Assembly: GCF_900169565.1 (NCBI RefSeq)
Contig: NZ_LT828648.1
Location: 2,702,501 to 2,766,500, forward strand
DNA from: Nitrospira japonica
GTDB taxonomy: Bacteria; Nitrospirota; Nitrospiria; Nitrospirales; Nitrospiraceae
DNA length: 64,000 nt
Direction: 5' to 3'
Shown: one piece after another, positions 1-64,000 of the stretch
Position numbering within the stretch: the stretch's first letter is position 1
Layout: every line of letters starts with the position of its first letter
Notes under the pieces: generated by a model
The model's database searches: none
Seen by the model: the letters and a program-made list of their open reading frames with translations, nothing else
What the model was told of the DNA's origin: nothing
Translations under genes and position numbers: made by a program

Positions 1-37
1 GGCTGATGATAAAAAGGACCAAACCAGAAAGTCTCAT
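1..37 (-). CDS. N-terminus of an exported protein, cut by the window edge
   Basis: On the minus strand an ATG follows a strong GGAGG ribosome site and opens a frame that reads MRLSGLVLFIIS before the window ends. The basic residue followed by a hydrophobic run looks like the beginning of a signal peptide. Nothing more can be said about function. It is read in the same direction as the DUF2292 gene that precedes it. Confidence 0.55.
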   Translation of the reverse strand, partial: MRLSGLVLFIIS

Positions 38-200
38 GTCGTTTCCTCCGTGACATGGGAACTTCCGGTGGTCCGGTCAGCCCGCCGTTAAAATTGATCA
101 GCTGTTACGTTCAAAACGTCCGGTTGTCCGGACGTTGTTTACTCCTTGAGTTCAGTACAGATGGAAACGTCTGCGCCGGCGACCGTTGTGCGGATGCCTT

Positions 201-386
201 TCATCGGGAAAGGTCGGCATCGAAGCGCGTTTTTTCTTTGCGCTCGATCTGGACCACTTTGGAGTCGTGAACGATAATCTCCACTGAGCCGAAGCGGATT
301 CCCTTCAGCGCATGAATGATCGCTTGCTCGACCTGCCGATGTACATTGTGGTCCGATAGTTCAGTGCTGTTGCTGAGCGACCGCAT
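201..386 (-). CDS. YezD-family small protein (DUF2292)
   Basis: This 61-residue protein consists almost entirely of the DUF2292/YezD domain, with the core EQAIIHALKGIRFGSVEIIV followed by HDSKVVQIERKEKTRF. Members are small soluble proteins of unknown function, often encoded beside sulfur or oxyanion uptake genes, which fits the molybdate genes that follow divergently. I chose the ATG preceded closely by GGAGGG; an in-frame GTG 21 bases upstream would add seven residues. No catalytic residues are known for the family. The identification is by recognisable sequence pattern and the role is unknown. Confidence 0.75.
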   Translation of the reverse strand: MRSLSNSTELSDHNVHRQVEQAIIHALKGIRFGSVEIIVHDSKVVQIERKEKTRFDADLSR

Positions 387-431
387 ATACCCTCCATCTA
401 GATTCACTGACGTGCAATACGTAATCTAATT

Positions 432-465
432 CCTATGAATCCGATCGGGATTAAGTTTTCATAGG
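432..465. promoter_or_regulatory. Inverted repeat in the divergent promoter region
   Basis: Two perfect 8-bp arms, CCTATGAA and TTCATAGG, are separated by 18 bp and enclose a smaller inverted repeat (AATCC/GGATT). The dyad lies in an AT-rich stretch between the DUF2292 gene and the HTH regulator. It could be an operator for either gene or a hairpin in the DUF2292 leader. No known consensus was recognised. Confidence 0.4.
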
Positions 466-595
466 TATAAATTAACTTGGTCTATTTTGTCAACAATTAA
501 TTTTATGATCTGATCTACGAGGCAATTCGGCTATGTGGAACTATTCATCTGCCGTGATGAAGTATCAAAAAACTGGTGATTTGTATCCAGTATAC

Positions 596-625
596 TTGAC
601 ACTAATAAAGTATTATTGCTATATC
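596..625 (+). promoter_or_regulatory. Sigma-70-like promoter of the molybdate regulator
   Basis: A perfect TTGACA is followed after 18 bp by TATATC, a fair -10 match. Transcription would start around 631-634, at or next to the ATG of the regulator, and no Shine-Dalgarno sequence precedes that ATG. The mRNA may therefore be leaderless. This is inferred from sequence only. Confidence 0.5.
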
Positions 626-633
626 GCCCCGGC

Positions 634-1809
634 ATGGGGATCAAACACCGAGCTGAGTCTGTCGACCATTTTCGAAATGAGCTAAAAAACCTGCGGAACG
701 CGCGTGGCCTGTCGCAGGGTGAGCTGGCCTCGAGAGCCGGCATCACGCGTCAAGCTGTTTCATCGATCGAATCCAACCTCTACTTACCCACCACCGCTGT
801 CGCTCTTCGGCTTGCCGCGGCTCTTTCCTGTCGGGTTGAAGAGCTGTTTTCCTTGATCCGACCGGTCGAACGAATCCAAGGCACCCTGGTGGGAAGAGTT
901 CCAGAACGAGATCCCTCACGTCCGCCGGTTCGCGTCAAGGTTGCCCAGGTAGGTTCTCGCATCGTCGTGCGTCCGGTCATGGGACTGGGCGACGTGCTCT
1001 CGTGTGCCGTGGGGGCAGATGGGTATCTGACGGAGCCGGCTTCCTACAGCGATGGGTCAACTGTAGAGGTGATGCTCTCCCGGGACCGCCAGGCCGTCGA
1101 GCAGGAAATTTCGGTCGCCGGCTGCGATCCCGCAATCTTTCTGGCGGGCGAACATATGAGGAGGCGGAAGGATCAGACCTCGGTCGTCGGCTGGACGATG
1201 GGCAGTATGGCGGCGCTTCGGTCGTTGCAACGAGGGGAAGTTCACGTCGCCGGTCTACATCTGTTTGATCCCGCGACCGGAGAATCCAATCTTCCTTTCG
1301 TCAGGCGAGCATTGAAGGGCTCCGCCTACGATGTCGTGACTTTCGCGACATGGGAGGAAGGTTTGCTGGTTCGCAAAGGAAATCCCAAGTCGATCCGCAC
1401 GGCGGCGGACCTTGCCGAGCCGACCGTGACCCTTTTGAATCGGGAAGAGGGAGCGGGGGCTCGTCTGCTGCTCGATCGGCAATTGCGTGAGGCGGGGATA
1501 GATCCTGCACGCGTGCGTGGTTACGACCGGATCGCGTCCTCTCACTTCGAAGTCGCTCGGGCGATTGCCGGACAGCAGGCTGACGTCGGGATTGGTATTC
1601 GAGCGGCGGCGCAATATTTCGAACTGGATTTCGTGCCGCTCCAATCGGCGCGCTACGACCTGGTGGTCCCCAAAGCGTATCTCACGTCCCATCCGACTCT
1701 GGCCCATCTTTTCGAGACCATCGTGAGTCGTCAGTTCCGAAACGAGATCGAAGCGCTCGGCGGCTATGACACGACCCAAACCGGAACGATGCATGTCTTG
1801 CGAGGATAA
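634..1809 (+). CDS. HTH regulator with a periplasmic-binding-type sensor domain
   Basis: The 391-residue protein has an XRE-type helix-turn-helix at roughly residues 12-68 (GLSQGELASRAGITRQAVSS) followed by a long PBP_like domain of the kind also found fused to molybdopterin or ModE-like regulators. No signal peptide or membrane segment is present, so the binding domain acts inside the cell. Family knowledge suggests a ligand-responsive repressor or activator, with molybdate, tungstate or a cofactor intermediate as likely ligand. It sits 26 bases ahead of a ModA-like gene and heads the transport cluster, so it probably regulates that cluster. The ATG was preferred to an upstream in-frame TTG because the HTH begins normally from it and the TTG lies inside the probable promoter. 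Confidence 0.75.
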   Translation: MGIKHRAESVDHFRNELKNLRNARGLSQGELASRAGITRQAVSSIESNLYLPTTAVALRLAAALSCRVEELFSLIRPVERIQGTLVGRVPERDPSRPPVRVKVAQVGSRIVVRPVMGLGDVLSCAVGADGYLTEPASYSDGSTVEVMLSRDRQAVEQEISVAGCDPAIFLAGEHMRRRKDQTSVVGWTMGSMAALRSLQRGEVHVAGLHLFDPATGESNLPFVRRALKGSAYDVVTFATWEEGLLVRKGNPKSIRTAADLAEPTVTLLNREEGAGARLLLDRQLREAGIDPARVRGYDRIASSHFEVARAIAGQQADVGIGIRAAAQYFELDFVPLQSARYDLVVPKAYLTSHPTLAHLFETIVSRQFRNEIEALGGYDTTQTGTMHVLRG

Positions 1810-1835
1810 ATGACGTCAATGTGGGAGATCGTGAG

Positions 1836-2663
1836 ATGAATTTGAAACACATCATAGTCCTTGCCGGCGTGCTCGCCTCGGGTTTTGCGACATCAGGGCA
1901 TACATTTGAACAATTTGTGATAGCCGCATCGCCGAGTATGCGTCTTCCCGTGGAAGCCCTTGGGCGGCAGTTTGAAGCGGCGCATCCAGACGTACGCGTG
2001 CGGCTGCATCTGGATTCCGGTCTTGATCTTCGCCGGACCATTGCCGGGATGGAGAACAGCACGAAAGGAAAATACTTCATCGGTTCGGGGCCTATTCACC
2101 TCGTGGCGCCCGGAGGCGATGAATTGATCACCCGGTTGGAGCAAAAGTACTACGTGCTGCCAGGCACCCGGCGAGTTTACGCCGAAGAACGGCTTGTCAT
2201 GGTTGTGCCGGAATCTTTGGTCGATGCTCCGGCGTCCTTTGAGGCTTTGAAAACCGCCGGCAGGCTGCGAATCGCCGTGGGAGATTCAGAAAAAACGACG
2301 CTTGGCCAAAAGACCCAGCAATTACTGACGGCACTGGGCGTCTGGGACGACGTCAAGGAACGGCTCGATGAAGCAGCCGATACGCGTGCCGTCATCGACC
2401 ACGTGCTGAACGGCCAGGCCGATGTCGGAATTGTGTTCGGTCCGGACGCAGCCCGAGAGAATCAACGATTGCGAGTCGTCGCCGAAGCCGAACGCAACCT
2501 TGTTGCTCCGGTGCTCCATTCCATGGCGATGGAACGCTATTGCCCCAATCGGGCGCTGTGCGGTGAATTCCTCGAATTCATTCAGTCGCCCCAGGCGCAG
2601 GACACGCTCAAAGGTCTGGGTTACGTCTCGCCTGTCCGAGTACCGTCAAGTCACGCCCGTTAA
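1836..2663 (+). CDS. ModA-like periplasmic oxyanion-binding protein (divergent)
   Basis: This 275-residue exported protein has a signal peptide (hydrophobic run IIVLAGVLASGF) and then the ModA fold: an opening FVIAASPSMRLPVEALGRQF, a middle ERLVMVVPE and a late QADVGIVFGPDA. It is more divergent than the ModA encoded further along. It may bind molybdate, tungstate or a related anion, passing it to ModBC or acting as a sensor. The ATG with GGGAG about ten bases upstream was chosen over an in-frame GTG 15 bases earlier. Two different ModA-like proteins in one cluster suggest two ligands or two affinities; the sequence does not say which. Confidence 0.7.
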   Translation: MNLKHIIVLAGVLASGFATSGHTFEQFVIAASPSMRLPVEALGRQFEAAHPDVRVRLHLDSGLDLRRTIAGMENSTKGKYFIGSGPIHLVAPGGDELITRLEQKYYVLPGTRRVYAEERLVMVVPESLVDAPASFEALKTAGRLRIAVGDSEKTTLGQKTQQLLTALGVWDDVKERLDEAADTRAVIDHVLNGQADVGIVFGPDAARENQRLRVVAEAERNLVAPVLHSMAMERYCPNRALCGEFLEFIQSPQAQDTLKGLGYVSPVRVPSSHAR

Positions 2664-2711
2664 TAATCCAAAGTTAGAGAAGTCGCTATGTTGACTCAGG
2701 AGGAGGACGTC

Positions 2712-3374
2712 ATGTCACCGGAGAATCGGGGAAAGCATCTCAAACGTTGGAGCGGTGTGGTCGCCTGGGCGCTGTTTGTCGCGATCGTTGCAACAGGGTG
2801 TGCGCGGCTTCCGTACACGACGAAGGTCGTGCAGGAGAACCGGCGCGTTTTCGTCTCTTTGCAGCGTGAGCCAAAACCCGAAGGTTACAGCCACCCGGTT
2901 CAATTCACTGTCGAAGAGTTGACTGCCATCCTGTCCGGGTTTTCCTTTCGTGAAAAGCAGAGATTGCCGTTGCGCTGGTTTGCGGAGGAGGTTCCGCCGA
3001 GAGAAATTTTCCGGAGGGATGAACTGGAAGCGATTGTGCCTCCCTTGGTCGATGCGCTGCAGAAGGCATCCCCCGAAGAGCGTGTGTATTTCCAGGTTTT
3101 GGCGCCAGGAATGAATCCGGCGTACGAGCGGGATACGACCGCAGGCTGGATCGCCATTCACGAGCCGTATTTTCACCTCACGCTCGAACATTACCACGCC
3201 ATGTTTCCCACCAGAAAATCGGAACAGTGGGATCTTCGATATCCCGCTCTGCCGCCCGATCCCAAGACGTTCCTGCTGTACTTCGAGCCGGGACGGTTTT
3301 GGGAAACCGATCCCGTGACTCATCGCCCATCCGTGCAGTACCGCGAATTCTTGAAGGCAGTGCCGACCAAGTAA
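2712..3374 (+). CDS. Lipoprotein of unknown function in the molybdate cluster
   Basis: The 220-residue protein starts at an ATG with a strong AGGAGGA site (an upstream in-frame start is less likely). A signal peptide ends in a lipobox reading VATGCAR, so it should be a lipid-anchored envelope protein. The body is soluble, with no recognised catalytic motif; it includes FTVEELTAILSGFSFREK and a C-terminal part rich in aromatic residues and proline. It lies between the ModA-like gene and the porin with short gaps, so it is probably co-transcribed with them. It may be an accessory of the porin or binding protein, but that is only context. Confidence 0.7.
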   Translation: MSPENRGKHLKRWSGVVAWALFVAIVATGCARLPYTTKVVQENRRVFVSLQREPKPEGYSHPVQFTVEELTAILSGFSFREKQRLPLRWFAEEVPPREIFRRDELEAIVPPLVDALQKASPEERVYFQVLAPGMNPAYERDTTAGWIAIHEPYFHLTLEHYHAMFPTRKSEQWDLRYPALPPDPKTFLLYFEPGRFWETDPVTHRPSVQYREFLKAVPTK

Positions 3375-3440
3375 CGCCGTCGAAGGTCGGCAACTCGAAT
3401 TATTTCCACACTCATATCCAATCATTTTCGGAGGTCGGTC

Positions 3441-5222
3441 ATGATGTTGCGGAGATGGTTTTCCCAAATGGGCTTCGGACCTCGAGCCGCCAAGGCGATC
3501 GTTGCAATGAATGCTGCAGTCCTGTTGAGCCTAGTCCCCGATCTCGGGCAAGCAGTAGATTCGGGAAAATTAGTCGAGAAGAACGGCGAATACGTCTTCG
3601 TCGAAAGCATGGACCCCGCCACGCGCTTGCTGTTGGAGCGGTCCTACGAAAAAGGCATCATCACACAAGAAGAGCGTGATAAGGCCATCAAGGAGTCCGA
3701 ATCCCGCGCCTATCTGATGCAGCCGAGCTTCAAGCTTTGGTACGACCGGGGATTCAATTTCTCGATGAACGACAACGCCTTTCTTCTCAAGATCAGGGGA
3801 CGCCTGCAAATGCGGGAAACGACCAGGTGGAGAAACGACGCGTGGAGAAATCCGGGAGATGCAAAGAATTATCCGGAATTGCTCGGAGTTTTCGGAGACT
3901 ATCGCGCCAATCGATCGGACGATTTCTACACGCAATTCAACATACGCCGGGCCCGGCTGCTGTTCCTCGGCCACCTCATCAATCCCGATTTCAAGTATTT
4001 CGTTCAGCTGGGATTCGAAACTGCGGAGAACGCCCAGACGCCCGGAGCCGCAAATTTGCTCGACTTCTATTTTCTGAGCACGCACTTTTCGTTGTTCAAC
4101 GTGCAAGCCGGTCAATACAAGGTGTTCTTCAACCGGTCCCAGATCAATAACACCGCGTCCATGCAGTTTGCCGAACGCTCCTTGGTTCAGGATGCCTTCA
4201 CCGCCAGCGGTCTCAATCGTCGGGACGTCGGCATTACGATCATGAATGACGACGAAGTCTATCCGGTGAACTATTATCTCGGCGTCTATAACGGAGCCGG
4301 GCCATTGTTCAACCGTTACGGGACTTATGATAGCGAAGAAGCGACCGTCGGATGTCCGGGCGGACAGACAGGCGGCAATCCCTTTCCTTCGCCGGCCGGT
4401 TGCCCGACGAACTCTCGAAATCTGAACGCCAATTTCCGCAACGAGATGGACAAACTGATGTATGCCGGTCGTCTGCAATGGAATATCATGGGCCGGCCCG
4501 GCTACGGTGAAGGCGATCTGGCCTACTCGGAAAAGCCGCAAATGGCGGTCGGCGGAGGCCTCGCGTACAATCCGGGAATCAACACGAGTACCGACAATGC
4601 CTTCGTCGGCATCGATCTGGCCAACCTGAATTTCCGGCGGCAGCTGGCGACGTTCGGTAACGGGCGGCAACTGGGCTGGGGTGTCGTGAACTATTTAACG
4701 CATGCGTTCGACGGCGTGTTCAAGTATCGAGGGTTCTCCTTACAGGGCGAATATTATTTCAAGAACGTCGAACGGACCTTCAAGGGGGCCCCTTGTCTCC
4801 AGACGGCCGGGAGCGGCGGACCTTGTACGGCGCAGGCTCCGGGTCTCCTCGGCAACTCCACGGGTTTCTATGTGCAGAGTGGATATTATTTGATCCCGAG
4901 GAAGGTCGAGGTGGCGGCGCGCTACTCCTATTGGGATCCGGATACGAATGCATCGGGCGACTTGATCAAGCAGCTCGACGCTTCGATCAATTGGTTTCCG
5001 TTCGGGACCTACGATTACCAGGTTATGCTGACGTATACGAACTTGGCTATGGGAACCGGCGGGTATGCCATCGGCCGGAGCAGCCCATTGCCAAGTACGG
5101 GTGGCTCACAAAGTACCGTCCCCTGTCCGGCTACCTTTCCGTCAGGCTGTGTGCCCTTGGATGCTCGCGGCGGCACCTTGATAGAAAATGCCATCCGACT
5201 CCAGTTTCAGATCTTTTTCTAG
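3441..5222 (+). CDS. Porin, phosphate-selective OprO/OprP type
   Basis: A 593-residue outer-membrane barrel. A signal peptide is followed by a short helical region (ATRLLLERSYEKGIITQEER) and then the OprO/P-like core, with FSMNDNAFLLKIRGRLQMRE, alternating beta strands throughout, and a C-terminal aromatic end (QFQIFF) typical of barrel assembly. GGAGG lies six bases before the ATG. OprO/P family porins favour anions. Its place between two ModA-type genes suggests an outer-membrane route for molybdate or another oxyanion, which is inference. Two cysteine- and proline-rich insertions (near residues 300-330 and 445-470) look like extracellular loops. Confidence 0.8.
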   Translation: MMLRRWFSQMGFGPRAAKAIVAMNAAVLLSLVPDLGQAVDSGKLVEKNGEYVFVESMDPATRLLLERSYEKGIITQEERDKAIKESESRAYLMQPSFKLWYDRGFNFSMNDNAFLLKIRGRLQMRETTRWRNDAWRNPGDAKNYPELLGVFGDYRANRSDDFYTQFNIRRARLLFLGHLINPDFKYFVQLGFETAENAQTPGAANLLDFYFLSTHFSLFNVQAGQYKVFFNRSQINNTASMQFAERSLVQDAFTASGLNRRDVGITIMNDDEVYPVNYYLGVYNGAGPLFNRYGTYDSEEATVGCPGGQTGGNPFPSPAGCPTNSRNLNANFRNEMDKLMYAGRLQWNIMGRPGYGEGDLAYSEKPQMAVGGGLAYNPGINTSTDNAFVGIDLANLNFRRQLATFGNGRQLGWGVVNYLTHAFDGVFKYRGFSLQGEYYFKNVERTFKGAPCLQTAGSGGPCTAQAPGLLGNSTGFYVQSGYYLIPRKVEVAARYSYWDPDTNASGDLIKQLDASINWFPFGTYDYQVMLTYTNLAMGTGGYAIGRSSPLPSTGGSQSTVPCPATFPSGCVPLDARGGTLIENAIRLQFQIFF

Positions 5223-5256
5223 TTCGTCATAATACGGTCATCTAGGAGGTCGAACC

Positions 5257-6051
5257 ATGAATCATCGTCGGTGCGGGATATTCGTAACCAGACTGACGAC
5301 CCTCGCGCTCTTTCTGATCGTGCTTGTCTCTTCCGCTGGCGTGACTCTGGCCGAAGAACTTACGATCGCCGCCGCGTCGGACCTGAGTTTTGCGTTCAAA
5401 GAGCTTGCGGGAGAATTTGAGAAGAGCTCGGGGCATCATGTCAAACTATCGTTGGGATCGTCCGGGAACTTCTATTCGCAGATTCAGAACGGTGCTCCAT
5501 TTGATCTCTATTTTTCGGCCGACATCGGCTATCCTCGGAAACTGGAAGAGGCGGGTCTGACGGTACCCGGTTCTCTTTATCGATACGCAATCGGGCGAAT
5601 CGTCGTGTGGGCGGGGCATGGATCGCGTCTCGATATGACGAAGGGGATGGAAGTACTGCGCGAGTCAAGCATCAAGAAGATTGCCATCGCCAATCCCAAA
5701 CATGCCCCCTATGGACGGGCCGCCGTGTCCTCCATGGAGCACTTTAACCTCTACCAGCAGGTCAAGGATCGGCTGGTTCTGGGAGAAAACATCTCCCAGG
5801 CCGCCCAATTCGTCGAGTCGGGTGCCTGTGAGGTTGGAATCATCGCCCTTTCACTGGCTCTGGCGCCGACGATGAAAGCCAAGGGTGCATATTGGGAGGT
5901 GCCGGCCGAGACCCATCCCGCGCTGGAACAGGGCGCGGTCATTCTGAAGTCGTCCCAACGCCGGGAAGCGGCGCAGGAATTTCTCGAGTTCATAAAAGGT
6001 CAGACAGGACAGGAGATCATGAAACGCTATGGTTTCACCATTCCGGCATAA
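5257..6051 (+). CDS. modA: Molybdate ABC transporter, binding protein ModA
   Basis: A 264-residue periplasmic binding protein with a clear signal peptide and the canonical ModA start of the mature chain, ELTIAAASDLSFAFKELAGE. Later conserved parts are FDLYFSADIGYPRKLEEAG, VKDRLVLGENISQAAQFVESG and VGIIALSLALAP. It captures molybdate or tungstate in the periplasm and delivers it to ModB and ModC, encoded just downstream. The start has an AGGAGG site. Its last 23 bases overlap the next gene. Oxyanion selectivity (Mo versus W) cannot be read from the sequence. Confidence 0.9.
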   Translation: MNHRRCGIFVTRLTTLALFLIVLVSSAGVTLAEELTIAAASDLSFAFKELAGEFEKSSGHHVKLSLGSSGNFYSQIQNGAPFDLYFSADIGYPRKLEEAGLTVPGSLYRYAIGRIVVWAGHGSRLDMTKGMEVLRESSIKKIAIANPKHAPYGRAAVSSMEHFNLYQQVKDRLVLGENISQAAQFVESGACEVGIIALSLALAPTMKAKGAYWEVPAETHPALEQGAVILKSSQRREAAQEFLEFIKGQTGQEIMKRYGFTIPA

Positions 6052-6364
6052 CCGACGATTCATTGGGTTATTAGCCGTGACGCTTATGCTTCTTACGTGC
6101 GCGGCCTGTTCCGACGCCGTGCAACTCGTGGGAGAAACTGAGACGGGGGGCGTCGTCACCTATTTATATAAGGAGGACCGGGGGGGGCCGATGGGGTCAC
6201 CGCATCGGAAGGAGGCATTGGCAGTCATCGAAAAGAAATGCCCATCCGGTTATATGGTCGTGCGGGATGGAGAAGTGAGAGGCTATTCCGGGATGTCGAG
6301 CACGGATGGGCATGAAGGTGAGGTGACGGGCCAGCGATGGGGCATTCGATTTCGATGTAAATAG
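6029..6364 (+). CDS. Small lipoprotein of unknown function
   Basis: The 111-residue product has a hydrophobic signal segment (FIGLLAVTLMLLT) and a lipobox-like CAAC with the lipid cysteine near residue 27, then a short soluble domain that includes EALAVIEKKCPSGYMVVRDG. The pattern of a lysine-rich helix followed by CPSG(Y) is seen in small bacterial envelope lipoproteins of unknown role. It overlaps the end of modA, so translation is probably coupled. An AGGAG lies about 14 bases upstream. It is likely part of the molybdate operon by position only. Confidence 0.6.
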   Translation: MVSPFRHNRRFIGLLAVTLMLLTCAACSDAVQLVGETETGGVVTYLYKEDRGGPMGSPHRKEALAVIEKKCPSGYMVVRDGEVRGYSGMSSTDGHEGEVTGQRWGIRFRCK

Positions 6365-6405
6365 CCACGATAGGTACCACGTCATCACTAAATGGGGGAT
6401 TCACC

Positions 6406-6609
6406 ATGAAACTCAGCGCGCGGAATCAATTTCAAGGGACTGTGGTTCGGATCACGGACGGACAGGCCATGGCAGAAGTCGTCGTCAAGGTCGGCCAACT
6501 TGAATTCGTTGCGGCCATCACCGAAGGCTCGGTCAAGAGCATGGGGCTTAAGGTCAACGATACCGTAACGGTGGCCGTGAAGGCCACGGAAGTCATGATT
6601 GGTAAGTAG
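6406..6609 (+). CDS. mop: Molbindin (Mop, single TOBE domain)
   Basis: A 67-residue protein made of one TOBE/Mop domain: MKLSARNQFQGTVVRITDGQ, then FVAAITEGSVKSMGLKVNDT and a final VAVKATEVMIGK. Mop proteins assemble into hexamers that bind molybdate or tungstate in the cytoplasm as a buffer or store. It lies between modA and modB in the same direction, which supports this. The length is right for a single-domain molbindin. Confidence 0.92.
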   Translation: MKLSARNQFQGTVVRITDGQAMAEVVVKVGQLEFVAAITEGSVKSMGLKVNDTVTVAVKATEVMIGK

Positions 6610-6681
6610 AATTCGACGGTTCTTTCCGCGGCGTATCGCGGGGAGAACGCCTCGGACGCCGACGAAGGGTAGGGCGGGATC

Positions 6682-7356
6682 GTGAATTGGACGGCAATTT
6701 GGGTTACTTTCAAGCTGGCGTCCCTGACGTCTCTCGCCCTATTGGTTCTCGGACTGCCCATCGCCTACTGGCTGGCCTATTCGAGACGACGATGGAAATT
6801 TCTCGTCGAATCGGTCGTGGCCCTTCCGCTGGTGCTCCCCCCCACTGTATTGGGATTTTATATCCTGGTGGCCATCGGTCCGCACAGTCCCGTCGGGCGG
6901 TTGTACACCGACATCGTCGGAGAACCATTGCCGTTCAGTTTTCAAGGGCTCCTGCTGGCGTCGATCCTTTACAGCCTGCCGTTTGCCGTCCAGCCCTTTG
7001 CGTCGGCGTTCGGTCAAGTCGACCGCAAGTTGATCGAGGCGTCGTGGACGTTGGGCTTGTCTCGATTCAAGACCTTCTTCAAGCTGATCGTGCCCCTCTC
7101 CTTGGCGGGGCTCGTGACGGGAGTCGTATTGAGTTTCGCTCATACGCTGGGTGAATTCGGCGTCGTGCTCATGGTGGGCGGAAACATCGAAGGCGTGACG
7201 CGCACCATTTCCATCGACATCTACGATGAGGTGCAGGCTCTGAACTATGCTCAGGCTTCAAAGACGGCTGCGTTCCTGCTGGTCATTTCATATCTTGTAT
7301 TGCTCCTCGTCTATGCCGTCAATCGGAACATGTGGACTGCATGGCCGCGGAAATAG
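6682..7356 (+). CDS. modB: Molybdate ABC transporter, permease ModB
   Basis: The 224-residue inner-membrane permease shows about five hydrophobic segments and the ABC-permease coupling loop (EASWTLGLSRFKTFFKLIVP), followed by the ModB-typical HTLGEFGVVLMVGGNIEG. It forms the channel for molybdate and pairs with ModC. The start is GTG, with GGGTAGGG just upstream. Its 3' end overlaps modC by 16 bases, indicating translational coupling. Confidence 0.92.
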   Translation: MNWTAIWVTFKLASLTSLALLVLGLPIAYWLAYSRRRWKFLVESVVALPLVLPPTVLGFYILVAIGPHSPVGRLYTDIVGEPLPFSFQGLLLASILYSLPFAVQPFASAFGQVDRKLIEASWTLGLSRFKTFFKLIVPLSLAGLVTGVVLSFAHTLGEFGVVLMVGGNIEGVTRTISIDIYDEVQALNYAQASKTAAFLLVISYLVLLLVYAVNRNMWTAWPRK

Positions 7357-8438
7357 CCATCGATATCCATAAGACCTTTCCTGGACGCGCGACGATCCGC
7401 GCCCGTATTCGGTATCCGGTTGAGGCTTCGACGGTCTTGATTCTCTTCGGTCCGTCCGGATCCGGAAAGACTACGGTCCTCCGGTCGGTCGCGGGGCTTG
7501 AATGTCCGGAGCAGGGGACGATCCGCTTTATCTCGCGGACCTGGCTGGATACGGCGGCCGGCGTCAACATTTCGCCGCAAGATCGCCGCATCGGATATAT
7601 GGCTCAAGAATACGCGCTGTTTCCCACCTATACGGTTGCGGGCAATATCGCCTATGGCTTAGGCCATCTCAGTGTCTCGGATCGAAAGCGGCGGGTGAGC
7701 GAAGTCTTGGAACTCTTTCAATTGGGTGGCCTGGAATCGGTCAAGCCTCGGGAGCTTTCCGGCGGGCAGCAGCAGCGGGTGGCTCTTGCGCGAGCGGTCG
7801 CGCCGAGACCCCAGTTGTTGCTGCTCGACGAGCCTCTCTCGGCGCTGGATGCGCCGACCAGGATTCGTCTTCGCGGGGAGCTCAGAAGCCTTCTGAAGCA
7901 ACTGGCGCTGCCGTCGATCATTGTGACGCATGACCGCGAGGAAGCATTGGCGTTGGGTGATGTGATGGCGGCGATGAGCGACGGGGCGGTCCTCCAAGTC
8001 GGTACGCCGCAGGATGTCTTCAGCAGGCCGGCGAATGCGGAGGTTGCCAAGATCGTCGGCGTGGAGACCGTGGTGCAGGGGCGCGTTCTTCAAGCTGCCG
8101 ACAGCCTCGTCACGATTGAAGTGGGAGAACAGACGCTCACGGCCTTGGATGGACCCGAACTCGGCTCCGCAGTCTTCGTGTGTATCCGTGCGGAGGATGT
8201 GATGCTTGAGAAGATCGGCACCGCGCCGACGAGCGCGCGCAATCATGTGAAAGGAATTGTCCGCGACATTGCATCTGCGGGACCATTGGTCAAGGTGAGT
8301 CTGGATTGCGGATTTCCTCTGGGAGTATTGGTTACGAGATCCGCTTTGGAAGAGTTGGGGCTTGAGCCGGGCTCGCCCGTACGGGCGGCGATCAAAGCCG
8401 GATCGGTACATGTCGTGCCCCGTCAGGAGGGAAACTGA
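7341..8438 (+). CDS. modC: Molybdate ABC transporter, ATPase ModC
   Basis: A 365-residue ATPase. Visible motifs are Walker A GPSGSGKTT, the signature LSGGQQQRVALARA, Walker B LLLLDEPLSALD and the switch histidine in VTHDREEALAL. A TOBE-type domain follows from about residue 230 (VVQGRVLQAADSLVTIEVGE), as in ModC. It energises molybdate import through ModB. An in-frame GTG nine bases upstream is an alternative start; both lie within the end of modB. The gene ends the cluster, with a strong stem-loop across its stop codon. Confidence 0.92.
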   Translation: MAAEIAIDIHKTFPGRATIRARIRYPVEASTVLILFGPSGSGKTTVLRSVAGLECPEQGTIRFISRTWLDTAAGVNISPQDRRIGYMAQEYALFPTYTVAGNIAYGLGHLSVSDRKRRVSEVLELFQLGGLESVKPRELSGGQQQRVALARAVAPRPQLLLLDEPLSALDAPTRIRLRGELRSLLKQLALPSIIVTHDREEALALGDVMAAMSDGAVLQVGTPQDVFSRPANAEVAKIVGVETVVQGRVLQAADSLVTIEVGEQTLTALDGPELGSAVFVCIRAEDVMLEKIGTAPTSARNHVKGIVRDIASAGPLVKVSLDCGFPLGVLVTRSALEELGLEPGSPVRAAIKAGSVHVVPRQEGN

Positions 8439-8443
8439 CGGGG
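8418..8443 (+). terminator. Stem-loop across the modC stop codon
   Basis: CCCCGTCA and TGACGGGG form a perfect 8-bp stem with a 10-base loop; the TGA stop of modC lies in the right arm. No T-run follows, so it may be a weak terminator or a 3'-end stabiliser of the molybdate mRNA. Confidence 0.5.
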
Positions 8444-8553
8444 TCAATGAGTCCCTATTCGCAGAAATGCATCGACTTCCTCCTGCCGCTGACCGCATAA
8501 AAGCCGGTAGTCTTACCAGCTGAAAAATTCAAGGTTCGCCTCTCCCCAGCTTC

Positions 8554-8791
8554 TGTGGATAACCCTGTGCGTAACGATGGAATCCAAGAAAGAAGGCGTG
8601 CATTCGGCTGTACCGGGCACCTGTTTGCCTATTTTTTGGGCATTGGGTTGTAGGGGTGACAACCCACCATATCTTGTGGGTATTCCTGTAAAACGCGGAT
8701 AAATGGTTATGCGCTGATTACGAGCGGTGTTTTCACGCAATGCTTGCGTATCGGCTTGGCAGGCGCAGAGTTTCACCGAAAGTTATTCACA
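8554..8791. other. Gene-free stretch with DnaA-box-like sites
   Basis: About 450 bases between modC and the LexA-type gene hold no convincing gene. Two perfect DnaA-box matches occur: TGTGGATAA at 8554-8562 (minus strand TTATCCACA) and TTATTCACA at 8783-8791. Weaker matches lie between them, at 8566-8574 (TGTGCGTAA) and near 8695-8702. A 6-bp hairpin (GCCTCT/AGAGGC) directly follows the second box. The stretch could be a DnaA-binding or titration locus. An origin is possible but not supported by neighbouring replication genes. Confidence 0.4.
8645..8681 (+). promoter_or_regulatory. Overlapping alternative stem-loops
   Basis: GGGTTGT (8645-8651) can pair with ACAACCC (8659-8665), or ACCCAC (8662-8667) can pair with GTGGGT (8676-8681). 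The two stems share the bases ACCC and exclude each other, as in attenuators. No leader peptide or known riboswitch was recognised. Confidence 0.3.
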
Positions 8792-8849
8792 GAGCCTCTG
8801 CGAAAGAGGCATTCCGTCTCCATTAATATAAGAACGGTTGAAATTGGGC

Positions 8850-8888
8850 TTGACAGGCGTTGTCCCAGTATGTAACCATCGGTTACAT
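8850..8888 (+). promoter_or_regulatory. Promoter and palindromic operator of the LexA-type repressor
   Basis: A perfect TTGACA at 8850-8855 is followed by the perfect palindrome ATGTAACCATCGGTTACAT at 8870-8888, which has 8-bp arms around a 3-bp centre and ends one base before the repressor ATG. A -10 element at normal spacing would fall inside the palindrome, so binding should block transcription. This points to autorepression. No Shine-Dalgarno site precedes the ATG, consistent with a leaderless mRNA. Confidence 0.6.
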
Positions 8889-8889
8889 C

Positions 8890-9435
8890 ATGAAACCATC
8901 CGAGCTGAAACACATGCGGGAGCAGCTGGGACTTACGCAGCAGCAACTGGCTGATGCGCTGCAGACGACACGAGTTTCGGTCGCACGGTATGAGGCAGGT
9001 ATGCGCCGTATTCCCGGGATGGTGAAGGTGGCAATCGAGCGACTGAACCGCTCCTCGGAAATTCCCATGGCCGGGATGGTCGCCGCAGGAGCACCGATCG
9101 AACCGGTGCCTCAAGCCGAGTTGATCGAAGTCCCGTTGAGCATGTTGCGGGGAGGCGATACCTTCGCGTTGCGCGTCAAGGGAGAATCGATGAAGGACGA
9201 CGGTATTCTTCCCGGTGACATCGTTGTCGTGCACAAACAGGAAACGGCGAAAAACGGACAGACTGTGGTGGCGTTGGTCAATCATGAGGCCACAATCAAA
9301 ACGTACTACAAAAAAGACACTCACATCGAATTGCATCCGGCCAATAGCGCCATGGAGCCGATCTTTGTTCAACCGTCCGATGCGTTTCATATTGAAGGCA
9401 TCGTGATCGGCGTCATTCGACATTGTTCAGCATAG
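8890..9435 (+). CDS. LexA/CI-type self-cleaving repressor with XRE DNA-binding domain
   Basis: The 181-residue protein has an N-terminal XRE helix-turn-helix (about residues 5-52, GLTQQQLADALQTTRVSVAR) and a C-terminal S24 peptidase domain. The cleavage site is intact (VAAGAP, between Ala66 and Gly67). The dyad is Ser100 in RVKGESM and Lys137 in EATIKTYY. Such proteins repress until activated RecA provokes self-cleavage. The XRE head distinguishes it from classical LexA, which has a winged helix, so it resembles phage CI or HdiR-type regulators. It is the first gene of a four-gene unit and its start abuts a palindrome, so it probably represses its own operon. An upstream in-frame TTG is less likely because it lies between promoter and operator. 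Confidence 0.85.
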   Translation: MKPSELKHMREQLGLTQQQLADALQTTRVSVARYEAGMRRIPGMVKVAIERLNRSSEIPMAGMVAAGAPIEPVPQAELIEVPLSMLRGGDTFALRVKGESMKDDGILPGDIVVVHKQETAKNGQTVVALVNHEATIKTYYKKDTHIELHPANSAMEPIFVQPSDAFHIEGIVIGVIRHCSA

Positions 9436-9458
9436 AAGCAGAAGCAAGGAGGACTGTG

Positions 9459-9707
9459 ATGATGGAGCGAACCATGAGAGCCAACGATCGACTGATGGAT
9501 CTGGAGCGAACGGTGAGCGTACTCAACGGGCGTCTTCTGAATTTGCAATGGGAGTTGCAGCGGGCAAAAGCCTATTCCTTGCCGGAGCGCATTTGGCGAA
9601 ATATCGTCAACGGTCGTCAGGGAAACAGGTTCATGTCGACGGTCTGCAGCAGACATATACGTCCGAATATGAAAGTGAGGGACTATGCCGGTACAACCGG
9701 ACACTGA
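9459..9707 (+). CDS. Small helical protein of unknown function in the LexA-type operon
   Basis: An 82-residue protein begins at ATG after a strong AAGGAGGA site, 23 bases after the repressor stop. Its first half is a predicted amphipathic helix or short coiled coil (DRLMDLERTVSVLNGRLLNL), rich in arginine and leucine; the second half is basic. No family was recognised. Its 3' end overlaps the next small gene by 23 bases, so the genes are translationally coupled. It could be a DNA- or partner-binding accessory, which is only a guess. Confidence 0.6.
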   Translation: MMERTMRANDRLMDLERTVSVLNGRLLNLQWELQRAKAYSLPERIWRNIVNGRQGNRFMSTVCSRHIRPNMKVRDYAGTTGH

Positions 9708-9864
9708 CACGCAGGCAGTCGGACGCTGTGCCGACTGCGGTAAGTGGAACACTCATTTGGTCGGATATGTGGATACGCTCGCGCCAATCAGACTGGAGCT
9801 GTGTGATCTCTGTTGGCACGCCCGCCAGCATCGACAAAATTTTTCCGGAGGATGCTGCGGGTAA
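9685..9864 (+). CDS. 59-residue CxxC zinc-ribbon-like protein
   Basis: A short frame starts at ATG preceded by GTGAGGG and reads MPVQPDTDTQ, then GRCADCGKW and, after about 20 residues, LCDLCWHARQH, ending GGCCG. Two CxxC pairs spaced by about 21 residues are the usual pattern of a small zinc ribbon; the terminal Cys-Cys is unusual. It overlaps the preceding gene and ends 14 bases before the RecA-like gene, so the tight spacing supports a real gene. It may bind DNA or a partner through zinc, but no family was recognised. Confidence 0.6.
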   Translation: MPVQPDTDTQAVGRCADCGKWNTHLVGYVDTLAPIRLELCDLCWHARQHRQNFSGGCCG

Positions 9865-9878
9865 CGGAGAGGTGGAAC

Positions 9879-10601
9879 ATGCGTGCGACCGTTGAATCAA
9901 CGACATTGCCACTTCTCGATCGTCCGGGCGACGAGTACGCGGCAGAGACGAAACACGGCGCATCGGGAGACTGGTCCCTTGCGTTACGCTATGCCCAGGT
10001 GCCGTTTTATCCCGACGACAAGCTGCTCCTTCTCCATGGGCATGCCCTCGTGTTTCGATTGGGCCTCCATATCGCGACGGAGCGGGTCTTGGGCGGAGAG
10101 CCGGTTCTTTATGTCGATGGAGCCAATACGTTCGATCCGTTTGCGGTGGGTCGATTGGCCCGTGCCAGACGGCGCCAACCCCGTCAGGTTCTGGCCGGGA
10201 TTCATGTGGCCAGGGCATTCAGTTCCCATCAGATAGAACGATTGATATCGGACTGTCTTGGCGCTGCGCTCGATCGATATCACTCCCGTATTGCCATGCT
10301 GGCCGGATTGTTTGAGACCTTTTATGATCAGGCGGTTTCCGATCATAGCGCCGAGAAGTTGTTCGGTCGCATGATGAACGCGATCATTCGATTGACACGG
10401 CAAGGCTATACGATCGTCTGTCTCTGTCCTTCCGTTCCCATACTTACACAGGCGGGCCGGCAGCGGTTCGATCAACTCCGCGTTCACGCCGACCGTGTTC
10501 TTCGCGTGCAGGAAGGGCAAGGTGTCGTACGGCTTCACGACGATGGGTTGAACGACGGCCGATCATGGGAGATTCCCCGTACTCTGCTTACCGAACGATG
10601 A
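9879..10601 (+). CDS. RecA/Rad51-like protein lacking the Walker A loop
   Basis: The 240-residue protein starts at ATG after GGAGAGG. The stretch VLYVDGANTFDPFAVGRLAR (about residues 77-94) and then VARAFSSHQIERL (110-122) strongly resemble the Rad51/RadA core after the P-loop, including the strand-helix with a TFDP motif and the ARAF..HQ segment. A later hydrophobic strand (YTIVCLCPSVP) fits the same fold. Where a GxxxxGKT loop should precede this, the sequence is LHGHALVFRLG, with no lysine, so ATP binding of the usual kind is doubtful. It closes the operon headed by the self-cleaving repressor, so a damage-inducible repair or RecA-modulating role (like the non-catalytic ImuA/SulA group) is likely but unproven. 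Confidence 0.6.
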   Translation: MRATVESTTLPLLDRPGDEYAAETKHGASGDWSLALRYAQVPFYPDDKLLLLHGHALVFRLGLHIATERVLGGEPVLYVDGANTFDPFAVGRLARARRRQPRQVLAGIHVARAFSSHQIERLISDCLGAALDRYHSRIAMLAGLFETFYDQAVSDHSAEKLFGRMMNAIIRLTRQGYTIVCLCPSVPILTQAGRQRFDQLRVHADRVLRVQEGQGVVRLHDDGLNDGRSWEIPRTLLTER

Positions 10602-11019
10602 AAGGATCTTCTTTCTCACTTGCCCTGATTCCGATCGACAGGATTTCAGTTACCTCGGTGGGAATCATCAGTTAAATGAGCGAATTCGCACAAGACATAA
10701 AGATTCTTGGAAGGTTTCGGTAAGAATGGAGGTGTAGGAGTGACTGTTTTACCCTTCACACTTGAATGTTTGAGGGTACTCTCGATTTATCATTAATGAT
10801 CGCTAGTGTTTTCCCCGGTTGTGCCTCCGTCAGCTCTTCCGTAACCTGCAGTCAAACGAGAACACATCCTGGAAAGTCGACTCAGGTTCAAGCCAGTCGC
10901 ACGGTAAATTCACTGAGCTGTTTCTTGCATGTCTGGTCAACAGACGGATCAATTCGTCTTGGAAGCAATTCAGAAACATAGGAAACCAGCCCGACGTACC
11001 GTGGAGAACTTGTAAGAAT
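10602..11019. other. AT-rich gene-free stretch before the ATP-grasp gene
   Basis: No convincing gene is seen here. The composition is richer in A+T than the flanks. A perfect 12-bp palindrome, ATCATTAATGAT, lies at 10789-10800 and may be part of a promoter or operator. Upstream extensions of the ATP-grasp frame into this stretch show no domain character. Confidence 0.4.
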
Positions 11020-12003
11020 ATGATCAAGCCCCTTGTCAGGCGCCTGCTTACCCCGGATGTTCGTATGAAGGTCTGGGAAGCGAGGCAGCGATTGAACCAA
11101 TGGTCCCATCATGATCTGCCGCGATGGTGGGAAGCCTGTTTGCCCGATGTGTATGTACAGAAATCACAATTTCGACGTGTTTTTGGGCGATCCCTCAATC
11201 TGGCGTCGCCCGCGACTTTTAATGAAAAGCTGCACTGGCTGTCCCGCCATTATCGTGATCCGGTCATGACCGAACTCGCGGATAAGTACTCCGTCCGCGC
11301 TTTTGTCGAGAAGCGGGCCGGCTCCGAGTATCTGAATGAACTGTACGGCGTGTGGGAAGATCCCTCAGTCATCCCCTTTGACCGATTGCCCGGCGCATTC
11401 GCGTTGAAAGTGACATCCGGGAGCGGGCAAAACATTTTATGTCGCGACCGATTGGCCCTTGATCGAGACGCGACGATACGGCAACTCGCCAAATGGATGA
11501 AGCACAGCGAATACTGGGTTTCACGGGAGTGGGCGTACAAGGATATTCGCGCACGGGTCATTGCGGAATCATTACTCCTCGATGAAAGCGGAGACGTGCC
11601 GCAGGACTATAAATTCTTCTGCTTCGACGGCGTCCCGCGGTTCATTCAAGTCGATACGGGTCGCTTCACCGACCACCGCCGTGATCTATTTGATCTGGAC
11701 TGGCAGAAGCTGCCGGTCACGTATACCTATCCATGCAGCGACGCCCCCCTTCTCCGGCCACGGATGTTGGATGCAATGCTGGATCTGGCCGCCAAGTTGT
11801 CGCAGGGATTCCCGTTTGTGCGGGTCGATCTCTACAACATCGGCGATTCCATCAAATTCGGTGAGATGACGTGGTATCCAGGAGGCGGACTGGAACGGTT
11901 TTCTCCAAGCGAATATGACTTCGTGTTTGGGGAGGCCGTCACATTGCCGCAGCGCAGACGACCACGCGGTTTCGGAATGTTCGGACTCGGAATGTTCGGA
12001 TGA
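11020..12003 (+). CDS. TupA-like ATP-grasp protein
   Basis: The 327-residue protein matches the TupA-like ATP-grasp family. Typical elements are FNEKLHWLSRHYRDPVMTEL, then ADKYSVRAFVEKR, FALKVTSGSGQNILC, VPQDYKFFCFDGVPRFIQVD and a C-terminal FVRVDLYNIGDSIKFGEMTW. Family members occur in cell-surface polysaccharide or teichuronopeptide loci and are thought to ligate amino acids or sugars. Here it stands alone in an AT-rich setting, so transfer is possible. The start is the ATG preceded, at some distance, by GTGGAG; longer forms exist. The last codons carry a 15-bp tandem duplication giving FGMFGLGMFG, probably a recent slippage extension. Confidence 0.75.
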   Translation: MIKPLVRRLLTPDVRMKVWEARQRLNQWSHHDLPRWWEACLPDVYVQKSQFRRVFGRSLNLASPATFNEKLHWLSRHYRDPVMTELADKYSVRAFVEKRAGSEYLNELYGVWEDPSVIPFDRLPGAFALKVTSGSGQNILCRDRLALDRDATIRQLAKWMKHSEYWVSREWAYKDIRARVIAESLLLDESGDVPQDYKFFCFDGVPRFIQVDTGRFTDHRRDLFDLDWQKLPVTYTYPCSDAPLLRPRMLDAMLDLAAKLSQGFPFVRVDLYNIGDSIKFGEMTWYPGGGLERFSPSEYDFVFGEAVTLPQRRRPRGFGMFGLGMFG

Positions 12004-12194
12004 GACTGACGGTCAGCAGAGCCATGCGATAGTTCAATCGACGCATGCGCTTACCCCTCAATTCCCGCGTGTGCTCTAGCACCTTCTCCCAATAGAGTCA
12101 CTAACCGGCCACTAACTGACAGATATCGACTACCTCCCGCTTGCCAGATCACCGTCAACAGTCCGGCAGATCGCGATATACAGGAGCTTAATCG

Positions 12195-12426
12195 TGAGGG
12201 CAGAATCCCCGCTTGATGAGCCGCCGGCACGAGCAAGCTGGTTGATACCAACAAGAACCACTAAAGGGGTCTATCCGCCGGCCCAAGGAAGAGAGGCTAC
12301 GCCTGAATAGCCGGGCGGCTCTCACGAAGTGCGGTATCAAATCGGAACAGCCAAGGGGTTTATCCGGCGGCATCAATAGGGGAGAAGCTTCGCTTGATGA
12401 GCCGCCGGCACGAGCAAGCTTGGTTT
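12195..12426. repeat. Imperfect tandem repeat of about 90 bp, two and a half copies
   Basis: Three copies begin near 12195, 12291 and 12381. Exactly 30 bases are shared by the first and third (12210-12239 and 12391-12420), while the middle copy is diverged. A second shared block (AAGGGGTYTATCCGSCGGC) occurs at about 12264 and 12353. Each unit contains GCTTG...CAAGC arms that could form a hairpin. The array ends at the 3' end of the tRNA gene. Confidence 0.65.
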
Positions 12427-12501
12427 GGTGGCGGTGACCCGGATTGAACGGGTGACCCGCGGCTTATGAGTCCGCTGCTCTACCAACTGAGCTACACCGC
12501 C
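12426..12501 (-). tRNA. tRNA-Met (anticodon CAT)
   Basis: The minus strand folds as a full 76-base cloverleaf: acceptor GGCGGTG/CACCGCC, D arm AGCTCAGTTGGTAGAGC, anticodon loop CTCATAA, T arm GGTTCAATCC-like (here CCGTTCAATCCGG), discriminator A and an encoded CCA. The anticodon is CAT. The body looks like elongator Met rather than initiator, but a lysidine-modified Ile tRNA cannot be fully excluded from sequence alone. Confidence 0.93.
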
Positions 12502-12583
12502 AGTGTAAGCACAAAGAAAGCGGAAAAATAACGACTTGGTTATACCACCTGCATGAGGATTTCGTAAAGGCGGGGCTCCGGTG

Positions 12584-13282
12584 TCACGGAATCAATCTGG
12601 CGAGCGCGGCGCGAAGTCTGTCCGCGCCGGGATTGGTCACGGTCTTGTTCGCGAGAATCTCTTCTGGGTTGACCGGGGCGCCGTAATAGGTCTGATTATC
12701 TTTGGCTGAGGCCGTGATGGCGAATCCCTGCAGAGAGAAGCCCACGAATACGCCCTTCGACCAGGCGAAGGAGATCAAATCAAGCGCGGTCGTGCCTCCT
12801 TCTCCGAATGCACCGACCGTAAAACCCCCGTCGACGCCGAGTCGTTTCGTTCCCTTCCCGGAGAAACGTTCAAGCGCGGCAAAGCTCTGGACGATGAGGA
12901 TCAGTTCCGACGAATCTACTCCGATTTGGGGGCCGAAACTCGTGGAGCTCATCGTATAGAAGGCGGGAGGCGACCATCCGCCCTTCAAGAGATCCCGAGC
13001 CACCAGCACGCCACGCCCACCGGATCCGCCGACAACCACGGCACCGCGCCACAGTTTGGGGACGATGAACACGGCCTTCATGCTGTCGGGCTTCAGACGA
13101 TATCCCGCGGCAAGGCCCGGTTCGGCCAGGAATCGTTCGAACGTCGAGATGGCCTGATCGATCAGCTGCTGTTGCTCGGTGGTCTCATCGGCCGAGGCAA
13201 AGGAGGCGTTTCCTGCCTGTAGGATGATGCCGAAGAGAAGCATCATCGCTGCAGCAACTGGAAGAGAGACGCATTTCATCAT
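12584..13282 (-). CDS. SYLF-domain (Ysc84-like) exported protein
   Basis: A 232-residue protein with a signal peptide followed by the SYLF lipid-binding domain: STFERFLAEP, MKAVFIVPKLWRGAVVVGGS, SGGRGVLVARD and SPPAFYTMSSTSFGPQIGVD. SYLF proteins bind phosphoinositides or other anionic lipids in eukaryotes; bacterial forms are periplasmic with unclear roles. An ATG with TAGGATTG upstream was chosen; an in-frame TTG six codons earlier is possible. A second SYLF gene lies about 19 kb away. It is transcribed away from the M48 protease gene. Confidence 0.8.
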   Translation of the reverse strand: MMKCVSLPVAAAMMLLFGIILQAGNASFASADETTEQQQLIDQAISTFERFLAEPGLAAGYRLKPDSMKAVFIVPKLWRGAVVVGGSGGRGVLVARDLLKGGWSPPAFYTMSSTSFGPQIGVDSSELILIVQSFAALERFSGKGTKRLGVDGGFTVGAFGEGGTTALDLISFAWSKGVFVGFSLQGFAITASAKDNQTYYGAPVNPEEILANKTVTNPGADRLRAALARLIP

Positions 13283-13501
13283 GGGGTCAATCCTACGCAA
13301 CGTCTTGCTTCATCAAGCTGGGCAAGACTACCAAACGATTATCGTGCCCGCAAGGGACGACTGGGGACGTGAGACCGGGACCGGGAGGAGGAACGTGACG
13401 CGTCGAAGACGGCGAGGACGCTTCGTTGTGAACAATGGGCAGCAGCTGTGCTAGACTGCGGTCCGCTTCGAAGATCGGTCCAATTTGGAAGGTGACGGAA
13501 T

Positions 13502-15001
13502 ATGACGACGACTTCATTATCGCACTCGGTTCGTGGAATCTGTTCCGGCGGCTTGGCTGTTGTCGTCCTGTTGATCGGGTCGAGCGCCTGCACGATCAAT
13601 CCGGTGAGCGGGTGGCCGGAGTTTACCCTCGTCACGACCGGGCAGGAGAAACAGATCGGAGCGGAGGAAGCCAAGAAGGTCGAAGAGGAAATGGGGCTCC
13701 TCGATAACCAGGCTCTGGCCGGGTATCTGGATCAGCTCGGACAGCGATTGGCGAAGGAATCCCCGCGTCAGAATGTCGATTACCACTTTTATGCCGTGGA
13801 TATGATCGAACCCAATGCGTTTGCCCTGCCAGGAGGCTATATCTACGTCTCGCGCGGCTTGTTGGCGCTGGTCAACTCGGAGGATGAGCTGGCCGGAGTC
13901 GTCGGCCATGAAATCGGTCACGTTGCAGCCCGGCATAGCGTTCAAAAGATCTCTCGCCAGGGGCCGTTCGCGTTGATCACCAACTTCGTGTCCGGCATCA
14001 CCGGATTTTTCGTGCCGTTCGTCGGTAATGTGCTCGGAGGGATCGGCAACTTTGCGCAAAGCCTGGTGTTTTCGCCATACAGCCGGTCGCAGGAATCCGA
14101 AGCGGATAAGGTCGGACAGGAAATGGCTGCCAAGGCCGGGTGGAACCCCGAAGGATTGGCGACCTTTCTGAACACACTGGGGAGGGAAGAGTCGCTATTG
14201 AACGACGGACCCCGTAGACCCAGCTTCTTTGATTCGCACCCGGCCACGCCCGACCGCGTTGAGAAAACGGTTAAGTGGGCGAAAGAATTCAAACAGGTCC
14301 AGCGGGATCCGATCACACCGACTCCTGAAGCCTTCCTGAAACGATTCGACGGCCTGGTCGTCGGACAACGCGCGGCCAACGGTGTGATAGAAGGCCGTGA
14401 GTTCCGTCATCCGGACCTGAATTTCTTCGTCGAATTTCCGGATCAATGGCAGGTGGAGAATACGCCGGTGCAGTTGGCCTCGGCTCCGAAAGAGGGCAAC
14501 ATGGGCGTTCTCGTTCGGGCGGTCGGAGAGGGGACTGATCCGATGGACGGCGCCCGTGCATTGGAAAAGGCCGTCAAATCTCCTGTGGTGGAGAAGACAC
14601 ACCCGACCACGGTGAACGGTTTGCCGGCGGCCAAGGCGAAAATCGGGGATTCGAAGGTCACCGCGGACATCACCTGGATTGCGCACGGAGGGCTGATCTA
14701 TCAGCTTGTCGGCATCACGGAGACGAAGAACTATGAGGCAATCCATCCCGTTTTTCAGGCGGTGACGAACAGCTTCCGGCCGCTGCGGCCGAGTGAACGG
14801 GCGGGCATCCGTGAAAAGCGGTTGCGTCTCGTCGAAGCGCATGCGGGCGAGAAGCTGGAAGCGCTGGTCGATCGATCACGATCCCGATGGACGACGAAGC
14901 AGGTGGCGGTTGCCAACAATCTCAAGGAAACCGACCTGCTTCGCGCCGGTCAACTTGTTAAGGTCACCATGGAAGAACCGTATGTTGGAAAGACGAAGTA
15001 A
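13502..15001 (+). CDS. M48-family metalloprotease lipoprotein (BepA-like)
   Basis: The 499-residue protein has a signal peptide ending in a lipobox (GSSAC, Cys30). The peptidase part carries the zinc motif HEIGH (136-140) and the third ligand in ESEAD (about 198-202), flanked by the usual GGYIYVSRGLLAL and VFSPYSRSQESEAD. From about residue 300 a second domain follows, and the end (TTKQVAVANNLKETDLLRAG) looks like a degenerate LysM segment. Related proteins such as BepA act in the periplasm on misassembled outer-membrane barrels, which suits a genome region rich in barrels. The start has GGAAGG upstream. Confidence 0.85.
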   Translation: MTTTSLSHSVRGICSGGLAVVVLLIGSSACTINPVSGWPEFTLVTTGQEKQIGAEEAKKVEEEMGLLDNQALAGYLDQLGQRLAKESPRQNVDYHFYAVDMIEPNAFALPGGYIYVSRGLLALVNSEDELAGVVGHEIGHVAARHSVQKISRQGPFALITNFVSGITGFFVPFVGNVLGGIGNFAQSLVFSPYSRSQESEADKVGQEMAAKAGWNPEGLATFLNTLGREESLLNDGPRRPSFFDSHPATPDRVEKTVKWAKEFKQVQRDPITPTPEAFLKRFDGLVVGQRAANGVIEGREFRHPDLNFFVEFPDQWQVENTPVQLASAPKEGNMGVLVRAVGEGTDPMDGARALEKAVKSPVVEKTHPTTVNGLPAAKAKIGDSKVTADITWIAHGGLIYQLVGITETKNYEAIHPVFQAVTNSFRPLRPSERAGIREKRLRLVEAHAGEKLEALVDRSRSRWTTKQVAVANNLKETDLLRAGQLVKVTMEEPYVGKTK

Positions 15002-15015
15002 GAACGCGTTCCGAC

Positions 15016-15462
15016 TTAGTCGGAACCGACGTGCGACGACGGCCGCATCGGCGATACGAAGGTACGCCCCATCAAGGCTTCACGAACGGCGACCGGAAGA
15101 TCGGTCGCCAGCCTCGGTTTGACCACATAACCCACCGCTCCCGCCACCAAAGATTCTTCGACGAACTCCCGCTCCTCATGCACGGTCAGGATGACGATCT
15201 TTGCGGCAGTACGCTCGCCGGCGAGTTGACGCGCGGCCTCCAAGCCGTTGAGTGTCGGCATCGAAATATCCACGATCAGGACGTCCGGGTGCAGTTCCGC
15301 CGCGGCCTGGATCAGGTCGCGGCCGTTGTCCACCGTCCCGACGATCTGGAATTCGGGCTCGAGCACTCGGGACACCATGTCCAGCATGGCTGGATTATCT
15401 TCGGCCAATACGATTCGAGGGGAGGTATTCTCGGTGTTGGCGTGTTGAGGCAACAGAGCCAT
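15016..15462 (-). CDS. Stand-alone response regulator receiver (CheY-like)
   Basis: The 148-residue protein is a single receiver domain with the acidic pair Glu21-Asp22 (VLAEDNPAM), phospho-acceptor Asp65 (VLIVDISMPTLNGL) and the conserved Lys in GYVVKPRLA. There is no DNA-binding domain; the chain ends about 20 residues after the receiver. It may act as a phosphate sink or protein-protein switch for the adjoining kinase. It lies at the end of the kinase-regulator set and has its own short upstream gap containing a 16-bp palindrome, so it may have its own promoter. Confidence 0.85.
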   Translation of the reverse strand: MALLPQHANTENTSPRIVLAEDNPAMLDMVSRVLEPEFQIVGTVDNGRDLIQAAAELHPDVLIVDISMPTLNGLEAARQLAGERTAAKIVILTVHEEREFVEESLVAGAVGYVVKPRLATDLPVAVREALMGRTFVSPMRPSSHVGSD

Positions 15463-15520
15463 TTGGGTGGACCCACTCTACGGTGGATAGATGTCTATCA
15501 CCGATGGGCAAGAGAGGAAA

Positions 15521-15536
15521 CTGGCAAAACTGACAG
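15521..15536. promoter_or_regulatory. Palindrome CTGGCAAAACTGACAG (site 1 of a recurring motif)
   Basis: This 16-bp site, read on the minus strand as CTGTCAGTTTTGCCAG, lies about 60 bases upstream of the stand-alone receiver gene. It matches, with small differences, palindromes near 17906, 51096 and 63588. Confidence 0.45.
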
Positions 15537-15548
15537 CTAGGGGGGATG

Positions 15549-16199
15549 CTAATGACGCCGCGGCGACGCGGGGATCAAGCTTTGCTTGACGGCGAATTGG
15601 TACAATTCGGCGTTGTTCTTGACCTGAAACTGCTCCATGATCCGATACTTGTGGAAGGCGACGGTTCGGGGAGTGACGTCCAGAATGTTTGCCGCTTCCT
15701 TCATGGAATAACCCTCGGCAAGAAGCTGCAGGACTTCACGTTGACGCAGAGTCAAGCGGCTCGGCATCGAACGGCGGCCGGGCTCGATGTAGGCTTGGAC
15801 GATCTTGCCGGTCATACGGGACCCGATGTACGTCTTGTCTTCCATCGCCGCGCGGATGGCGCCGGATAATTCCGAGGCGGCCGAGCTCTTCAGCAGATAC
15901 CCCGAGGCGCCGATGCGGAACGCCTCCGCCGTCAGGTCCGCATCCTCATTCATGGTAAGGAAGACGAGCTTGATCTCCGGCATCATGGCTTTTAACTGCC
16001 GCCCGGCGTCCAGGCCGTTGAGCAACGGCATGCCGATGTCGAGCACCACCACGTCCGGACGAAGTCCTCGCGCCATGAGCAGCAGGGTGCGGCCGTCGGC
16101 CGCCGACCCTACGACGTCACACTCCGCTTCCAGCAATTTGGTGCAGGCCTCGACGAGGAGGCGGTGATCGTCGGCGAAGAGAACTCGTGGCCGCTGCAT
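15549..16199 (-). CDS. NarL/FixJ-type response regulator
   Basis: A 216-residue regulator with an N-terminal receiver domain (Asp10-Asp11, acceptor Asp54 in VVVLDIGMPLLNG, switch Lys in YLLKSSA) and a C-terminal LuxR-type helix-turn-helix (SRLTLRQREVLQLLAEGYSM, then VTPRTVAFHKYRIM). It lies 34 bases after the kinase gene in the same direction and is its probable partner. The recurring CTGTCA palindromes near this locus are candidate binding sites, which is inference. Confidence 0.9.
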   Translation of the reverse strand: MQRPRVLFADDHRLLVEACTKLLEAECDVVGSAADGRTLLLMARGLRPDVVVLDIGMPLLNGLDAGRQLKAMMPEIKLVFLTMNEDADLTAEAFRIGASGYLLKSSAASELSGAIRAAMEDKTYIGSRMTGKIVQAYIEPGRRSMPSRLTLRQREVLQLLAEGYSMKEAANILDVTPRTVAFHKYRIMEQFQVKNNAELYQFAVKQSLIPASPRRH

Positions 16200-16233
16200 G
16201 GCCCGTTCCTTTCCCTCAACTGCCGCTGAACGG

Positions 16234-17724
16234 TTAAATCGTGATCTGGACCACGATTCTGGTTCCCCGGGACGGGAAGGACTCGATCGAAATCCGGCCG
16301 CCGATCGTCCTCACCCGCTCCTGCATGCTGATCAGTCCCAATCGTCCCTTGGCCGACGCTGCCCGAAGATCGAATCCTGCTCCGGCGTCCGACACACACA
16401 GGTGCAAGGCGCCCCGGTCCCCGATCAACTCCAGCTTGCCGCTCTCCACTCCGCTATGCTTCACGAGATTGCTCAGCGCCTCCTGCGCGACCCGGAAGAG
16501 ACAGAGCGCAGCTTCCTTGGGAATCGCGCGGGGAACGTCCCGGTGCAGACAGTCGATCCGCACGGCATGCTGTTCGGACAGCTCGCGGCAGAGGCCGTTG
16601 ATGGCCGCCACCAGGCCCAGGTGCTCGAGCTTGGCCGGATGGAGGCGGTGCGACAGACGATGAATGTCCGAGGCGAGTTCCTGTGTCAACGTGTGGAGGC
16701 TTTCGACCTGCGCTTCCGGCTCGGCGCCGGGCGAAAAATCAAGCCGTTGCAGGCCGATGGCCAGCAGCGCCAACCGCTGGTTCAAATTATCATGCAATTC
16801 CCTGGCGATGCGTCGGCGCTCCTCCTCCTGGACGCCCAGAAGCCGACCGGTCATCTCCTTGAGCGATGTTTCGGCCCGCTTGTAATCCGTGATGTCGATC
16901 ATGATGCCGATCAATTCCTTCGTATGGCCGCCCTCTGTGATCACGTGAATCGAGCTATGCAGCCAAACGGTGTCCCCTGCGGCCGTCAGCATTCGATAAT
17001 CCAAGGTCCGATGCCGTTTCCCCTCTACCGAGCGACGGCAAGAAGCCAGGACTCGTAACTGATCGTCGGGATGCAGATGGGAAGCCAGGAAGTTCTGCCG
17101 ATACCATTGTTCGCGAGGATACCCGAGGATGGCTTCCGTCTGCTTACTGACGAAAGTGAACCGAAGCGAGGCCGGCTCGGCTTTCCAGACGATCGCTCCC
17201 AAGGACTCGATCAGCGATCCGTATTGTCTGTCCGTTAATTTTTGCGACGTGACGTCGAGATGGGTGATCACCGCTCCGCCTTCCTTGCGCCGGAGCGGCA
17301 CGGCGGTCAACAAGAACCATTGCGGCCCGGTGGGTGAAGACCACATGTACTCGAATTCGAACGAGGGCGAGATTCCCGAGAGGACGTTCCTGACGCCGGC
17401 AAGGATCTGCGCGTCCTGGTGTGAGCCTGCCTGCGCGGCTTCGTGCCACCGATCAAGGCAATTGATCCCTGTTTCTGCGGCGGCATGGGAGCAGTCTGCA
17501 TTGGAGCGGCTGAATTCCCGCCAGGCGTCGTTGGACGCGACGATGGTGCCCCGGCTGTCCAAGACGGCCAGGCGTTGCCCGAGACTGTCGAGGATCGTCG
17601 AAGCCCATTCGTTCTGATTGTCGCGACAGGTATCGGGCTGCGGACCTGATTGAGCGGGAGAAAAGCCCGCCGCACGATTTGCAGACAGGTCTGCCTGTTG
17701 TCGGCGATATGCGGTGACACCCAT
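16234..17724 (-). CDS. Soluble PAS-domain histidine kinase (HisKA_3)
   Basis: The 496-residue kinase has no membrane segments. Two PAS domains occupy about residues 41-160 and 165-285 (the second ends VITEGGHTKELIGIMIDITD). The HisKA_3 dimerisation domain has the phospho-acceptor His311 in RRRIARELHDNLNQ, and a HATPase domain with VAQEALSNLVKHS, DAGAGFD and GRLGLISMQERV follows. It should sense a cytoplasmic signal, perhaps redox or a small ligand, and phosphorylate the NarL-type regulator and possibly the stand-alone receiver. Start ATG chosen; the upstream gap holds a TATGAT -10 candidate abutting a palindrome. Confidence 0.88.
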   Translation of the reverse strand: MGVTAYRRQQADLSANRAAGFSPAQSGPQPDTCRDNQNEWASTILDSLGQRLAVLDSRGTIVASNDAWREFSRSNADCSHAAAETGINCLDRWHEAAQAGSHQDAQILAGVRNVLSGISPSFEFEYMWSSPTGPQWFLLTAVPLRRKEGGAVITHLDVTSQKLTDRQYGSLIESLGAIVWKAEPASLRFTFVSKQTEAILGYPREQWYRQNFLASHLHPDDQLRVLASCRRSVEGKRHRTLDYRMLTAAGDTVWLHSSIHVITEGGHTKELIGIMIDITDYKRAETSLKEMTGRLLGVQEEERRRIARELHDNLNQRLALLAIGLQRLDFSPGAEPEAQVESLHTLTQELASDIHRLSHRLHPAKLEHLGLVAAINGLCRELSEQHAVRIDCLHRDVPRAIPKEAALCLFRVAQEALSNLVKHSGVESGKLELIGDRGALHLCVSDAGAGFDLRAASAKGRLGLISMQERVRTIGGRISIESFPSRGTRIVVQITI

Positions 17725-17898
17725 GGATCAACCCCGTTCCCTCGCCGAAGCCTCCTGTGGACGGAGGCGTGATATCAGGGAACTGTGGTGCCAAGCATGA
17801 CCAACTCGTCTAGGGCAGTCAATAGTGAACCGGCGGGCGGCATTCTTTTAACAGAAACGTAACGACGGCAGGATTTGTGCCAGGAGTCGTTCCGTATT

Positions 17899-17921
17899 AT
17901 CATACCTGTCAGATTTGACAG
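17899..17921 (-). promoter_or_regulatory. Kinase promoter with palindrome CTGTCAGATTTGACAG (site 2)
   Basis: On the minus strand TATGAT (17904-17899) is a good -10 box. Directly upstream is the perfect palindrome CTGTCA-N4-TGACAG at 17906-17921, in the place of the spacer, and the -35 is poor. This arrangement fits regulator-dependent control of the kinase set. The remainder of this divergent gap (17725-18079) shows an AT-rich TATAAA near 17965 that may serve the DUF4403 gene. Confidence 0.4.
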
Positions 17922-18079
17922 TAGGCCGCCGCCGGATGCCCCTGTATAAGTAGTCAAATAATGTTATAAATTTGGCTCTTGTCGTCTCTGACACAGGAAC
18001 AATTTGAGCGTTCAGTGGCGGACAGGCTGTTGATCCAGCGAATTGACATGGTTCTAATGGATTGAGTGGAGGGCGGGAC

Positions 18080-19573
18080 TTGACACTACAGGAGAATTTT
18101 ACCGACATCGTGCGTCTCTGTCGGCGACGAAAAGATATCGCATGCGGCTGGCCACTGGCCGTAACGGCTGCCGTGCTCATGACGATTGTATGTGTGCAGC
18201 CGGCCGGCGCCGACGACTACCTCGACATTCCGAAGCCGACGGATCGGCTTGCACCGCCCCCGGCGCCGCCGAATGTCGAGCCGTCGGTCCTGTCCATCCC
18301 CGCCAAAGTTTCGCTTCAAGAATTGCTCGTCATTGCGGCGGACTCCTTCCCCGAGGTCATGGAAAACGAAGGGGCATGGCACGAGGGGCCGCCGATCGCA
18401 GGACAACCCCCATTCCAGTGGCAATACCGGCTCCATCGCGGACCGGTGCAGGTACAGATCAACAACAATCATTTAGAAGCCGTGTTTCCCGACATCCGCT
18501 ATCGGGTGGCGGTGCGGGCCGTCAAACCGGGCGGAGAGATCGAAGACTCCATCTGCGGATACAAACCGGATGAACCCCGACACATGAGCATCACGGTTCG
18601 GTCGAACCTGCAATGGGCCGACGATTGGACGGTGCGTTCGACGACCGCGTTCGATGAGCCGGTCTTTCCCGACCCCTGTGCGTCGACGGCTGCGGGCGCC
18701 GACGTCAGTACAATCGTCAAGGCGGCGGTGCATTCGCGGCTTCCGGTATTGGGCAAAAAGATCGATGAGCGGATCCAGGAAGGCAGCCAGCGGCGCCGTG
18801 GGGTGGAAAAGGCCTGGCGAACGCTCTTGACGCCGACCGAGCTGGCGCCTGAGCTGTGGCTGAATCTTCGACCGGGAACGATCCAGGCCGGACCGATCAT
18901 GGGAAACAACGAACAGCAGGTCGTGGCTTCGCTCAACCTGCTGCTGGAGCCGGTCGTGACGACCGGGTCGATGCCGCCCGTTCAGGAGCGGCCCCTGCCT
19001 CCGCTCCAATTGACTTCCGGCGGGCAGGACGGGTTCCATCTGGCGATCCCGGTGATGGTGGACTATGACTGGATCAATGTCAGGCTGCGCCGGCAGCTCG
19101 TGGGGCAGGAGATACCGATGTCCATCGGCGATCCGATCTTCATCACGTCTGCTCGGCTGTACGGGAGCGGCTCGCAGCTGATTCTCGCCATGGGCGTGAG
19201 GGGAAGCGTGAAGGGCACGTTGTACGCCGGTGGGAAACCCGTGATCGATCCCGTGACGCACATCCTCAGATTCGACGGCTTCGACTTCACCATGGATACG
19301 CGGAACATCCTGGTCCGCACCGCCAATTGGTTATTGCGGGACAACATCCTCGACACCATCGAACCGCAGACTAGGATCGATCTCTCAGGGCAGATGGCCT
19401 CGATGCGTCAGGCATTGGACAAGGCCTTGCATCGGGAAGTGCTGCCCGGTGCCTGGATCAACGGAGCCGTCTCCAAACTCGAGCCGAAAGGCATTTATCC
19501 GATCGAAGGAGGCGTGGAAGCACAGGTCGTTGCCGATGGAACGATCGAACTCCTGTTGCCGCCGGCTCGATGA
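18080..19573 (+). CDS. DUF4403-family exported protein
   Basis: A 497-residue protein with a hydrophobic signal segment (AVTAAVLMTIVCVQPAGA). The rest fits DUF4403: VSLQELLVIAADSFPEVMEN, the DDW-rich strand region, LAPELWLNLRPGTIQAGPIM and a final QMASMRQALDKALHREVLPG. The fold is thought to be lipid-binding (BPI-like) in this family, and the function is unknown. The start is uncertain: a TTG with GGAGGG six bases upstream was chosen; a TTG six codons earlier and a GTG later are alternatives. Its TGA overlaps an ATG of the next frame. Confidence 0.7.
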   Translation: MTLQENFTDIVRLCRRRKDIACGWPLAVTAAVLMTIVCVQPAGADDYLDIPKPTDRLAPPPAPPNVEPSVLSIPAKVSLQELLVIAADSFPEVMENEGAWHEGPPIAGQPPFQWQYRLHRGPVQVQINNNHLEAVFPDIRYRVAVRAVKPGGEIEDSICGYKPDEPRHMSITVRSNLQWADDWTVRSTTAFDEPVFPDPCASTAAGADVSTIVKAAVHSRLPVLGKKIDERIQEGSQRRRGVEKAWRTLLTPTELAPELWLNLRPGTIQAGPIMGNNEQQVVASLNLLLEPVVTTGSMPPVQERPLPPLQLTSGGQDGFHLAIPVMVDYDWINVRLRRQLVGQEIPMSIGDPIFITSARLYGSGSQLILAMGVRGSVKGTLYAGGKPVIDPVTHILRFDGFDFTMDTRNILVRTANWLLRDNILDTIEPQTRIDLSGQMASMRQALDKALHREVLPGAWINGAVSKLEPKGIYPIEGGVEAQVVADGTIELLLPPAR

Positions 19574-19632
19574 GCCGTTGTGGCAATAGCGGAGGTCTGG
19601 TACTCTTCGCCTCTCACGCAGGAGGCTTCTCC

Positions 19633-20031
19633 GTGAACGTCTCGAACCTCTTCTCTGTCCTCTTGGCAACGGCGTACGTCTTCTCGGCGTCGACGGGTTT
19701 GGCCGGTGAGGATCTGGAAGCGGAGGTCGAGGCCCTGGCCACTTCGGCGATCACGATGAAGGAAGTGATCGGTTTCGTCGCGGGATTCGGCACCACCTTT
19801 GCGGCGGTCCCGGATCTGGTCGTGATGTTCAAACGCCGCTCGACGGTCGGAATGAATCCGACCATGGCGGCCATCATGGGGACGTTTCAGTTCGTCTGGG
19901 TATATTACGGGTTCCTGATCGCCTCGAGACCGGTCATCATCTGGAACGTGGTCGCGGTTGTGATCAATTTCATCATGGTCGGAGCCTATTACCATTTTCT
20001 CCGGGGCGAACGGGCTCAAGCCAAACAGTGA
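19633..20031 (+). CDS. SemiSWEET-family sugar transporter
   Basis: The 132-residue protein has an N-terminal hydrophobic leader, a short acidic stretch (EDLEAEVEALATSAITMKEV) and then three membrane helices of the MtN3/PQ-loop type: GFVAGFGTTFAAVPDLVVMF, a loop with KRRSTVGMNP, then FQFVWVYYGFLIASRPVIIW and NVVAVVINFIMVGAYYHFL. SemiSWEETs dimerise and pass sugars down their gradient. The GTG start with GGAGG seven bases upstream was preferred to an ATG overlapping the previous stop. It precedes pgm by nine bases, so sugar entry or exit is linked to phosphorylated glucose metabolism. The PQ-motif Gln is replaced (VPDL), which is a departure from many members. Confidence 0.8.
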   Translation: MNVSNLFSVLLATAYVFSASTGLAGEDLEAEVEALATSAITMKEVIGFVAGFGTTFAAVPDLVVMFKRRSTVGMNPTMAAIMGTFQFVWVYYGFLIASRPVIIWNVVAVVINFIMVGAYYHFLRGERAQAKQ

Positions 20032-20040
20032 CGGACGCGC

Positions 20041-21687
20041 ATGGGACTCTCTCCATTGGCCGGCAAGCCGGCCCCGGGCGACATGTTGATCGACATGGCC
20101 GCCCTACAACGGGACTATGAAACGCGAAGACCCGAGGTCGACGACGGCAACCAACTGGTAAGTTTCGGTACCAGCGGCCATCGCGGCTCGCCTTTGCGAG
20201 GGTCCTTCACCGAAGCCCACATTCTCGCCATCACCCAAGCCATTTGCGAATACCGGCTGCGGCAGGGAACGGACGGGCCGCTCTTCATGGGGAAGGACAC
20301 CCACGCCCTGTCGCGACCTGCCGAACGCACCGCGTTGGAGGTCCTGGCGGCCAATGGGATCGATACCATCATTCAGTCGAAGGACGGAGTGACCCCGACT
20401 CCGGTCGTGTCGCGGGCTATTCTCTCCTATAACCGGAACCGCTCGGCTGGTTTCGCCGACGGGATCGTCGTCACGCCGTCGCACAATCCGCCGGAGGACG
20501 GCGGATTCAAATACAATCCTCCCACCGGCGGTCCCGCCGACACGGACGTCACGGCGTGGATTCAGAACCGCGCCAATGCCTTGCTTCGGGCCGGCAACGC
20601 GGAGGTGAAGCGTATTTCCTACGAGCGGGCGATCAAGGCGCCGACGACGCATCAGGAGGATTTCATTCTCCCGTATGTCAGAGATCTGACCCACGTCCTC
20701 GACATGGAGGCGATCCGTGGAGCCGGAATCCGCATCGGTGTGGATCCTCTCGGTGGGGCTGGGGCTCCGTATTGGGAACCGATCGGTGCGCTCTACAAGT
20801 TGGACCTGAGTATCGTGAACCCGACGATCGACCCGACGTTCGGCTTCATGAGGGTGGATCATGACGGCAGGATCAGAATGGACTGTTCGAGTCCGTATGC
20901 GATGGCGGGTCTGGTCGGTCTGAAAGATCGCTACGGCATCGCATTCGCGAATGATCCGGACTCGGACCGTCATGGAATCGTGACGCCGACGGCCGGCTTG
21001 CTGAATCCCAATCATTACCTGGCGGTGGCGATTCAATATCTGCTGACCCATCGACCTCTCTGGAACCCGCAGGCCGGCGTGGGCAAGACGCTGGTCAGCA
21101 GCAGCCTGATCGACCGGGTGACCAAACGGTTGGGCCGGCGTCTGTATGAAACACCGGTCGGCTTCAAATGGTTCGTCGCGGGGTTGTTCGACGGATCCTG
21201 CTGTTTCGGAGGCGAAGAAAGCGCCGGCGCGAGCTTCCTCAGGAAAGACGGGACCGTGTGGACGACGGACAAGGACGGCCTCATCATGAATTTGCTCGCC
21301 GCCGAAATGACGGCGCGTGCCGGCCGGGATCCGGGGGAACTCTACCGGGAGTTGACGAACGAATGTGGGGCTCCGAGCTATACGAGGATCGATGCGCCGG
21401 CGACACCGGAACAGAAGAACAGGCTGGGCAGGCTCTCGCCGGATGCGGTGACGGCGACGACCTTGGCCGGTGAACCGATCATCGCGAAGCTGACGAGGGC
21501 GCCGGGCAACGACGCTCCGATCGGAGGGCTCAAGGTCGTTGCCGAGAACGGATGGTTCGCCGCTCGCCCGTCGGGAACCGAGCACATCTACAAAATCTAC
21601 GCCGAAAGTTTTCTCGACGACCGTCATCTCGGCAGAATCGTGACCGAAGCCCAACAAATCGTGAACGAGGCGTTGGCAGCGGCCTGA
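20041..21687 (+). CDS. pgm: Phosphoglucomutase, alpha-D-glucose-specific
   Basis: A 548-residue enzyme interconverting glucose-1-phosphate and glucose-6-phosphate. The active-site phosphoserine is Ser147 in [19 protein letters not shown]; the metal loop is DPDSDRHG; sugar- and phosphate-binding regions [11 protein letters not shown] and [14 protein letters not shown] are present. Length agrees with the bacterial Pgm of the E. coli type. It lies nine bases after the SemiSWEET gene and is followed by pgi, linking glycogen breakdown to central metabolism. Confidence 0.95.
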
Positions 21688-21755
21688 TTCGGACGAAGGG
21701 CCGAATGGGATGGATTCGGCGAAATCATCATGGATAGAGAGGGAGAATCGGCGTC

Positions 21756-23396
21756 ATGGCGAACACGATTCCATCGTTGACTTCCCGTCCGGCTTGGAAG
21801 GCACTCGAGGCGCATTATCAGACGCTCCGCGATGTTCATCTCCGGAGGTTGTTTGCGGATGATCCCGGACGGGGCGAGAGTCTGACGGCCGAGGCGGTCG
21901 GGGTAGTGCTCGACTATTCGAAGAACCGTATCACCGGCGATACCCTTGATCTGCTGGTCCGGCTGGCGGAGGACTGCGGGTTGCGCGGGAGAATCGACGC
22001 CATGTTCCGCGGCGAACGGATCAACGAAACCGAAGGCCGCGCCGTCCTGCATGTCGCCTTGCGCATGCCGAAAGGCTCCTCCGTCGAGTTGGACGGAGTG
22101 AACGTCGTGACACAGGTTCATACCGTGCTGGATCGGATGGCCGAGTTTTGCACCAAGGTCCGGAGCGGCGCGTGGAAGGGGCATACGGGAAAACGCATCC
22201 GCGCCGTCGTCAACGTCGGCATCGGCGGCTCAGACCTGGGCCCGGTAATGGCCTATGAGGCGCTCCGGCACTACAGCGACCGGAACATGATCTTCCGCTT
22301 CGTCTCCAATATCGACGGCACGGACTTCGTCGAGGCCGTGCGTGATTTGAATCCCGCCGAGACGCTCTTCATCATTTCCTCCAAGACCTTCACCACGTTG
22401 GAAACCATGACCAACGGGCACAGCGCGCGCGAGTGGTTGCTGGCCGGCTTGGGCGGCGACGTGAAAGCCGTCGCGAAACATTGCGTCGCCGTATCGACCA
22501 ATGCGTCGGAGGTGGCGAAATTTGGCATCGATCCGGCCAACATGTTCGAATTCTGGGATTGGGTCGGAGGACGGTACTCGATGGACTCGGCGATCGGTCT
22601 TTCGACGATGCTGGCCGTCGGTCCCGAGCAGTTTCGTTCCATGCTCTCCGGTTTTCATCAAATGGACGAGCATTTCCGCACCGCGCCCTTCCGCCGAAAT
22701 CTGCCCGCGTTGATGGGTCTCCTGGCGGTCTGGAATGGTGATTTCTTCGGCGCGGACACGGCGGCGGTGCTGCCGTACGATCAGTATTTGAAACGCTTTC
22801 CCGCATATCTTCAACAGTTGACGATGGAGAGCAACGGGAAGCACGTGACTCTCGAGGGGGCCAAGACCACGTATCAAACCGGGGCCGTCTTCTGGGGAGA
22901 GCCCGGCACCAACGGACAACATTCGTTCTATCAATTGATCCATCAGGGGACGAAGCTGATCCCCTGTGATTTCATTGCGTGCATGAAGCCGCTCAATCCG
23001 CTGGGCCGACACCACGATCTCCTGATCGCAAATGTCTTTGCACAGAGCGAGGCGTTGGCATTCGGCAAGACGGCGGAGGAAGTCAGGGGGGAGGGCACGG
23101 CCGAGCGGCTCGTGCCTCATCGGGTATTCGAGGGAAACCGGCCGTCCAATACGATTCTGTTGGAGCGGTTGACGCCGGAGGCTCTCGGAAAGCTCGTGGC
23201 CCTGTACGAGCACTCCGTCTTCACGCAGGGAGCCGTGTGGGGGATCAATTGCTTCGATCAGTGGGGCGTCGAACTCGGCAAGGCATTGGCCCAGCGCATC
23301 GTTCCCGAACTGGAACGGGCGGAGGCGCCGGCGCCCGCCCACGACAGCTCGACCAATCATCTTATCCGGCGCTATCGCGCCGCGAAGACATCATAA
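21756..23396 (+). CDS. pgi: Glucose-6-phosphate isomerase
   Basis: The 546-residue enzyme interconverts glucose-6-phosphate and fructose-6-phosphate. Signatures of the large (E. coli-like) form are [71 protein letters not shown] and [16 protein letters not shown]. Catalytic residues of the family (Glu, His in these blocks and a C-terminal Lys) appear retained. The start has a GGGAG site. It continues the sugar-phosphate operon. Confidence 0.96.
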
Positions 23397-23409
23397 GTAG
23401 TTCGGAGAC

Positions 23410-24381
23410 ATGACGTTTTCGATTCGACCGAACAGTGAGGGGCCGACCGGACGCTTGAATTACCGTGCCGGACGACTCCGAGGCATCACCGCCATCATTT
23501 GCGGCTTGGTCCTCTTGGTCGCTCAGGGTGCACTGCGGGCGGAGGACACTGTCCTGGCGCCGGGGGCTACGCTGCAGAAACTGGCCGGCGAGTTCGAATT
23601 CACCGAAGGACCGACCTGCGACGCCGAGGGCAGCGTCTTTTTCACCGATCAGCCCAATGATCGAATCATGCGATGGAGCGCGGACGGCGGACTCTCCACC
23701 TTTTTGCAGCCGTCCGGCCGAGCCAACGGCATGTATTTCGACTACAAGGGGAACCTCATCGCCTGTGCCGACGAAAGAAATGCGCTCTGGTCCATTGCGC
23801 CGGACCGTCAGGTCACGGTCCTCCTCGGCGAGTATCAGGGGAAGCCCCTCAACGGCCCCAACGACGTCTGGGTCCGCGCCGACGGGGCGCTCTATTTTAC
23901 CGATCCGTTCTATCGCCGCCGCTGGTGGAAGCACGACAAGATGCCGCAGGACGGCCAGCACGTCTACTTTCTCTCCGCCGACCGTCGCCAACTGGTGCGG
24001 GTGGCGGACGATCTGCAGCAACCCAACGGCCTCATCGGCACGCCTGACGGAAACACGCTGTATGTCGCGGATATCGGTGCAGGCAAGATCTATCGATACG
24101 ACATCGCGCCGGATGGGCAGCTCGGCGGCAGGAAGCTGTTCGCCGAGTATGGTTCGGACGGCATGACGTTGGACGAGGAGGGCCATCTCTATCTGACCGG
24201 TGAAGGGGTTCGGGTTCTCGACCGCGACGGCCGGCAGATCGAGTACATCGATGTGCCGGGAGAAGCCTGGACGGCGAACGTCAGCTTCTGCGGCAGGAAC
24301 AGGCGCACCCTGTTCATCACGGCCAGCAAGGGACTCTATGGGATCAAACTGCGGGTCGGTGGGGCGAACGGGGCGAAGTGA
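23410..24381 (+). CDS. SMP-30/gluconolactonase-family lactonase, exported
   Basis: A 323-residue beta-propeller of the SMP-30/LRE family. A signal peptide (IICGLVLLVAQGALRAE) precedes the propeller, with metal-ligand motifs EFTEGPTCDAEGSVFFTDQP, NGPNDVWVRADG and YVADIGAGKIYRYDI. It probably hydrolyses gluconolactone or another lactone in the periplasm. Next to it is a glucose dehydrogenase without signal peptide, so the two would act in different compartments if both predictions hold. Start chosen at ATG with CGGAG upstream. Confidence 0.8.
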   Translation: MTFSIRPNSEGPTGRLNYRAGRLRGITAIICGLVLLVAQGALRAEDTVLAPGATLQKLAGEFEFTEGPTCDAEGSVFFTDQPNDRIMRWSADGGLSTFLQPSGRANGMYFDYKGNLIACADERNALWSIAPDRQVTVLLGEYQGKPLNGPNDVWVRADGALYFTDPFYRRRWWKHDKMPQDGQHVYFLSADRRQLVRVADDLQQPNGLIGTPDGNTLYVADIGAGKIYRYDIAPDGQLGGRKLFAEYGSDGMTLDEEGHLYLTGEGVRVLDRDGRQIEYIDVPGEAWTANVSFCGRNRRTLFITASKGLYGIKLRVGGANGAK

Positions 24382-24432
24382 CGGGAGGGCGACGGTGAGC
24401 CGCGGGAACGGTCATGGTAACAGGGAGCGGAG

Positions 24433-25482
24433 ATGAAGGCGGTCACCGTCGAACCATCGAAACCGGATTCCGCCCGGTTGCAGGACGTGCCGGAACCGGA
24501 TGCGGGGACCGGCTCCGTGCTGGTGGAAGCCATTGCGGTGGGAATATGCGGCACCGATCAGGAAATCGTCCAGGGACACTATGGCTGGGCGCCAAGCGGC
24601 GAGCGCCATTTGATTCTGGGCCACGAATCGCTGGGACGGGTCTTGGATCCCGGGCCGATCGGATCGTTGAAGGAGGGCGACTTGGTGGTCGGGATCGTTC
24701 GCCGGCCCGACCCTGTGCCTTGTCCCAACTGCGCCGCGGGAGAATGGGACATGTGCCGCAACGGCCGATACACCGAGCGCGGGATCAAAGAGATGCACGG
24801 GTTCATGTCCGAGCGCTGGAGAATCGAGCCGGATTTTGCCATGAAGATCGATCAATCGCTGGGCCTCCTCGGGGTCCTGCTCGAACCGACCACAGTCGTC
24901 ACCAAGGCTTGGGAACAGGTGATGGCGGTGGGGAGCCGGGCGTTCTGGGAGCCCTGGTGCGTACTGGTGACCGGAGCCGGTCCGATCGGCTTGCTGGCCG
25001 CATTGCTCGGCAAGCAGCACGGATTTGAAGTCCACGTCCTGGACCGCGCGACATCGGGACCCAAGCCGGATCTGGTCCAGAGCCTCGGTGCCGGGTATCA
25101 CACGGGAAGCGTCCTCGAGTTGGACTTCGAACCGGACATCATCATCGAGTGCACGGGCGACGGCCGGATCGTGTCCGATTCCATCCGCGCGGTGAAAGCC
25201 GGCGGAGTGCTCGGACTGACCGGCGTCGGTGGGGGCGAACAGATGGACGGTTCCTTCGGGGCCGACCTCGCCACCGAGGCGGTGTTGGGCAACAAGGTGA
25301 TCGTCGGCTGCGTGAATGCCAACAAGCGTCATTGGTACAAGGCCAGCCGTGCGCTCGCCCGGGCGGATCGGTCCTGGCTCGCGCGGCTGGTTACGAGGCG
25401 CGAGGCGCCGGAGAATTTTTCCCGCGCACTGGAAAAAGAATCGACCGACGTGAAGGTCGTGGTGCAATTTGCGGACATCTAA
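24433..25482 (+). CDS. Glucose 1-dehydrogenase, medium-chain zinc type
   Basis: The 349-residue protein is a zinc alcohol dehydrogenase of the glucose dehydrogenase group. Catalytic zinc ligands are Cys39 (GICGTDQE) and His64-Glu65 (LGHESLGR). A lobe with Cys97, Cys100 and Cys108 (PCPNCAAGEWDMCRNG) matches the structural zinc site of archaeal enzymes except that one of the four cysteines is missing. The dinucleotide fold is VLVTGAGPIGLLAAL. It would oxidise glucose to gluconolactone with NAD(P). No signal peptide, so cytoplasmic. It follows the lactonase gene. Confidence 0.85.
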   Translation: MKAVTVEPSKPDSARLQDVPEPDAGTGSVLVEAIAVGICGTDQEIVQGHYGWAPSGERHLILGHESLGRVLDPGPIGSLKEGDLVVGIVRRPDPVPCPNCAAGEWDMCRNGRYTERGIKEMHGFMSERWRIEPDFAMKIDQSLGLLGVLLEPTTVVTKAWEQVMAVGSRAFWEPWCVLVTGAGPIGLLAALLGKQHGFEVHVLDRATSGPKPDLVQSLGAGYHTGSVLELDFEPDIIIECTGDGRIVSDSIRAVKAGGVLGLTGVGGGEQMDGSFGADLATEAVLGNKVIVGCVNANKRHWYKASRALARADRSWLARLVTRREAPENFSRALEKESTDVKVVVQFADI

Positions 25483-25562
25483 TCGTGATTGTCCTGTCCG
25501 GTCCGTCTGCAGTCCTGCGGCGGCACCGGAGGCAATCGAGGTCGACGGAGGACCATTGGAAC

Positions 25563-28397
<2,835 letters not shown>

Positions 28398-28437
28398 TCA
28401 GACCGGCGACCTCACTCGTGATCGAAGGGAGACGACG

Positions 28438-29910
28438 ATGAAAGGCGGCTGGCCGAAGCGACCGGTCATCTATGAAATCAACACCTGGGTGTGGCTCTAC
28501 GAACTCAGCCGAAAGTACGGCAAGACCGTGACGCTGGCGACGGTGCCCGATGCGGAATGGGACGCCATCGGGGCCTATGGGTTCGATGCGGTGTGGTTCA
28601 TGGGCGTATGGGAACGCAGTCCGGCGGGAATCGCAATCTCCATGAAGAATAACGGGCTCCTGGAGGATTTCCGCCGAGCCCTGCCTGATTTTGCCCCGCA
28701 AGACAACGTCGGGTCACCCTATTGTGTGCGTCGCTACGTCGTGGATGCCCAGCTGGGAGGACCGCAGGGACTGGCTTCCGCCAGAAAGAAACTGGCCGCC
28801 CGCGGCCTTCGGCTGATTCTGGACTTCGTGCCGAATCATGTGGCGCCGGATCATCCGTGGGTGAACGACCATCCGGAGTATTTCATCCAGGGGACGGACG
28901 ACGATGCAGCCCGGCAGCCCGACGACTTCATCCGCGTCGGGGGCAGAGTGCTGGCCTGCGGGCGGGATCCTTACTTCCCCGCCTGGCCGGACGTGTTGCA
29001 ACTGAATGCCTTCGCCCCCGGCTTGCGCACGGCCGCCATCGACACCGTCGATTCGATCGCCGATCAATGCGACGGTATGCGATGCGACATGGCCATGCTC
29101 CTCATGAATCCGATCTTCGAACGGACCTGGGGCGCGCGGGCCGGGGTCAAGCCGGCGACGGACTATTGGCCCGAAGTGATCTCGGCGGTCCGGAAGCGTC
29201 ATGCACAGGTCCTCTTCATCGCCGAAGCCTATTGGGATTTGGAGTGGGACCTCCAACAGCAGGGGTTCGACTACTGCTACGACAAGCGGCTCTATGATCG
29301 ATTGGAGCACAACGCGGCCGAGACGGTGCGGTTGCATCTCTGCGCCGATCTGCCCTATCAGGAGCGGCTCGTCCGCTTCATCGAGAATCACGATGAGCCG
29401 AGGGCATCGGCGGCGTTCGAGGCCGGCAGGGTGGCGGCGGCTGCCTTGACGGCGGCCGCCCTGCCTGGAGCCAAGCTCTTTCACGAAGGACAGTTCGAGG
29501 GCCGTCGGGTGAGGCTGCCGGTATTTCTGCGCCGCCGGCTGGACGAGCCGGCCGACGAAAGGTTGCGGAGCTTTTACCGGACGCTCTTGCGATTTCTGGG
29601 GACGGACGATCTGAGGAGCGGGGAGTGGTCACTGTGCGAGCGCCGGGGATGGCCGGACAACCAGACGTTCATGAATCTCCTGGCCTGGTGCTGGCGTAAA
29701 GGCGACAAGCGGCACCTGATCGCCGCCAATCTTTCGCCGGCCGATGCGCAGGCAGAAGTGATGCTGCCGTGGAACGATCTCGGGGGACGCTCCTGGAGAC
29801 TCGCCGACGTCATCAGCGGAGAGGTGTTCGATCGTCAGGGCGATCAGTTGACCAAGAGCGGACTGTATGTCGATCTGGATCCATGGAAATTTCACGTGTT
29901 GAAATTCTGA
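28438..29910 (+). CDS. GH13 alpha-amylase-family glycosidase
   Basis: The 490-residue protein is a GH13 (beta/alpha)8 enzyme. Conserved regions are DFVPNHV (about 129-135), CDGMRCDMAM with nucleophile Asp217, FIAEAYW with acid-base Glu263, and FIENHDEPRA with Asp319; a beta-sheet C domain follows. It lacks a signal peptide. The start at ATG after GAAGGGAG was chosen. Specificity cannot be told: alpha-glucan hydrolysis and transglycosylation are both possible. It is located 40 bases after the GH63-like gene. Confidence 0.88.
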   Translation: MKGGWPKRPVIYEINTWVWLYELSRKYGKTVTLATVPDAEWDAIGAYGFDAVWFMGVWERSPAGIAISMKNNGLLEDFRRALPDFAPQDNVGSPYCVRRYVVDAQLGGPQGLASARKKLAARGLRLILDFVPNHVAPDHPWVNDHPEYFIQGTDDDAARQPDDFIRVGGRVLACGRDPYFPAWPDVLQLNAFAPGLRTAAIDTVDSIADQCDGMRCDMAMLLMNPIFERTWGARAGVKPATDYWPEVISAVRKRHAQVLFIAEAYWDLEWDLQQQGFDYCYDKRLYDRLEHNAAETVRLHLCADLPYQERLVRFIENHDEPRASAAFEAGRVAAAALTAAALPGAKLFHEGQFEGRRVRLPVFLRRRLDEPADERLRSFYRTLLRFLGTDDLRSGEWSLCERRGWPDNQTFMNLLAWCWRKGDKRHLIAANLSPADAQAEVMLPWNDLGGRSWRLADVISGEVFDRQGDQLTKSGLYVDLDPWKFHVLKF

Positions 29911-29925
29911 GGAATTCGCCGCCCG

Positions 29926-31125
29926 ATGCCGCGCGTTGAGTCTTCCAGCCCTGATTCATGTCCCCCGTACACCTTGTTCGACGACGGGCCGGCCTACCGA
30001 ATCGAAGAAAAGCTCGGCCTGCTCCAGGATGGTCGGCGGCGGATGGGGCGTCGCGTGCTCTTTGCCCTGCTCGTCGCGTGGCTGCCGATGCTGCTGTTGG
30101 CGGCCGTGCAGGGTTTGGCCATGGGACCGACGCGCCTGGAATCGTTTCTGATGGACTTCATCATCAACGTGCGGTTTCTGATCACCGTGCCGGTCTTGCT
30201 CGTCGGAGAATCGATTTGCGAGGAACAGCTTCGAACCGTGGTCCGGCAGTTTCTCGACGCCCATCTCGTGAAAGTAGAGATCCGAGCCCGGTTCGACGCG
30301 ATCGTTCGCAAGGCCGTCGACGTGAGCCGTTCCGGCCTCACGGATGGTCTGCTGGTCGGGGTCGCCTACCTGCACAGTCTCGCCGCCGTCATCGTGTATC
30401 TCTATGGTCTTCATCATCCGACGTGGCGCGCTCCAAGCATCGACGGGCATATCACACTCTCGCTTGCGGGATACTGGTATATTCTGGTGGCGTTCCCACT
30501 GTATGCGTTTCTCCTGTGGCGATGGCTGTTTCGGATCGGCATGTGGTGGTGGTTTCTTCGGCAGGTGTCGAAGCTGAATGTGCAGATTACGCCGTCCCAT
30601 CGCGATGGGGTAGGCGGGTTGGGATTCTTGAGCGATTCCGTTCAGGCGTTCGTGCCGTTCGCCTTCGCCGAAGGAGCCCTCGTCGCCGGAACGATGGCGG
30701 ATTTCGTCATGTACGAGGGGGATTCGCCTTTTCAATACCAATGGCATGTGGTGGGATTCGTCGTCATCATCCTCATCTTGATCGTGGGCCCGCTGTGGGT
30801 ATTCATGCGTCCTCTATACAAGGCGAAGGAGGAAGCGGCGTTTCGGTACGGAGCATTGGCATCGCGTCAGATTCAACTCGTCGAAGAGCGATGGATTCAC
30901 GCGGCTCCGAAGCGGGAGGATCTCGACGCGAGCATGCCGGATTTCCGTTCCGTCACCCACTTGGGCCACTCGGTCGCCGCGGTCCGGAACATGTCGATCT
31001 TTCCGCTGCAAAAGGACGACGTGATCAAGCTCATCGTCATGGCGTTGCTGCCACTCCTGCCCGTGGCCGTGACCCAGATTCCGATGGGAGAAGTGTTTTC
31101 CTTGCTGCTGAAGGTGGTGATCTGA
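29926..31125 (+). CDS. Integral membrane protein, family not recognised
   Basis: The 399-residue protein has about six membrane segments, including VLFALLVAWLPMLLLAAVQG, LVGVAYLHSLAAVIVYLYGL, YWYILVAFPLYAFLLWRW and VVGFVVIILILIVGPLW, with a soluble helical tail before the last segment (LIVMALLPLLPVAVTQI). I do not recognise the family. It follows the GH13 gene by 15 bases and its stop overlaps the next start (ATGA), so it forms an operon with a lipoprotein. No transport or enzyme motif was seen. Confidence 0.7.
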   Translation: MPRVESSSPDSCPPYTLFDDGPAYRIEEKLGLLQDGRRRMGRRVLFALLVAWLPMLLLAAVQGLAMGPTRLESFLMDFIINVRFLITVPVLLVGESICEEQLRTVVRQFLDAHLVKVEIRARFDAIVRKAVDVSRSGLTDGLLVGVAYLHSLAAVIVYLYGLHHPTWRAPSIDGHITLSLAGYWYILVAFPLYAFLLWRWLFRIGMWWWFLRQVSKLNVQITPSHRDGVGGLGFLSDSVQAFVPFAFAEGALVAGTMADFVMYEGDSPFQYQWHVVGFVVIILILIVGPLWVFMRPLYKAKEEAAFRYGALASRQIQLVEERWIHAAPKREDLDASMPDFRSVTHLGHSVAAVRNMSIFPLQKDDVIKLIVMALLPLLPVAVTQIPMGEVFSLLLKVVI

Positions 31126-31934
31126 TGCATCGGACGACTTCAATGACGATGAACCATTCCGCCTGGCATGCCGGCTTGATAATCCTTCTCCTTTGTCTTA
31201 CAGGTTGTCCGGGATCGGTCTATCTGTGGGAGGTCAGGACCGAGTCGACGAGGAAGCCTCCTGAGTTCAGTGTCGCGATGTTGAAGCATGAACGGGTCGG
31301 CATACTCGAGGCCCTGACGTCGCCCGGGTTGCACGGGAACGAGGTTGGCTTGGCCTTGTCCCTCAAACGCGTCGTCGAGCGAGTCTCTCCCACCATGGTG
31401 CTGGTTCCTCCTCTGGAAGCTGCGTCACGCATCAATCGGGCGGGGCTGACCCCCGAATACACCCGCATGAGGATGGATTACGAGCAAAGCAACATTCTCG
31501 ATCGTGACCCGCTCAAGAAGGTTGGGCAGGCATTGGGTGTGCGCTACGTTCTCCAACCCCGCCTGGCCGCCTTTACGCAGACTCTGTACGATCGTTGGAA
31601 GGTGCCGGCCTTGGAGATCAATGTCATTCGTATCCGATCCAGCATCCTCAGACTTAGCCTGCAGATTTGGGATACAGAAACGGGCGATTTGGTTTGGGCT
31701 TCGACTGCTGAGGGATCGTTTCAGGAGGAAGCCCTGACCGAGGATCCGGTGTACTTGCGGGAAGCCGGTCGGATCACGTGGGGCAGCATCGTGTCGGACT
31801 TCGCGCGCGACCGAACGTCCTCACGCTATTCCCCGACGAATAATCTCGTGGATTCGTTGATCGGGCCTGATGAAATCGATGAAGAACCGCCCAACGAACC
31901 GACCGGGACGCCCGCGGCTCCGGCGAAAAAATAG
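31125..31934 (+). CDS. Lipoprotein of unknown function
   Basis: The 269-residue product overlaps the membrane-protein stop by the ATGA arrangement. A signal peptide (AGLIILLLCLTGCPGS) has a lipobox with cysteine in LTGC. The mature part contains VAMLKHERVGILEALTSPGL, VRYVLQPRLAAFTQTLYDRW and LRLSLQIWDTETGDLVWAST, a pattern resembling periplasmic outer-membrane-associated lipoproteins that sense or scaffold (CsgG-like features are weak). A second ATG six codons in could be the start. No function is assigned. Confidence 0.7.
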   Translation: MHRTTSMTMNHSAWHAGLIILLLCLTGCPGSVYLWEVRTESTRKPPEFSVAMLKHERVGILEALTSPGLHGNEVGLALSLKRVVERVSPTMVLVPPLEAASRINRAGLTPEYTRMRMDYEQSNILDRDPLKKVGQALGVRYVLQPRLAAFTQTLYDRWKVPALEINVIRIRSSILRLSLQIWDTETGDLVWASTAEGSFQEEALTEDPVYLREAGRITWGSIVSDFARDRTSSRYSPTNNLVDSLIGPDEIDEEPPNEPTGTPAAPAKK

Positions 31935-32069
31935 ATGGTCTGGCAGCAGTGACATTCCGTTTCATCGATCAATACCGGCTTTACTTTTGTCGGTCGTTCT
32001 ATTAGGGTTTTGCGCGCTCCGGAAGGGACAGGCAAGAAGGCGATGCGTTTTACCAACAGGAGGTTCGAC

Positions 32070-32786
32070 ATGATCACAGATTTACGGAGACTTGGGATGC
32101 GGTTCAGAGCGGCGGCGGTTGGAATGGCCGTTTGCGCGGTCCTCGGAGGATATGCCGCGTCTCCGGCCTTGTCAGCGGACGCCCCGGATCAGCAGCAGGT
32201 GGTGGACAAAGCCAAAATGACATTGGACTCGTTTGGCGAGGACGAAGGCATGAAGGCCGCTCTCAAAGAGCTGGGGAAGGAGTCCAAGGCACTGTTCATC
32301 ATTCCACAGTTCATGCGGGGAGCCTTCATTTTCGGCGGTGCCGGCGGCAGCGGCGTATTGATCGTCCGCGACGAAAAGTCCGGCAAGTGGAGCGATCCGG
32401 TGTTCTACAACATCGGGTCGGCCAGTTTCGGCCTGCAGATCGGCGCTGATGTATCTGAAATGGTATTGGTCGTGAGAACGCAAAAGGGCTTGGAAGAGTT
32501 TTATACAAACGACTTCAAGCTCGGAGCGAACGCCGGTATGGCCGTCGGACCGGTCGGCGCGGGGATCGCCGCCAAGGGGATCAGCGCGGATATCGTCTCG
32601 TATGCCAAGAAGAAGGGTGCGTTTGCGGGGATCGCGCTGGATGGCTCGGGGGTGACCGTTTCCAATGATTCGAACAAGGCCTATTATGGACGAGAGGTTC
32701 GTCCGACGGATGTGATCGTGAAAAAAGAAGTCGGCAATCCGAAGTCGCTCAAGCTTCGCGAGAGCGCAGAGAAGCTGATGAAATAG
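32070..32786 (+). CDS. SYLF-domain (Ysc84-like) exported protein, second copy
   Basis: A 238-residue exported protein with the SYLF core: SKALFIIPQFMRGAFIFGGA, GSGVLIVRDEKSGKWSDPVF, YNIGSASFGLQIGADVSEMV and a C-terminal YAKKKGAFAGIALDGSGVTV. The signal peptide ends near SPALSADA. The ATG has a perfect AGGAGG seven bases upstream; longer frames are less likely. It is closer to typical bacterial SYLF proteins than the copy at 12584. The barrel gene starts one base after its stop, so the two are probably co-translated. Confidence 0.85.
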   Translation: MITDLRRLGMRFRAAAVGMAVCAVLGGYAASPALSADAPDQQQVVDKAKMTLDSFGEDEGMKAALKELGKESKALFIIPQFMRGAFIFGGAGGSGVLIVRDEKSGKWSDPVFYNIGSASFGLQIGADVSEMVLVVRTQKGLEEFYTNDFKLGANAGMAVGPVGAGIAAKGISADIVSYAKKKGAFAGIALDGSGVTVSNDSNKAYYGREVRPTDVIVKKEVGNPKSLKLRESAEKLMK

Positions 32787-32787
32787 G

Positions 32788-33786
32788 GTGGTGTGCCGCG
32801 CGAAGCATCACGGATCGAGAACCCGAGCAGCGATAATCGCGTTTGTGGTGCTGCTCGGGCACCATCCGTCGATCGCCGAAACCGGGATTTCCGATCCCGT
32901 ATCGGAAACCGAGACGGTCGAGGAACAGTCGGTAGAGAGTGAAGACGAACCGGGCTCCGAACAGGGACCGGTCGATCCCAATGCCCCCGACGGTACGAAA
33001 CGCAGAACCCGCCTGTTCAAGCGGATCGCCCCCAAAAATCTGACGCCCCAAGAGGAAGAAGAGGCGGAACGGCTGAGAAAGCTGGCTGCCAGGTACGGAA
33101 CTGATCCCACCGCCATCGTGGGGCGGCTCCAACTATCGAGCCAATATCTTGATCTTCCCCAGAGCACGCATGCGACTGCCACGGTGGCGCGAGTCGATCT
33201 CCCGTTTCGGGGCAACTACCTGCTGCGCTTCGACCTGCCTTTTCTGAAGACGGTCGATCCCAGTAGGCCGGGAGCGACCAACCTGCACGGCATGAGCGAT
33301 CTGGCTATTACGGCGGGCTGGCGCGCATACAATACGCCCGAATATGCCGTGCTGATCGGCGCGGTCACGACCATGCCTACGGCAGCCGAACCGGGATTGG
33401 GATTTGGCAAATATACGGTCGGTCCCGCACTTGCCACCGCTCGGTTTCTTCCCCGATGGGACTCATTTCTCATCGGCCTGGTGCAATATCAGACCTCGGT
33501 CGGCGGCGATCCGTCCCGGCAAAACGTATCCTTCCTGAATACCACCGCCCAGCTGAATTCATTCTGGGGCAGACATTGGTGGACCATTCTCAACGCCGTG
33601 TTGCAGGTCAACTTTGAGCAGAATGCGAAGAGCAGTATGACGGTGGAGTTTGAGGGGGGGCGAAACCTGGTCGGCACGCTCGGGGCCTATGTGCGTCCGG
33701 GTGTCGGGATCTGGGGGCGTGACTTGCCGGGAGCCTACATCTGGAATATCGAGATGGGAGTACGCTACATGTTCAAGACGTTCTAG
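32788..33786 (+). CDS. Outer-membrane barrel protein
   Basis: The 332-residue protein has a GTG start immediately after the SYLF stop, a signal segment (AAIIAFVVLLGHHPSIAE), an acidic linker, then a charged helix (EEEEAERLRKLAARYG) and a beta-barrel region with alternating strands such as GNYLLRFDLPFL, LAITAGWRAYN and YIWNIEMGVRYMFKTF. The terminal Phe is the usual barrel-assembly signal. It resembles transporter-like barrels sometimes annotated as phenol-degradation MetA relatives; the substrate is unknown. Confidence 0.7.
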   Translation: MVCRAKHHGSRTRAAIIAFVVLLGHHPSIAETGISDPVSETETVEEQSVESEDEPGSEQGPVDPNAPDGTKRRTRLFKRIAPKNLTPQEEEEAERLRKLAARYGTDPTAIVGRLQLSSQYLDLPQSTHATATVARVDLPFRGNYLLRFDLPFLKTVDPSRPGATNLHGMSDLAITAGWRAYNTPEYAVLIGAVTTMPTAAEPGLGFGKYTVGPALATARFLPRWDSFLIGLVQYQTSVGGDPSRQNVSFLNTTAQLNSFWGRHWWTILNAVLQVNFEQNAKSSMTVEFEGGRNLVGTLGAYVRPGVGIWGRDLPGAYIWNIEMGVRYMFKTF

Positions 33787-33866
33787 CAGGTTGCTGAAAT
33801 TGTCCTCCAGCGGTATCTCGCGTCGCTCGCACGCTCGACGTACAGCGGGAGTACGAGTCCTCTTTG
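33787..33866. other. Intergenic inverted repeats between converging genes
   Basis: This gap between the barrel gene and atpG (which converge) holds small inverted repeats: CGTCG...CGACG at 33821-33840 and GTAC...GTAC at 33840-33854. The start, CTAGCAGGTTGCTGAAA, is reminiscent of a sequence I associate with intergenic repeats in this lineage, but that recollection could not be checked. It may act as a two-way transcription stop. Confidence 0.35.
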
Positions 33867-34763
33867 CTACTTCAGGGCTTCCGCTCCTCCGACGATGTCC
33901 ATCAGCTCCTTCGTGATGGCCGCCTGCCTGGTCTTGTTGTAGTAGACGGTCAGTTTCTTGATCAATTCGCCGGCGTTGCGTGTGGCGCCGTCCATCGCCG
34001 CCATGCGAGCGCCTTGTTCGGCCGCCGACGATTCCAGCAGCATGCGATAGGCCTGAATATGAAAGTTCCGGTGCAGCAGCTGCTCGAGCAATTCGTCCTC
34101 GCTCGGCTCGTACAGATACCCGCCCGGTACTTGTTCGGTTCCCCGGTCAGCCTCCTTCAGGTCCGAGATCTCGACGACCCAGTCGAGCGGGAGCAGCCGT
34201 TCAACGACCACCCGTTGTTGTATGGCCGACTTGAACTCGTTGTAAATCGCATAGACCGCGTCGATGCGATTCGCCGAGTAATTCTCAAGGGCCTGGAGTT
34301 CGTTGCCCAACAACATTCCATGCTCAAATGAGAGTTTGTCGAAGACGTCCACGATCTCACGACGCACTGTCCAGCCGCGTCGTCGGAAAAAATCGCGTCC
34401 TTTCCGGCCGATGACGATGACCTGGACCTTGGCTCCGGCCGACTCGAATTCTTTCAAGGCCGCCGCCGCCGTTCGCAGGATGTTGGCATTGAAGGCGCCG
34501 CACAACCCTCGGTCGCTCGTGACCACGGCTACCTCGATACGATGACCTTCCCGCTTCTTGAGAAGGGGGTGTGCGTCCCGGTTCACGCGCCGGCTGAGGG
34601 TGCGAATCGCGTCACGCATCTTCAGCGCATAGGGCCTGGCGGCAAGAATGCGTTCCTGCGTACGCTTGAGCTTGGCCGCCGCGACCATTTTCATGGCTTT
34701 CGTGATCTTTTGTGTTTTCTTGACGGAGTCGATTTTGCGTCGGACTGATTGAAGACTCGGCAT
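33867..34763 (-). CDS. atpG: ATP synthase F1 gamma subunit
   Basis: The 298-residue protein is a complete gamma subunit: N-terminal SVRRKIDSVKKTQKITKAMK and MVAAAKLKRTQERI, middle VAVVTSDRGLCGAFNANIL, and C-terminal MAAMDGATRNAGELIKKLTV. It forms the rotating shaft of the F1 motor. No other ATP synthase gene lies nearby, so it is either separated from its operon in this genome or an extra copy. It is transcribed convergently with the barrel gene. GAGGG precedes the ATG. Confidence 0.93.
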   Translation of the reverse strand: MPSLQSVRRKIDSVKKTQKITKAMKMVAAAKLKRTQERILAARPYALKMRDAIRTLSRRVNRDAHPLLKKREGHRIEVAVVTSDRGLCGAFNANILRTAAAALKEFESAGAKVQVIVIGRKGRDFFRRRGWTVRREIVDVFDKLSFEHGMLLGNELQALENYSANRIDAVYAIYNEFKSAIQQRVVVERLLPLDWVVEISDLKEADRGTEQVPGGYLYEPSEDELLEQLLHRNFHIQAYRMLLESSAAEQGARMAAMDGATRNAGELIKKLTVYYNKTRQAAITKELMDIVGGAEALK

Positions 34764-34837
34764 CGATTACCCTCGGCGGCTTGCGTCGGAATACGCGTAA
34801 AATCGCGAAAGGCTATCATCGGTGTCGAAAAGGGTCA

Positions 34838-35020
34838 AGCCGTTGATCCGAGGACTTGGAGTATCCTCGACAGAGAAATCACCGGATCAAGAGGGTGGAG
34901 CATCGAGGCCCCGCATCGGGGGGCGCCGATTCCGGACAGCAACAAGCCGAGTTCCGGTCCGATCCCCAGACGGCGAGCAATGGGGATCATGACGGCGCAG
35001 ATCGCCAAAAGAATGGTGAG
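34838..35020 (-). pseudogene. Possible remnant of a KefB/KefC-type cation-proton antiporter
   Basis: In the gap between atpG and the phosphofructokinase gene, one minus-strand frame reads TILLAICAVMIPIARRLGIG, then PELGLLLSGIG, which resembles the first helices of CPA2 antiporters (PLARRLGxGxxLGYLLAGI). The frame then loses likeness and stops, and the expected remaining 350 or more residues are absent. It may be a decayed fragment. The similarity is short and could be chance. Confidence 0.3.
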
Positions 35021-35109
35021 GGGTTGCGACTGGACCGATTCGTGGCCTGTGGCAGAGCACCGAGCCGCGCTGAGTTGAGAGAATCTCCAGGGACGTCGGG
35101 CTCTACACG

Positions 35110-36372
35110 TCAGCGACGTGTCTCGCGCTCGTGTTCGGCTACGGAAGCGAATCGGTTCAGGAATACCTCCGGGGTTGCACACGCTGCTCGGGCCACGGAA
35201 GTCAGCCTCTCGGTGTCCTCAAAATCTTCTCGTTCCAAGCGGGTCATGTAGCGGCGGGCGATACGATAGGAATCGGCTTCGATATCCACCATTCGGACAC
35301 GGGTCCGTCCAGTCACGGGATCCAAAATTCCATGGAACGGCATGGGTCGGAATTTGCCCTCGACGATGGATACCATTGCGCCTGTTCCCCCGGACATCAG
35401 ATATTCGGCGGCGCAGCATCCCAAGTCCCGACAGTACTCCATGTCGAATGGTATGGGGTCGGCGCAGCGCAGCTCAAAGCCGATATCTTTCACCCTGATC
35501 CTCGGAGCGAGGCTGCAGAGCGCCAATCGCTTGACGACTTCGCCCTTCAAGACGTGTCCCAAGTCCAGTTCGGCCAATTCCATGTGGCCGTGCTCGTCCC
35601 GGGAGACGGTCGATACGGCGGCCAAGTCTTGAGGCGCGATGATTTCTGCGAGCCCCTCTGCGAGGACGACGACTCCGTCTTCTCGTCCCTGAGCAAGCCG
35701 CTTGATGATCGAGCCCGTTACGAGATCCGCGATCTGGCCCAATCGGACCGGGCGATTGGGAAACTCCTCCGCTATCAGCGTGAGGGTCGCTCCGGCTGCT
35801 TTGCCGATTCCCAAAGCGAGGTGCCCGGCTTTTCGTCCCATGGCGACGACGAAAAACCAATCGGAGGTTGTCGAGGCATCTTCGAGAATGCTCTTGACCG
35901 CATGGGTGCCTTCATGGCGGGCCGTTTGAAAGCCGAATGTCGGGACGCCGGGCGGCAAATCGAGATCATTATCGATGGTCTTGGGCACGTGCACGACGCG
36001 CAACCGCCCTTCTGCGGCCCGTTCGAGTGTCAGCGCCGAAAAACACGTGTCGTCCCCTCCGATGGTGATCAGTCCGGTCGCCCCCAGACTCTCCAGGCTT
36101 CGCAAGGTCTGGAGGAGATGCGCCTGATTCTTGGTCGGATTGGCTCGTGCGGTTTTGAGGATGGAGCCGCCTTGAAAGTGGAGGCGGTCGACATGGGACA
36201 GCGTCAGGGGCACAATCCTGCTGACGTCGCCGTACATGATGCGTTTGAAGCCGTGCTCGACCCCCAAGACCGTGTTGCCTTCCGCAAGGCAACGCACGGT
36301 TGCGGCGGCGATGACCGCGTTGATGCCCGGTGCCGGACCTCCACCGACGAGTATAGCAATGGTCGTGCTCAT
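35110..36372 (-). CDS. 6-phosphofructokinase, predicted PPi-dependent
   Basis: The 420-residue enzyme has the phosphofructokinase core: ILVGGGPAPGINAVI, GGDDT (about 105-109), PKTIDND (130-136) and FVVAMGRKAGHLAL. In the family, Gly-Gly at the two key positions marks ATP users, whereas Asp (GGDD) and Lys (PKTIDND) mark pyrophosphate users; both markers here favour pyrophosphate. It would interconvert fructose-6-phosphate and fructose-1,6-bisphosphate reversibly. The start is the ATG with GAGGG upstream; a longer frame has no domain character. It is divergent from the phosphoketolase gene. Confidence 0.88.
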   Translation of the reverse strand: MSTTIAILVGGGPAPGINAVIAAATVRCLAEGNTVLGVEHGFKRIMYGDVSRIVPLTLSHVDRLHFQGGSILKTARANPTKNQAHLLQTLRSLESLGATGLITIGGDDTCFSALTLERAAEGRLRVVHVPKTIDNDLDLPPGVPTFGFQTARHEGTHAVKSILEDASTTSDWFFVVAMGRKAGHLALGIGKAAGATLTLIAEEFPNRPVRLGQIADLVTGSIIKRLAQGREDGVVVLAEGLAEIIAPQDLAAVSTVSRDEHGHMELAELDLGHVLKGEVVKRLALCSLAPRIRVKDIGFELRCADPIPFDMEYCRDLGCCAAEYLMSGGTGAMVSIVEGKFRPMPFHGILDPVTGRTRVRMVDIEADSYRIARRYMTRLEREDFEDTERLTSVARAACATPEVFLNRFASVAEHERETRR

Positions 36373-36614
36373 GGAATTCCCTCGCGCATAAATGAATCGC
36401 CCGATGCGGGCCGCATTCGCGGCCGATCGGCCATGATCAGGCCGGAAACGTTCGAGAGACAAGAGACAGGCTTGGTCTCACATGATTGGTATCAGAGGTG
36501 CGCGGCGTTCTCAAGAGCCGACGCCTCGGTCCAAAAAATCCTTTGGAATTCGTTTTGGGTTTGAGCGACAATTGCCGCCAGTCGTTTCATGGTACGCAAC
36601 GGGAAGGAGCAATG
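36373..36614. promoter_or_regulatory. Divergent promoter region, phosphofructokinase and phosphoketolase
   Basis: About 240 bases without a gene separate two divergently read sugar-phosphate genes. No clear -35/-10 pair or palindrome stands out. The region may hold both promoters, allowing joint control. Confidence 0.35.
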
Positions 36615-39026
36615 ATGGCTAATGAGTTGTCAGAAAAAGAACTCAAGTTGATCCACGCCTATTGGCGTGCCGCAAACTATCTTTCGGTCGGACAGATCTA
36701 TCTGTACGACAATCCCTTACTCAGAAAACCGCTAAAAAAAGAGCACATCAAGCCCCGTCTCTTGGGTCATTGGGGTACCACTCCCGGGCTGAATTTCATC
36801 TATGCCCACTTGAACCGAGCCATCAAGCAACGGGATCTCAGCACGATCTATATCACGGGACCCGGCCATGGCGGACCGGGGCTCGTGGCCAACGCCTATT
36901 TGGAAGGGACCTACAGCGAGGTCTATCCGAGTATTTCACAGGATGAAGAGGGGCTGAAACGGCTGTTCAAGCAGTTTTCGTTTCCGGGGGGGATTCCCAG
37001 TCACGTCGCTCCGGAAACGCCCGGGTCGATTCATGAAGGCGGCGAATTGGGCTACGCGCTGTCACATGCCTATGGAGCGGCCTTTGACAATCCGGATCTG
37101 CTCGTCGCCTGCGTCGTCGGGGATGGAGAGGCGGAAACGGGACCGATGGCGACGTCCTGGCACTCCAACAAGTTTCTGAACCCGGCGTCCGACGGCGCCG
37201 TGCTTCCTGTCCTGCATCTGAACGGCTACAAGATCGCCAATCCGACCGTGTTGGCCCGCATCAGCCATGAAGAATTGGACCAGTTGTTTCGCGGGTATGG
37301 ATACCGGCCGTACGTGGTCGAAGGGCACGAGCCGGCGAAGATGCATCGGCTCATGGCCGCCACGCTCGACACGTGTCTGGATGAGATCCGCCGCATCCAG
37401 ACACGTGCGCGAAAGAACGGTGTGACGGAACGGCCCCGCTGGCCCATGATCATTCTCCGATCGCCCAAAGGATGGACCTGTCCCAAGACCATCGATGGAA
37501 AACGCACGGAGGATTACTGGCGGTCGCATCAAGTCCCGATGGGTGAAATGCATGAGCAGCCCGGGCACGTAAAGATTCTCGAAAAATGGATGAAGAGCTA
37601 CAAACCGGACGAGTTGTTCGACAAGGCCGGCCGGCTCAAGCCCGAGCTCGCCGACCTGTCACCCAAAGGCGATCAGCGTATGAGTGCCAACCCGCACACC
37701 AATGGAGGTCTCCTTCTCAAGGAATTACATTTGCCCGACTTCCGTGACTATGCCATTCCGGTGAAGCAACCGGGCGGCATCATGGTTGAGTCGACCAGGG
37801 TGATGGGGAAGTTTCTGCGCGACACGATGAAATCGAACATGCAGAACAGAAATTTCCGTTTGTTCAGTCCGGATGAAAACAACTCCAACCGCTGGCAGGA
37901 CGTGTTGGAGGTCACCAATCGCGCGTGGATGGCGGAGCGCTTTCCTTTTGACGACCATCTGGCGCCGGATGGCCGCGTCATGGAGATGCTCAGCGAACAT
38001 CAGTGCCAGGGATGGCTGGAGGGATACCTGCTGACGGGGCGCCATGGATTTTTTTCCTGTTATGAAGCGTTCATCCACATCATCGATTCCATGTTCAACC
38101 AGCATGCCAAGTGGTTGAAAGTGTGCCGTCACATTCCGTGGCGGCGATCTATTGCGTCGCTCAATTATCTGCTCAGTTCGCATGTCTGGCGGCAGGATCA
38201 CAATGGGTTCAGCCACCAGGACCCGGGGTTCATCGATCACGTCGTGAACAAGAAAGCCGAGGTCGTGCGCGTCTATCTGCCGCCGGATGCCAACACGCTG
38301 CTGTCCGTCACGGATCACTGCCTGCGCAGCCGCAACTACGTCAACGTCGTCGTCGCCGGCAAACAGCCGGCTCCCCAGTGGCTGCCGATGGACGAAGCGA
38401 TCAAGCATTGCACGGCCGGCATCGGGATATGGAAATGGGCCAGTAACGATCAGGGGAGCGAACCGGACGTGGTAATGGCCTGCTGCGGCGACGTGCCCAC
38501 TCTCGAAACGTTGGCCGCCGTGGAGTTGCTTCACCAGCATCTTCCCGCTCTGAAAATTCGGGTGGTCAACGTCGTCGATCTGATGAAGCTCCAGCCCGCC
38601 AGCGAACATCCGCACGGCCTCACGGATCACGACTTCGACGCCCTCTTCACGAAGGACAAGCCGGTCATCTTTGCCTTCCACGGCTATCCCTGGCTGATAC
38701 ACCGCCTCACGTACCGTCGTGCGAATCACGATAATTTTCACGTTCGCGGGTATAAGGAGGAAGGAACCACGAGTACGCCGTTCGACATGGTGGTGATGAA
38801 TGACTTGGACCGGTTTCATCTGTTCGGCGACGTGATCGATCGTTTGCCGCAGTTGGGACCGCGCGCCGCCTATGCCAAACAGGCGATTCGCGACAAGTTG
38901 ATCGAGCATAAGCAATACATCTCGACGTACGGTGAAGACATGCCCGAGGTCACGAATTGGCAATGGGGAAAAGCGGCGGCGGCGCGGACCAAGCGCAGGA
39001 GCTCGACTGAGGGCGACAACGCCTGA
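36615..39026 (+). CDS. xfp: Phosphoketolase (xylulose-5-P/fructose-6-P)
   Basis: An 803-residue thiamine-diphosphate enzyme that splits xylulose-5-phosphate or fructose-6-phosphate with phosphate to acetyl-phosphate plus a C3 or C4 sugar phosphate. Family landmarks: [28 protein letters not shown] (about 82-90), GDGEAETG (169-176) for the cofactor, and [20 protein letters not shown] near the C-terminal half. Length matches the family. Start with AAGGAG five bases upstream; a second ATG directly before it is possible. No acetate kinase or phosphotransacetylase is in the window. It heads a run through glgX and glgP. Confidence 0.95.
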
Positions 39027-39038
39027 GGGGGGGGTAGA

Positions 39039-41207
39039 TTGCCGGGCAGAGGCGTAGCGGTAGGAACGAGTGCTCCCCTGGGAGCCACGGTCTCTCCTCA
39101 CGGTGTGAACTTCAGTCTGTATTGCCGGAGCGGTTCTCTCGTCGAATTGTTGCTGTTCGATCGGGTCGATGATCCGGCACCCAAAGAGATCATCGCGCTG
39201 GATCCGTCGCGGAACCGCACGTTCCATTACTGGCACATCCATGTTCCCGGTCTTTTCGCCGGTCAGCTCTACGGCTATCGCGTACATGGAGCCTCGGATC
39301 CGGAACGCGGGTTGAGGTTGGACTCCCGCAAGATCCTGCTGGATCCGTATGGCCGTGCCGTTGCCGTCCCCGAGCGCTATTGCCGTTTTCCCGCATCTCG
39401 CTCCGAGTTGACCTGCGATCGTGCCATGAAGAGCGTAGTGGTGGATCCGGATACCTACGATTGGGAAGGAGATCGTCCGCTCAAGCGACCGTCGGCTCGA
39501 ACGATCATTTACGAAATGCACGTACGAGGGTTTACCCGTGATCCCAGTTCCGGTGTCGCACAAAAGTCTCGTGGAACGTACGCGGGGTTGATCGAGAAGA
39601 TTCCGTATCTCAAGCAACTGGGTATAACCGCAGTGGAGTTGTTGCCGGTATTCCAGTTCGATGCCCAGGATTGTCCTCCCGAGCGGGTGAACTACTGGGG
39701 GTATTCGCCGGTGTCTTTTTTTGCTCCTCACCAGGCATATAGTTCACGTCAGGATCCGGTGGGAGCGATCGATGAATTCCGCGACATGGTCAAGGCGCTG
39801 CATCGGGCGGACATCGAGGTCATCCTGGACGTCGTCTATAACCACACGGCGGAGGGAAATGAGGACGGTCCGACCTTCTGTTATCGAGGGCTGGATAATG
39901 CCGCGTATTATCTTTTGGAGCAGGACCAACGCCGCTACAGCAATTATACGGGGACCGGCAACACGCTCAATGCCAATCATCCCATCGTGCGCCGTTTGAT
40001 CGTCGACAGCCTTCGTTACTGGGTCGAAGTGATGCACGTGGACGGTTTCCGGTTCGACCTGGCCTCGATCCTCACGCGCGACGAAAGCGGTCGTCCGTTG
40101 AGCAATCCGCCGATCCTCTGGGACATCGAATCGGACCCCGTTCTGGCGGGGACGAAGTTGATCGCCGAAGCATGGGACGCGGCGGGACTGTACCAGGTCG
40201 GATCGTTCGTAGGGCACGGTTGGAAGGAGTGGAACGGCCTGTTCCGTGACGATGCGCGGGACTTTTTCAGGGGTGAGCGCGGATCGGCCAGGCGATTCGC
40301 CGACCGTCTGGTCGGCAGTCCCGAGCTCTACGGTCATAAGGAAAGGGAGCCCGAACAGAGCGTCAACTTTGTCACCTGCCATGACGGCTTCACGCTGAAC
40401 GATCTCGTTTCGTATAACGACAAACACAACGAGGCCAATGGGGAACACAATCGCGACGGCTCCGATGACAATAAGAGTTGGAACTGCGGCGTCGAGCGGC
40501 CGGCAATCGATCCGAACGTTGAACGGTTGAGAAATCGGCAGGTCAAGAACCTTCTGGCCGTCACGCTCTTGTCGTTGGGGATGCCGATGATCGCCATGGG
40601 TGACGAGGTCCGGCGCACGCAAGGCGGTAACAACAATGCCTATTGTCAGGACAACGAAACGAGTTGGTTCGACTGGAGGCTCGTCGACAAGCATCCCGAC
40701 ATTCATCGGTTCGTGGCCTTGTTGAATGCCCGGCGGGCCTTGAGGGATGTCGAGCATGAACACCGGCAAACGTGTCTGAGCGACCTCATCCGCCATGCCA
40801 CGAAAACCTGGCATGGAATCAAGCTCTACCAGCCGGATTGGAGCGTCGATTCGCACAGCATTGCCTTGACCGCTGCGCTGAAGCAGGAAGGATTGCTGGT
40901 TCACATGATCCTGAACGCGTATTGGGAGCCGCTGACATTCGAGCTCCCGGTTGTACGTGACGGCGCGTCTGCATGGCGACGTTGGATCGACACCGCGTTG
41001 GACGCGCCGCTGGACATTGTGCCTTGGCAAAGTGCCCCGGCCATCGCTGCATCCCATTATCGGTCGGAAGGCCGTTCCGTCGCCGTGTTGTATTTGCGTT
41101 CGAAGGAGCCGATTCAGGTTCGCGAGTTCGATCAATCCTTCTCGGCCCGATATGGTCGTCACGACGAGGACGTTGCCCTGACGCCGCAACTGGGGAATGC
41201 GGGTTGA
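39039..41207 (+). CDS. glgX: Glycogen debranching enzyme
   Basis: The 722-residue GH13 isoamylase-type enzyme has an N-terminal CBM48-like domain (GATVSPHGVNFSLYCRSGSL) and the catalytic motifs VILDVVYNHTAEGNEDGP, DGFRFDLASIL (nucleophile Asp), LIAEAWDAAGLY (acid-base Glu) and VTCHDGFTLNDLVSYNDKHN. It removes alpha-1,6 branches, especially short limit-dextrin stubs. A TTG start follows a GAGGGGGG run. It lies 12 bases after xfp and precedes glgP, whose limit dextrins it would process. Confidence 0.93.
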   Translation: MPGRGVAVGTSAPLGATVSPHGVNFSLYCRSGSLVELLLFDRVDDPAPKEIIALDPSRNRTFHYWHIHVPGLFAGQLYGYRVHGASDPERGLRLDSRKILLDPYGRAVAVPERYCRFPASRSELTCDRAMKSVVVDPDTYDWEGDRPLKRPSARTIIYEMHVRGFTRDPSSGVAQKSRGTYAGLIEKIPYLKQLGITAVELLPVFQFDAQDCPPERVNYWGYSPVSFFAPHQAYSSRQDPVGAIDEFRDMVKALHRADIEVILDVVYNHTAEGNEDGPTFCYRGLDNAAYYLLEQDQRRYSNYTGTGNTLNANHPIVRRLIVDSLRYWVEVMHVDGFRFDLASILTRDESGRPLSNPPILWDIESDPVLAGTKLIAEAWDAAGLYQVGSFVGHGWKEWNGLFRDDARDFFRGERGSARRFADRLVGSPELYGHKEREPEQSVNFVTCHDGFTLNDLVSYNDKHNEANGEHNRDGSDDNKSWNCGVERPAIDPNVERLRNRQVKNLLAVTLLSLGMPMIAMGDEVRRTQGGNNNAYCQDNETSWFDWRLVDKHPDIHRFVALLNARRALRDVEHEHRQTCLSDLIRHATKTWHGIKLYQPDWSVDSHSIALTAALKQEGLLVHMILNAYWEPLTFELPVVRDGASAWRRWIDTALDAPLDIVPWQSAPAIAASHYRSEGRSVAVLYLRSKEPIQVREFDQSFSARYGRHDEDVALTPQLGNAG

Positions 41208-41250
41208 GCAGTGGCGGAGTCGGTCATTTGTATGGAAGGGGGTATCCGGT

Positions 41251-43752
41251 ATGGCGACAGGAAAAGGCGAACAACCATCGGCGGCATCCGACCAGCTGCA
41301 GCCGTTGCGTGATCTCTATGGGTGCGGACCCGTCGAAATCACCGGTACAAGGGACGCGCTGTACGAACGGCATCTGACGTTCGATCATGTCGTCGACGTC
41401 AATCGGGCTACTGACCGCCAACAGTTTGAATCCGCCGCCCGTTCGATCCGCGACGTCCTTTCCCAGCGCTGGCTTCGCACCGAGCAAACGTATGCCGCGG
41501 TCAATCCGAAGCGTGTGTATTACCTTTCCATGGAATTCCTTCTTGGCCGGTCGTTCGCCAATAACGTCATGAATGCGCTGCTTCATCCGGCGGTCATAGA
41601 CATGGCTCGACAAAAGGGCCTTGACGTCATGGCGTTGACAGAAATGGAGCCGGATGCCGGATTGGGAAACGGAGGGCTCGGGCGGTTGGCCGCCTGTTTC
41701 ATCGAATCGATGGCCACCCTCCAGATTCCCGGCATGGGGTACGGGTTGCGGTATGAATACGGAATATTCCGACAGTCGCTTCAAGACGGATGGCAAGTCG
41801 AACAGCCGGACAACTGGCTGCGAAGGCCGGATCCTTGGGAGGTGGCGAGAATCGATGAAGCCGTCGAAGTCAGACTCAATTGTTCGTTCGAATTGCAGGC
41901 CGGTGCGCTGAAACCGGTGTTCGGACGGCCGTCGATCCTGCTGGGCATTCCGTTCGATCGTCCGGTCATCGGATACGGGGGAAAAACGATCAACACGCTT
42001 CGACTGTGGGCAGCCGGGACGCCCGACTATTTTAATTTTCAGCGATTCAGTCGAGGCGACTTTGTCGGCGCGTTCGCGGAATCGCTCGGCGCGGAGTCCC
42101 TCACCCGTGTTTTATATCCCGATGACTCCACCTCCATGGGGCAGGGATTGCGCTTCTTGCAGGAGTATTTTTTGGTCGCCTGCGCGTTGAGCGATCTCAT
42201 ACGGCGCTTTAGAAGCGGAAATTCCGATTGGAATGTATTGCCGGAGAAGGTCGCCATCCAGCTGAACGATACCCATCCGGCACTGGCCGTTCCGGAACTC
42301 ATGCGTATTCTCGTCGATGACGCCGGGCTCGGCTGGGACCGGGCGTGGGATCTGACACAACGGACGTTGGCGTATACCAATCACACGCTGTTACCCGAGG
42401 CGCTCGAAAAGTGGCCGCTTGCATGGTTCGAAGCCGTGGTGCCTCGACACCTCGACATTATCCTGGAAATCAATCGTCGTCTCCTGGGCGTCGTGCGGAG
42501 CCGCTGGCCGGTGAATGACGGTCGCGCGGAGCGGATCAGTCTCGTGGAAGAGGGGGAACATCGCAAGATCCGTATGGCCAATCTGGCCGTCGTCGGATCG
42601 CACAGCACCAACGGCGTGGCGGCGATTCATTCCCGGCTCTTGCGGTCGACCACGCTCCGCGATCTCGCCGAACTGTATCCCGATCGTTTCAACAACAAGA
42701 CGAACGGAGTCACTCCACGGCGCTGGCTGCTGACGTGCAATCCGGGACTGGCGCGGGTGATCTCCGAGGCCATCGGCGCCGGCTGGGTCACCGATCTCCG
42801 CCAATTGGGCAGGCTCAAGCCGCTGGCCGGAGATCCAAGCTTTCTTGACGCGGTGTTCAAAGCAAAACGAGAGGCCAAGGTGAGGTTTGCGAATTGGCTC
42901 AAGTCCACGACGGGCGAACACGTCGATCCGGATACCATGCTCGATTGCCAGATCAAGCGCATTCATGAGTATAAGCGCCAGTTGTTGAACGCATTGCACA
43001 TCGTCGTCCTGTACAACAGGCTTCGCGACAGCCGGAACATGGAGTTTCCGCCCCGCACGTTCATTTTTGCCGGCAAGGCGGCTCCCGCCTATACGCTGGC
43101 GAAGCTGATCATCAAGTTCATCAATAATCTGGCGGGCACCGTCAATGCCGATCCCGCTGTCGGTGGGCGATTGAAGGTGTTGTTCCTCCCGGATTATCGC
43201 GTCTCCTTGGCGGAATACCTCATTCCAGCGAGCGACGTATCGGAACAAATCTCGACCGCCGGATACGAAGCCAGCGGAACGAGCAACATGAAGTTCATGA
43301 TGAACGGAGCTTTGACCGTCGGCACGCGTGACGGGGCGACGATTGAAATGGCGGAAGAGGCCGGCGAGGAGAACTTCTTCCTCTTCGGCCTCAGTGCCGG
43401 GGAAGTCGCCGATAGCCGCGGCTGGTACGACCCTCGCTGGCATTATGCGCACGAACCGGAAACGAAACGGGCATTGGACTTGATTGCGAGCGACTATTTC
43501 AGCCGGAACGAGCCGGGCGCCTTCCGGCCGATTTGCGACGTGCTGTTGAAGCGGGACTTCTACATGCACCTCGCGGATCTCAAGTCGTATGGCGAGACTC
43601 ATGAAAAGGTGGGCCGGCTGTATGCCGATCAGAAGGGCTGGGCCGCGAAGGCCGCGATCAACATTGCCAGTTCAGGAAATTTTTCCAGTGACCGTACCAT
43701 CAACGAGTATGCCGGGCAGATCTGGCGTGTGACTCCGTGCCCCGTGCCATGA
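41251..43752 (+). CDS. glgP: Glycogen/alpha-glucan phosphorylase
   Basis: An 833-residue pyridoxal-phosphate enzyme releasing glucose-1-phosphate from alpha-1,4 glucans. Motifs: VNPKRVYYLSMEFLLGRSFA, PDAGLGNGGLGRLAACFIES, IQLNDTHPALAVPELMRIL, IKRIHEYKRQLLNALHIV and EASGTSNMKFMMNGALTVGT with the cofactor lysine in SNMK. The ATG with GGAAGGGGG upstream was chosen; the upstream frame of 18 codons overlaps the end of glgX. Its product feeds Pgm. A stem-loop lies downstream. Confidence 0.96.
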   Translation: MATGKGEQPSAASDQLQPLRDLYGCGPVEITGTRDALYERHLTFDHVVDVNRATDRQQFESAARSIRDVLSQRWLRTEQTYAAVNPKRVYYLSMEFLLGRSFANNVMNALLHPAVIDMARQKGLDVMALTEMEPDAGLGNGGLGRLAACFIESMATLQIPGMGYGLRYEYGIFRQSLQDGWQVEQPDNWLRRPDPWEVARIDEAVEVRLNCSFELQAGALKPVFGRPSILLGIPFDRPVIGYGGKTINTLRLWAAGTPDYFNFQRFSRGDFVGAFAESLGAESLTRVLYPDDSTSMGQGLRFLQEYFLVACALSDLIRRFRSGNSDWNVLPEKVAIQLNDTHPALAVPELMRILVDDAGLGWDRAWDLTQRTLAYTNHTLLPEALEKWPLAWFEAVVPRHLDIILEINRRLLGVVRSRWPVNDGRAERISLVEEGEHRKIRMANLAVVGSHSTNGVAAIHSRLLRSTTLRDLAELYPDRFNNKTNGVTPRRWLLTCNPGLARVISEAIGAGWVTDLRQLGRLKPLAGDPSFLDAVFKAKREAKVRFANWLKSTTGEHVDPDTMLDCQIKRIHEYKRQLLNALHIVVLYNRLRDSRNMEFPPRTFIFAGKAAPAYTLAKLIIKFINNLAGTVNADPAVGGRLKVLFLPDYRVSLAEYLIPASDVSEQISTAGYEASGTSNMKFMMNGALTVGTRDGATIEMAEEAGEENFFLFGLSAGEVADSRGWYDPRWHYAHEPETKRALDLIASDYFSRNEPGAFRPICDVLLKRDFYMHLADLKSYGETHEKVGRLYADQKGWAAKAAINIASSGNFSSDRTINEYAGQIWRVTPCPVP

Positions 43753-43803
43753 CGAGGCGAGCGACGGTCGGAGCGGGCGGTTCCCTCGTTGACTGGCTGT
43801 AAT

Positions 43804-43824
43804 CGGCCCGCCGCTTCAGGGCCG
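43804..43824 (+). terminator. Stem-loop after glgP
   Basis: CGGCCC and GGGCCG form a perfect 6-bp GC stem with a 9-base loop, 52 bases after the glgP stop. No T-run follows. It may end the xfp-glgX-glgP transcript. Downstream TATAGT near 43854 is a possible -10 for the next gene. Confidence 0.35.
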
Positions 43825-43917
43825 TGGGTACTGCCAGCGAAATAATGGCTTGTGATATAGTGCCGCCGTGTCCTGCGTCCCTCGTTCTCATGCTCGCCCT
43901 TCACGAATGGACGGCCT

Positions 43918-44721
<804 letters not shown>

Positions 44722-44749
44722 CCGTACCGAACGACCACAGGAGGAATCC

Positions 44750-47485
44750 ATGAAGGCTGAGGAAAAGAACGCCACGGCCGAGCATGCTCGTTTGCGCGCG
44801 GACGGCTCCGCATGGAAGCGGTGGGGGCCGTACTTGAGTGAGCGGCAGTGGGGAACGGTTCGGGAGGACTACAGCGAGAACGGCGACGCATGGAACTATT
44901 TTACGCATGATCACGCCCGCTCCCGTGCCTATCGCTGGGGTGAGGACGGACTTGCCGGCGTGTCCGACGAGAATCAGCGGCTCTGTTTCGCCCTGGCGCT
45001 ATGGAATGGAAAGGATCCGATTCTCAAGGAACGCTTGTTTGGCTTGACCAACAGTGAAGCCAACCACGGCGAAGACGTCAAAGAGTACTACTTCTATCTC
45101 GACAGCACGCCGACGCACTCGTATATGAAATTTCTCTATAAGTATCCCCAGGCGGCGTATCCCTATAGTGATCTCGTGACGACGAATCAGCGGCGCACCC
45201 GGGAGGAGATGGAATACGAATTGCTCGACACCGGAGTCTTCGACCAGGACCGATACTTCGACGTGTATGTCGAATATGCCAAGGCGAACCCGGAAGATCT
45301 GTTGATACAGCTGACGGCGGTCAATCGCGGACCGGACGCTGCCGAGTTGCATCTGTTGCCGACCCTGTGGTTTCGCAACGACTGGGCCCAGTGGCTGGCC
45401 AAGCCGGCCAAGAAGCCGGTATTGAAGCAGGTGAAGGGTCCCAAAGGGACCAGCGCGGTATCGGCCGCGCATCCTACACTCGGGGAATACAGCTTCTACT
45501 GCGACGGGGACGTCCCGCTGCTGTTCACGGACAATGAAACCAACAACAAGAGACTGTTTCCCGATCATCCCAATGCGAGCCCTTATGTGAAGGACGGCAT
45601 CAATAATTACGTGCTGCATGCTCAGAAGGATGCGGTCAATCCTGATCGAGTTGGCACGAAAGTCTCGCCGCATTACCGGTTCACGGTCGAGCCGGGCCGG
45701 TCGGCGACAGTGAAATTGCGTTTGATCCGACTCGTCGGTCCCCGGGAAGATACCGCGCCGTTCGGCGCGGCGTTTGACAAAATCCTCAGCGAGCGCGTCA
45801 AAGACGCCGACGAGTTTTACAAGGCGGTGACTCCGCCTTCCGTTGCTCCTGACGCGGCCAACGTGATGCGCCAGGCCCTGGCGGGCATGCTGTGGAGCAA
45901 GCAGTACTATTTTCTCGACGCGGACCAATGGCTCGAGGAACACCGCGCGCATCCGTTGCATCGGGAAAGTCGGGAGTTTCGCAATCGCGAATGGTTCCAC
46001 ATGATCAACCGCGATATTATTTCCATGCCGGACAAGTGGGAGTACCCCTGGTATGCCGCATGGGATCTGGCCTTTCATACGTTGCCGCTGTCGATCGTGG
46101 ATCCCGACTTTGCCAAACAGCAAATGCAACTGATGTTGCGAGGCGTCTATCAGCATCCCAGCGGCCAGATTCCTGCTTATGAGTGGAACTTCAGCGACGT
46201 CAATCCTCCGGTACATGCGTGGGCCACGTTGTTTCTTCACCGCACCGAGCTGGCGATTCGTGGCGAAGGCGATATCGATTTTCTCAAGTCCGCTTTCAAC
46301 AAACTCTTGCTCAACTTCACCTGGTGGATGAACCGCAAGGACCGTTTCGGAAAGAACGTGTTCGAGGGCGGATTTCTCGGGCTCGACAACATCGGCGTGT
46401 TCGATCGAAGCGCGGCCTTGCCCACGGGAGGCCATTTGGAGCAGGCCGACGGCACGGCCTGGATGGCGCTGTTCAGCCAGAACATGCTGGAACTCGCCGT
46501 GGAGATCGTCCCGCACGATCGCGCCTATCTCGACATGGTCTCGAAGTTCGTCGAGCACTTTCTCTATATCGCCGCGGCCATGAACAAGCCGGGACCCGAT
46601 GGCATGTGGGACGAGGAGGACGGGTTCTATTATGATTTGCTGCGGCTGCCTGACGGGAGCGCCACGAGGCTCAAGGTTCGTTCCATGGTGGGATTACTGC
46701 CGCTGTGTGCGACGTCTGTGGTCGAAGAATGGCAGCGCGCCAGGGTTCCCGAGGCGACGGCCCGATTTCAAGAGCGGGTCCTGCAGATGCCGGAGCTTCT
46801 TCGTTCCGTGCATCTCACGGGTCCCGGCCATCAGGGAGTGAACAACCGTGGAATCTTCGCGCTGGTCAATCAGGACCGGTTGCGCAGGATCTTGTCGAAG
46901 ATGCTGGACGAACAGGAGTTCCTGAGCCCCTACGGCATCCGGTCGCTGTCCAAGTATCATCAGACGCATCCCTATGTGTTTCATACCGGCGGCCAGGAGT
47001 ACCGGGTGGACTATCTGCCGGCAGAATCGAATACGGGCATGTTCGGAGGCAATTCCAACTGGCGCGGACCGGTATGGATGCCGGTCAATGCGATGATCAT
47101 ACGAGCCCTCCTGTCCTACTATCTGTACTATGGGGACAGTTTCAAGGTGGAGTGCCCGACCGGATCCGGCCGGATGATGAATCTCTTCGAAGTGAGCAAG
47201 GAGATTGCCGACCGTCTGACCGGCATCTTTTTGCGCGACGCGCAGGGAAAGCGGCCGGTATACGGCGGCTGCAAGAAATTTCAGGACGACGCGCACTGGC
47301 GCGACCATATCCTGTTCTATGAATATTTCCACGGGGACGACGGTGCGGGGCTGGGAGCCAGTCATCAAACGGGGTGGACCGGGCTGGTGGCGAAGATGAT
47401 CGAGCTCTATGGAATGCTCGACCCGAAGAAACTTCTCCAGGAAGGAAAACGCGGCACATTCGTGGAGCGAGCGCCCATTAACTAG
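44750..47485 (+). CDS. GH63-like glucosidase (MGH1-like domain), copy 2
   Basis: The 911-residue protein is a close paralogue of the one at 25563, sharing [70 protein letters not shown] and GLGASHQTGWTGL. It lacks most of the charged N-terminal extension of copy 1. A strong AGGAGG precedes the ATG. Cytoplasmic, no signal peptide. Probably a glucosidase for alpha-linked oligosaccharides; substrate unknown. Differences between copies are spread through the chain, suggesting old duplication rather than recent. Confidence 0.8.
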   Translation: MKAEEKNATAEHARLRADGSAWKRWGPYLSERQWGTVREDYSENGDAWNYFTHDHARSRAYRWGEDGLAGVSDENQRLCFALALWNGKDPILKERLFGLTNSEANHGEDVKEYYFYLDSTPTHSYMKFLYKYPQAAYPYSDLVTTNQRRTREEMEYELLDTGVFDQDRYFDVYVEYAKANPEDLLIQLTAVNRGPDAAELHLLPTLWFRNDWAQWLAKPAKKPVLKQVKGPKGTSAVSAAHPTLGEYSFYCDGDVPLLFTDNETNNKRLFPDHPNASPYVKDGINNYVLHAQKDAVNPDRVGTKVSPHYRFTVEPGRSATVKLRLIRLVGPREDTAPFGAAFDKILSERVKDADEFYKAVTPPSVAPDAANVMRQALAGMLWSKQYYFLDADQWLEEHRAHPLHRESREFRNREWFHMINRDIISMPDKWEYPWYAAWDLAFHTLPLSIVDPDFAKQQMQLMLRGVYQHPSGQIPAYEWNFSDVNPPVHAWATLFLHRTELAIRGEGDIDFLKSAFNKLLLNFTWWMNRKDRFGKNVFEGGFLGLDNIGVFDRSAALPTGGHLEQADGTAWMALFSQNMLELAVEIVPHDRAYLDMVSKFVEHFLYIAAAMNKPGPDGMWDEEDGFYYDLLRLPDGSATRLKVRSMVGLLPLCATSVVEEWQRARVPEATARFQERVLQMPELLRSVHLTGPGHQGVNNRGIFALVNQDRLRRILSKMLDEQEFLSPYGIRSLSKYHQTHPYVFHTGGQEYRVDYLPAESNTGMFGGNSNWRGPVWMPVNAMIIRALLSYYLYYGDSFKVECPTGSGRMMNLFEVSKEIADRLTGIFLRDAQGKRPVYGGCKKFQDDAHWRDHILFYEYFHGDDGAGLGASHQTGWTGLVAKMIELYGMLDPKKLLQEGKRGTFVERAPIN

Positions 47486-47603
47486 GGAAGATCAGAATAG
47501 ACAGCGCGCTGATTTTCCGGTAGACTGCAGCGCCTTTCCGTACGGGACGGGCAATATTCGAATCATGGGCGCAGGAATTCACTGTCGAGAACAGGAGGAT
47601 GGC

Positions 47604-47969
47604 ATGGGGAAACATTTCGCTACTGGGCTGGTGCTCTTTGGACTGATGACGATGGTCGCCGGCTGCACCAGTTATTACCGCGTGACCGATCCGGCTTCCG
47701 GCAAGACCTACTACACCACGGAGATGAAGGATGCCGGCAGAGGCGGGGCCGTGAAGATCAAGGATGCAAAATCAGGAAGCATGGTGACGTTGCAGTCTTC
47801 CGAGGTGAAGGAGATCAGCGAGGAGGAATATGAAGCCGCCCTCAAGGCTCCCTCGATGAAGGCGACGGCTCCCATGCCCTCTGCTGAGAAGGCAACGGCA
47901 CCTATGCCTTCTGCTGAAAAGGCGACGGCTCCCATGCCTCCTGCTGAGCCTCAACCGGCCGCAAAGTAA
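47604..47969 (+). CDS. Small lipoprotein with a C-terminal ten-residue repeat
   Basis: A 121-residue lipoprotein: signal peptide LVLFGLMTMVAGC (lipobox cysteine in VAGC), then a compact domain YRVTDPASGKTYYTTEMKDA with a beta-rich pattern that ends near EYEAALKAP, and a tail of three KATAPMPSAE-type repeats rich in Ala, Pro and Lys. AGGAGG precedes the ATG. The tail is probably a flexible spacer, for instance through peptidoglycan. The domain resembles small envelope lipoproteins of unknown role. Confidence 0.75.
   Translation: MGKHFATGLVLFGLMTMVAGCTSYYRVTDPASGKTYYTTEMKDAGRGGAVKIKDAKSGSMVTLQSSEVKEISEEEYEAALKAPSMKATAPMPSAEKATAPMPSAEKATAPMPPAEPQPAAK
47859..47948 (+). repeat. Three 30-bp tandem repeats within the lipoprotein gene
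   Basis: Units of exactly 30 bp at 47859, 47889 and 47919 encode KATAPMPSAE-type decapeptides. Units one and three are nearly alike; unit two differs at several third codon positions. In-frame unit length would let copy number vary without breaking the frame. Confidence 0.8.
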
Positions 47970-47988
47970 ACAGAGGTTGCCCCTGCCG

Positions 47989-48009
47989 TGCCGGTTACCA
48001 TCACCGGCA
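47989..48009 (+). terminator. Stem-loop after the repeat-bearing lipoprotein
   Basis: TGCCGGT and ACCGGCA make a perfect 7-bp stem with a 7-base loop, 20 bases after the stop codon. No T-run follows; possible terminator. Confidence 0.4.
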
Positions 48010-48072
48010 TTGACGGGGATGCTGAAGCTGGCTATAACGAGCAGAGTTTTGTTGGTTTCCTGGGCGGCTGTC

Positions 48073-48924
48073 ATGGATCGGTATTTCCGCACAATGGTAT
48101 ATATCTTGGCGCTGATCATTCTTCTGTCAGGATATGGCTCTCCCGTGTTGGCCGAAGAAACCTCCCCCGACGCCCCGTTTTCCGACAAGCTGATGATCCG
48201 CGGCGGCTGGGCCTATGTATTCGGAGCGACGGCCAATGCGTCTGTCGCGGGTCCCGTGTTGGGTCTTGGGGCCGCCGTGGATTTCACCAACACACTCGGT
48301 GGAAACAGCAGTACCGACGCGTTCAGAATCGATGGGCTCTATCGGTTCAATGACCGGCATGCCGTCGGCGTCTCCTGGTATCGAGTCGGATTGAGCGGCA
48401 ACAAGGCTCTCACCCAGGACATTCAGATCGGTGATAACGCCGTGTCTGCCGGCGCGACGACGCAGACCGGCTTGAGCTTCAATACCTACCGGTTGCTCTA
48501 CAACTATTCCTTCTATCGGACCGACAAAGCGGAGCTCGCATTCTCTCCCGGATTGTACATGATGAAGACCAACTTCAACTTTGCAGCTCAGGGGACGATC
48601 AACGGTGTGACGAGAAATACGGCGCTGGTCAATGAACAGATCACGCTTCCCCTTCCTTCGGTCGGTCTCGTCGCGAATTACGACATTACCAAGAAGCTCC
48701 AGTTTCAGAGTCGGTTCGATTTCTTCTATTTGTCCATCAACTCCTATTCGGGATCGATGTTCGAATTCTACGGTGGTCTGGAGTATCGGCTCTTCAAGCA
48801 TTTTGCGATGGGGGCCGCATATGACCGATTGATCGCCGGCCTAAGAGGAGATGGAGACAAAGGATTCACCGTGAATTTCAGTTACAACCTGGCCTACGTG
48901 TATGCCACGCTTTATGCCTTCTAG
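48073..48924 (+). CDS. Outer-membrane beta-barrel protein
   Basis: The 283-residue protein has a signal segment (MVYILALIILLSGYGSPVLA) and a barrel-type body: KLMIRGGWAYVFGATANASV, repeated strands such as YRFNDRHAVGVSWYRVGL and YNYSFYRTDKAELAFSPGLY, ending in YVYATLYAF with a terminal Phe. The layout is like OmpW/OmpA-type small barrels; no ligand can be named. The start is the ATG at Met-Asp-Arg; longer forms would place residues before the signal peptide. Confidence 0.7.
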   Translation: MDRYFRTMVYILALIILLSGYGSPVLAEETSPDAPFSDKLMIRGGWAYVFGATANASVAGPVLGLGAAVDFTNTLGGNSSTDAFRIDGLYRFNDRHAVGVSWYRVGLSGNKALTQDIQIGDNAVSAGATTQTGLSFNTYRLLYNYSFYRTDKAELAFSPGLYMMKTNFNFAAQGTINGVTRNTALVNEQITLPLPSVGLVANYDITKKLQFQSRFDFFYLSINSYSGSMFEFYGGLEYRLFKHFAMGAAYDRLIAGLRGDGDKGFTVNFSYNLAYVYATLYAF

Positions 48925-49250
48925 GCTGGACAACGCCTGATTCTCGATGAACCCGTGTCCTTCAGGACACCGATCCGCTGAACTCCGGCCCGTCGTTCTT
49001 CATTCTATTTCTTTTTCAAAGGTTCTTCATCCGCTGCTGCGCATACATCGAAGTGCCCTAATCACGGACGGTTGCCGATGGCACATCGGTATGACAAACG
49101 AGGCAGCGCGGATGTCCGACGGAGGCGGGCTGAGAATCTGCAGCCACGCGGCCACCGACGGATCGCTCCATCGAACGCTATGACAGTGCATGAGAACGAG
49201 TTCGTGCGAATTCGGCGACATCGCAACGCGGTGCGCGGAAGGAGGATCTT
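48925..49250. other. Gene-free stretch before the MscS gene
   Basis: No convincing gene is seen. A small perfect hairpin (GTGTCC-TTCA-GGACAC) lies at 48955-48970, and a pyrimidine-rich run (TTCATTCTATTTCTTTTTC) about 30 bases further may aid termination of the barrel gene. The rest carries no recognised motif. Confidence 0.4.
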
Positions 49251-51065
49251 ATGAACTGGCTGAAAGGTGTGATGCCTCTGGCTGTGATCGGCAGCGTGGT
49301 CGTCCTGGTCAGCGTGGTCAGGATGGAGCCCGTCATGGCCGAATCGGAGACGGCACAACCGACCTTCAAAGAACTCATGGAACGAAAGGCCAAGGCCAAT
49401 GCCAATGCCGGGCCAGAAGTCGCAGCCGGGATGCCGGACGATGCACTGGGACGTGGGACGCCGCGGTCCAGTGTCCAGGGGTATTTGAAGGCGGCAGGGG
49501 AGCGGAACTATACGCGGGCCGCGGAGTTTTTGGACCTTCGGAATCTGCCGACGGGCTTGAGCGAAAGCCAGGGGCCTGAGCTCGCGCGTGAACTGAAAAT
49601 CGTCTTGGACCGGACGCTCTGGATCGATGTGGAGACGCTCAGCGCCAATCCGGAGGGAGAGTCCAACGACAATCTTCCCGTGGTGCGGGAGCGGATTGGG
49701 GGGCTGTCCATTGAGGGCAAAACGTACGACTTGCTCATGCAGCGGGTGCCACGCGGCGACGGCGTCTATATCTGGAAATTTTCAAGTCTGACGGTAGCGG
49801 AAATCCCAATGCTCTATCAGCAGTTCGGGTACGGCCCGCTGGAGCATGTGTTGCCCGCCTGGTTGTTCGACGTCTCAATCTTGGGCGTCCATCTCGTGGT
49901 CTGGGCCGTGGCGGTCGTGATCAGCATCCTGTTGATCCCGGTCGCCCGTCTTGTGACCTGGCTGCTGGTTTCCCTGCTGGGTGCAGTGCGGGCCGACCTG
50001 GCGCAACAATTCACTCAGTATTTCAGGGGCCCGTTCACCCTTCTCGTCTGGACGGTTCTCGGACGCGAAGCGATCGGTCTGATCGGGCCATCAGTGGCGG
50101 TCCGCGCGCTCGGGCAGGCCCGTACCGTCCAGGTGATCGCGCTGGCCTGGTTTCTCCTTCGCTTCGTCGACTTCGCTGCGCATCGCATCGGGATCAATCT
50201 CGACCACCAGGGACTCAGCGGGTCACGCGTCCTGCTCGTGCCTGTGGCCAGATTGATTAAGGTCCTCGCGCTTGCCGGCGCGATCCTCCTCTGGCTGGAC
50301 AACGCGGGATACAAGGTCACGACGCTGCTTGCCGGCCTCAGCATCAGCGGTGTCGCCGTGGCGCTGGCTTCGCAAAAGACGTTGGAGAATATCTTCGGTG
50401 CGCTGACGCTGTTTACGTCCCGGCCGGTGAAGGTCGGAGACTTCTGCCGGTTCGGCGACAAGGTGGGGACGATCGAGGAAATCGGCCTGCGGGCCACCCG
50501 CATCAGAACACTGGACCGTACGGTCATCACCGTCGCCAATGCCGAATTTGCCAATCTCCATCTGGATAATTATTCGGAGCGCGACCGGTTTTGGTATCAC
50601 CCGACTCTCCAGCTGCGGTACGAAACCACGCCGGATCAAATTCGGTACATCCTGATCGAGGTGCGCAAGATGCTCTATGCGCATCCAAAGATCGTCTCGG
50701 AACCGCTCCATGTTCGTTTCAAGGGATTCGGCGCCTATTCGCTCGACATCGACGTCTTTGCATACATCGGAGTGACGAACTATACCGAGTCCCTGGAGAT
50801 TGCCGAAGACCTGAATCTGCGGATCATGGACGTCATCGCGGCGGCCGGGTCGGACTTCGCATTTCCCTCAGAGGTGCAATATTCACTTCCGGGGAAGCCG
50901 TTCGACGAGGAGCGGGCCAAGGCGGTTACCGCCGCCGTCAAGGACTGGAAGTCGAAGCGGGAGCTGTATCTACCGGACTTTCCGTCCGACAAGATTGCCG
51001 CCTTGAAAAGTACGCTGGCGTATCCGCCGGAAGGTTCGCCGCACTATGCGCAGGCCAAAGCATGA
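49251..51065 (+). CDS. MscS-family mechanosensitive channel
   Basis: The 604-residue protein starts after GGAGGAT with a signal-like helix (GVMPLAVIGSVVVLVSVV) and a periplasmic domain of about 170 residues (containing SSVQGYLKAAGERNYTRAAE). Several membrane helices follow, then the conserved MscS pore and beta domain: LLAGLSISGVAVALASQKTL, FGALTLFTSRPVKVGDFCRF and VGTIEEIGLRATRIRTLDRT, with a C-terminal mixed domain. It is expected to open under membrane tension and protect from osmotic downshift. The extended N-terminal part places it among larger MscS relatives. Confidence 0.88.
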   Translation: MNWLKGVMPLAVIGSVVVLVSVVRMEPVMAESETAQPTFKELMERKAKANANAGPEVAAGMPDDALGRGTPRSSVQGYLKAAGERNYTRAAEFLDLRNLPTGLSESQGPELARELKIVLDRTLWIDVETLSANPEGESNDNLPVVRERIGGLSIEGKTYDLLMQRVPRGDGVYIWKFSSLTVAEIPMLYQQFGYGPLEHVLPAWLFDVSILGVHLVVWAVAVVISILLIPVARLVTWLLVSLLGAVRADLAQQFTQYFRGPFTLLVWTVLGREAIGLIGPSVAVRALGQARTVQVIALAWFLLRFVDFAAHRIGINLDHQGLSGSRVLLVPVARLIKVLALAGAILLWLDNAGYKVTTLLAGLSISGVAVALASQKTLENIFGALTLFTSRPVKVGDFCRFGDKVGTIEEIGLRATRIRTLDRTVITVANAEFANLHLDNYSERDRFWYHPTLQLRYETTPDQIRYILIEVRKMLYAHPKIVSEPLHVRFKGFGAYSLDIDVFAYIGVTNYTESLEIAEDLNLRIMDVIAAAGSDFAFPSEVQYSLPGKPFDEERAKAVTAAVKDWKSKRELYLPDFPSDKIAALKSTLAYPPEGSPHYAQAKA

Positions 51066-51095
51066 GGACCGAATCGTCCGTGTCCTGGCTGGTAC

Positions 51096-51111
51096 CTGTT
51101 AATTTTGACAG
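51096..51111. promoter_or_regulatory. Palindrome CTGTTAATTTTGACAG (site 3)
   Basis: One mismatch from the perfect palindrome, located about 60 bases before the patatin-like gene. It is followed by GTTTC, as at sites 1 and 4. The right arm contains TTGACA, which could serve as a -35 element. Confidence 0.45.
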
Positions 51112-51169
51112 TTTCGACGTCCTGGGTTTCATGGCAAAAAGATCGCGGATTTCATAGGAAGAGGTTGGA

Positions 51170-52627
51170 ATGATGCAATGGAGAATCGGAAAGTCGCCGT
51201 GGTTCGCGGTGCTGCTTCTGCTGTCGTTTGCCGGGTGCGAATACGTCCGGCCGACGTTGAATCAACCGTTGGAGACGTGGAATCCGACTGGCGGGTATCG
51301 CTTCACCAACGTCGCGCCGCCGGAGTCCGACAACAGCGATAGTTTCCTGTTCGTCGCCGCGTTTTCCGGGGGAGGTACGCGTGCTTCTACGTTGGCATTC
51401 GGCGCCCTGCGCGAGCTGGCCCTGCAGGAGATTGTTTGGGAAGGCAAGAGGAAGCGTCTCCTCGACGAGCTCGATCTTATTCATGCCCTGTCCGGCGGAA
51501 CGTTCACGGGTGGATACTATGCGCTGTACCGGGACCGGATTTTTCACGATTTTGAGTACCGGTTCTTGCGAAAGAATTGGGAGAACGAACTCAAGGCGCG
51601 GGTCTTCAAATCGCCCAGCAACTGGATCCGGCTCTGGTCGCCCTATTTCGGCCGCGCCCACCTGATGTCGGAACTTTTGAATGAAGCGCTGTTCGATCAC
51701 AAGACCTATGCGGATCTGGCCGCGCTGCATCAACGGCCGATGCTGATCATCCATGCGTCCGATATGGCCACGTTGGCGCGGTTTGAATTCACGCAATTCC
51801 AGTTCGATATTATCTGTTCCGATCTCAGCCAGCTGCCCATTGCCGATGCTTCCGCCGCCTCGGCTGCGCTTCCCCTCGTTCTGAGTCCGATCTCGCTGAA
51901 GAACTATGCGAACAACTGCAAGTATGAGGTGCCGGCATGGTTGGAAGAGGCGAAGCGTCGGGGCAAAATTGGAGGTCAACGAGCCAACGAGTTGCTCTCT
52001 TACACAGACGTCAAGAAACGTCCGTACATCCACCTGCTCGATGGCGGTCTGTCGGACAATCTTGCGCTGCGTGGCATCATCGAAAACAGCGGCTTGCAGG
52101 GAGGGTTTGAAAAGCTGTTGGTTGCGGCGGGCGTGAAGAACATCAAGAAATTTGTCATTTTGACCGTGAATGCCGAGACGTCTCCGGATGTGATGGAATT
52201 CCGCAGCGATCATGTTCCGGTCATTTCCAAGGCCATGAGCTCATTGGTCGACATTCCGATCAACCGGTACTCTTTCGATACCACGACGCTCATCAAGATG
52301 GGCGTGGAAAAATGGCGGACGGAACTCCAACTCAAACCGCGTCCTCCGGGGGGGCCTTTTGCCGAAGACGCCGACATTTATTTCATCAACGCCAGTCTAA
52401 ATGAGATCGAGGATCCGGACGAGCGCATTTCCATGATGAAAATTCCCACGACGTTGTATTTGACGGACGACCAGATCGACCGACTGGTGACGACGGCCGC
52501 GAAGCTGATTCGAAACGACAAGGAGTTTCAGCGGTTGATGAAGGATATCAAAGCACCGGATATTCCGGCGCCGTCGGAGCGGACGTCGGAATCGCAGCCG
52601 GTTGGAGCGGAGGCCCAGCCGAAGTAG
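51170..52627 (+). CDS. Patatin-like phospholipase lipoprotein
   Basis: The 485-residue protein has a lipoprotein signal (LLLLSFAGCE, Cys23). The patatin fold shows the glycine-rich oxyanion loop FSGGGTRA (65-72), the serine region IHALSGGTFTGGYYALY with Ser108, and the catalytic Asp in LLDGGLSDNLALRG. In most members the nucleophile motif is GxSxG; here the first Gly is His. It probably hydrolyses acyl esters of lipids at the envelope. Neighbours are FadL-like and DUF4239 genes, suggesting lipid handling. The two start ATGs are adjacent. Confidence 0.8.
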   Translation: MMQWRIGKSPWFAVLLLLSFAGCEYVRPTLNQPLETWNPTGGYRFTNVAPPESDNSDSFLFVAAFSGGGTRASTLAFGALRELALQEIVWEGKRKRLLDELDLIHALSGGTFTGGYYALYRDRIFHDFEYRFLRKNWENELKARVFKSPSNWIRLWSPYFGRAHLMSELLNEALFDHKTYADLAALHQRPMLIIHASDMATLARFEFTQFQFDIICSDLSQLPIADASAASAALPLVLSPISLKNYANNCKYEVPAWLEEAKRRGKIGGQRANELLSYTDVKKRPYIHLLDGGLSDNLALRGIIENSGLQGGFEKLLVAAGVKNIKKFVILTVNAETSPDVMEFRSDHVPVISKAMSSLVDIPINRYSFDTTTLIKMGVEKWRTELQLKPRPPGGPFAEDADIYFINASLNEIEDPDERISMMKIPTTLYLTDDQIDRLVTTAAKLIRNDKEFQRLMKDIKAPDIPAPSERTSESQPVGAEAQPK

Positions 52628-52700
52628 CAGATGGCGGCGCTGCCCCATTGAGTGGCGAAGCGCTTGTAAGAGGGATCATGAAAAGGGACTGGGAGTCATG

Positions 52701-54008
52701 ATGGCAAAGTATCGACATGCTGTGTCCTGCGTGGCACGTGTCGTGTGTCTGGTTGTCCTGTTGTCCGAGTCGGAGACGTGGGCCGGTGGGTTGTCTCTCT
52801 ACGAGATAGCGACGGCCGACGTCGGTCTGGCCAGTGCCGGATGGGCTGCCCGCGCACAGGATCCCGCCACGTTGCTCAAGAACCCCGCCGGCATGAGCCG
52901 GCTGACGGGGAATCAGTTTCAGGCCGGCGCGCAGCTGTTGCAGGCCGGCATCGGCTTCAGTCCCTCGGCCGGAACGACAGTGGACGGGAACAGCGGCGGC
53001 AATCCGGTCGGCGTACTGCCGAGCATGAGCCTGTTCTACGTTCACGGCTTGGGCGAGGACGTGAAGGTGGGACTCGGCGTCTTCTCGAATTTCGGGCTCG
53101 GTATGAGCTACAACTCCGGATGGGTCGGCCGCTACTACGCGCAGGAAAACACGCTGATTGGGATCAGCATAATGCCGGGCCTCAGCTATCGCATCAATGA
53201 CAAGTTCTCCATCGGGGCCGCGGCCAACGTCATGATCGGCTATCTGAACTACAGCGCTGCCGTGAACAATCGAGCGTTTCTTAATGTTCCTGACGGAAAC
53301 ATGCAAATGACGGACACGACCGTCGGGGCCGGCGGCAACGTCGGGATACTCTTTGAGCCTCGAACAGGCACCAGGTTCGGCGTCACGTATTATTCCCAGA
53401 TCAAGCTGAACTTCGGTGCCACGCCTACCTTTACCAATCTGACCGGTCCGTTGGGCACGGCATTGCAGAACAACGGCCTATTGAACCGCACGCTCGATCT
53501 TGGGATGACCGTGCCGCAATCGGTCATGGTGAGTTCGTATCATGAGTTCACGGATCGCTGGGCGATGATGCTGGACTTCGGCTGGCAGGACTGGAGCCAG
53601 TTCGGCAAGGTGGACGTCGGCGTCACCGGGGGCAACGCCACGCCGAGCCTCACCACCGCCATCAATTATCAAGACACCTTCCACGTGGCGCTGGGAAACC
53701 GCTATCGGCTCGCGGAGGCCTGGCTGCTCAACAGCGGATTCGCCTGGGACAGTTCGATGCTCAAGGACCAGGACCGCACCGTGACCCTTCCGATCGGGCA
53801 GCAATTCCGGTTCGGGCTGGGCGCCGAATGGCAGGCCAATCCCAAGCTGAATGTGGCGTTCAGCTATGAACTGGCCTACGGCGGCGACTTGCCCGTGAAT
53901 CAGAATCGAGGTCCCCTGGCCGGGGCCGTGGTCGGACAATTCCCGGGAACCTACATCAATTTCTTTCAGGTGAGCTTCATTTGGGGCAAGGGGGCGGGCG
54001 CGGCGTGA
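52701..54008 (+). CDS. FadL/OMPP1-family outer-membrane hydrocarbon transporter
   Basis: A 435-residue FadL-type barrel. The mature N-terminus (GGLSLYEIATADVGLASAGW) and the plug-region motif DPATLLKNPAGMSRLTGNQF are characteristic; barrel strands follow to a C-terminal VSFIWGKG region. FadL proteins move long-chain fatty acids or other hydrophobic compounds across the outer membrane by lateral diffusion. It follows a lipase-like gene, so release and uptake of fatty acids may be coupled. The second ATG, with GGGAG five bases upstream, was chosen. Confidence 0.88.
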   Translation: MAKYRHAVSCVARVVCLVVLLSESETWAGGLSLYEIATADVGLASAGWAARAQDPATLLKNPAGMSRLTGNQFQAGAQLLQAGIGFSPSAGTTVDGNSGGNPVGVLPSMSLFYVHGLGEDVKVGLGVFSNFGLGMSYNSGWVGRYYAQENTLIGISIMPGLSYRINDKFSIGAAANVMIGYLNYSAAVNNRAFLNVPDGNMQMTDTTVGAGGNVGILFEPRTGTRFGVTYYSQIKLNFGATPTFTNLTGPLGTALQNNGLLNRTLDLGMTVPQSVMVSSYHEFTDRWAMMLDFGWQDWSQFGKVDVGVTGGNATPSLTTAINYQDTFHVALGNRYRLAEAWLLNSGFAWDSSMLKDQDRTVTLPIGQQFRFGLGAEWQANPKLNVAFSYELAYGGDLPVNQNRGPLAGAVVGQFPGTYINFFQVSFIWGKGAGAA

Positions 54009-54071
54009 ACGGAGAACACGTCGAGTTGATTTATCGCGGGAGGAAACGGCGAGACGAACGCGTCGGGTGTC

Positions 54072-54845
54072 ATGAGTTATAACGCGAGCACGGAGCTGCT
54101 GCTCGTCGGCCTCTTTGCCGGCATGATGATCGCGCTCGTGATCGGACAGCGTCTCGGCCGCCGGGACCGGTCTGAGGACACGGACTCGACGCTCCTACGG
54201 CTGACGGCCGTGGAAGCGGCCATTTTCGGCTTGATGGGTTTGATGATCGCCTTTACATTCTCAGGGGCCGCCGATCGATACGAAATGCGGCGGCAGCTTG
54301 TGGTGGATGAAGCCAACAATATCGGCACCGCCTATTTACGATTGGATCTCCTTCCTGCCTCCAAGCAGCCGGCTCTACGCGAGCAGTACCGGCAATATGT
54401 GAAGGCGAGACTCGGCGCCTATCGGGGGTCGGACCTCGACATGTCGAATGCCGAGATGGCCAAGGTGGCTGCACTCCAGCAGGACATGTGGAGCGGGACG
54501 GTGGCCGCCCTGGAAGCGGTGGACCCGGAATTTGTGGACTTCGTCCTGTCTCCCCTGAACGACCTGATCGAAATTACGACCAGCCGGACCATCGCTGCCC
54601 TGTCGCATACTCCGAAGCTGATCATGGCCATGCTCTTACTACTGAGCCTCGTGTGCTCACTGTTGGCCGGATATGTCATTGCCGGTATCCAGACGCGTCA
54701 GGTGGGACTTCACCTGCTTGCGTTCGCATTCGTGATGACCGCGACGATCTTTCTCATCATCGATCTGGATTATCCGCGCGATGGAATCATTCGTCTGGAT
54801 TTTGCCGACAAGGCATTGGAAGACCTGTTGGTCCGTATGAAATGA
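54072..54845 (+). CDS. DUF4239 (bestrophin-like) membrane protein
   Basis: The 257-residue protein has an opening membrane helix (LLLVGLFAGMMIALVIGQRL), a second (AAIFGLMGLMIAFTFSGAAD) with the basic YEMRRQLVVDEANNIGTAYL typical of DUF4239, a soluble helical stretch, and two C-terminal helices (LIMAMLLLLSLVCSLLAGYV and FAFVMTATIFLIIDLDYPRDG). The family resembles bestrophin-type channels, but function is not established. No strong ribosome site is near the ATG. Confidence 0.75.
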   Translation: MSYNASTELLLVGLFAGMMIALVIGQRLGRRDRSEDTDSTLLRLTAVEAAIFGLMGLMIAFTFSGAADRYEMRRQLVVDEANNIGTAYLRLDLLPASKQPALREQYRQYVKARLGAYRGSDLDMSNAEMAKVAALQQDMWSGTVAALEAVDPEFVDFVLSPLNDLIEITTSRTIAALSHTPKLIMAMLLLLSLVCSLLAGYVIAGIQTRQVGLHLLAFAFVMTATIFLIIDLDYPRDGIIRLDFADKALEDLLVRMK

Positions 54846-54932
54846 CGGCGCGGCCCTGGACGATGACGGACGAAACGACTCGGATGCACCCATGGTCCGG
54901 GAACAATCTAACCTAACCGGGAGAAGACGCTG

Positions 54933-57347
54933 ATGAGTCGATGGACAGCGTGCGGTCGGGCCTGTATTTATGCGATAGGCGTATTGATGATGGTCGGGGC
55001 CGAGAACGTCCCGGCCGCAGAGAGGCTGGACCGCACGGTGTTGCCGATCCGGCAACCGAAGCTGCCGGCCATTACCGCGCTCGACGCCAGAAACGTGGCC
55101 GCGCCCCCTCGCTTTGAAATCAGCGCTCCTCGCGGAGCCCCCAATGTGCTCATCCTGCTCATCGACGACTTGGGATTCGGCATGTCCAGTGTCTTCGGCG
55201 GGCCCATTCGTATGCCGACGGCCGAACGGCTGGCCGCCAACGGACTGCGTTACAACCATTTTCATACCACGGCCCTCTGTTCCCCGACCCGCACGGCATT
55301 GCTCAGCGGCCGCAACCATCACATGAACAACATGGGCGGCATCACCGAGATCGCGACGGCGTTTCCGGGCAACACCGGACAGCGTCCGAACGAAGTGGCG
55401 CCGCTGGCCGAAATGCTGCGGCTGAACGGGTACAGCACGGGCTTCTTCGGCAAGAACCACGAGACCGCTACGTGGGAGGTGAGTCCATCCGGTCCGACCG
55501 ATCGGTGGCCCACTCGGTCCGGTTTCGACAAGTTCTATGGATTCATCGGCGGCGAAACCAATCAATGGTCTCCGCTGGTGTATGACGGGCTGACGCAAGT
55601 GGAACTGCCCCAGGACTCCAACTATCACTTCATGAACGACATGACGAATCAGGCGATTCATTGGATGCGGTCACAGAAATCGCTGACGCCTGACAAGCCG
55701 TTCTTTATCTACTTTGCGCCGGGAGCGACGCACGCGCCTCACCACGTTCCGAAGGAGTGGATTGCGAAGTACAAGGGGCAATTCGACGGCGGGTGGGACC
55801 GCTTCCGTGAAGAGACGCTGGCCCGTCAGATCAAGCTCGGGGTGGTGCCGGAAGGTACCGCACTTGCGCCCAAACCGGAGGCCATCAAAGACTGGGACAA
55901 GCTGACGGCGGACGAGAGGAAACTGTTCACCCGCCAGATGGAAATCTTTGCGGGATTCGGCGAATATACGGACAGCGAGATTGGCCGCCTGCTTCGGGCT
56001 CTGGAAGAGACCGGGCAGATGAACGATACGTTGATCTTCTACATCCTCGGTGATAACGGTACGAGCGCCGAAGGCGGCCCGAATGGTCTCTTCAACGAAT
56101 ACACGTATTTCAACCATGTTCCGGAATCCGTCGAGAGCATCCTCCAACATTTCGACGAACTCGGCGGGCCGATGTCCTATAACCACATGGCGGCTGGATG
56201 GGCGGTGGCGGGAGACACGCCGTTCGCGTGGACCAAGCAAGTCGCCTCCAATTTCGGCGGGACCCGCAACGGCCTGGTGATTCATTGGCCGAAGGGCATC
56301 AGTTCCAGAGGCGAACTGCGGAGCCAGTTCCATCACGTCATCGATGTCACACCGACGGTCCTGGAAGCGGCGAAGCTACCGGAACCAAAGGTGGTCAATG
56401 GAAGCAAACAAGAGCCGATTGAGGGCGTCAGCATGGTGTATTCCTTTGAGGATGCGAACGCAAAAGGGCGCCACCACGTCCAGTATTTCGAGATCATGGG
56501 CAATCGCGGTATCTACGCGGATGGGTGGCTCGCCGGCACCGTGCATCGGGCTCCTTGGGAATATGAGCCGCGCCGGACGCTTGTCGACGACAAGTGGGAA
56601 CTGTATGACGCGCGCACGGATTTCAGCCTGGTCAACGATCTGGCCGGCAAGAATCCGGCCAAGCTGAAACAACTGCAAGACCTCTTTCTGAAAGAAGCCG
56701 TCAAGTACCGAGTCCTCCCGATCGACGATCGTTTGCTCGAACGTCTCAACCCCGCCACGGCCGGAAGACCGGATCTGATGGCGGGCCGCACGAGCTTGAC
56801 CGTCTATGAGGGCATGAAGGGCATGTCGGAAAATGTCTTCATCAACACGAAGAACCGATCGCATTCCATCACGGCTTCGGTCGAAATTCCGGAAGGCGGG
56901 GCCGACGGCGTCCTGCTTGCCCAGGCCGGGAGATTCGGCGGCTGGAGCCTCTATATGAAGGACGGCAAGCCGACCTATACCTATAATTTCGTCGGACTGC
57001 AGCGCTTTACCGTGTCATCGCCGGAGCCGCTGGCGGCAGGAACGGCGACCGTCCGGTATGAATTCGACTATGACGGCGGCGGACCGGGTAAGGGGGGAAC
57101 GGGCCGGCTGCTTGTGAATGGCAAGCCGGTGGCCCAGGGTCGGATCGACCATACGCAATGTTGTGTATTTTCGGCCGACGAAGGGGCCGACGTTGGCATG
57201 GACGACGGAACGCCCGTGTCGGAAGACTACAAGGCTGGAGACAACGCGTTCACGGGAAAGATCCAGCGCATCACGATCGAACTGGCGCAACAGAAACTCG
57301 GAACGGCCGCCGAAGAGGCGTCCGGTGTCGTGAGACGCGCCGATTAA
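54933..57347 (+). CDS. Exported arylsulfatase (formylglycine-dependent)
   Basis: An 804-residue sulfatase. A signal peptide precedes NVLILLIDDLGFGMSSVFGG (metal-binding Asp pair near residue 78) and the sulfatase signature CSPTRTALLSGRNHH with Cys116, the residue converted to formylglycine. Later metal-site motif DNGTSAEGG and a C-terminal non-catalytic domain are present. It hydrolyses sulfate esters in the periplasm or outside and needs a formylglycine-generating enzyme, which is not in the window. It is followed by two lipoprotein genes. Substrate cannot be inferred. Confidence 0.9.
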   Translation: MSRWTACGRACIYAIGVLMMVGAENVPAAERLDRTVLPIRQPKLPAITALDARNVAAPPRFEISAPRGAPNVLILLIDDLGFGMSSVFGGPIRMPTAERLAANGLRYNHFHTTALCSPTRTALLSGRNHHMNNMGGITEIATAFPGNTGQRPNEVAPLAEMLRLNGYSTGFFGKNHETATWEVSPSGPTDRWPTRSGFDKFYGFIGGETNQWSPLVYDGLTQVELPQDSNYHFMNDMTNQAIHWMRSQKSLTPDKPFFIYFAPGATHAPHHVPKEWIAKYKGQFDGGWDRFREETLARQIKLGVVPEGTALAPKPEAIKDWDKLTADERKLFTRQMEIFAGFGEYTDSEIGRLLRALEETGQMNDTLIFYILGDNGTSAEGGPNGLFNEYTYFNHVPESVESILQHFDELGGPMSYNHMAAGWAVAGDTPFAWTKQVASNFGGTRNGLVIHWPKGISSRGELRSQFHHVIDVTPTVLEAAKLPEPKVVNGSKQEPIEGVSMVYSFEDANAKGRHHVQYFEIMGNRGIYADGWLAGTVHRAPWEYEPRRTLVDDKWELYDARTDFSLVNDLAGKNPAKLKQLQDLFLKEAVKYRVLPIDDRLLERLNPATAGRPDLMAGRTSLTVYEGMKGMSENVFINTKNRSHSITASVEIPEGGADGVLLAQAGRFGGWSLYMKDGKPTYTYNFVGLQRFTVSSPEPLAAGTATVRYEFDYDGGGPGKGGTGRLLVNGKPVAQGRIDHTQCCVFSADEGADVGMDDGTPVSEDYKAGDNAFTGKIQRITIELAQQKLGTAAEEASGVVRRAD

Positions 57348-57373
57348 GCGAACCCTGAAAGAAGGGAGTGTAT

Positions 57374-57811
57374 ATGGATCAACGCCGTACCGTGCCGAGG
57401 TCACACCCGATCCTGGCGAGCCTGCTCATGCTGGCCGCACTGGTCGGATGTTCCAGCAAGCCGGCTCATTATGAATCGAAATGGCCGCTGGTCCCCATAC
57501 AGAACCTCAACACCGTCGTCGGTGAATGGCAAGGCGTCGTGATGAAGGAGCGCCGCGTGGTGCCGGCCGGTGAGGTCAAGCTGATGATTCGCGAGAACGG
57601 CACCTATCTCTTCGTCGGTCAAACCGCGTCCGATATGGTCCTCGGCACCGGCAATGTGGAGGTTCGTGACGGTCGTTTGGAGGGAGGCTCGGATCTCCGA
57701 ACCATTACCGGCACCCTCCACGACAAGAAGGGCAAGCCGCTCCTTTTCATCGTGGCGGCCAACCGGCAGACGGGCGACCGCTTTCACGGAGAGTTTACGA
57801 GAACCGAATGA
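57374..57811 (+). CDS. Small lipoprotein of unknown function
   Basis: The 145-residue product has a signal peptide with a lipobox (ALVGCSS) and a single soluble domain: LNTVVGEWQGVVMKERRVVP, then VKLMIRENGTYLFVGQTASD. It looks like a small beta-rich binding domain, family not recognised. ATG with GGGAG five bases upstream was chosen over an upstream GTG. Its stop overlaps the next gene start by ATGA, so translation is coupled. Confidence 0.65.
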   Translation: MDQRRTVPRSHPILASLLMLAALVGCSSKPAHYESKWPLVPIQNLNTVVGEWQGVVMKERRVVPAGEVKLMIRENGTYLFVGQTASDMVLGTGNVEVRDGRLEGGSDLRTITGTLHDKKGKPLLFIVAANRQTGDRFHGEFTRTE

Positions 57812-58356
57812 TCGCCGACCACCACGCGATGGCGGGTTCGCTGGCGTGTCTGCTTTTCGGCCTCGCAGCCTGCACGTCCATCGACGTCAGGACGGAACAC
57901 GATCCTGCCGCCGATTTTTCACGCTTCAAGACCTTCGCCTTCGCCGAGCGGCCGGTCGCCGAGGAAAGCGGCCTCGACAACGACGCTGCCGCTCGCGACC
58001 GGATCGAGTCGGCCTTGTCGCGTGAATTGACGAACAGGGACGTGCATCGCGTTCGAGTGGAGCAGCAGCCGGATCTCACGGTGTATTATGCCGTGGCGGT
58101 CCATGAAAAAATTCAGAAGGCCTGGCGCACCGGCTACGGCTGGGGGGCGAGGTACGGCGGCGGCCAAACCACCTATCCCTATGAAGAGGGTACGCTGATC
58201 GTGGACCTGGTGGATCCGGTCAAACAGGAGTTGATGTGGCGGGCGACGATGAATACGCATCTGGAGGAGACCTCGACCGGAAGGCTCGATCAGGCAGACC
58301 GGGCGATCGCGCGGGCATTCGAGCAGTATCCTCCCCGCACAGAGGCTGCCAAGTGA
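57808..58356 (+). CDS. DUF4136 lipoprotein
   Basis: A 182-residue lipoprotein with lipobox FGLAACTS and the DUF4136 pattern: DPAADFSRFKTFAFAERP, RDRIESALSRELTNRDVHRV, and a middle YGWGARYGGGQTTYPYEEGT followed by LIVDLVDPVKQELMWRAT. The family is a periplasmic domain of unknown function, common near outer-membrane proteins. Start overlaps the previous stop (ATGA). Confidence 0.85.
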   Translation: MIADHHAMAGSLACLLFGLAACTSIDVRTEHDPAADFSRFKTFAFAERPVAEESGLDNDAAARDRIESALSRELTNRDVHRVRVEQQPDLTVYYAVAVHEKIQKAWRTGYGWGARYGGGQTTYPYEEGTLIVDLVDPVKQELMWRATMNTHLEETSTGRLDQADRAIARAFEQYPPRTEAAK

Positions 58357-58425
58357 TCGAAGCGGCGGCCATAACGCGCGAAGCATGAGCAAGCGAGAGA
58401 AGAGGTAATTGTTCAGGAGACGACT

Positions 58426-59256
58426 ATGACCGAACGTTGGTTACGATGGAACACTGCGGCAGGGTGCGGAGTGCTGGCGATAGTTGGATTGGTCTGGTCG
58501 GTCATGCTGCCGGCGGCCGTCTCGGCGCAGTCTCCTCCGGCCCCCGCCGACCAGGGGCGAATCAAACCGTCCGAACAGGCGGTTGCGCCTGAACCGGAAA
58601 CCTATAGCGAGCGGGTTCTCGTGAAGCCGACCGAGGGGTATATTGCCGCATTCGGCGGTTATACGTTCGGGGGAAAATTCAATACCGACGGCATCGGGAA
58701 TCTGGCCGGGGATAGCTTCGGCAATCGCAACCTCGCCGACTCCGGGGTCTATGGCGCCAAGGCCGGAGGATTCTTCTCCGATGAACTGAGCTGGTTTGGA
58801 GTGGAACTCGAGGCCTTCAATACCACGCCCAACATTCAGCAGCAGGGTGCCGCGCCGGGCAGTTACATGCGCGTCACGACCCTGGCGGTGAATGCGATCT
58901 TCCGAGGGCAGTTCTCCTGCACCACGACGACGGACCATACGGAGCAGGTGACTCGTCGAATCGAGATGCGGTATGAGAAGGAGTTTTGCCGGCTGCAGCC
59001 CTACGTCGGAATCGGTCTGGGTATCAATTGGACCTATCTTCAAAACAGCAACTTTACCGCCCGTGACAATTTTGTGCCGGGCCTGAACGTGTTGGGCGGG
59101 TTGCGCTACTATCTGACCGAACGCATCGGCATTTTCACCGAGTACAAGTACAACCGGGCGACCTTTGATTTCGTGTCCGGCACCGGGCCGCTGACGGGCT
59201 TTCAAGGCACATACTCCATCAACCACATCGTCGCCGGATTCTCCTACCATTATTGA
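58426..59256 (+). CDS. Outer-membrane barrel protein, OmpA-like small barrel
   Basis: The 276-residue protein has a signal segment ending near AAVSAQS, a proline-rich linker (PPAPADQGRIKPSEQAVAPE) and an eight-strand-like barrel beginning YIAAFGGYTFGGKFN, with PYVGIGLGINWTYLQNSNF and a C-terminal INHIVAGFSYHY. Two cysteines (FSCTT and EFCRL) may pair on an outer loop. AGGAGA precedes the ATG. No ligand or enzyme motif; likely a structural or surface barrel. Confidence 0.75.
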   Translation: MTERWLRWNTAAGCGVLAIVGLVWSVMLPAAVSAQSPPAPADQGRIKPSEQAVAPEPETYSERVLVKPTEGYIAAFGGYTFGGKFNTDGIGNLAGDSFGNRNLADSGVYGAKAGGFFSDELSWFGVELEAFNTTPNIQQQGAAPGSYMRVTTLAVNAIFRGQFSCTTTTDHTEQVTRRIEMRYEKEFCRLQPYVGIGLGINWTYLQNSNFTARDNFVPGLNVLGGLRYYLTERIGIFTEYKYNRATFDFVSGTGPLTGFQGTYSINHIVAGFSYHY

Positions 59257-59285
59257 AACGGCAGACCCCTCAATTGTTGCGCCTC

Positions 59286-59300
59286 CGGCACGCCGTGCCG
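59286..59300 (+). terminator. Small hairpin between barrel and AsmA-like gene
   Basis: CGGCAC-GCC-GTGCCG is a perfect 6-bp stem with a 3-base loop, 30 bases after the barrel stop and 16 before the next start. No T-run; possible terminator or transcript stabiliser. Confidence 0.35.
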
Positions 59301-59316
59301 TAGAGTGCTTTCTGCT

Positions 59317-62300
59317 ATGACCGGGGCCCGTTCCACCTTCCGCCATCCGAGCGTCCGTACCGTCGGCTACGTCCTGTTGGGATTCGGCCTCTCCCTGATC
59401 CTTTTCCTCTTGTACCTGCAGACGTCCCATGCCTTCAGGCACGTGATCGTCCCGCTGACGAATGCGCTGCTCCAGGGCGACCTCGAGGCGGAGAACGGAT
59501 CGCTGACGCTGCCGGCCACGCTCGACGTCACGGGGGTGTCGTACCGCGAGCCTGAAATAGGCCTGGTCGTGAACGTCGGCCGGCTTCAGTTCAGCTTGGG
59601 GGCCTTGGCGTCTCTTCGCGAGGGGGCGGTGGTTCTCGACGACATCAGGATCGATCACGGGGAAATCGGACTCGTCGTGTCACCGGAGCCGAACGGAACG
59701 CCTCCGGACGTGGCATCCTCTACGGACAATCCGTTTCTTCGTGTGGTCATACGCCGCGGTCATATGGAGGCCTGCGCCCTGTTCGTCAAAACGCACGATC
59801 AGGATTTTACCGTGACGGACCTCGACGCCACCGTGAAGGACGTGGGATTCAAACGAAACGGTACCATCGATGCGCAAGGGGAGTTGATGCTTCGGCGTCA
59901 GGCGAATGGAAATCGTTGGGCGGGCCGGGTGGTCGTGACCGGATCGCTCCGTCAGGATGCCGGCGGCGGGCGGCTCCAGTGGGACGCGGTCAATGAACTG
60001 ATCGTTCGGGATTCGCCTTTGAACGCAAGCGGAATCGCGGCGGGGATTCTCTCGGTCGATCAGCGGACGACCGGGAGCTACGATCTCGTTGACGCGGCGC
60101 TGCAAGCCGAATCCGTCTTTACGGTCAGGCTGGGAGAGAACCGCCTTGTCGATGCGTCCGCGACGCTGCGGAGAACCGGTGCGGGACGGCAGGCGGAGAC
60201 GGATCTCGGCTTGCGGATTCAGGAAGTCACGGAGCAGGCGCTCAATCTGCTGGTGGACGAACAGCAGGCCATTCGCCTTCGTGCCGCGCACGTCGGCGGG
60301 TATGTGGACGTCCATGCCGTGGGGGCACGGTATGCCGTTCGCTCGGTCTTCGCGGGAGAGAAGCTGCAGGTCGTCTTCGATGAGGCCGTCACGCCTCCAT
60401 TAGACATCGATCTTGCCCAGACCGGGACGTTCGACAGTGATTCGATGAACCTGGCATTGGAGATCTTTGATGTGCATGCGGCGGATCAATACAAGGTTTG
60501 GCTGGCGGGAGAACTGACGCGGACCCTGACGTTCAGGCTCGGCGCGGGTCAGGCCGAGCAAGAGGATCCGGAACCGGGGAATGCCGCTCAAGCCGACTGG
60601 GCTCTCAGGATCAATGATTTGAGCGTGGCCGACCTGCGCCAGTGGTTCGGAGTGTTTCGCTGGAAAGGATTGGATGGCTTGCAGGAGGGACGGGTGGGAG
60701 GCTTCATGACGGCCTCCGGACGCCGCAGCGGGAAGGCAGTGGATCTCGCCCTCAACCTGACAGTCACGGATGTCGTCATGGCAGCCTCCGACGGGGTGCA
60801 ACTCGCTCCGCCGGTGACCTTCAAGCACGTCGGCCGCGGCACCCTGATCGAGTTCACCAAACTGAAGATTTCCTCGTTTACGACCACGGCATCGGTCTTG
60901 GGAGAACGATCCACGGGGATGCTGAAGTTGTCGGGCATGGTTGATCTGGCCTCACAGGGAACGGAGCTCGATCTGCACGGCTCCCTGGCGTTGAACGATC
61001 TGCACGCCGGCGCGCTCAACCCCGTGTTGGCCCGATGGACGACCGCGGGGTTCAATCGAGGGCACTTCAACGGGACCGCGCAAGCCTCGGTCACCGGAGC
61101 ATGGATCAGGTGGGACATGGACCTCCAAGGCCGGCAGATCAGTTTGTACCTTCCGAATAGGGTTCACCCGACTCATCCGGCGGACTTGGTGGTGAAGCAG
61201 ATGGGGCGCATCGATCGGACAGGACAGGTGCTCCATATCGACAAGGCCGTCCTCCACACGTTTCAACAATCACGTCCGGTCCTTACGGCCGTCCTGGACC
61301 ATCCGATCCAGATGGCCTTGAATCGCACGGGACGGACGCGGCCGGCCGCACGGGGAGACAATCCGTTGGCCACGTTGGGGATCGAAATCCACCGGTTGGA
61401 CGTCGAAGATGTGAGGCCTCGGCTCGAATTCCTGAAGCTGGCGGTTCTTGACCAGATCAAGACCGGGTTCGTCGATTCACGGCTGACGATCCGTTGGTGG
61501 GGAGAGGCGGAGCCACTGGCCGTCTCGGGGACGTTCGATTTCGAGGGTGTGACCCTCGACGCCGGCCCCCTGCGGATCGCCAAGCCTCTTACGCTTCGTA
61601 ACCGAATCGAAGCCACAGTCAAGGACTCGTCCTTCGTCGAACTGGCGACATGGAGCCTGCGCACGTTCGACGGGGCGGCAGCCGTGGCGGACGCCCGCCT
61701 CAGCGGCACGGCCGACCTGTCCGACGGGACCATGGATCTCAGCATGCGGTTCGGTGCGCAGGACATGCCGGGGCTTCTGCTCCGCCTGGGTCTGCTGGAT
61801 AAGCTTCGACTCAAGTCTGTGACAGGCGGATCCGTTACGGCAGACGTGCGGGCGTCCAGTCAAGGCGGCGAGGCTCCCGTGTCGTTGCGGATCGGCATTC
61901 GCTCGCGAAGTCTTCGCTTCACACCGCTTCCACGACATATTCTGACCTACGACGTCGACGCGCGCGGGACGGTGGAGGTCAATGGACCCAGGACGGCCGT
62001 TGAGTTGAAGCCGCTGGTTCTGACATTCAGACATGCAGCAAAGGGGGCCGGTTCCATGTCGGTCTGGGGACGATGGCCGATCGCCGCGTCGGAATCCGAG
62101 GCGACGGCCAGGCTTGTCACCAAACAACTGGACTGCGGACCCCTCATCGACCTCTATGGAGTATTGCCCGGGCGTCTTGCCGGTCCGCTTCCACTGAACG
62201 CCGATCTGAACGTGATCATGGACAGGAAGAGTGGAGCAGTGACTGTGAATGGACAGGAAACCATTGGCCCGGCGAGGGTGTCTCGAAAAGACGGGGGGCC

Positions 62301-63405
62301 GGTCGAAGCCACGGTTCGACTCGGGCAGGACGTGACCTGGCACGATCGGTCGGTGACCGTCTCAAAGTTGACCCTGGCATCGGACCGGCCCAACGGCACG
62401 GCGGATCACGCGTCGGCAAGAGGGTACTTCAATTTCGGGCGGGTCAGGGAAGCGGAATTCGAAGGAAAAATTGCTTCGTTGGATGGGGGATGGTATGGCG
62501 CGCTGCTTTCCAAACAGGATTCCGCGTCAGGCGCGCCGACTCACTCCGAAGGAGGAGCCGGCGCGACGACGTCCGGTCCGAAGCCGGAGGCTCCATTCAC
62601 CCATCTTGACGGCGTGCTTTCGATCGGTTCCGTCTCCTACGGCGGGATGACGATCGGCCCGGGCCGGTTGACCGTGAAGGGAATCGAAGAGCGGATCGAC
62701 TTGGTGGTCGAACCGACCGGAATGGCCGACGGCAAAGTCGAAGGGTCGCTGGCGTTGACCGGACGAGAAGGGGCTGGGCGTTTCGAATGGATCGGCAAGG
62801 GCGAAGCCCTGAATATCGAGACTCTGTTGAAAGCGCTCGAACCGGGAGAGACGGCGCGCTTGACCGGCATCGGATCGTTTCAAACGTCCGGAACCGGAAC
62901 TCCGAGCGGGACGCAGCAGGGAGATCCGGCGAAGGGATCGCTCAGTTTCACCGTGACGGGCGGACAGTTTACGCGGATACCGCTCGCCAGTTTTCTCGCC
63001 AAGGAAACCCACGTGGAAGAGTTCAATCGAATGGGATTTTCAGAGTTTCGAGGAGACATGCGTTGGGAGACCGGGAATGTGTTCATGGATCGGATCGTGG
63101 CGACCGGGAGTGTGTCGTCGCTGGAAGGCAGCGGAAAGCTCGGGTCGGACGGCGCGCTCGACGGACTGATCTTTGTGAAGATCGGCCCCTCGTTCCGGCG
63201 AAACCTCAAGATTCCCTGCATGTCGGCTATCCTACTCCTGCCGGATGGGTTTGCCGCGCTGCCGTTCGCGGTGCGCATCAGCGGCACTGCAAAGGCTCCG
63301 GTGTATCGGGTCGATCCGTCTCCTTGGGACCAGGCTAAAGGTACGATCACCGATGTCGCGGGAAAAATGAAGAATCTGGTCATGGGATGCCGGGAAGGGT
63401 CATAG
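59317..63405 (+). CDS. Large AsmA/TamB-like intermembrane protein
   Basis: The 1362-residue protein has one N-terminal membrane anchor (TVGYVLLGFGLSLILFLLYL) and a very long beta-rich periplasmic body of AsmA/TamB character: strands such as GDLEAENGSLTLPATLDVTG, VVNVGRLQFSLGALASLREG, VVLDDIRIDHGEIGLVV, and a late FRGDMRWETGNVFMDRIVAT. The last part (LLPDGFAALPFAVRISGTAK) resembles the end of AsmA-type domains. Such proteins bridge inner and outer membrane and move lipids. The first in-frame start is a GTG 12 bases earlier; the ATG was chosen. No strong ribosome site is visible. Confidence 0.75.
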   Translation: MTGARSTFRHPSVRTVGYVLLGFGLSLILFLLYLQTSHAFRHVIVPLTNALLQGDLEAENGSLTLPATLDVTGVSYREPEIGLVVNVGRLQFSLGALASLREGAVVLDDIRIDHGEIGLVVSPEPNGTPPDVASSTDNPFLRVVIRRGHMEACALFVKTHDQDFTVTDLDATVKDVGFKRNGTIDAQGELMLRRQANGNRWAGRVVVTGSLRQDAGGGRLQWDAVNELIVRDSPLNASGIAAGILSVDQRTTGSYDLVDAALQAESVFTVRLGENRLVDASATLRRTGAGRQAETDLGLRIQEVTEQALNLLVDEQQAIRLRAAHVGGYVDVHAVGARYAVRSVFAGEKLQVVFDEAVTPPLDIDLAQTGTFDSDSMNLALEIFDVHAADQYKVWLAGELTRTLTFRLGAGQAEQEDPEPGNAAQADWALRINDLSVADLRQWFGVFRWKGLDGLQEGRVGGFMTASGRRSGKAVDLALNLTVTDVVMAASDGVQLAPPVTFKHVGRGTLIEFTKLKISSFTTTASVLGERSTGMLKLSGMVDLASQGTELDLHGSLALNDLHAGALNPVLARWTTAGFNRGHFNGTAQASVTGAWIRWDMDLQGRQISLYLPNRVHPTHPADLVVKQMGRIDRTGQVLHIDKAVLHTFQQSRPVLTAVLDHPIQMALNRTGRTRPAARGDNPLATLGIEIHRLDVEDVRPRLEFLKLAVLDQIKTGFVDSRLTIRWWGEAEPLAVSGTFDFEGVTLDAGPLRIAKPLTLRNRIEATVKDSSFVELATWSLRTFDGAAAVADARLSGTADLSDGTMDLSMRFGAQDMPGLLLRLGLLDKLRLKSVTGGSVTADVRASSQGGEAPVSLRIGIRSRSLRFTPLPRHILTYDVDARGTVEVNGPRTAVELKPLVLTFRHAAKGAGSMSVWGRWPIAASESEATARLVTKQLDCGPLIDLYGVLPGRLAGPLPLNADLNVIMDRKSGAVTVNGQETIGPARVSRKDGGPVEATVRLGQDVTWHDRSVTVSKLTLASDRPNGTADHASARGYFNFGRVREAEFEGKIASLDGGWYGALLSKQDSASGAPTHSEGGAGATTSGPKPEAPFTHLDGVLSIGSVSYGGMTIGPGRLTVKGIEERIDLVVEPTGMADGKVEGSLALTGREGAGRFEWIGKGEALNIETLLKALEPGETARLTGIGSFQTSGTGTPSGTQQGDPAKGSLSFTVTGGQFTRIPLASFLAKETHVEEFNRMGFSEFRGDMRWETGNVFMDRIVATGSVSSLEGSGKLGSDGALDGLIFVKIGPSFRRNLKIPCMSAILLLPDGFAALPFAVRISGTAKAPVYRVDPSPWDQAKGTITDVAGKMKNLVMGCREGS

Positions 63406-63471
63406 GGATCGGCAGGAAAACTCGAAGCACGAAATACGAAACCAAAAGTCCCAAAGCCGCATTTCTTGTGG

Positions 63472-63507
63472 TTTCGAATTTCGGATTTCGGATTTCGAAT
63501 TTCGGGT
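63472..63507. repeat. Degenerate TTTCGRA short tandem repeats
   Basis: The run is built from alternating TTTCGAA and TTTCGGA units (about five). Similar GAAATACGAAAC words lie just upstream at about 63430. This kind of run occurs between genes in several bacterial lineages; its origin is unclear. Confidence 0.6.
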
Positions 63508-63587
63508 TTGGCCGTGACTGTTGGGTGCTAGTGCTTGGGTTTTGTGATTTAAGTATTGGGATGTGGAGCTTTCCCCCCTTGGGCCCC

Positions 63588-63603
63588 CTGTCAATTTTGA
63601 CAG
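63588..63603. promoter_or_regulatory. Palindrome CTGTCAATTTTGACAG (site 4, perfect)
   Basis: Perfect 16-bp form of the recurring motif, about 145 bases before the last gene and followed by GTTTC as at sites 1 and 3. The right arm contains TTGACA, a perfect -35 hexamer. Confidence 0.5.
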
Positions 63604-63747
63604 TTTCTGCCACTTGGTCAAAGTGATAAGAGTGTGATAAATAAGTGCCTCGTTTAACGTGATGCCGGCCCGATGACGTACGGAAATCAACGTGCTGTTC
63701 GTTCCGGCCCACCGTTCCATAACTCCCATTTCAGAAAGGATTCCCTC

Positions 63748-64000
63748 ATGTACAAAGTGATGTCGGTGGTGTTGGCTGGAGCCATGTTGATGGCCGTTCC
63801 GGTGTTTGCGGCGGACGCACAATCGGACACGAATATGGAGATCTTGAAGCAGAAGCTCAAGGCGGACAAGAAGCTGTTGGTCGCGAGCAACATGGAGCTC
63901 ACGGATGCGGAAGCCAAGCAGTTCTGGCCGGTGTACGAGTCGTATCAAAAGGACTTGGAAGGGGTGAACCAGCAGCTCGGCAAGACGATCATGGAATATG
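63748..64000 (+). CDS. Periplasmic protein of unknown function, cut by the window edge
   Basis: From the ATG with AGAAAGGA upstream, the frame gives a signal peptide (MSVVLAGAMLMAVPVFAADA) and a helical, lysine-rich mature start (NMEILKQKLKADKKLLVASN, then ELTDAEAKQFWPVYESYQ) that runs off the window. It looks like a small alpha-helical periplasmic protein, with some likeness to Spy/CpxP-type helices in spacing of charged residues, which is weak. The rest is not visible. Confidence 0.75.
   Translation, partial: MYKVMSVVLAGAMLMAVPVFAADAQSDTNMEILKQKLKADKKLLVASNMELTDAEAKQFWPVYESYQKDLEGVNQQLGKTIMEY

Follow-up and report, generated by a model that had tools for sequence, protein, structure and literature searches.

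An inactive RadA without PolB2 in a predicted LexA-type operon of Nitrospira japonica

What does a RecA-like protein devoid of ATPase motifs do at the end of an operon headed by a self-cleaving repressor? This question is raised by four plus-strand open reading frames, coding for P0001 (8890-9435), P0002 (9459-9707), P0003 (9685-9864) and P0004 (9879-10601), in a 64,000-nucleotide stretch (the window) of the complete 4.08-Mb genome of Nitrospira japonica. The frames are separated by gaps of 23 nt and 14 nt and share one overlap of 23 nt, in agreement with the initial annotation, which had described four tightly spaced or overlapping genes in one direction. The same annotation had named loss of gene order in related genomes as grounds for abandoning its proposal. 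The four-gene order was found to be kept in five species of the window genus and also in other genera, indicating that the arrangement is not due to chance.

The first gene product, P0001, has the organization of a non-canonical LexA: an XRE/CI-type helix-turn-helix head (HTH_3, E=4.6e-9) is followed by a LexA-type S24 peptidase (Peptidase_S24, E=3.4e-30). The winged-helix domain PF01726 is absent from P0001 and HTH_3 stands in its place; the domain search did detect PF01726 in the canonical LexA of a relative (G024). Residues 45-178 score 135 bits against the lexA equivalog model (cut-off 110.95). The cleavage pair A66-G67 and residues S100 and K137 are invariant in an alignment of 36 homologues, and they align with what we take to be A84-G85, S119 and K156 of E. 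coli LexA. The intact cleavage site, the Ser/Lys dyad and the XRE head noted earlier were thereby all confirmed. P0001 is the only S24-domain protein of the window genome.

The operon unit includes a promoter and an operator at 8850-8887. The -35 hexamer TTGACA (8850-8855, plus strand), of which TTGAC is invariant among the aligned loci, is followed by the palindrome TGTAACC-ATC-GGTTACA (8871-8887, plus strand), a predicted operator that overlaps the -10 region and ends 2 nt before the ATG. The exact sequence occurs in a single copy genome-wide. A palindrome is present at the equivalent position in approximately 30 relatives; in nearly all relatives with the XRE-LexA type of repressor it lies over the -10 region, behind TTGACA and 0-3 nt ahead of the XRE-LexA start codon. 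Because of this conservation, P0001, a predicted LexA-type self-cleaving repressor, very probably represses the operon that it heads. We regard it as highly likely that the four genes form an autoregulated SOS operon of the LexA type, and the damage-inducible unit predicted previously is still the best reading of such a repressor combined with a conserved promoter palindrome.

The extent of the putative regulon was assessed with an operator weight matrix built from genomes other than the window genome. In the latter the own promoter scored 28.5 bits and one further site 25.3 bits, the next candidate reaching 13.5. The second operator (1683292-1683308), with two mismatches relative to the own-promoter site, is located just before an ImuB-like gene; the operon behind it codes for this ImuB-like protein, a DnaE2-like polymerase and a UdgX-family uracil-DNA-binding protein, as judged by Pfam and NCBIfam matches, and by its neighbourhood it is devoid of imuA. 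Other genomes share this pair of locations, the operator being found before ImuB-DnaE2 in G003, G004, G005, G006, G017, G026 and G029, and in G014, G032 and G040 the pattern occurs once only, at the LexA-P0002-P0003 operon. Judging by sequence, the operator is therefore present both in the promoter of P0001 itself and ahead of translesion synthesis genes, as it would be for LexA. The recA gene of the window genome has no operator site, by which a large SOS regulon including recA was ruled out. The predicted regulon probably consists of two operons, the repressor's own and ImuB-DnaE2-UdgX. Repressor paralogues located before ImuB-DnaE2 or PolB2 have altered palindromes, for example TGTGACA-TTA-TGTCACA, and canonical LexA genes of relatives have yet others.

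Several minor observations concern these operators. The UdgX gene stands third in the ImuB-DnaE2 operon (L119, 2412-3053), a position that puts it under predicted SOS control. G006, a member of the window genus (99% complete), keeps the operator before ImuB-DnaE2 (L123, G006:C2:725308-725324), and a LexA-type protein was not found in it. Two g5 genomes (L156, G029:C18:35132; L157, G043:C3:431725) have a third operator, with TTGAC, directly before an ORF of approximately 120 aa beginning MGREEIALGVYLLQTAGD, which is a possible further SOS gene. At L033 and L034 (G058 and G065, another family of the order) the LexA gene heading iRadA has an E. coli-like promoter palindrome, ACTGTATATAAATACAGT.

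The last gene product, P0004, had been described as a RecA/Rad51-like protein without a P-loop, and this proved correct. Sequence searches gave weak Rad51/RadA matches (RadA profile, E=6.7e-8). The AF2 model of P0004 contains a RecA core (pLDDT 79, with residues 1-30 of low confidence), and its top Foldseek matches were all RadA, RAD51 or DMC1; capping complexes of RAD51 paralogues were also among the fold matches. The model has the RadA/RAD51 core fold with the N-terminal helical domain missing, as is the case for iRadA. The Walker A stretch reads GHALVFRL, and alignments revealed that neither the Walker B Asp nor the catalytic Glu is retained. Of 81 relatives, 17 have homologues, as do 51 of the 396 genomes in a phylum-wide sample.

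The next gene after iRadA in G010, G020, G042, G021 and others codes for an MGRT-start protein of about 95-96 aa, and the one behind it for a family-B polymerase (approximately 750 aa) matching PF00136. The order lexA-iRadA-PPB2-PolB2 is that of the bacterial PolB2 operon (PMC4104785, PMC11791011), the lexA association of which was reported in 2014 (Makarova, PMC4104785). Since the neighbourhoods in relatives match this known operon, P0004 is almost certainly iRadA, the inactive RadA known from the PolB2 translesion mutasome. For the same reason the initial view that the gene combination is unlike described systems is not supported. A row of six genes, XRE-LexA, P0002, P0003, iRadA, PPB2 and PolB2, is found in a sister genus (G021) and in the g5 genomes G156, G316, G318 and G321, so that the window operon corresponds to the PolB2 operon minus its last two genes. 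P0004 was not matched by the ImuA model NF033429. The search with this model returned RecA/RadA only, with no match over the cut-off in the 81 genomes or in the Caulobacter control, and the absence of ImuA is called here from gene neighbourhoods.

The polymerase itself is missing from the whole genome. No PF00136 family-B polymerase was found in the complete window genome by a search that was positive in 10 relatives and E. coli, and PolB2 was absent from all seven genomes of the window genus searched. Downstream of P0004 in the window no remnant of PPB2 or PolB2 was found and the MGRT-start PPB2 was not matched; an MGRT string in G001 is due to chance. iRadA without adjacent PolB2 occurs in genus g1, in genus g19 (G024, G035 and G046, that is three of the four iRadA-bearing genomes, G042 retaining PolB2) and in one g5 clade (G304, G313, G324, G350 and G248b, by adjacency). 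Whole-genome absence of PolB2 covers the 81 relatives; g5 genomes outside those 81 were judged by adjacency. Well-supported branches of the iRadA gene tree require at least three changes between presence and absence of PolB2, and the most parsimonious solution has five; the number of losses depends on the gene trees, in which several forks are open. On balance we favour descent of the window operon from a PolB2-mutasome operon that lost its polymerase half.

After the loss of PolB2, iRadA has remained intact. Full-length frames are present in at least eight polymerase-less species, with within-genus amino-acid identity to P0004 down to 57%, and dN/dS values of about 0.1-0.25 for polymerase-less iRadA indicate purifying selection. 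Positions F85, P87, L105 and I108, which presumably form the peptide-binding groove as in RAD51, are unchanged in the aligned polymerase-less members. Taken together, the intact frame, the selection and the preserved groove suggest that iRadA probably has a function independent of PolB2.

We propose the following mechanism. Dimers of P0001 on the -10 palindrome would shut down their own operon together with the unlinked ImuB-DnaE2-UdgX operon, as the conserved operators suggest. RecA-triggered self-cleavage is established for LexA; upon damage, RecA on single-stranded DNA would likewise induce P0001, with its intact site and dyad, to self-cleave at A66-G67, and the two operons would then be produced together. 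iRadA, unable to bind ATP but equipped with a RAD51-type groove, would dock a partner other than PolB2, the candidates being ImuB-DnaE2 and RecA. It is in this role of iRadA that the mechanism is least secure. In the window genus the likeliest partner, speculatively, would be the co-regulated ImuB-DnaE2 mutasome, with iRadA replacing ImuA. Such a role is plausible there since ImuB-DnaE2 is co-regulated and imuA is not beside it, and we put it forward tentatively, as possible rather than probable. A stand-in for ImuA would not be a general explanation: many Nitrospira have ImuB-DnaE2 and no iRadA, and no ImuB-type match was seen in genus g19, where iRadA is polymerase-less. None of the 81 genomes has both PolB2 (10 genomes) and ImuB-type genes (approximately 25 genomes), for which the chance is about 2% if kinship is ignored and hence weakly estimated; ImuB was called by match strength, and the neighbourhood was checked in part of the genomes. 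The explanation as a whole, a LexA-type SOS operon from a PolB2-mutasome ancestor in which iRadA serves another partner, appears to us somewhat better than even. A more far-reaching proposal is doubtful: iRadA would be an independent SOS effector that outlived its polymerase and, in the window genus at least, was recruited to supply the ImuA-like subunit lacking from an ImuB-DnaE2-UdgX mutasome controlled by the same non-canonical LexA, and P0002 and P0003 would be a new minimal pair of SOS effectors, the sole predicted LexA targets in some Nitrospira.

The main rival to an ImuA-like role is binding of iRadA to RecA. The ATPase-dead fold would cap or remodel RecA filaments through the RAD51-type groove or a surface of its own, as a damage-induced means of restraining recombination or the SOS signal, with no polymerase needed. 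This would account for the retention of iRadA in genus g19, where ImuB-DnaE2 was not seen; it is also consistent with the groove being preserved without PolB2, with the capping complexes among the fold matches and with the presence of recA. However, nothing ties bacterial RecA to iRadA, and the PolB2-iRadA pairing has been modelled as specific, active RadA not being interchangeable (PMC11791011). We therefore consider action on RecA rather unlikely, and the modulation of RecA suggested in the initial annotation is retained as one of two live readings. Neither partner would be needed if iRadA were a functionless, decaying leftover of the PolB2 operon, carried along because of its place at the end of a LexA/P0002/P0003 operon that is itself useful. 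Decay is indeed observed elsewhere, G294 having PPB2-PolB2 in pieces beside an intact iRadA and G182 a broken iRadA with a partial PolB2, and P0002/P0003 persist without iRadA in many genomes. The full-length frames under purifying selection speak against this, as does the four-gene unit being common to different genera as one unit, and make the leftover explanation improbable.

It could also be argued that P0001 is a CI repressor of the prophage or island type and the operon part of a mobile element rather than of the host SOS response. The CI-like head would fit, as would the tRNA-Met gene situated 1.8 kb downstream of the operon in the window and a unit in another genus (G248a), 82% identical with other flanks, which lies near tRNA-Met and a recombinase-like ORF. 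Against this, the C-terminal domain of P0001 belongs to the LexA equivalog, the operator is also present at ImuB-DnaE2, and the operon, frequently a neighbour of modBC, extends through the greater part of the order; phage genes were not recognised around it. A mobile-element repressor is thus very improbable, and the reading as a LexA-type SOS operon is preferred.

The two middle genes code for small proteins. P0002 is an 82-aa helical protein with a conserved C-terminal FMSxVCNRRxRPNxK and without a known family. P0003, a 59-aa protein with CxxCG, CxxC and a C-terminal GCC, had been called a zinc-ribbon protein; a zinc finger is upheld, all six cysteines being invariant, whereas the model, of low confidence, is treble-clef-like rather than a ribbon. 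Neither protein gave a family match over the cut-off, PDB and Pfam profile searches yielded coiled-coil and zinc-finger noise only, and no publications on them were found in the literature searched. P0002 was ruled out as PPB2, both proteins being present in G021 and G156. The two are predicted to be core SOS effectors accompanying the XRE-LexA type of repressor; that they act at the replication fork or in arresting the cell cycle is a guess. The operator map indicates these two uncharacterised small proteins as the core output of the predicted SOS regulon.

Each element of the operon has a described relative, namely lexA-PolB2 operons, inactive RadA, CI-headed LexA and ImuB-DnaE2. The operon has two features in common with the PolB2 mutasome operon (PMC4104785; Timinskas 2025, PMC11791011): the LexA-type head and iRadA, recognised from its sequence, its fold, the loss of the Walker motifs and its position in relatives. 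It differs by the absence of PPB2 and PolB2 from the window, the XRE/CI head of the repressor and the additional P0002 and P0003. The non-canonical LexA of Bacteroidetes, an SOS regulator, likewise combines a CI-type HTH (PF01381 in P0001) with an autocleaving S24 peptidase (PMC8565304). Its operators are CTAA-N5-TTAG or GGA-N5-TCC, in contrast to TGTAACC-N3-GGTTACA for P0001, the C-terminal part of which scores as the LexA equivalog and the predicted regulon of which comprises one or two operons. As in the LexA-imuA-imuB-dnaE2 cassette, ImuB-DnaE2 would be under LexA-type control and the regulon would include a RecA-fold protein without ATPase motifs; here, however, the ImuB-DnaE2 operon is without imuA, and the RecA-fold protein comes from another operon and descends from RadA rather than SulA/ImuA. 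Descriptions of iRadA to date treat it as a PolB2 mutasome subunit. Haloarchaeal iRadA+PPB2 pairs exist as an additional copy without PolB2 (PMC4104785), and no publication on orphan iRadA in bacteria, nor any study of SOS control in Nitrospira, was found in the literature searched. Repeated loss of PolB2 with iRadA kept provides natural strains for the function of iRadA alone and predicts a second partner, and for the major nitrifier Nitrospira the operator map offers a testable predicted SOS regulon of unusually small size.

Upstream of the promoter lies a conserved non-coding block (8545-8800, no strand assigned; alignment A4) with two inverted DnaA-box-like 9-mers, TGTGGATAA and TTATTCACA. 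Such boxes occur at a similar distance in more than 20 loci, 45 having been found against 0.5 expected, which suggests that the block may be linked to replication control. In alignment A4 it spans approximately 240 bp, with TGTGGATAA and TTATNCACA at a distance of 219-231 bp, and it also contains a TTGCCTA-N6-GGCATTG palindrome. It precedes most LexA-P0002-P0003 operons and is absent at LexA-ImuB or LexA-iRadA-PolB2 operons without P0002/P0003. A structured RNA was ruled out (no Rfam match, no covariation), as was a replication origin, the GC skew keeping its sign there. The four-gene unit together with this block (window 8538-10612) has 82% DNA identity to L193 6528-8608 of G248, which suggests horizontal transfer; G248 has a second, divergent copy, and the recombinase-like ORF near the 82% copy resembles a tyrosine recombinase. 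Directly upstream, at 5257-8438 of the window, there is a molybdate transport cluster (modA, a molybdopterin-binding protein, modB and modC), and the position of modBC beside the operon is kept in many, not all, relatives.
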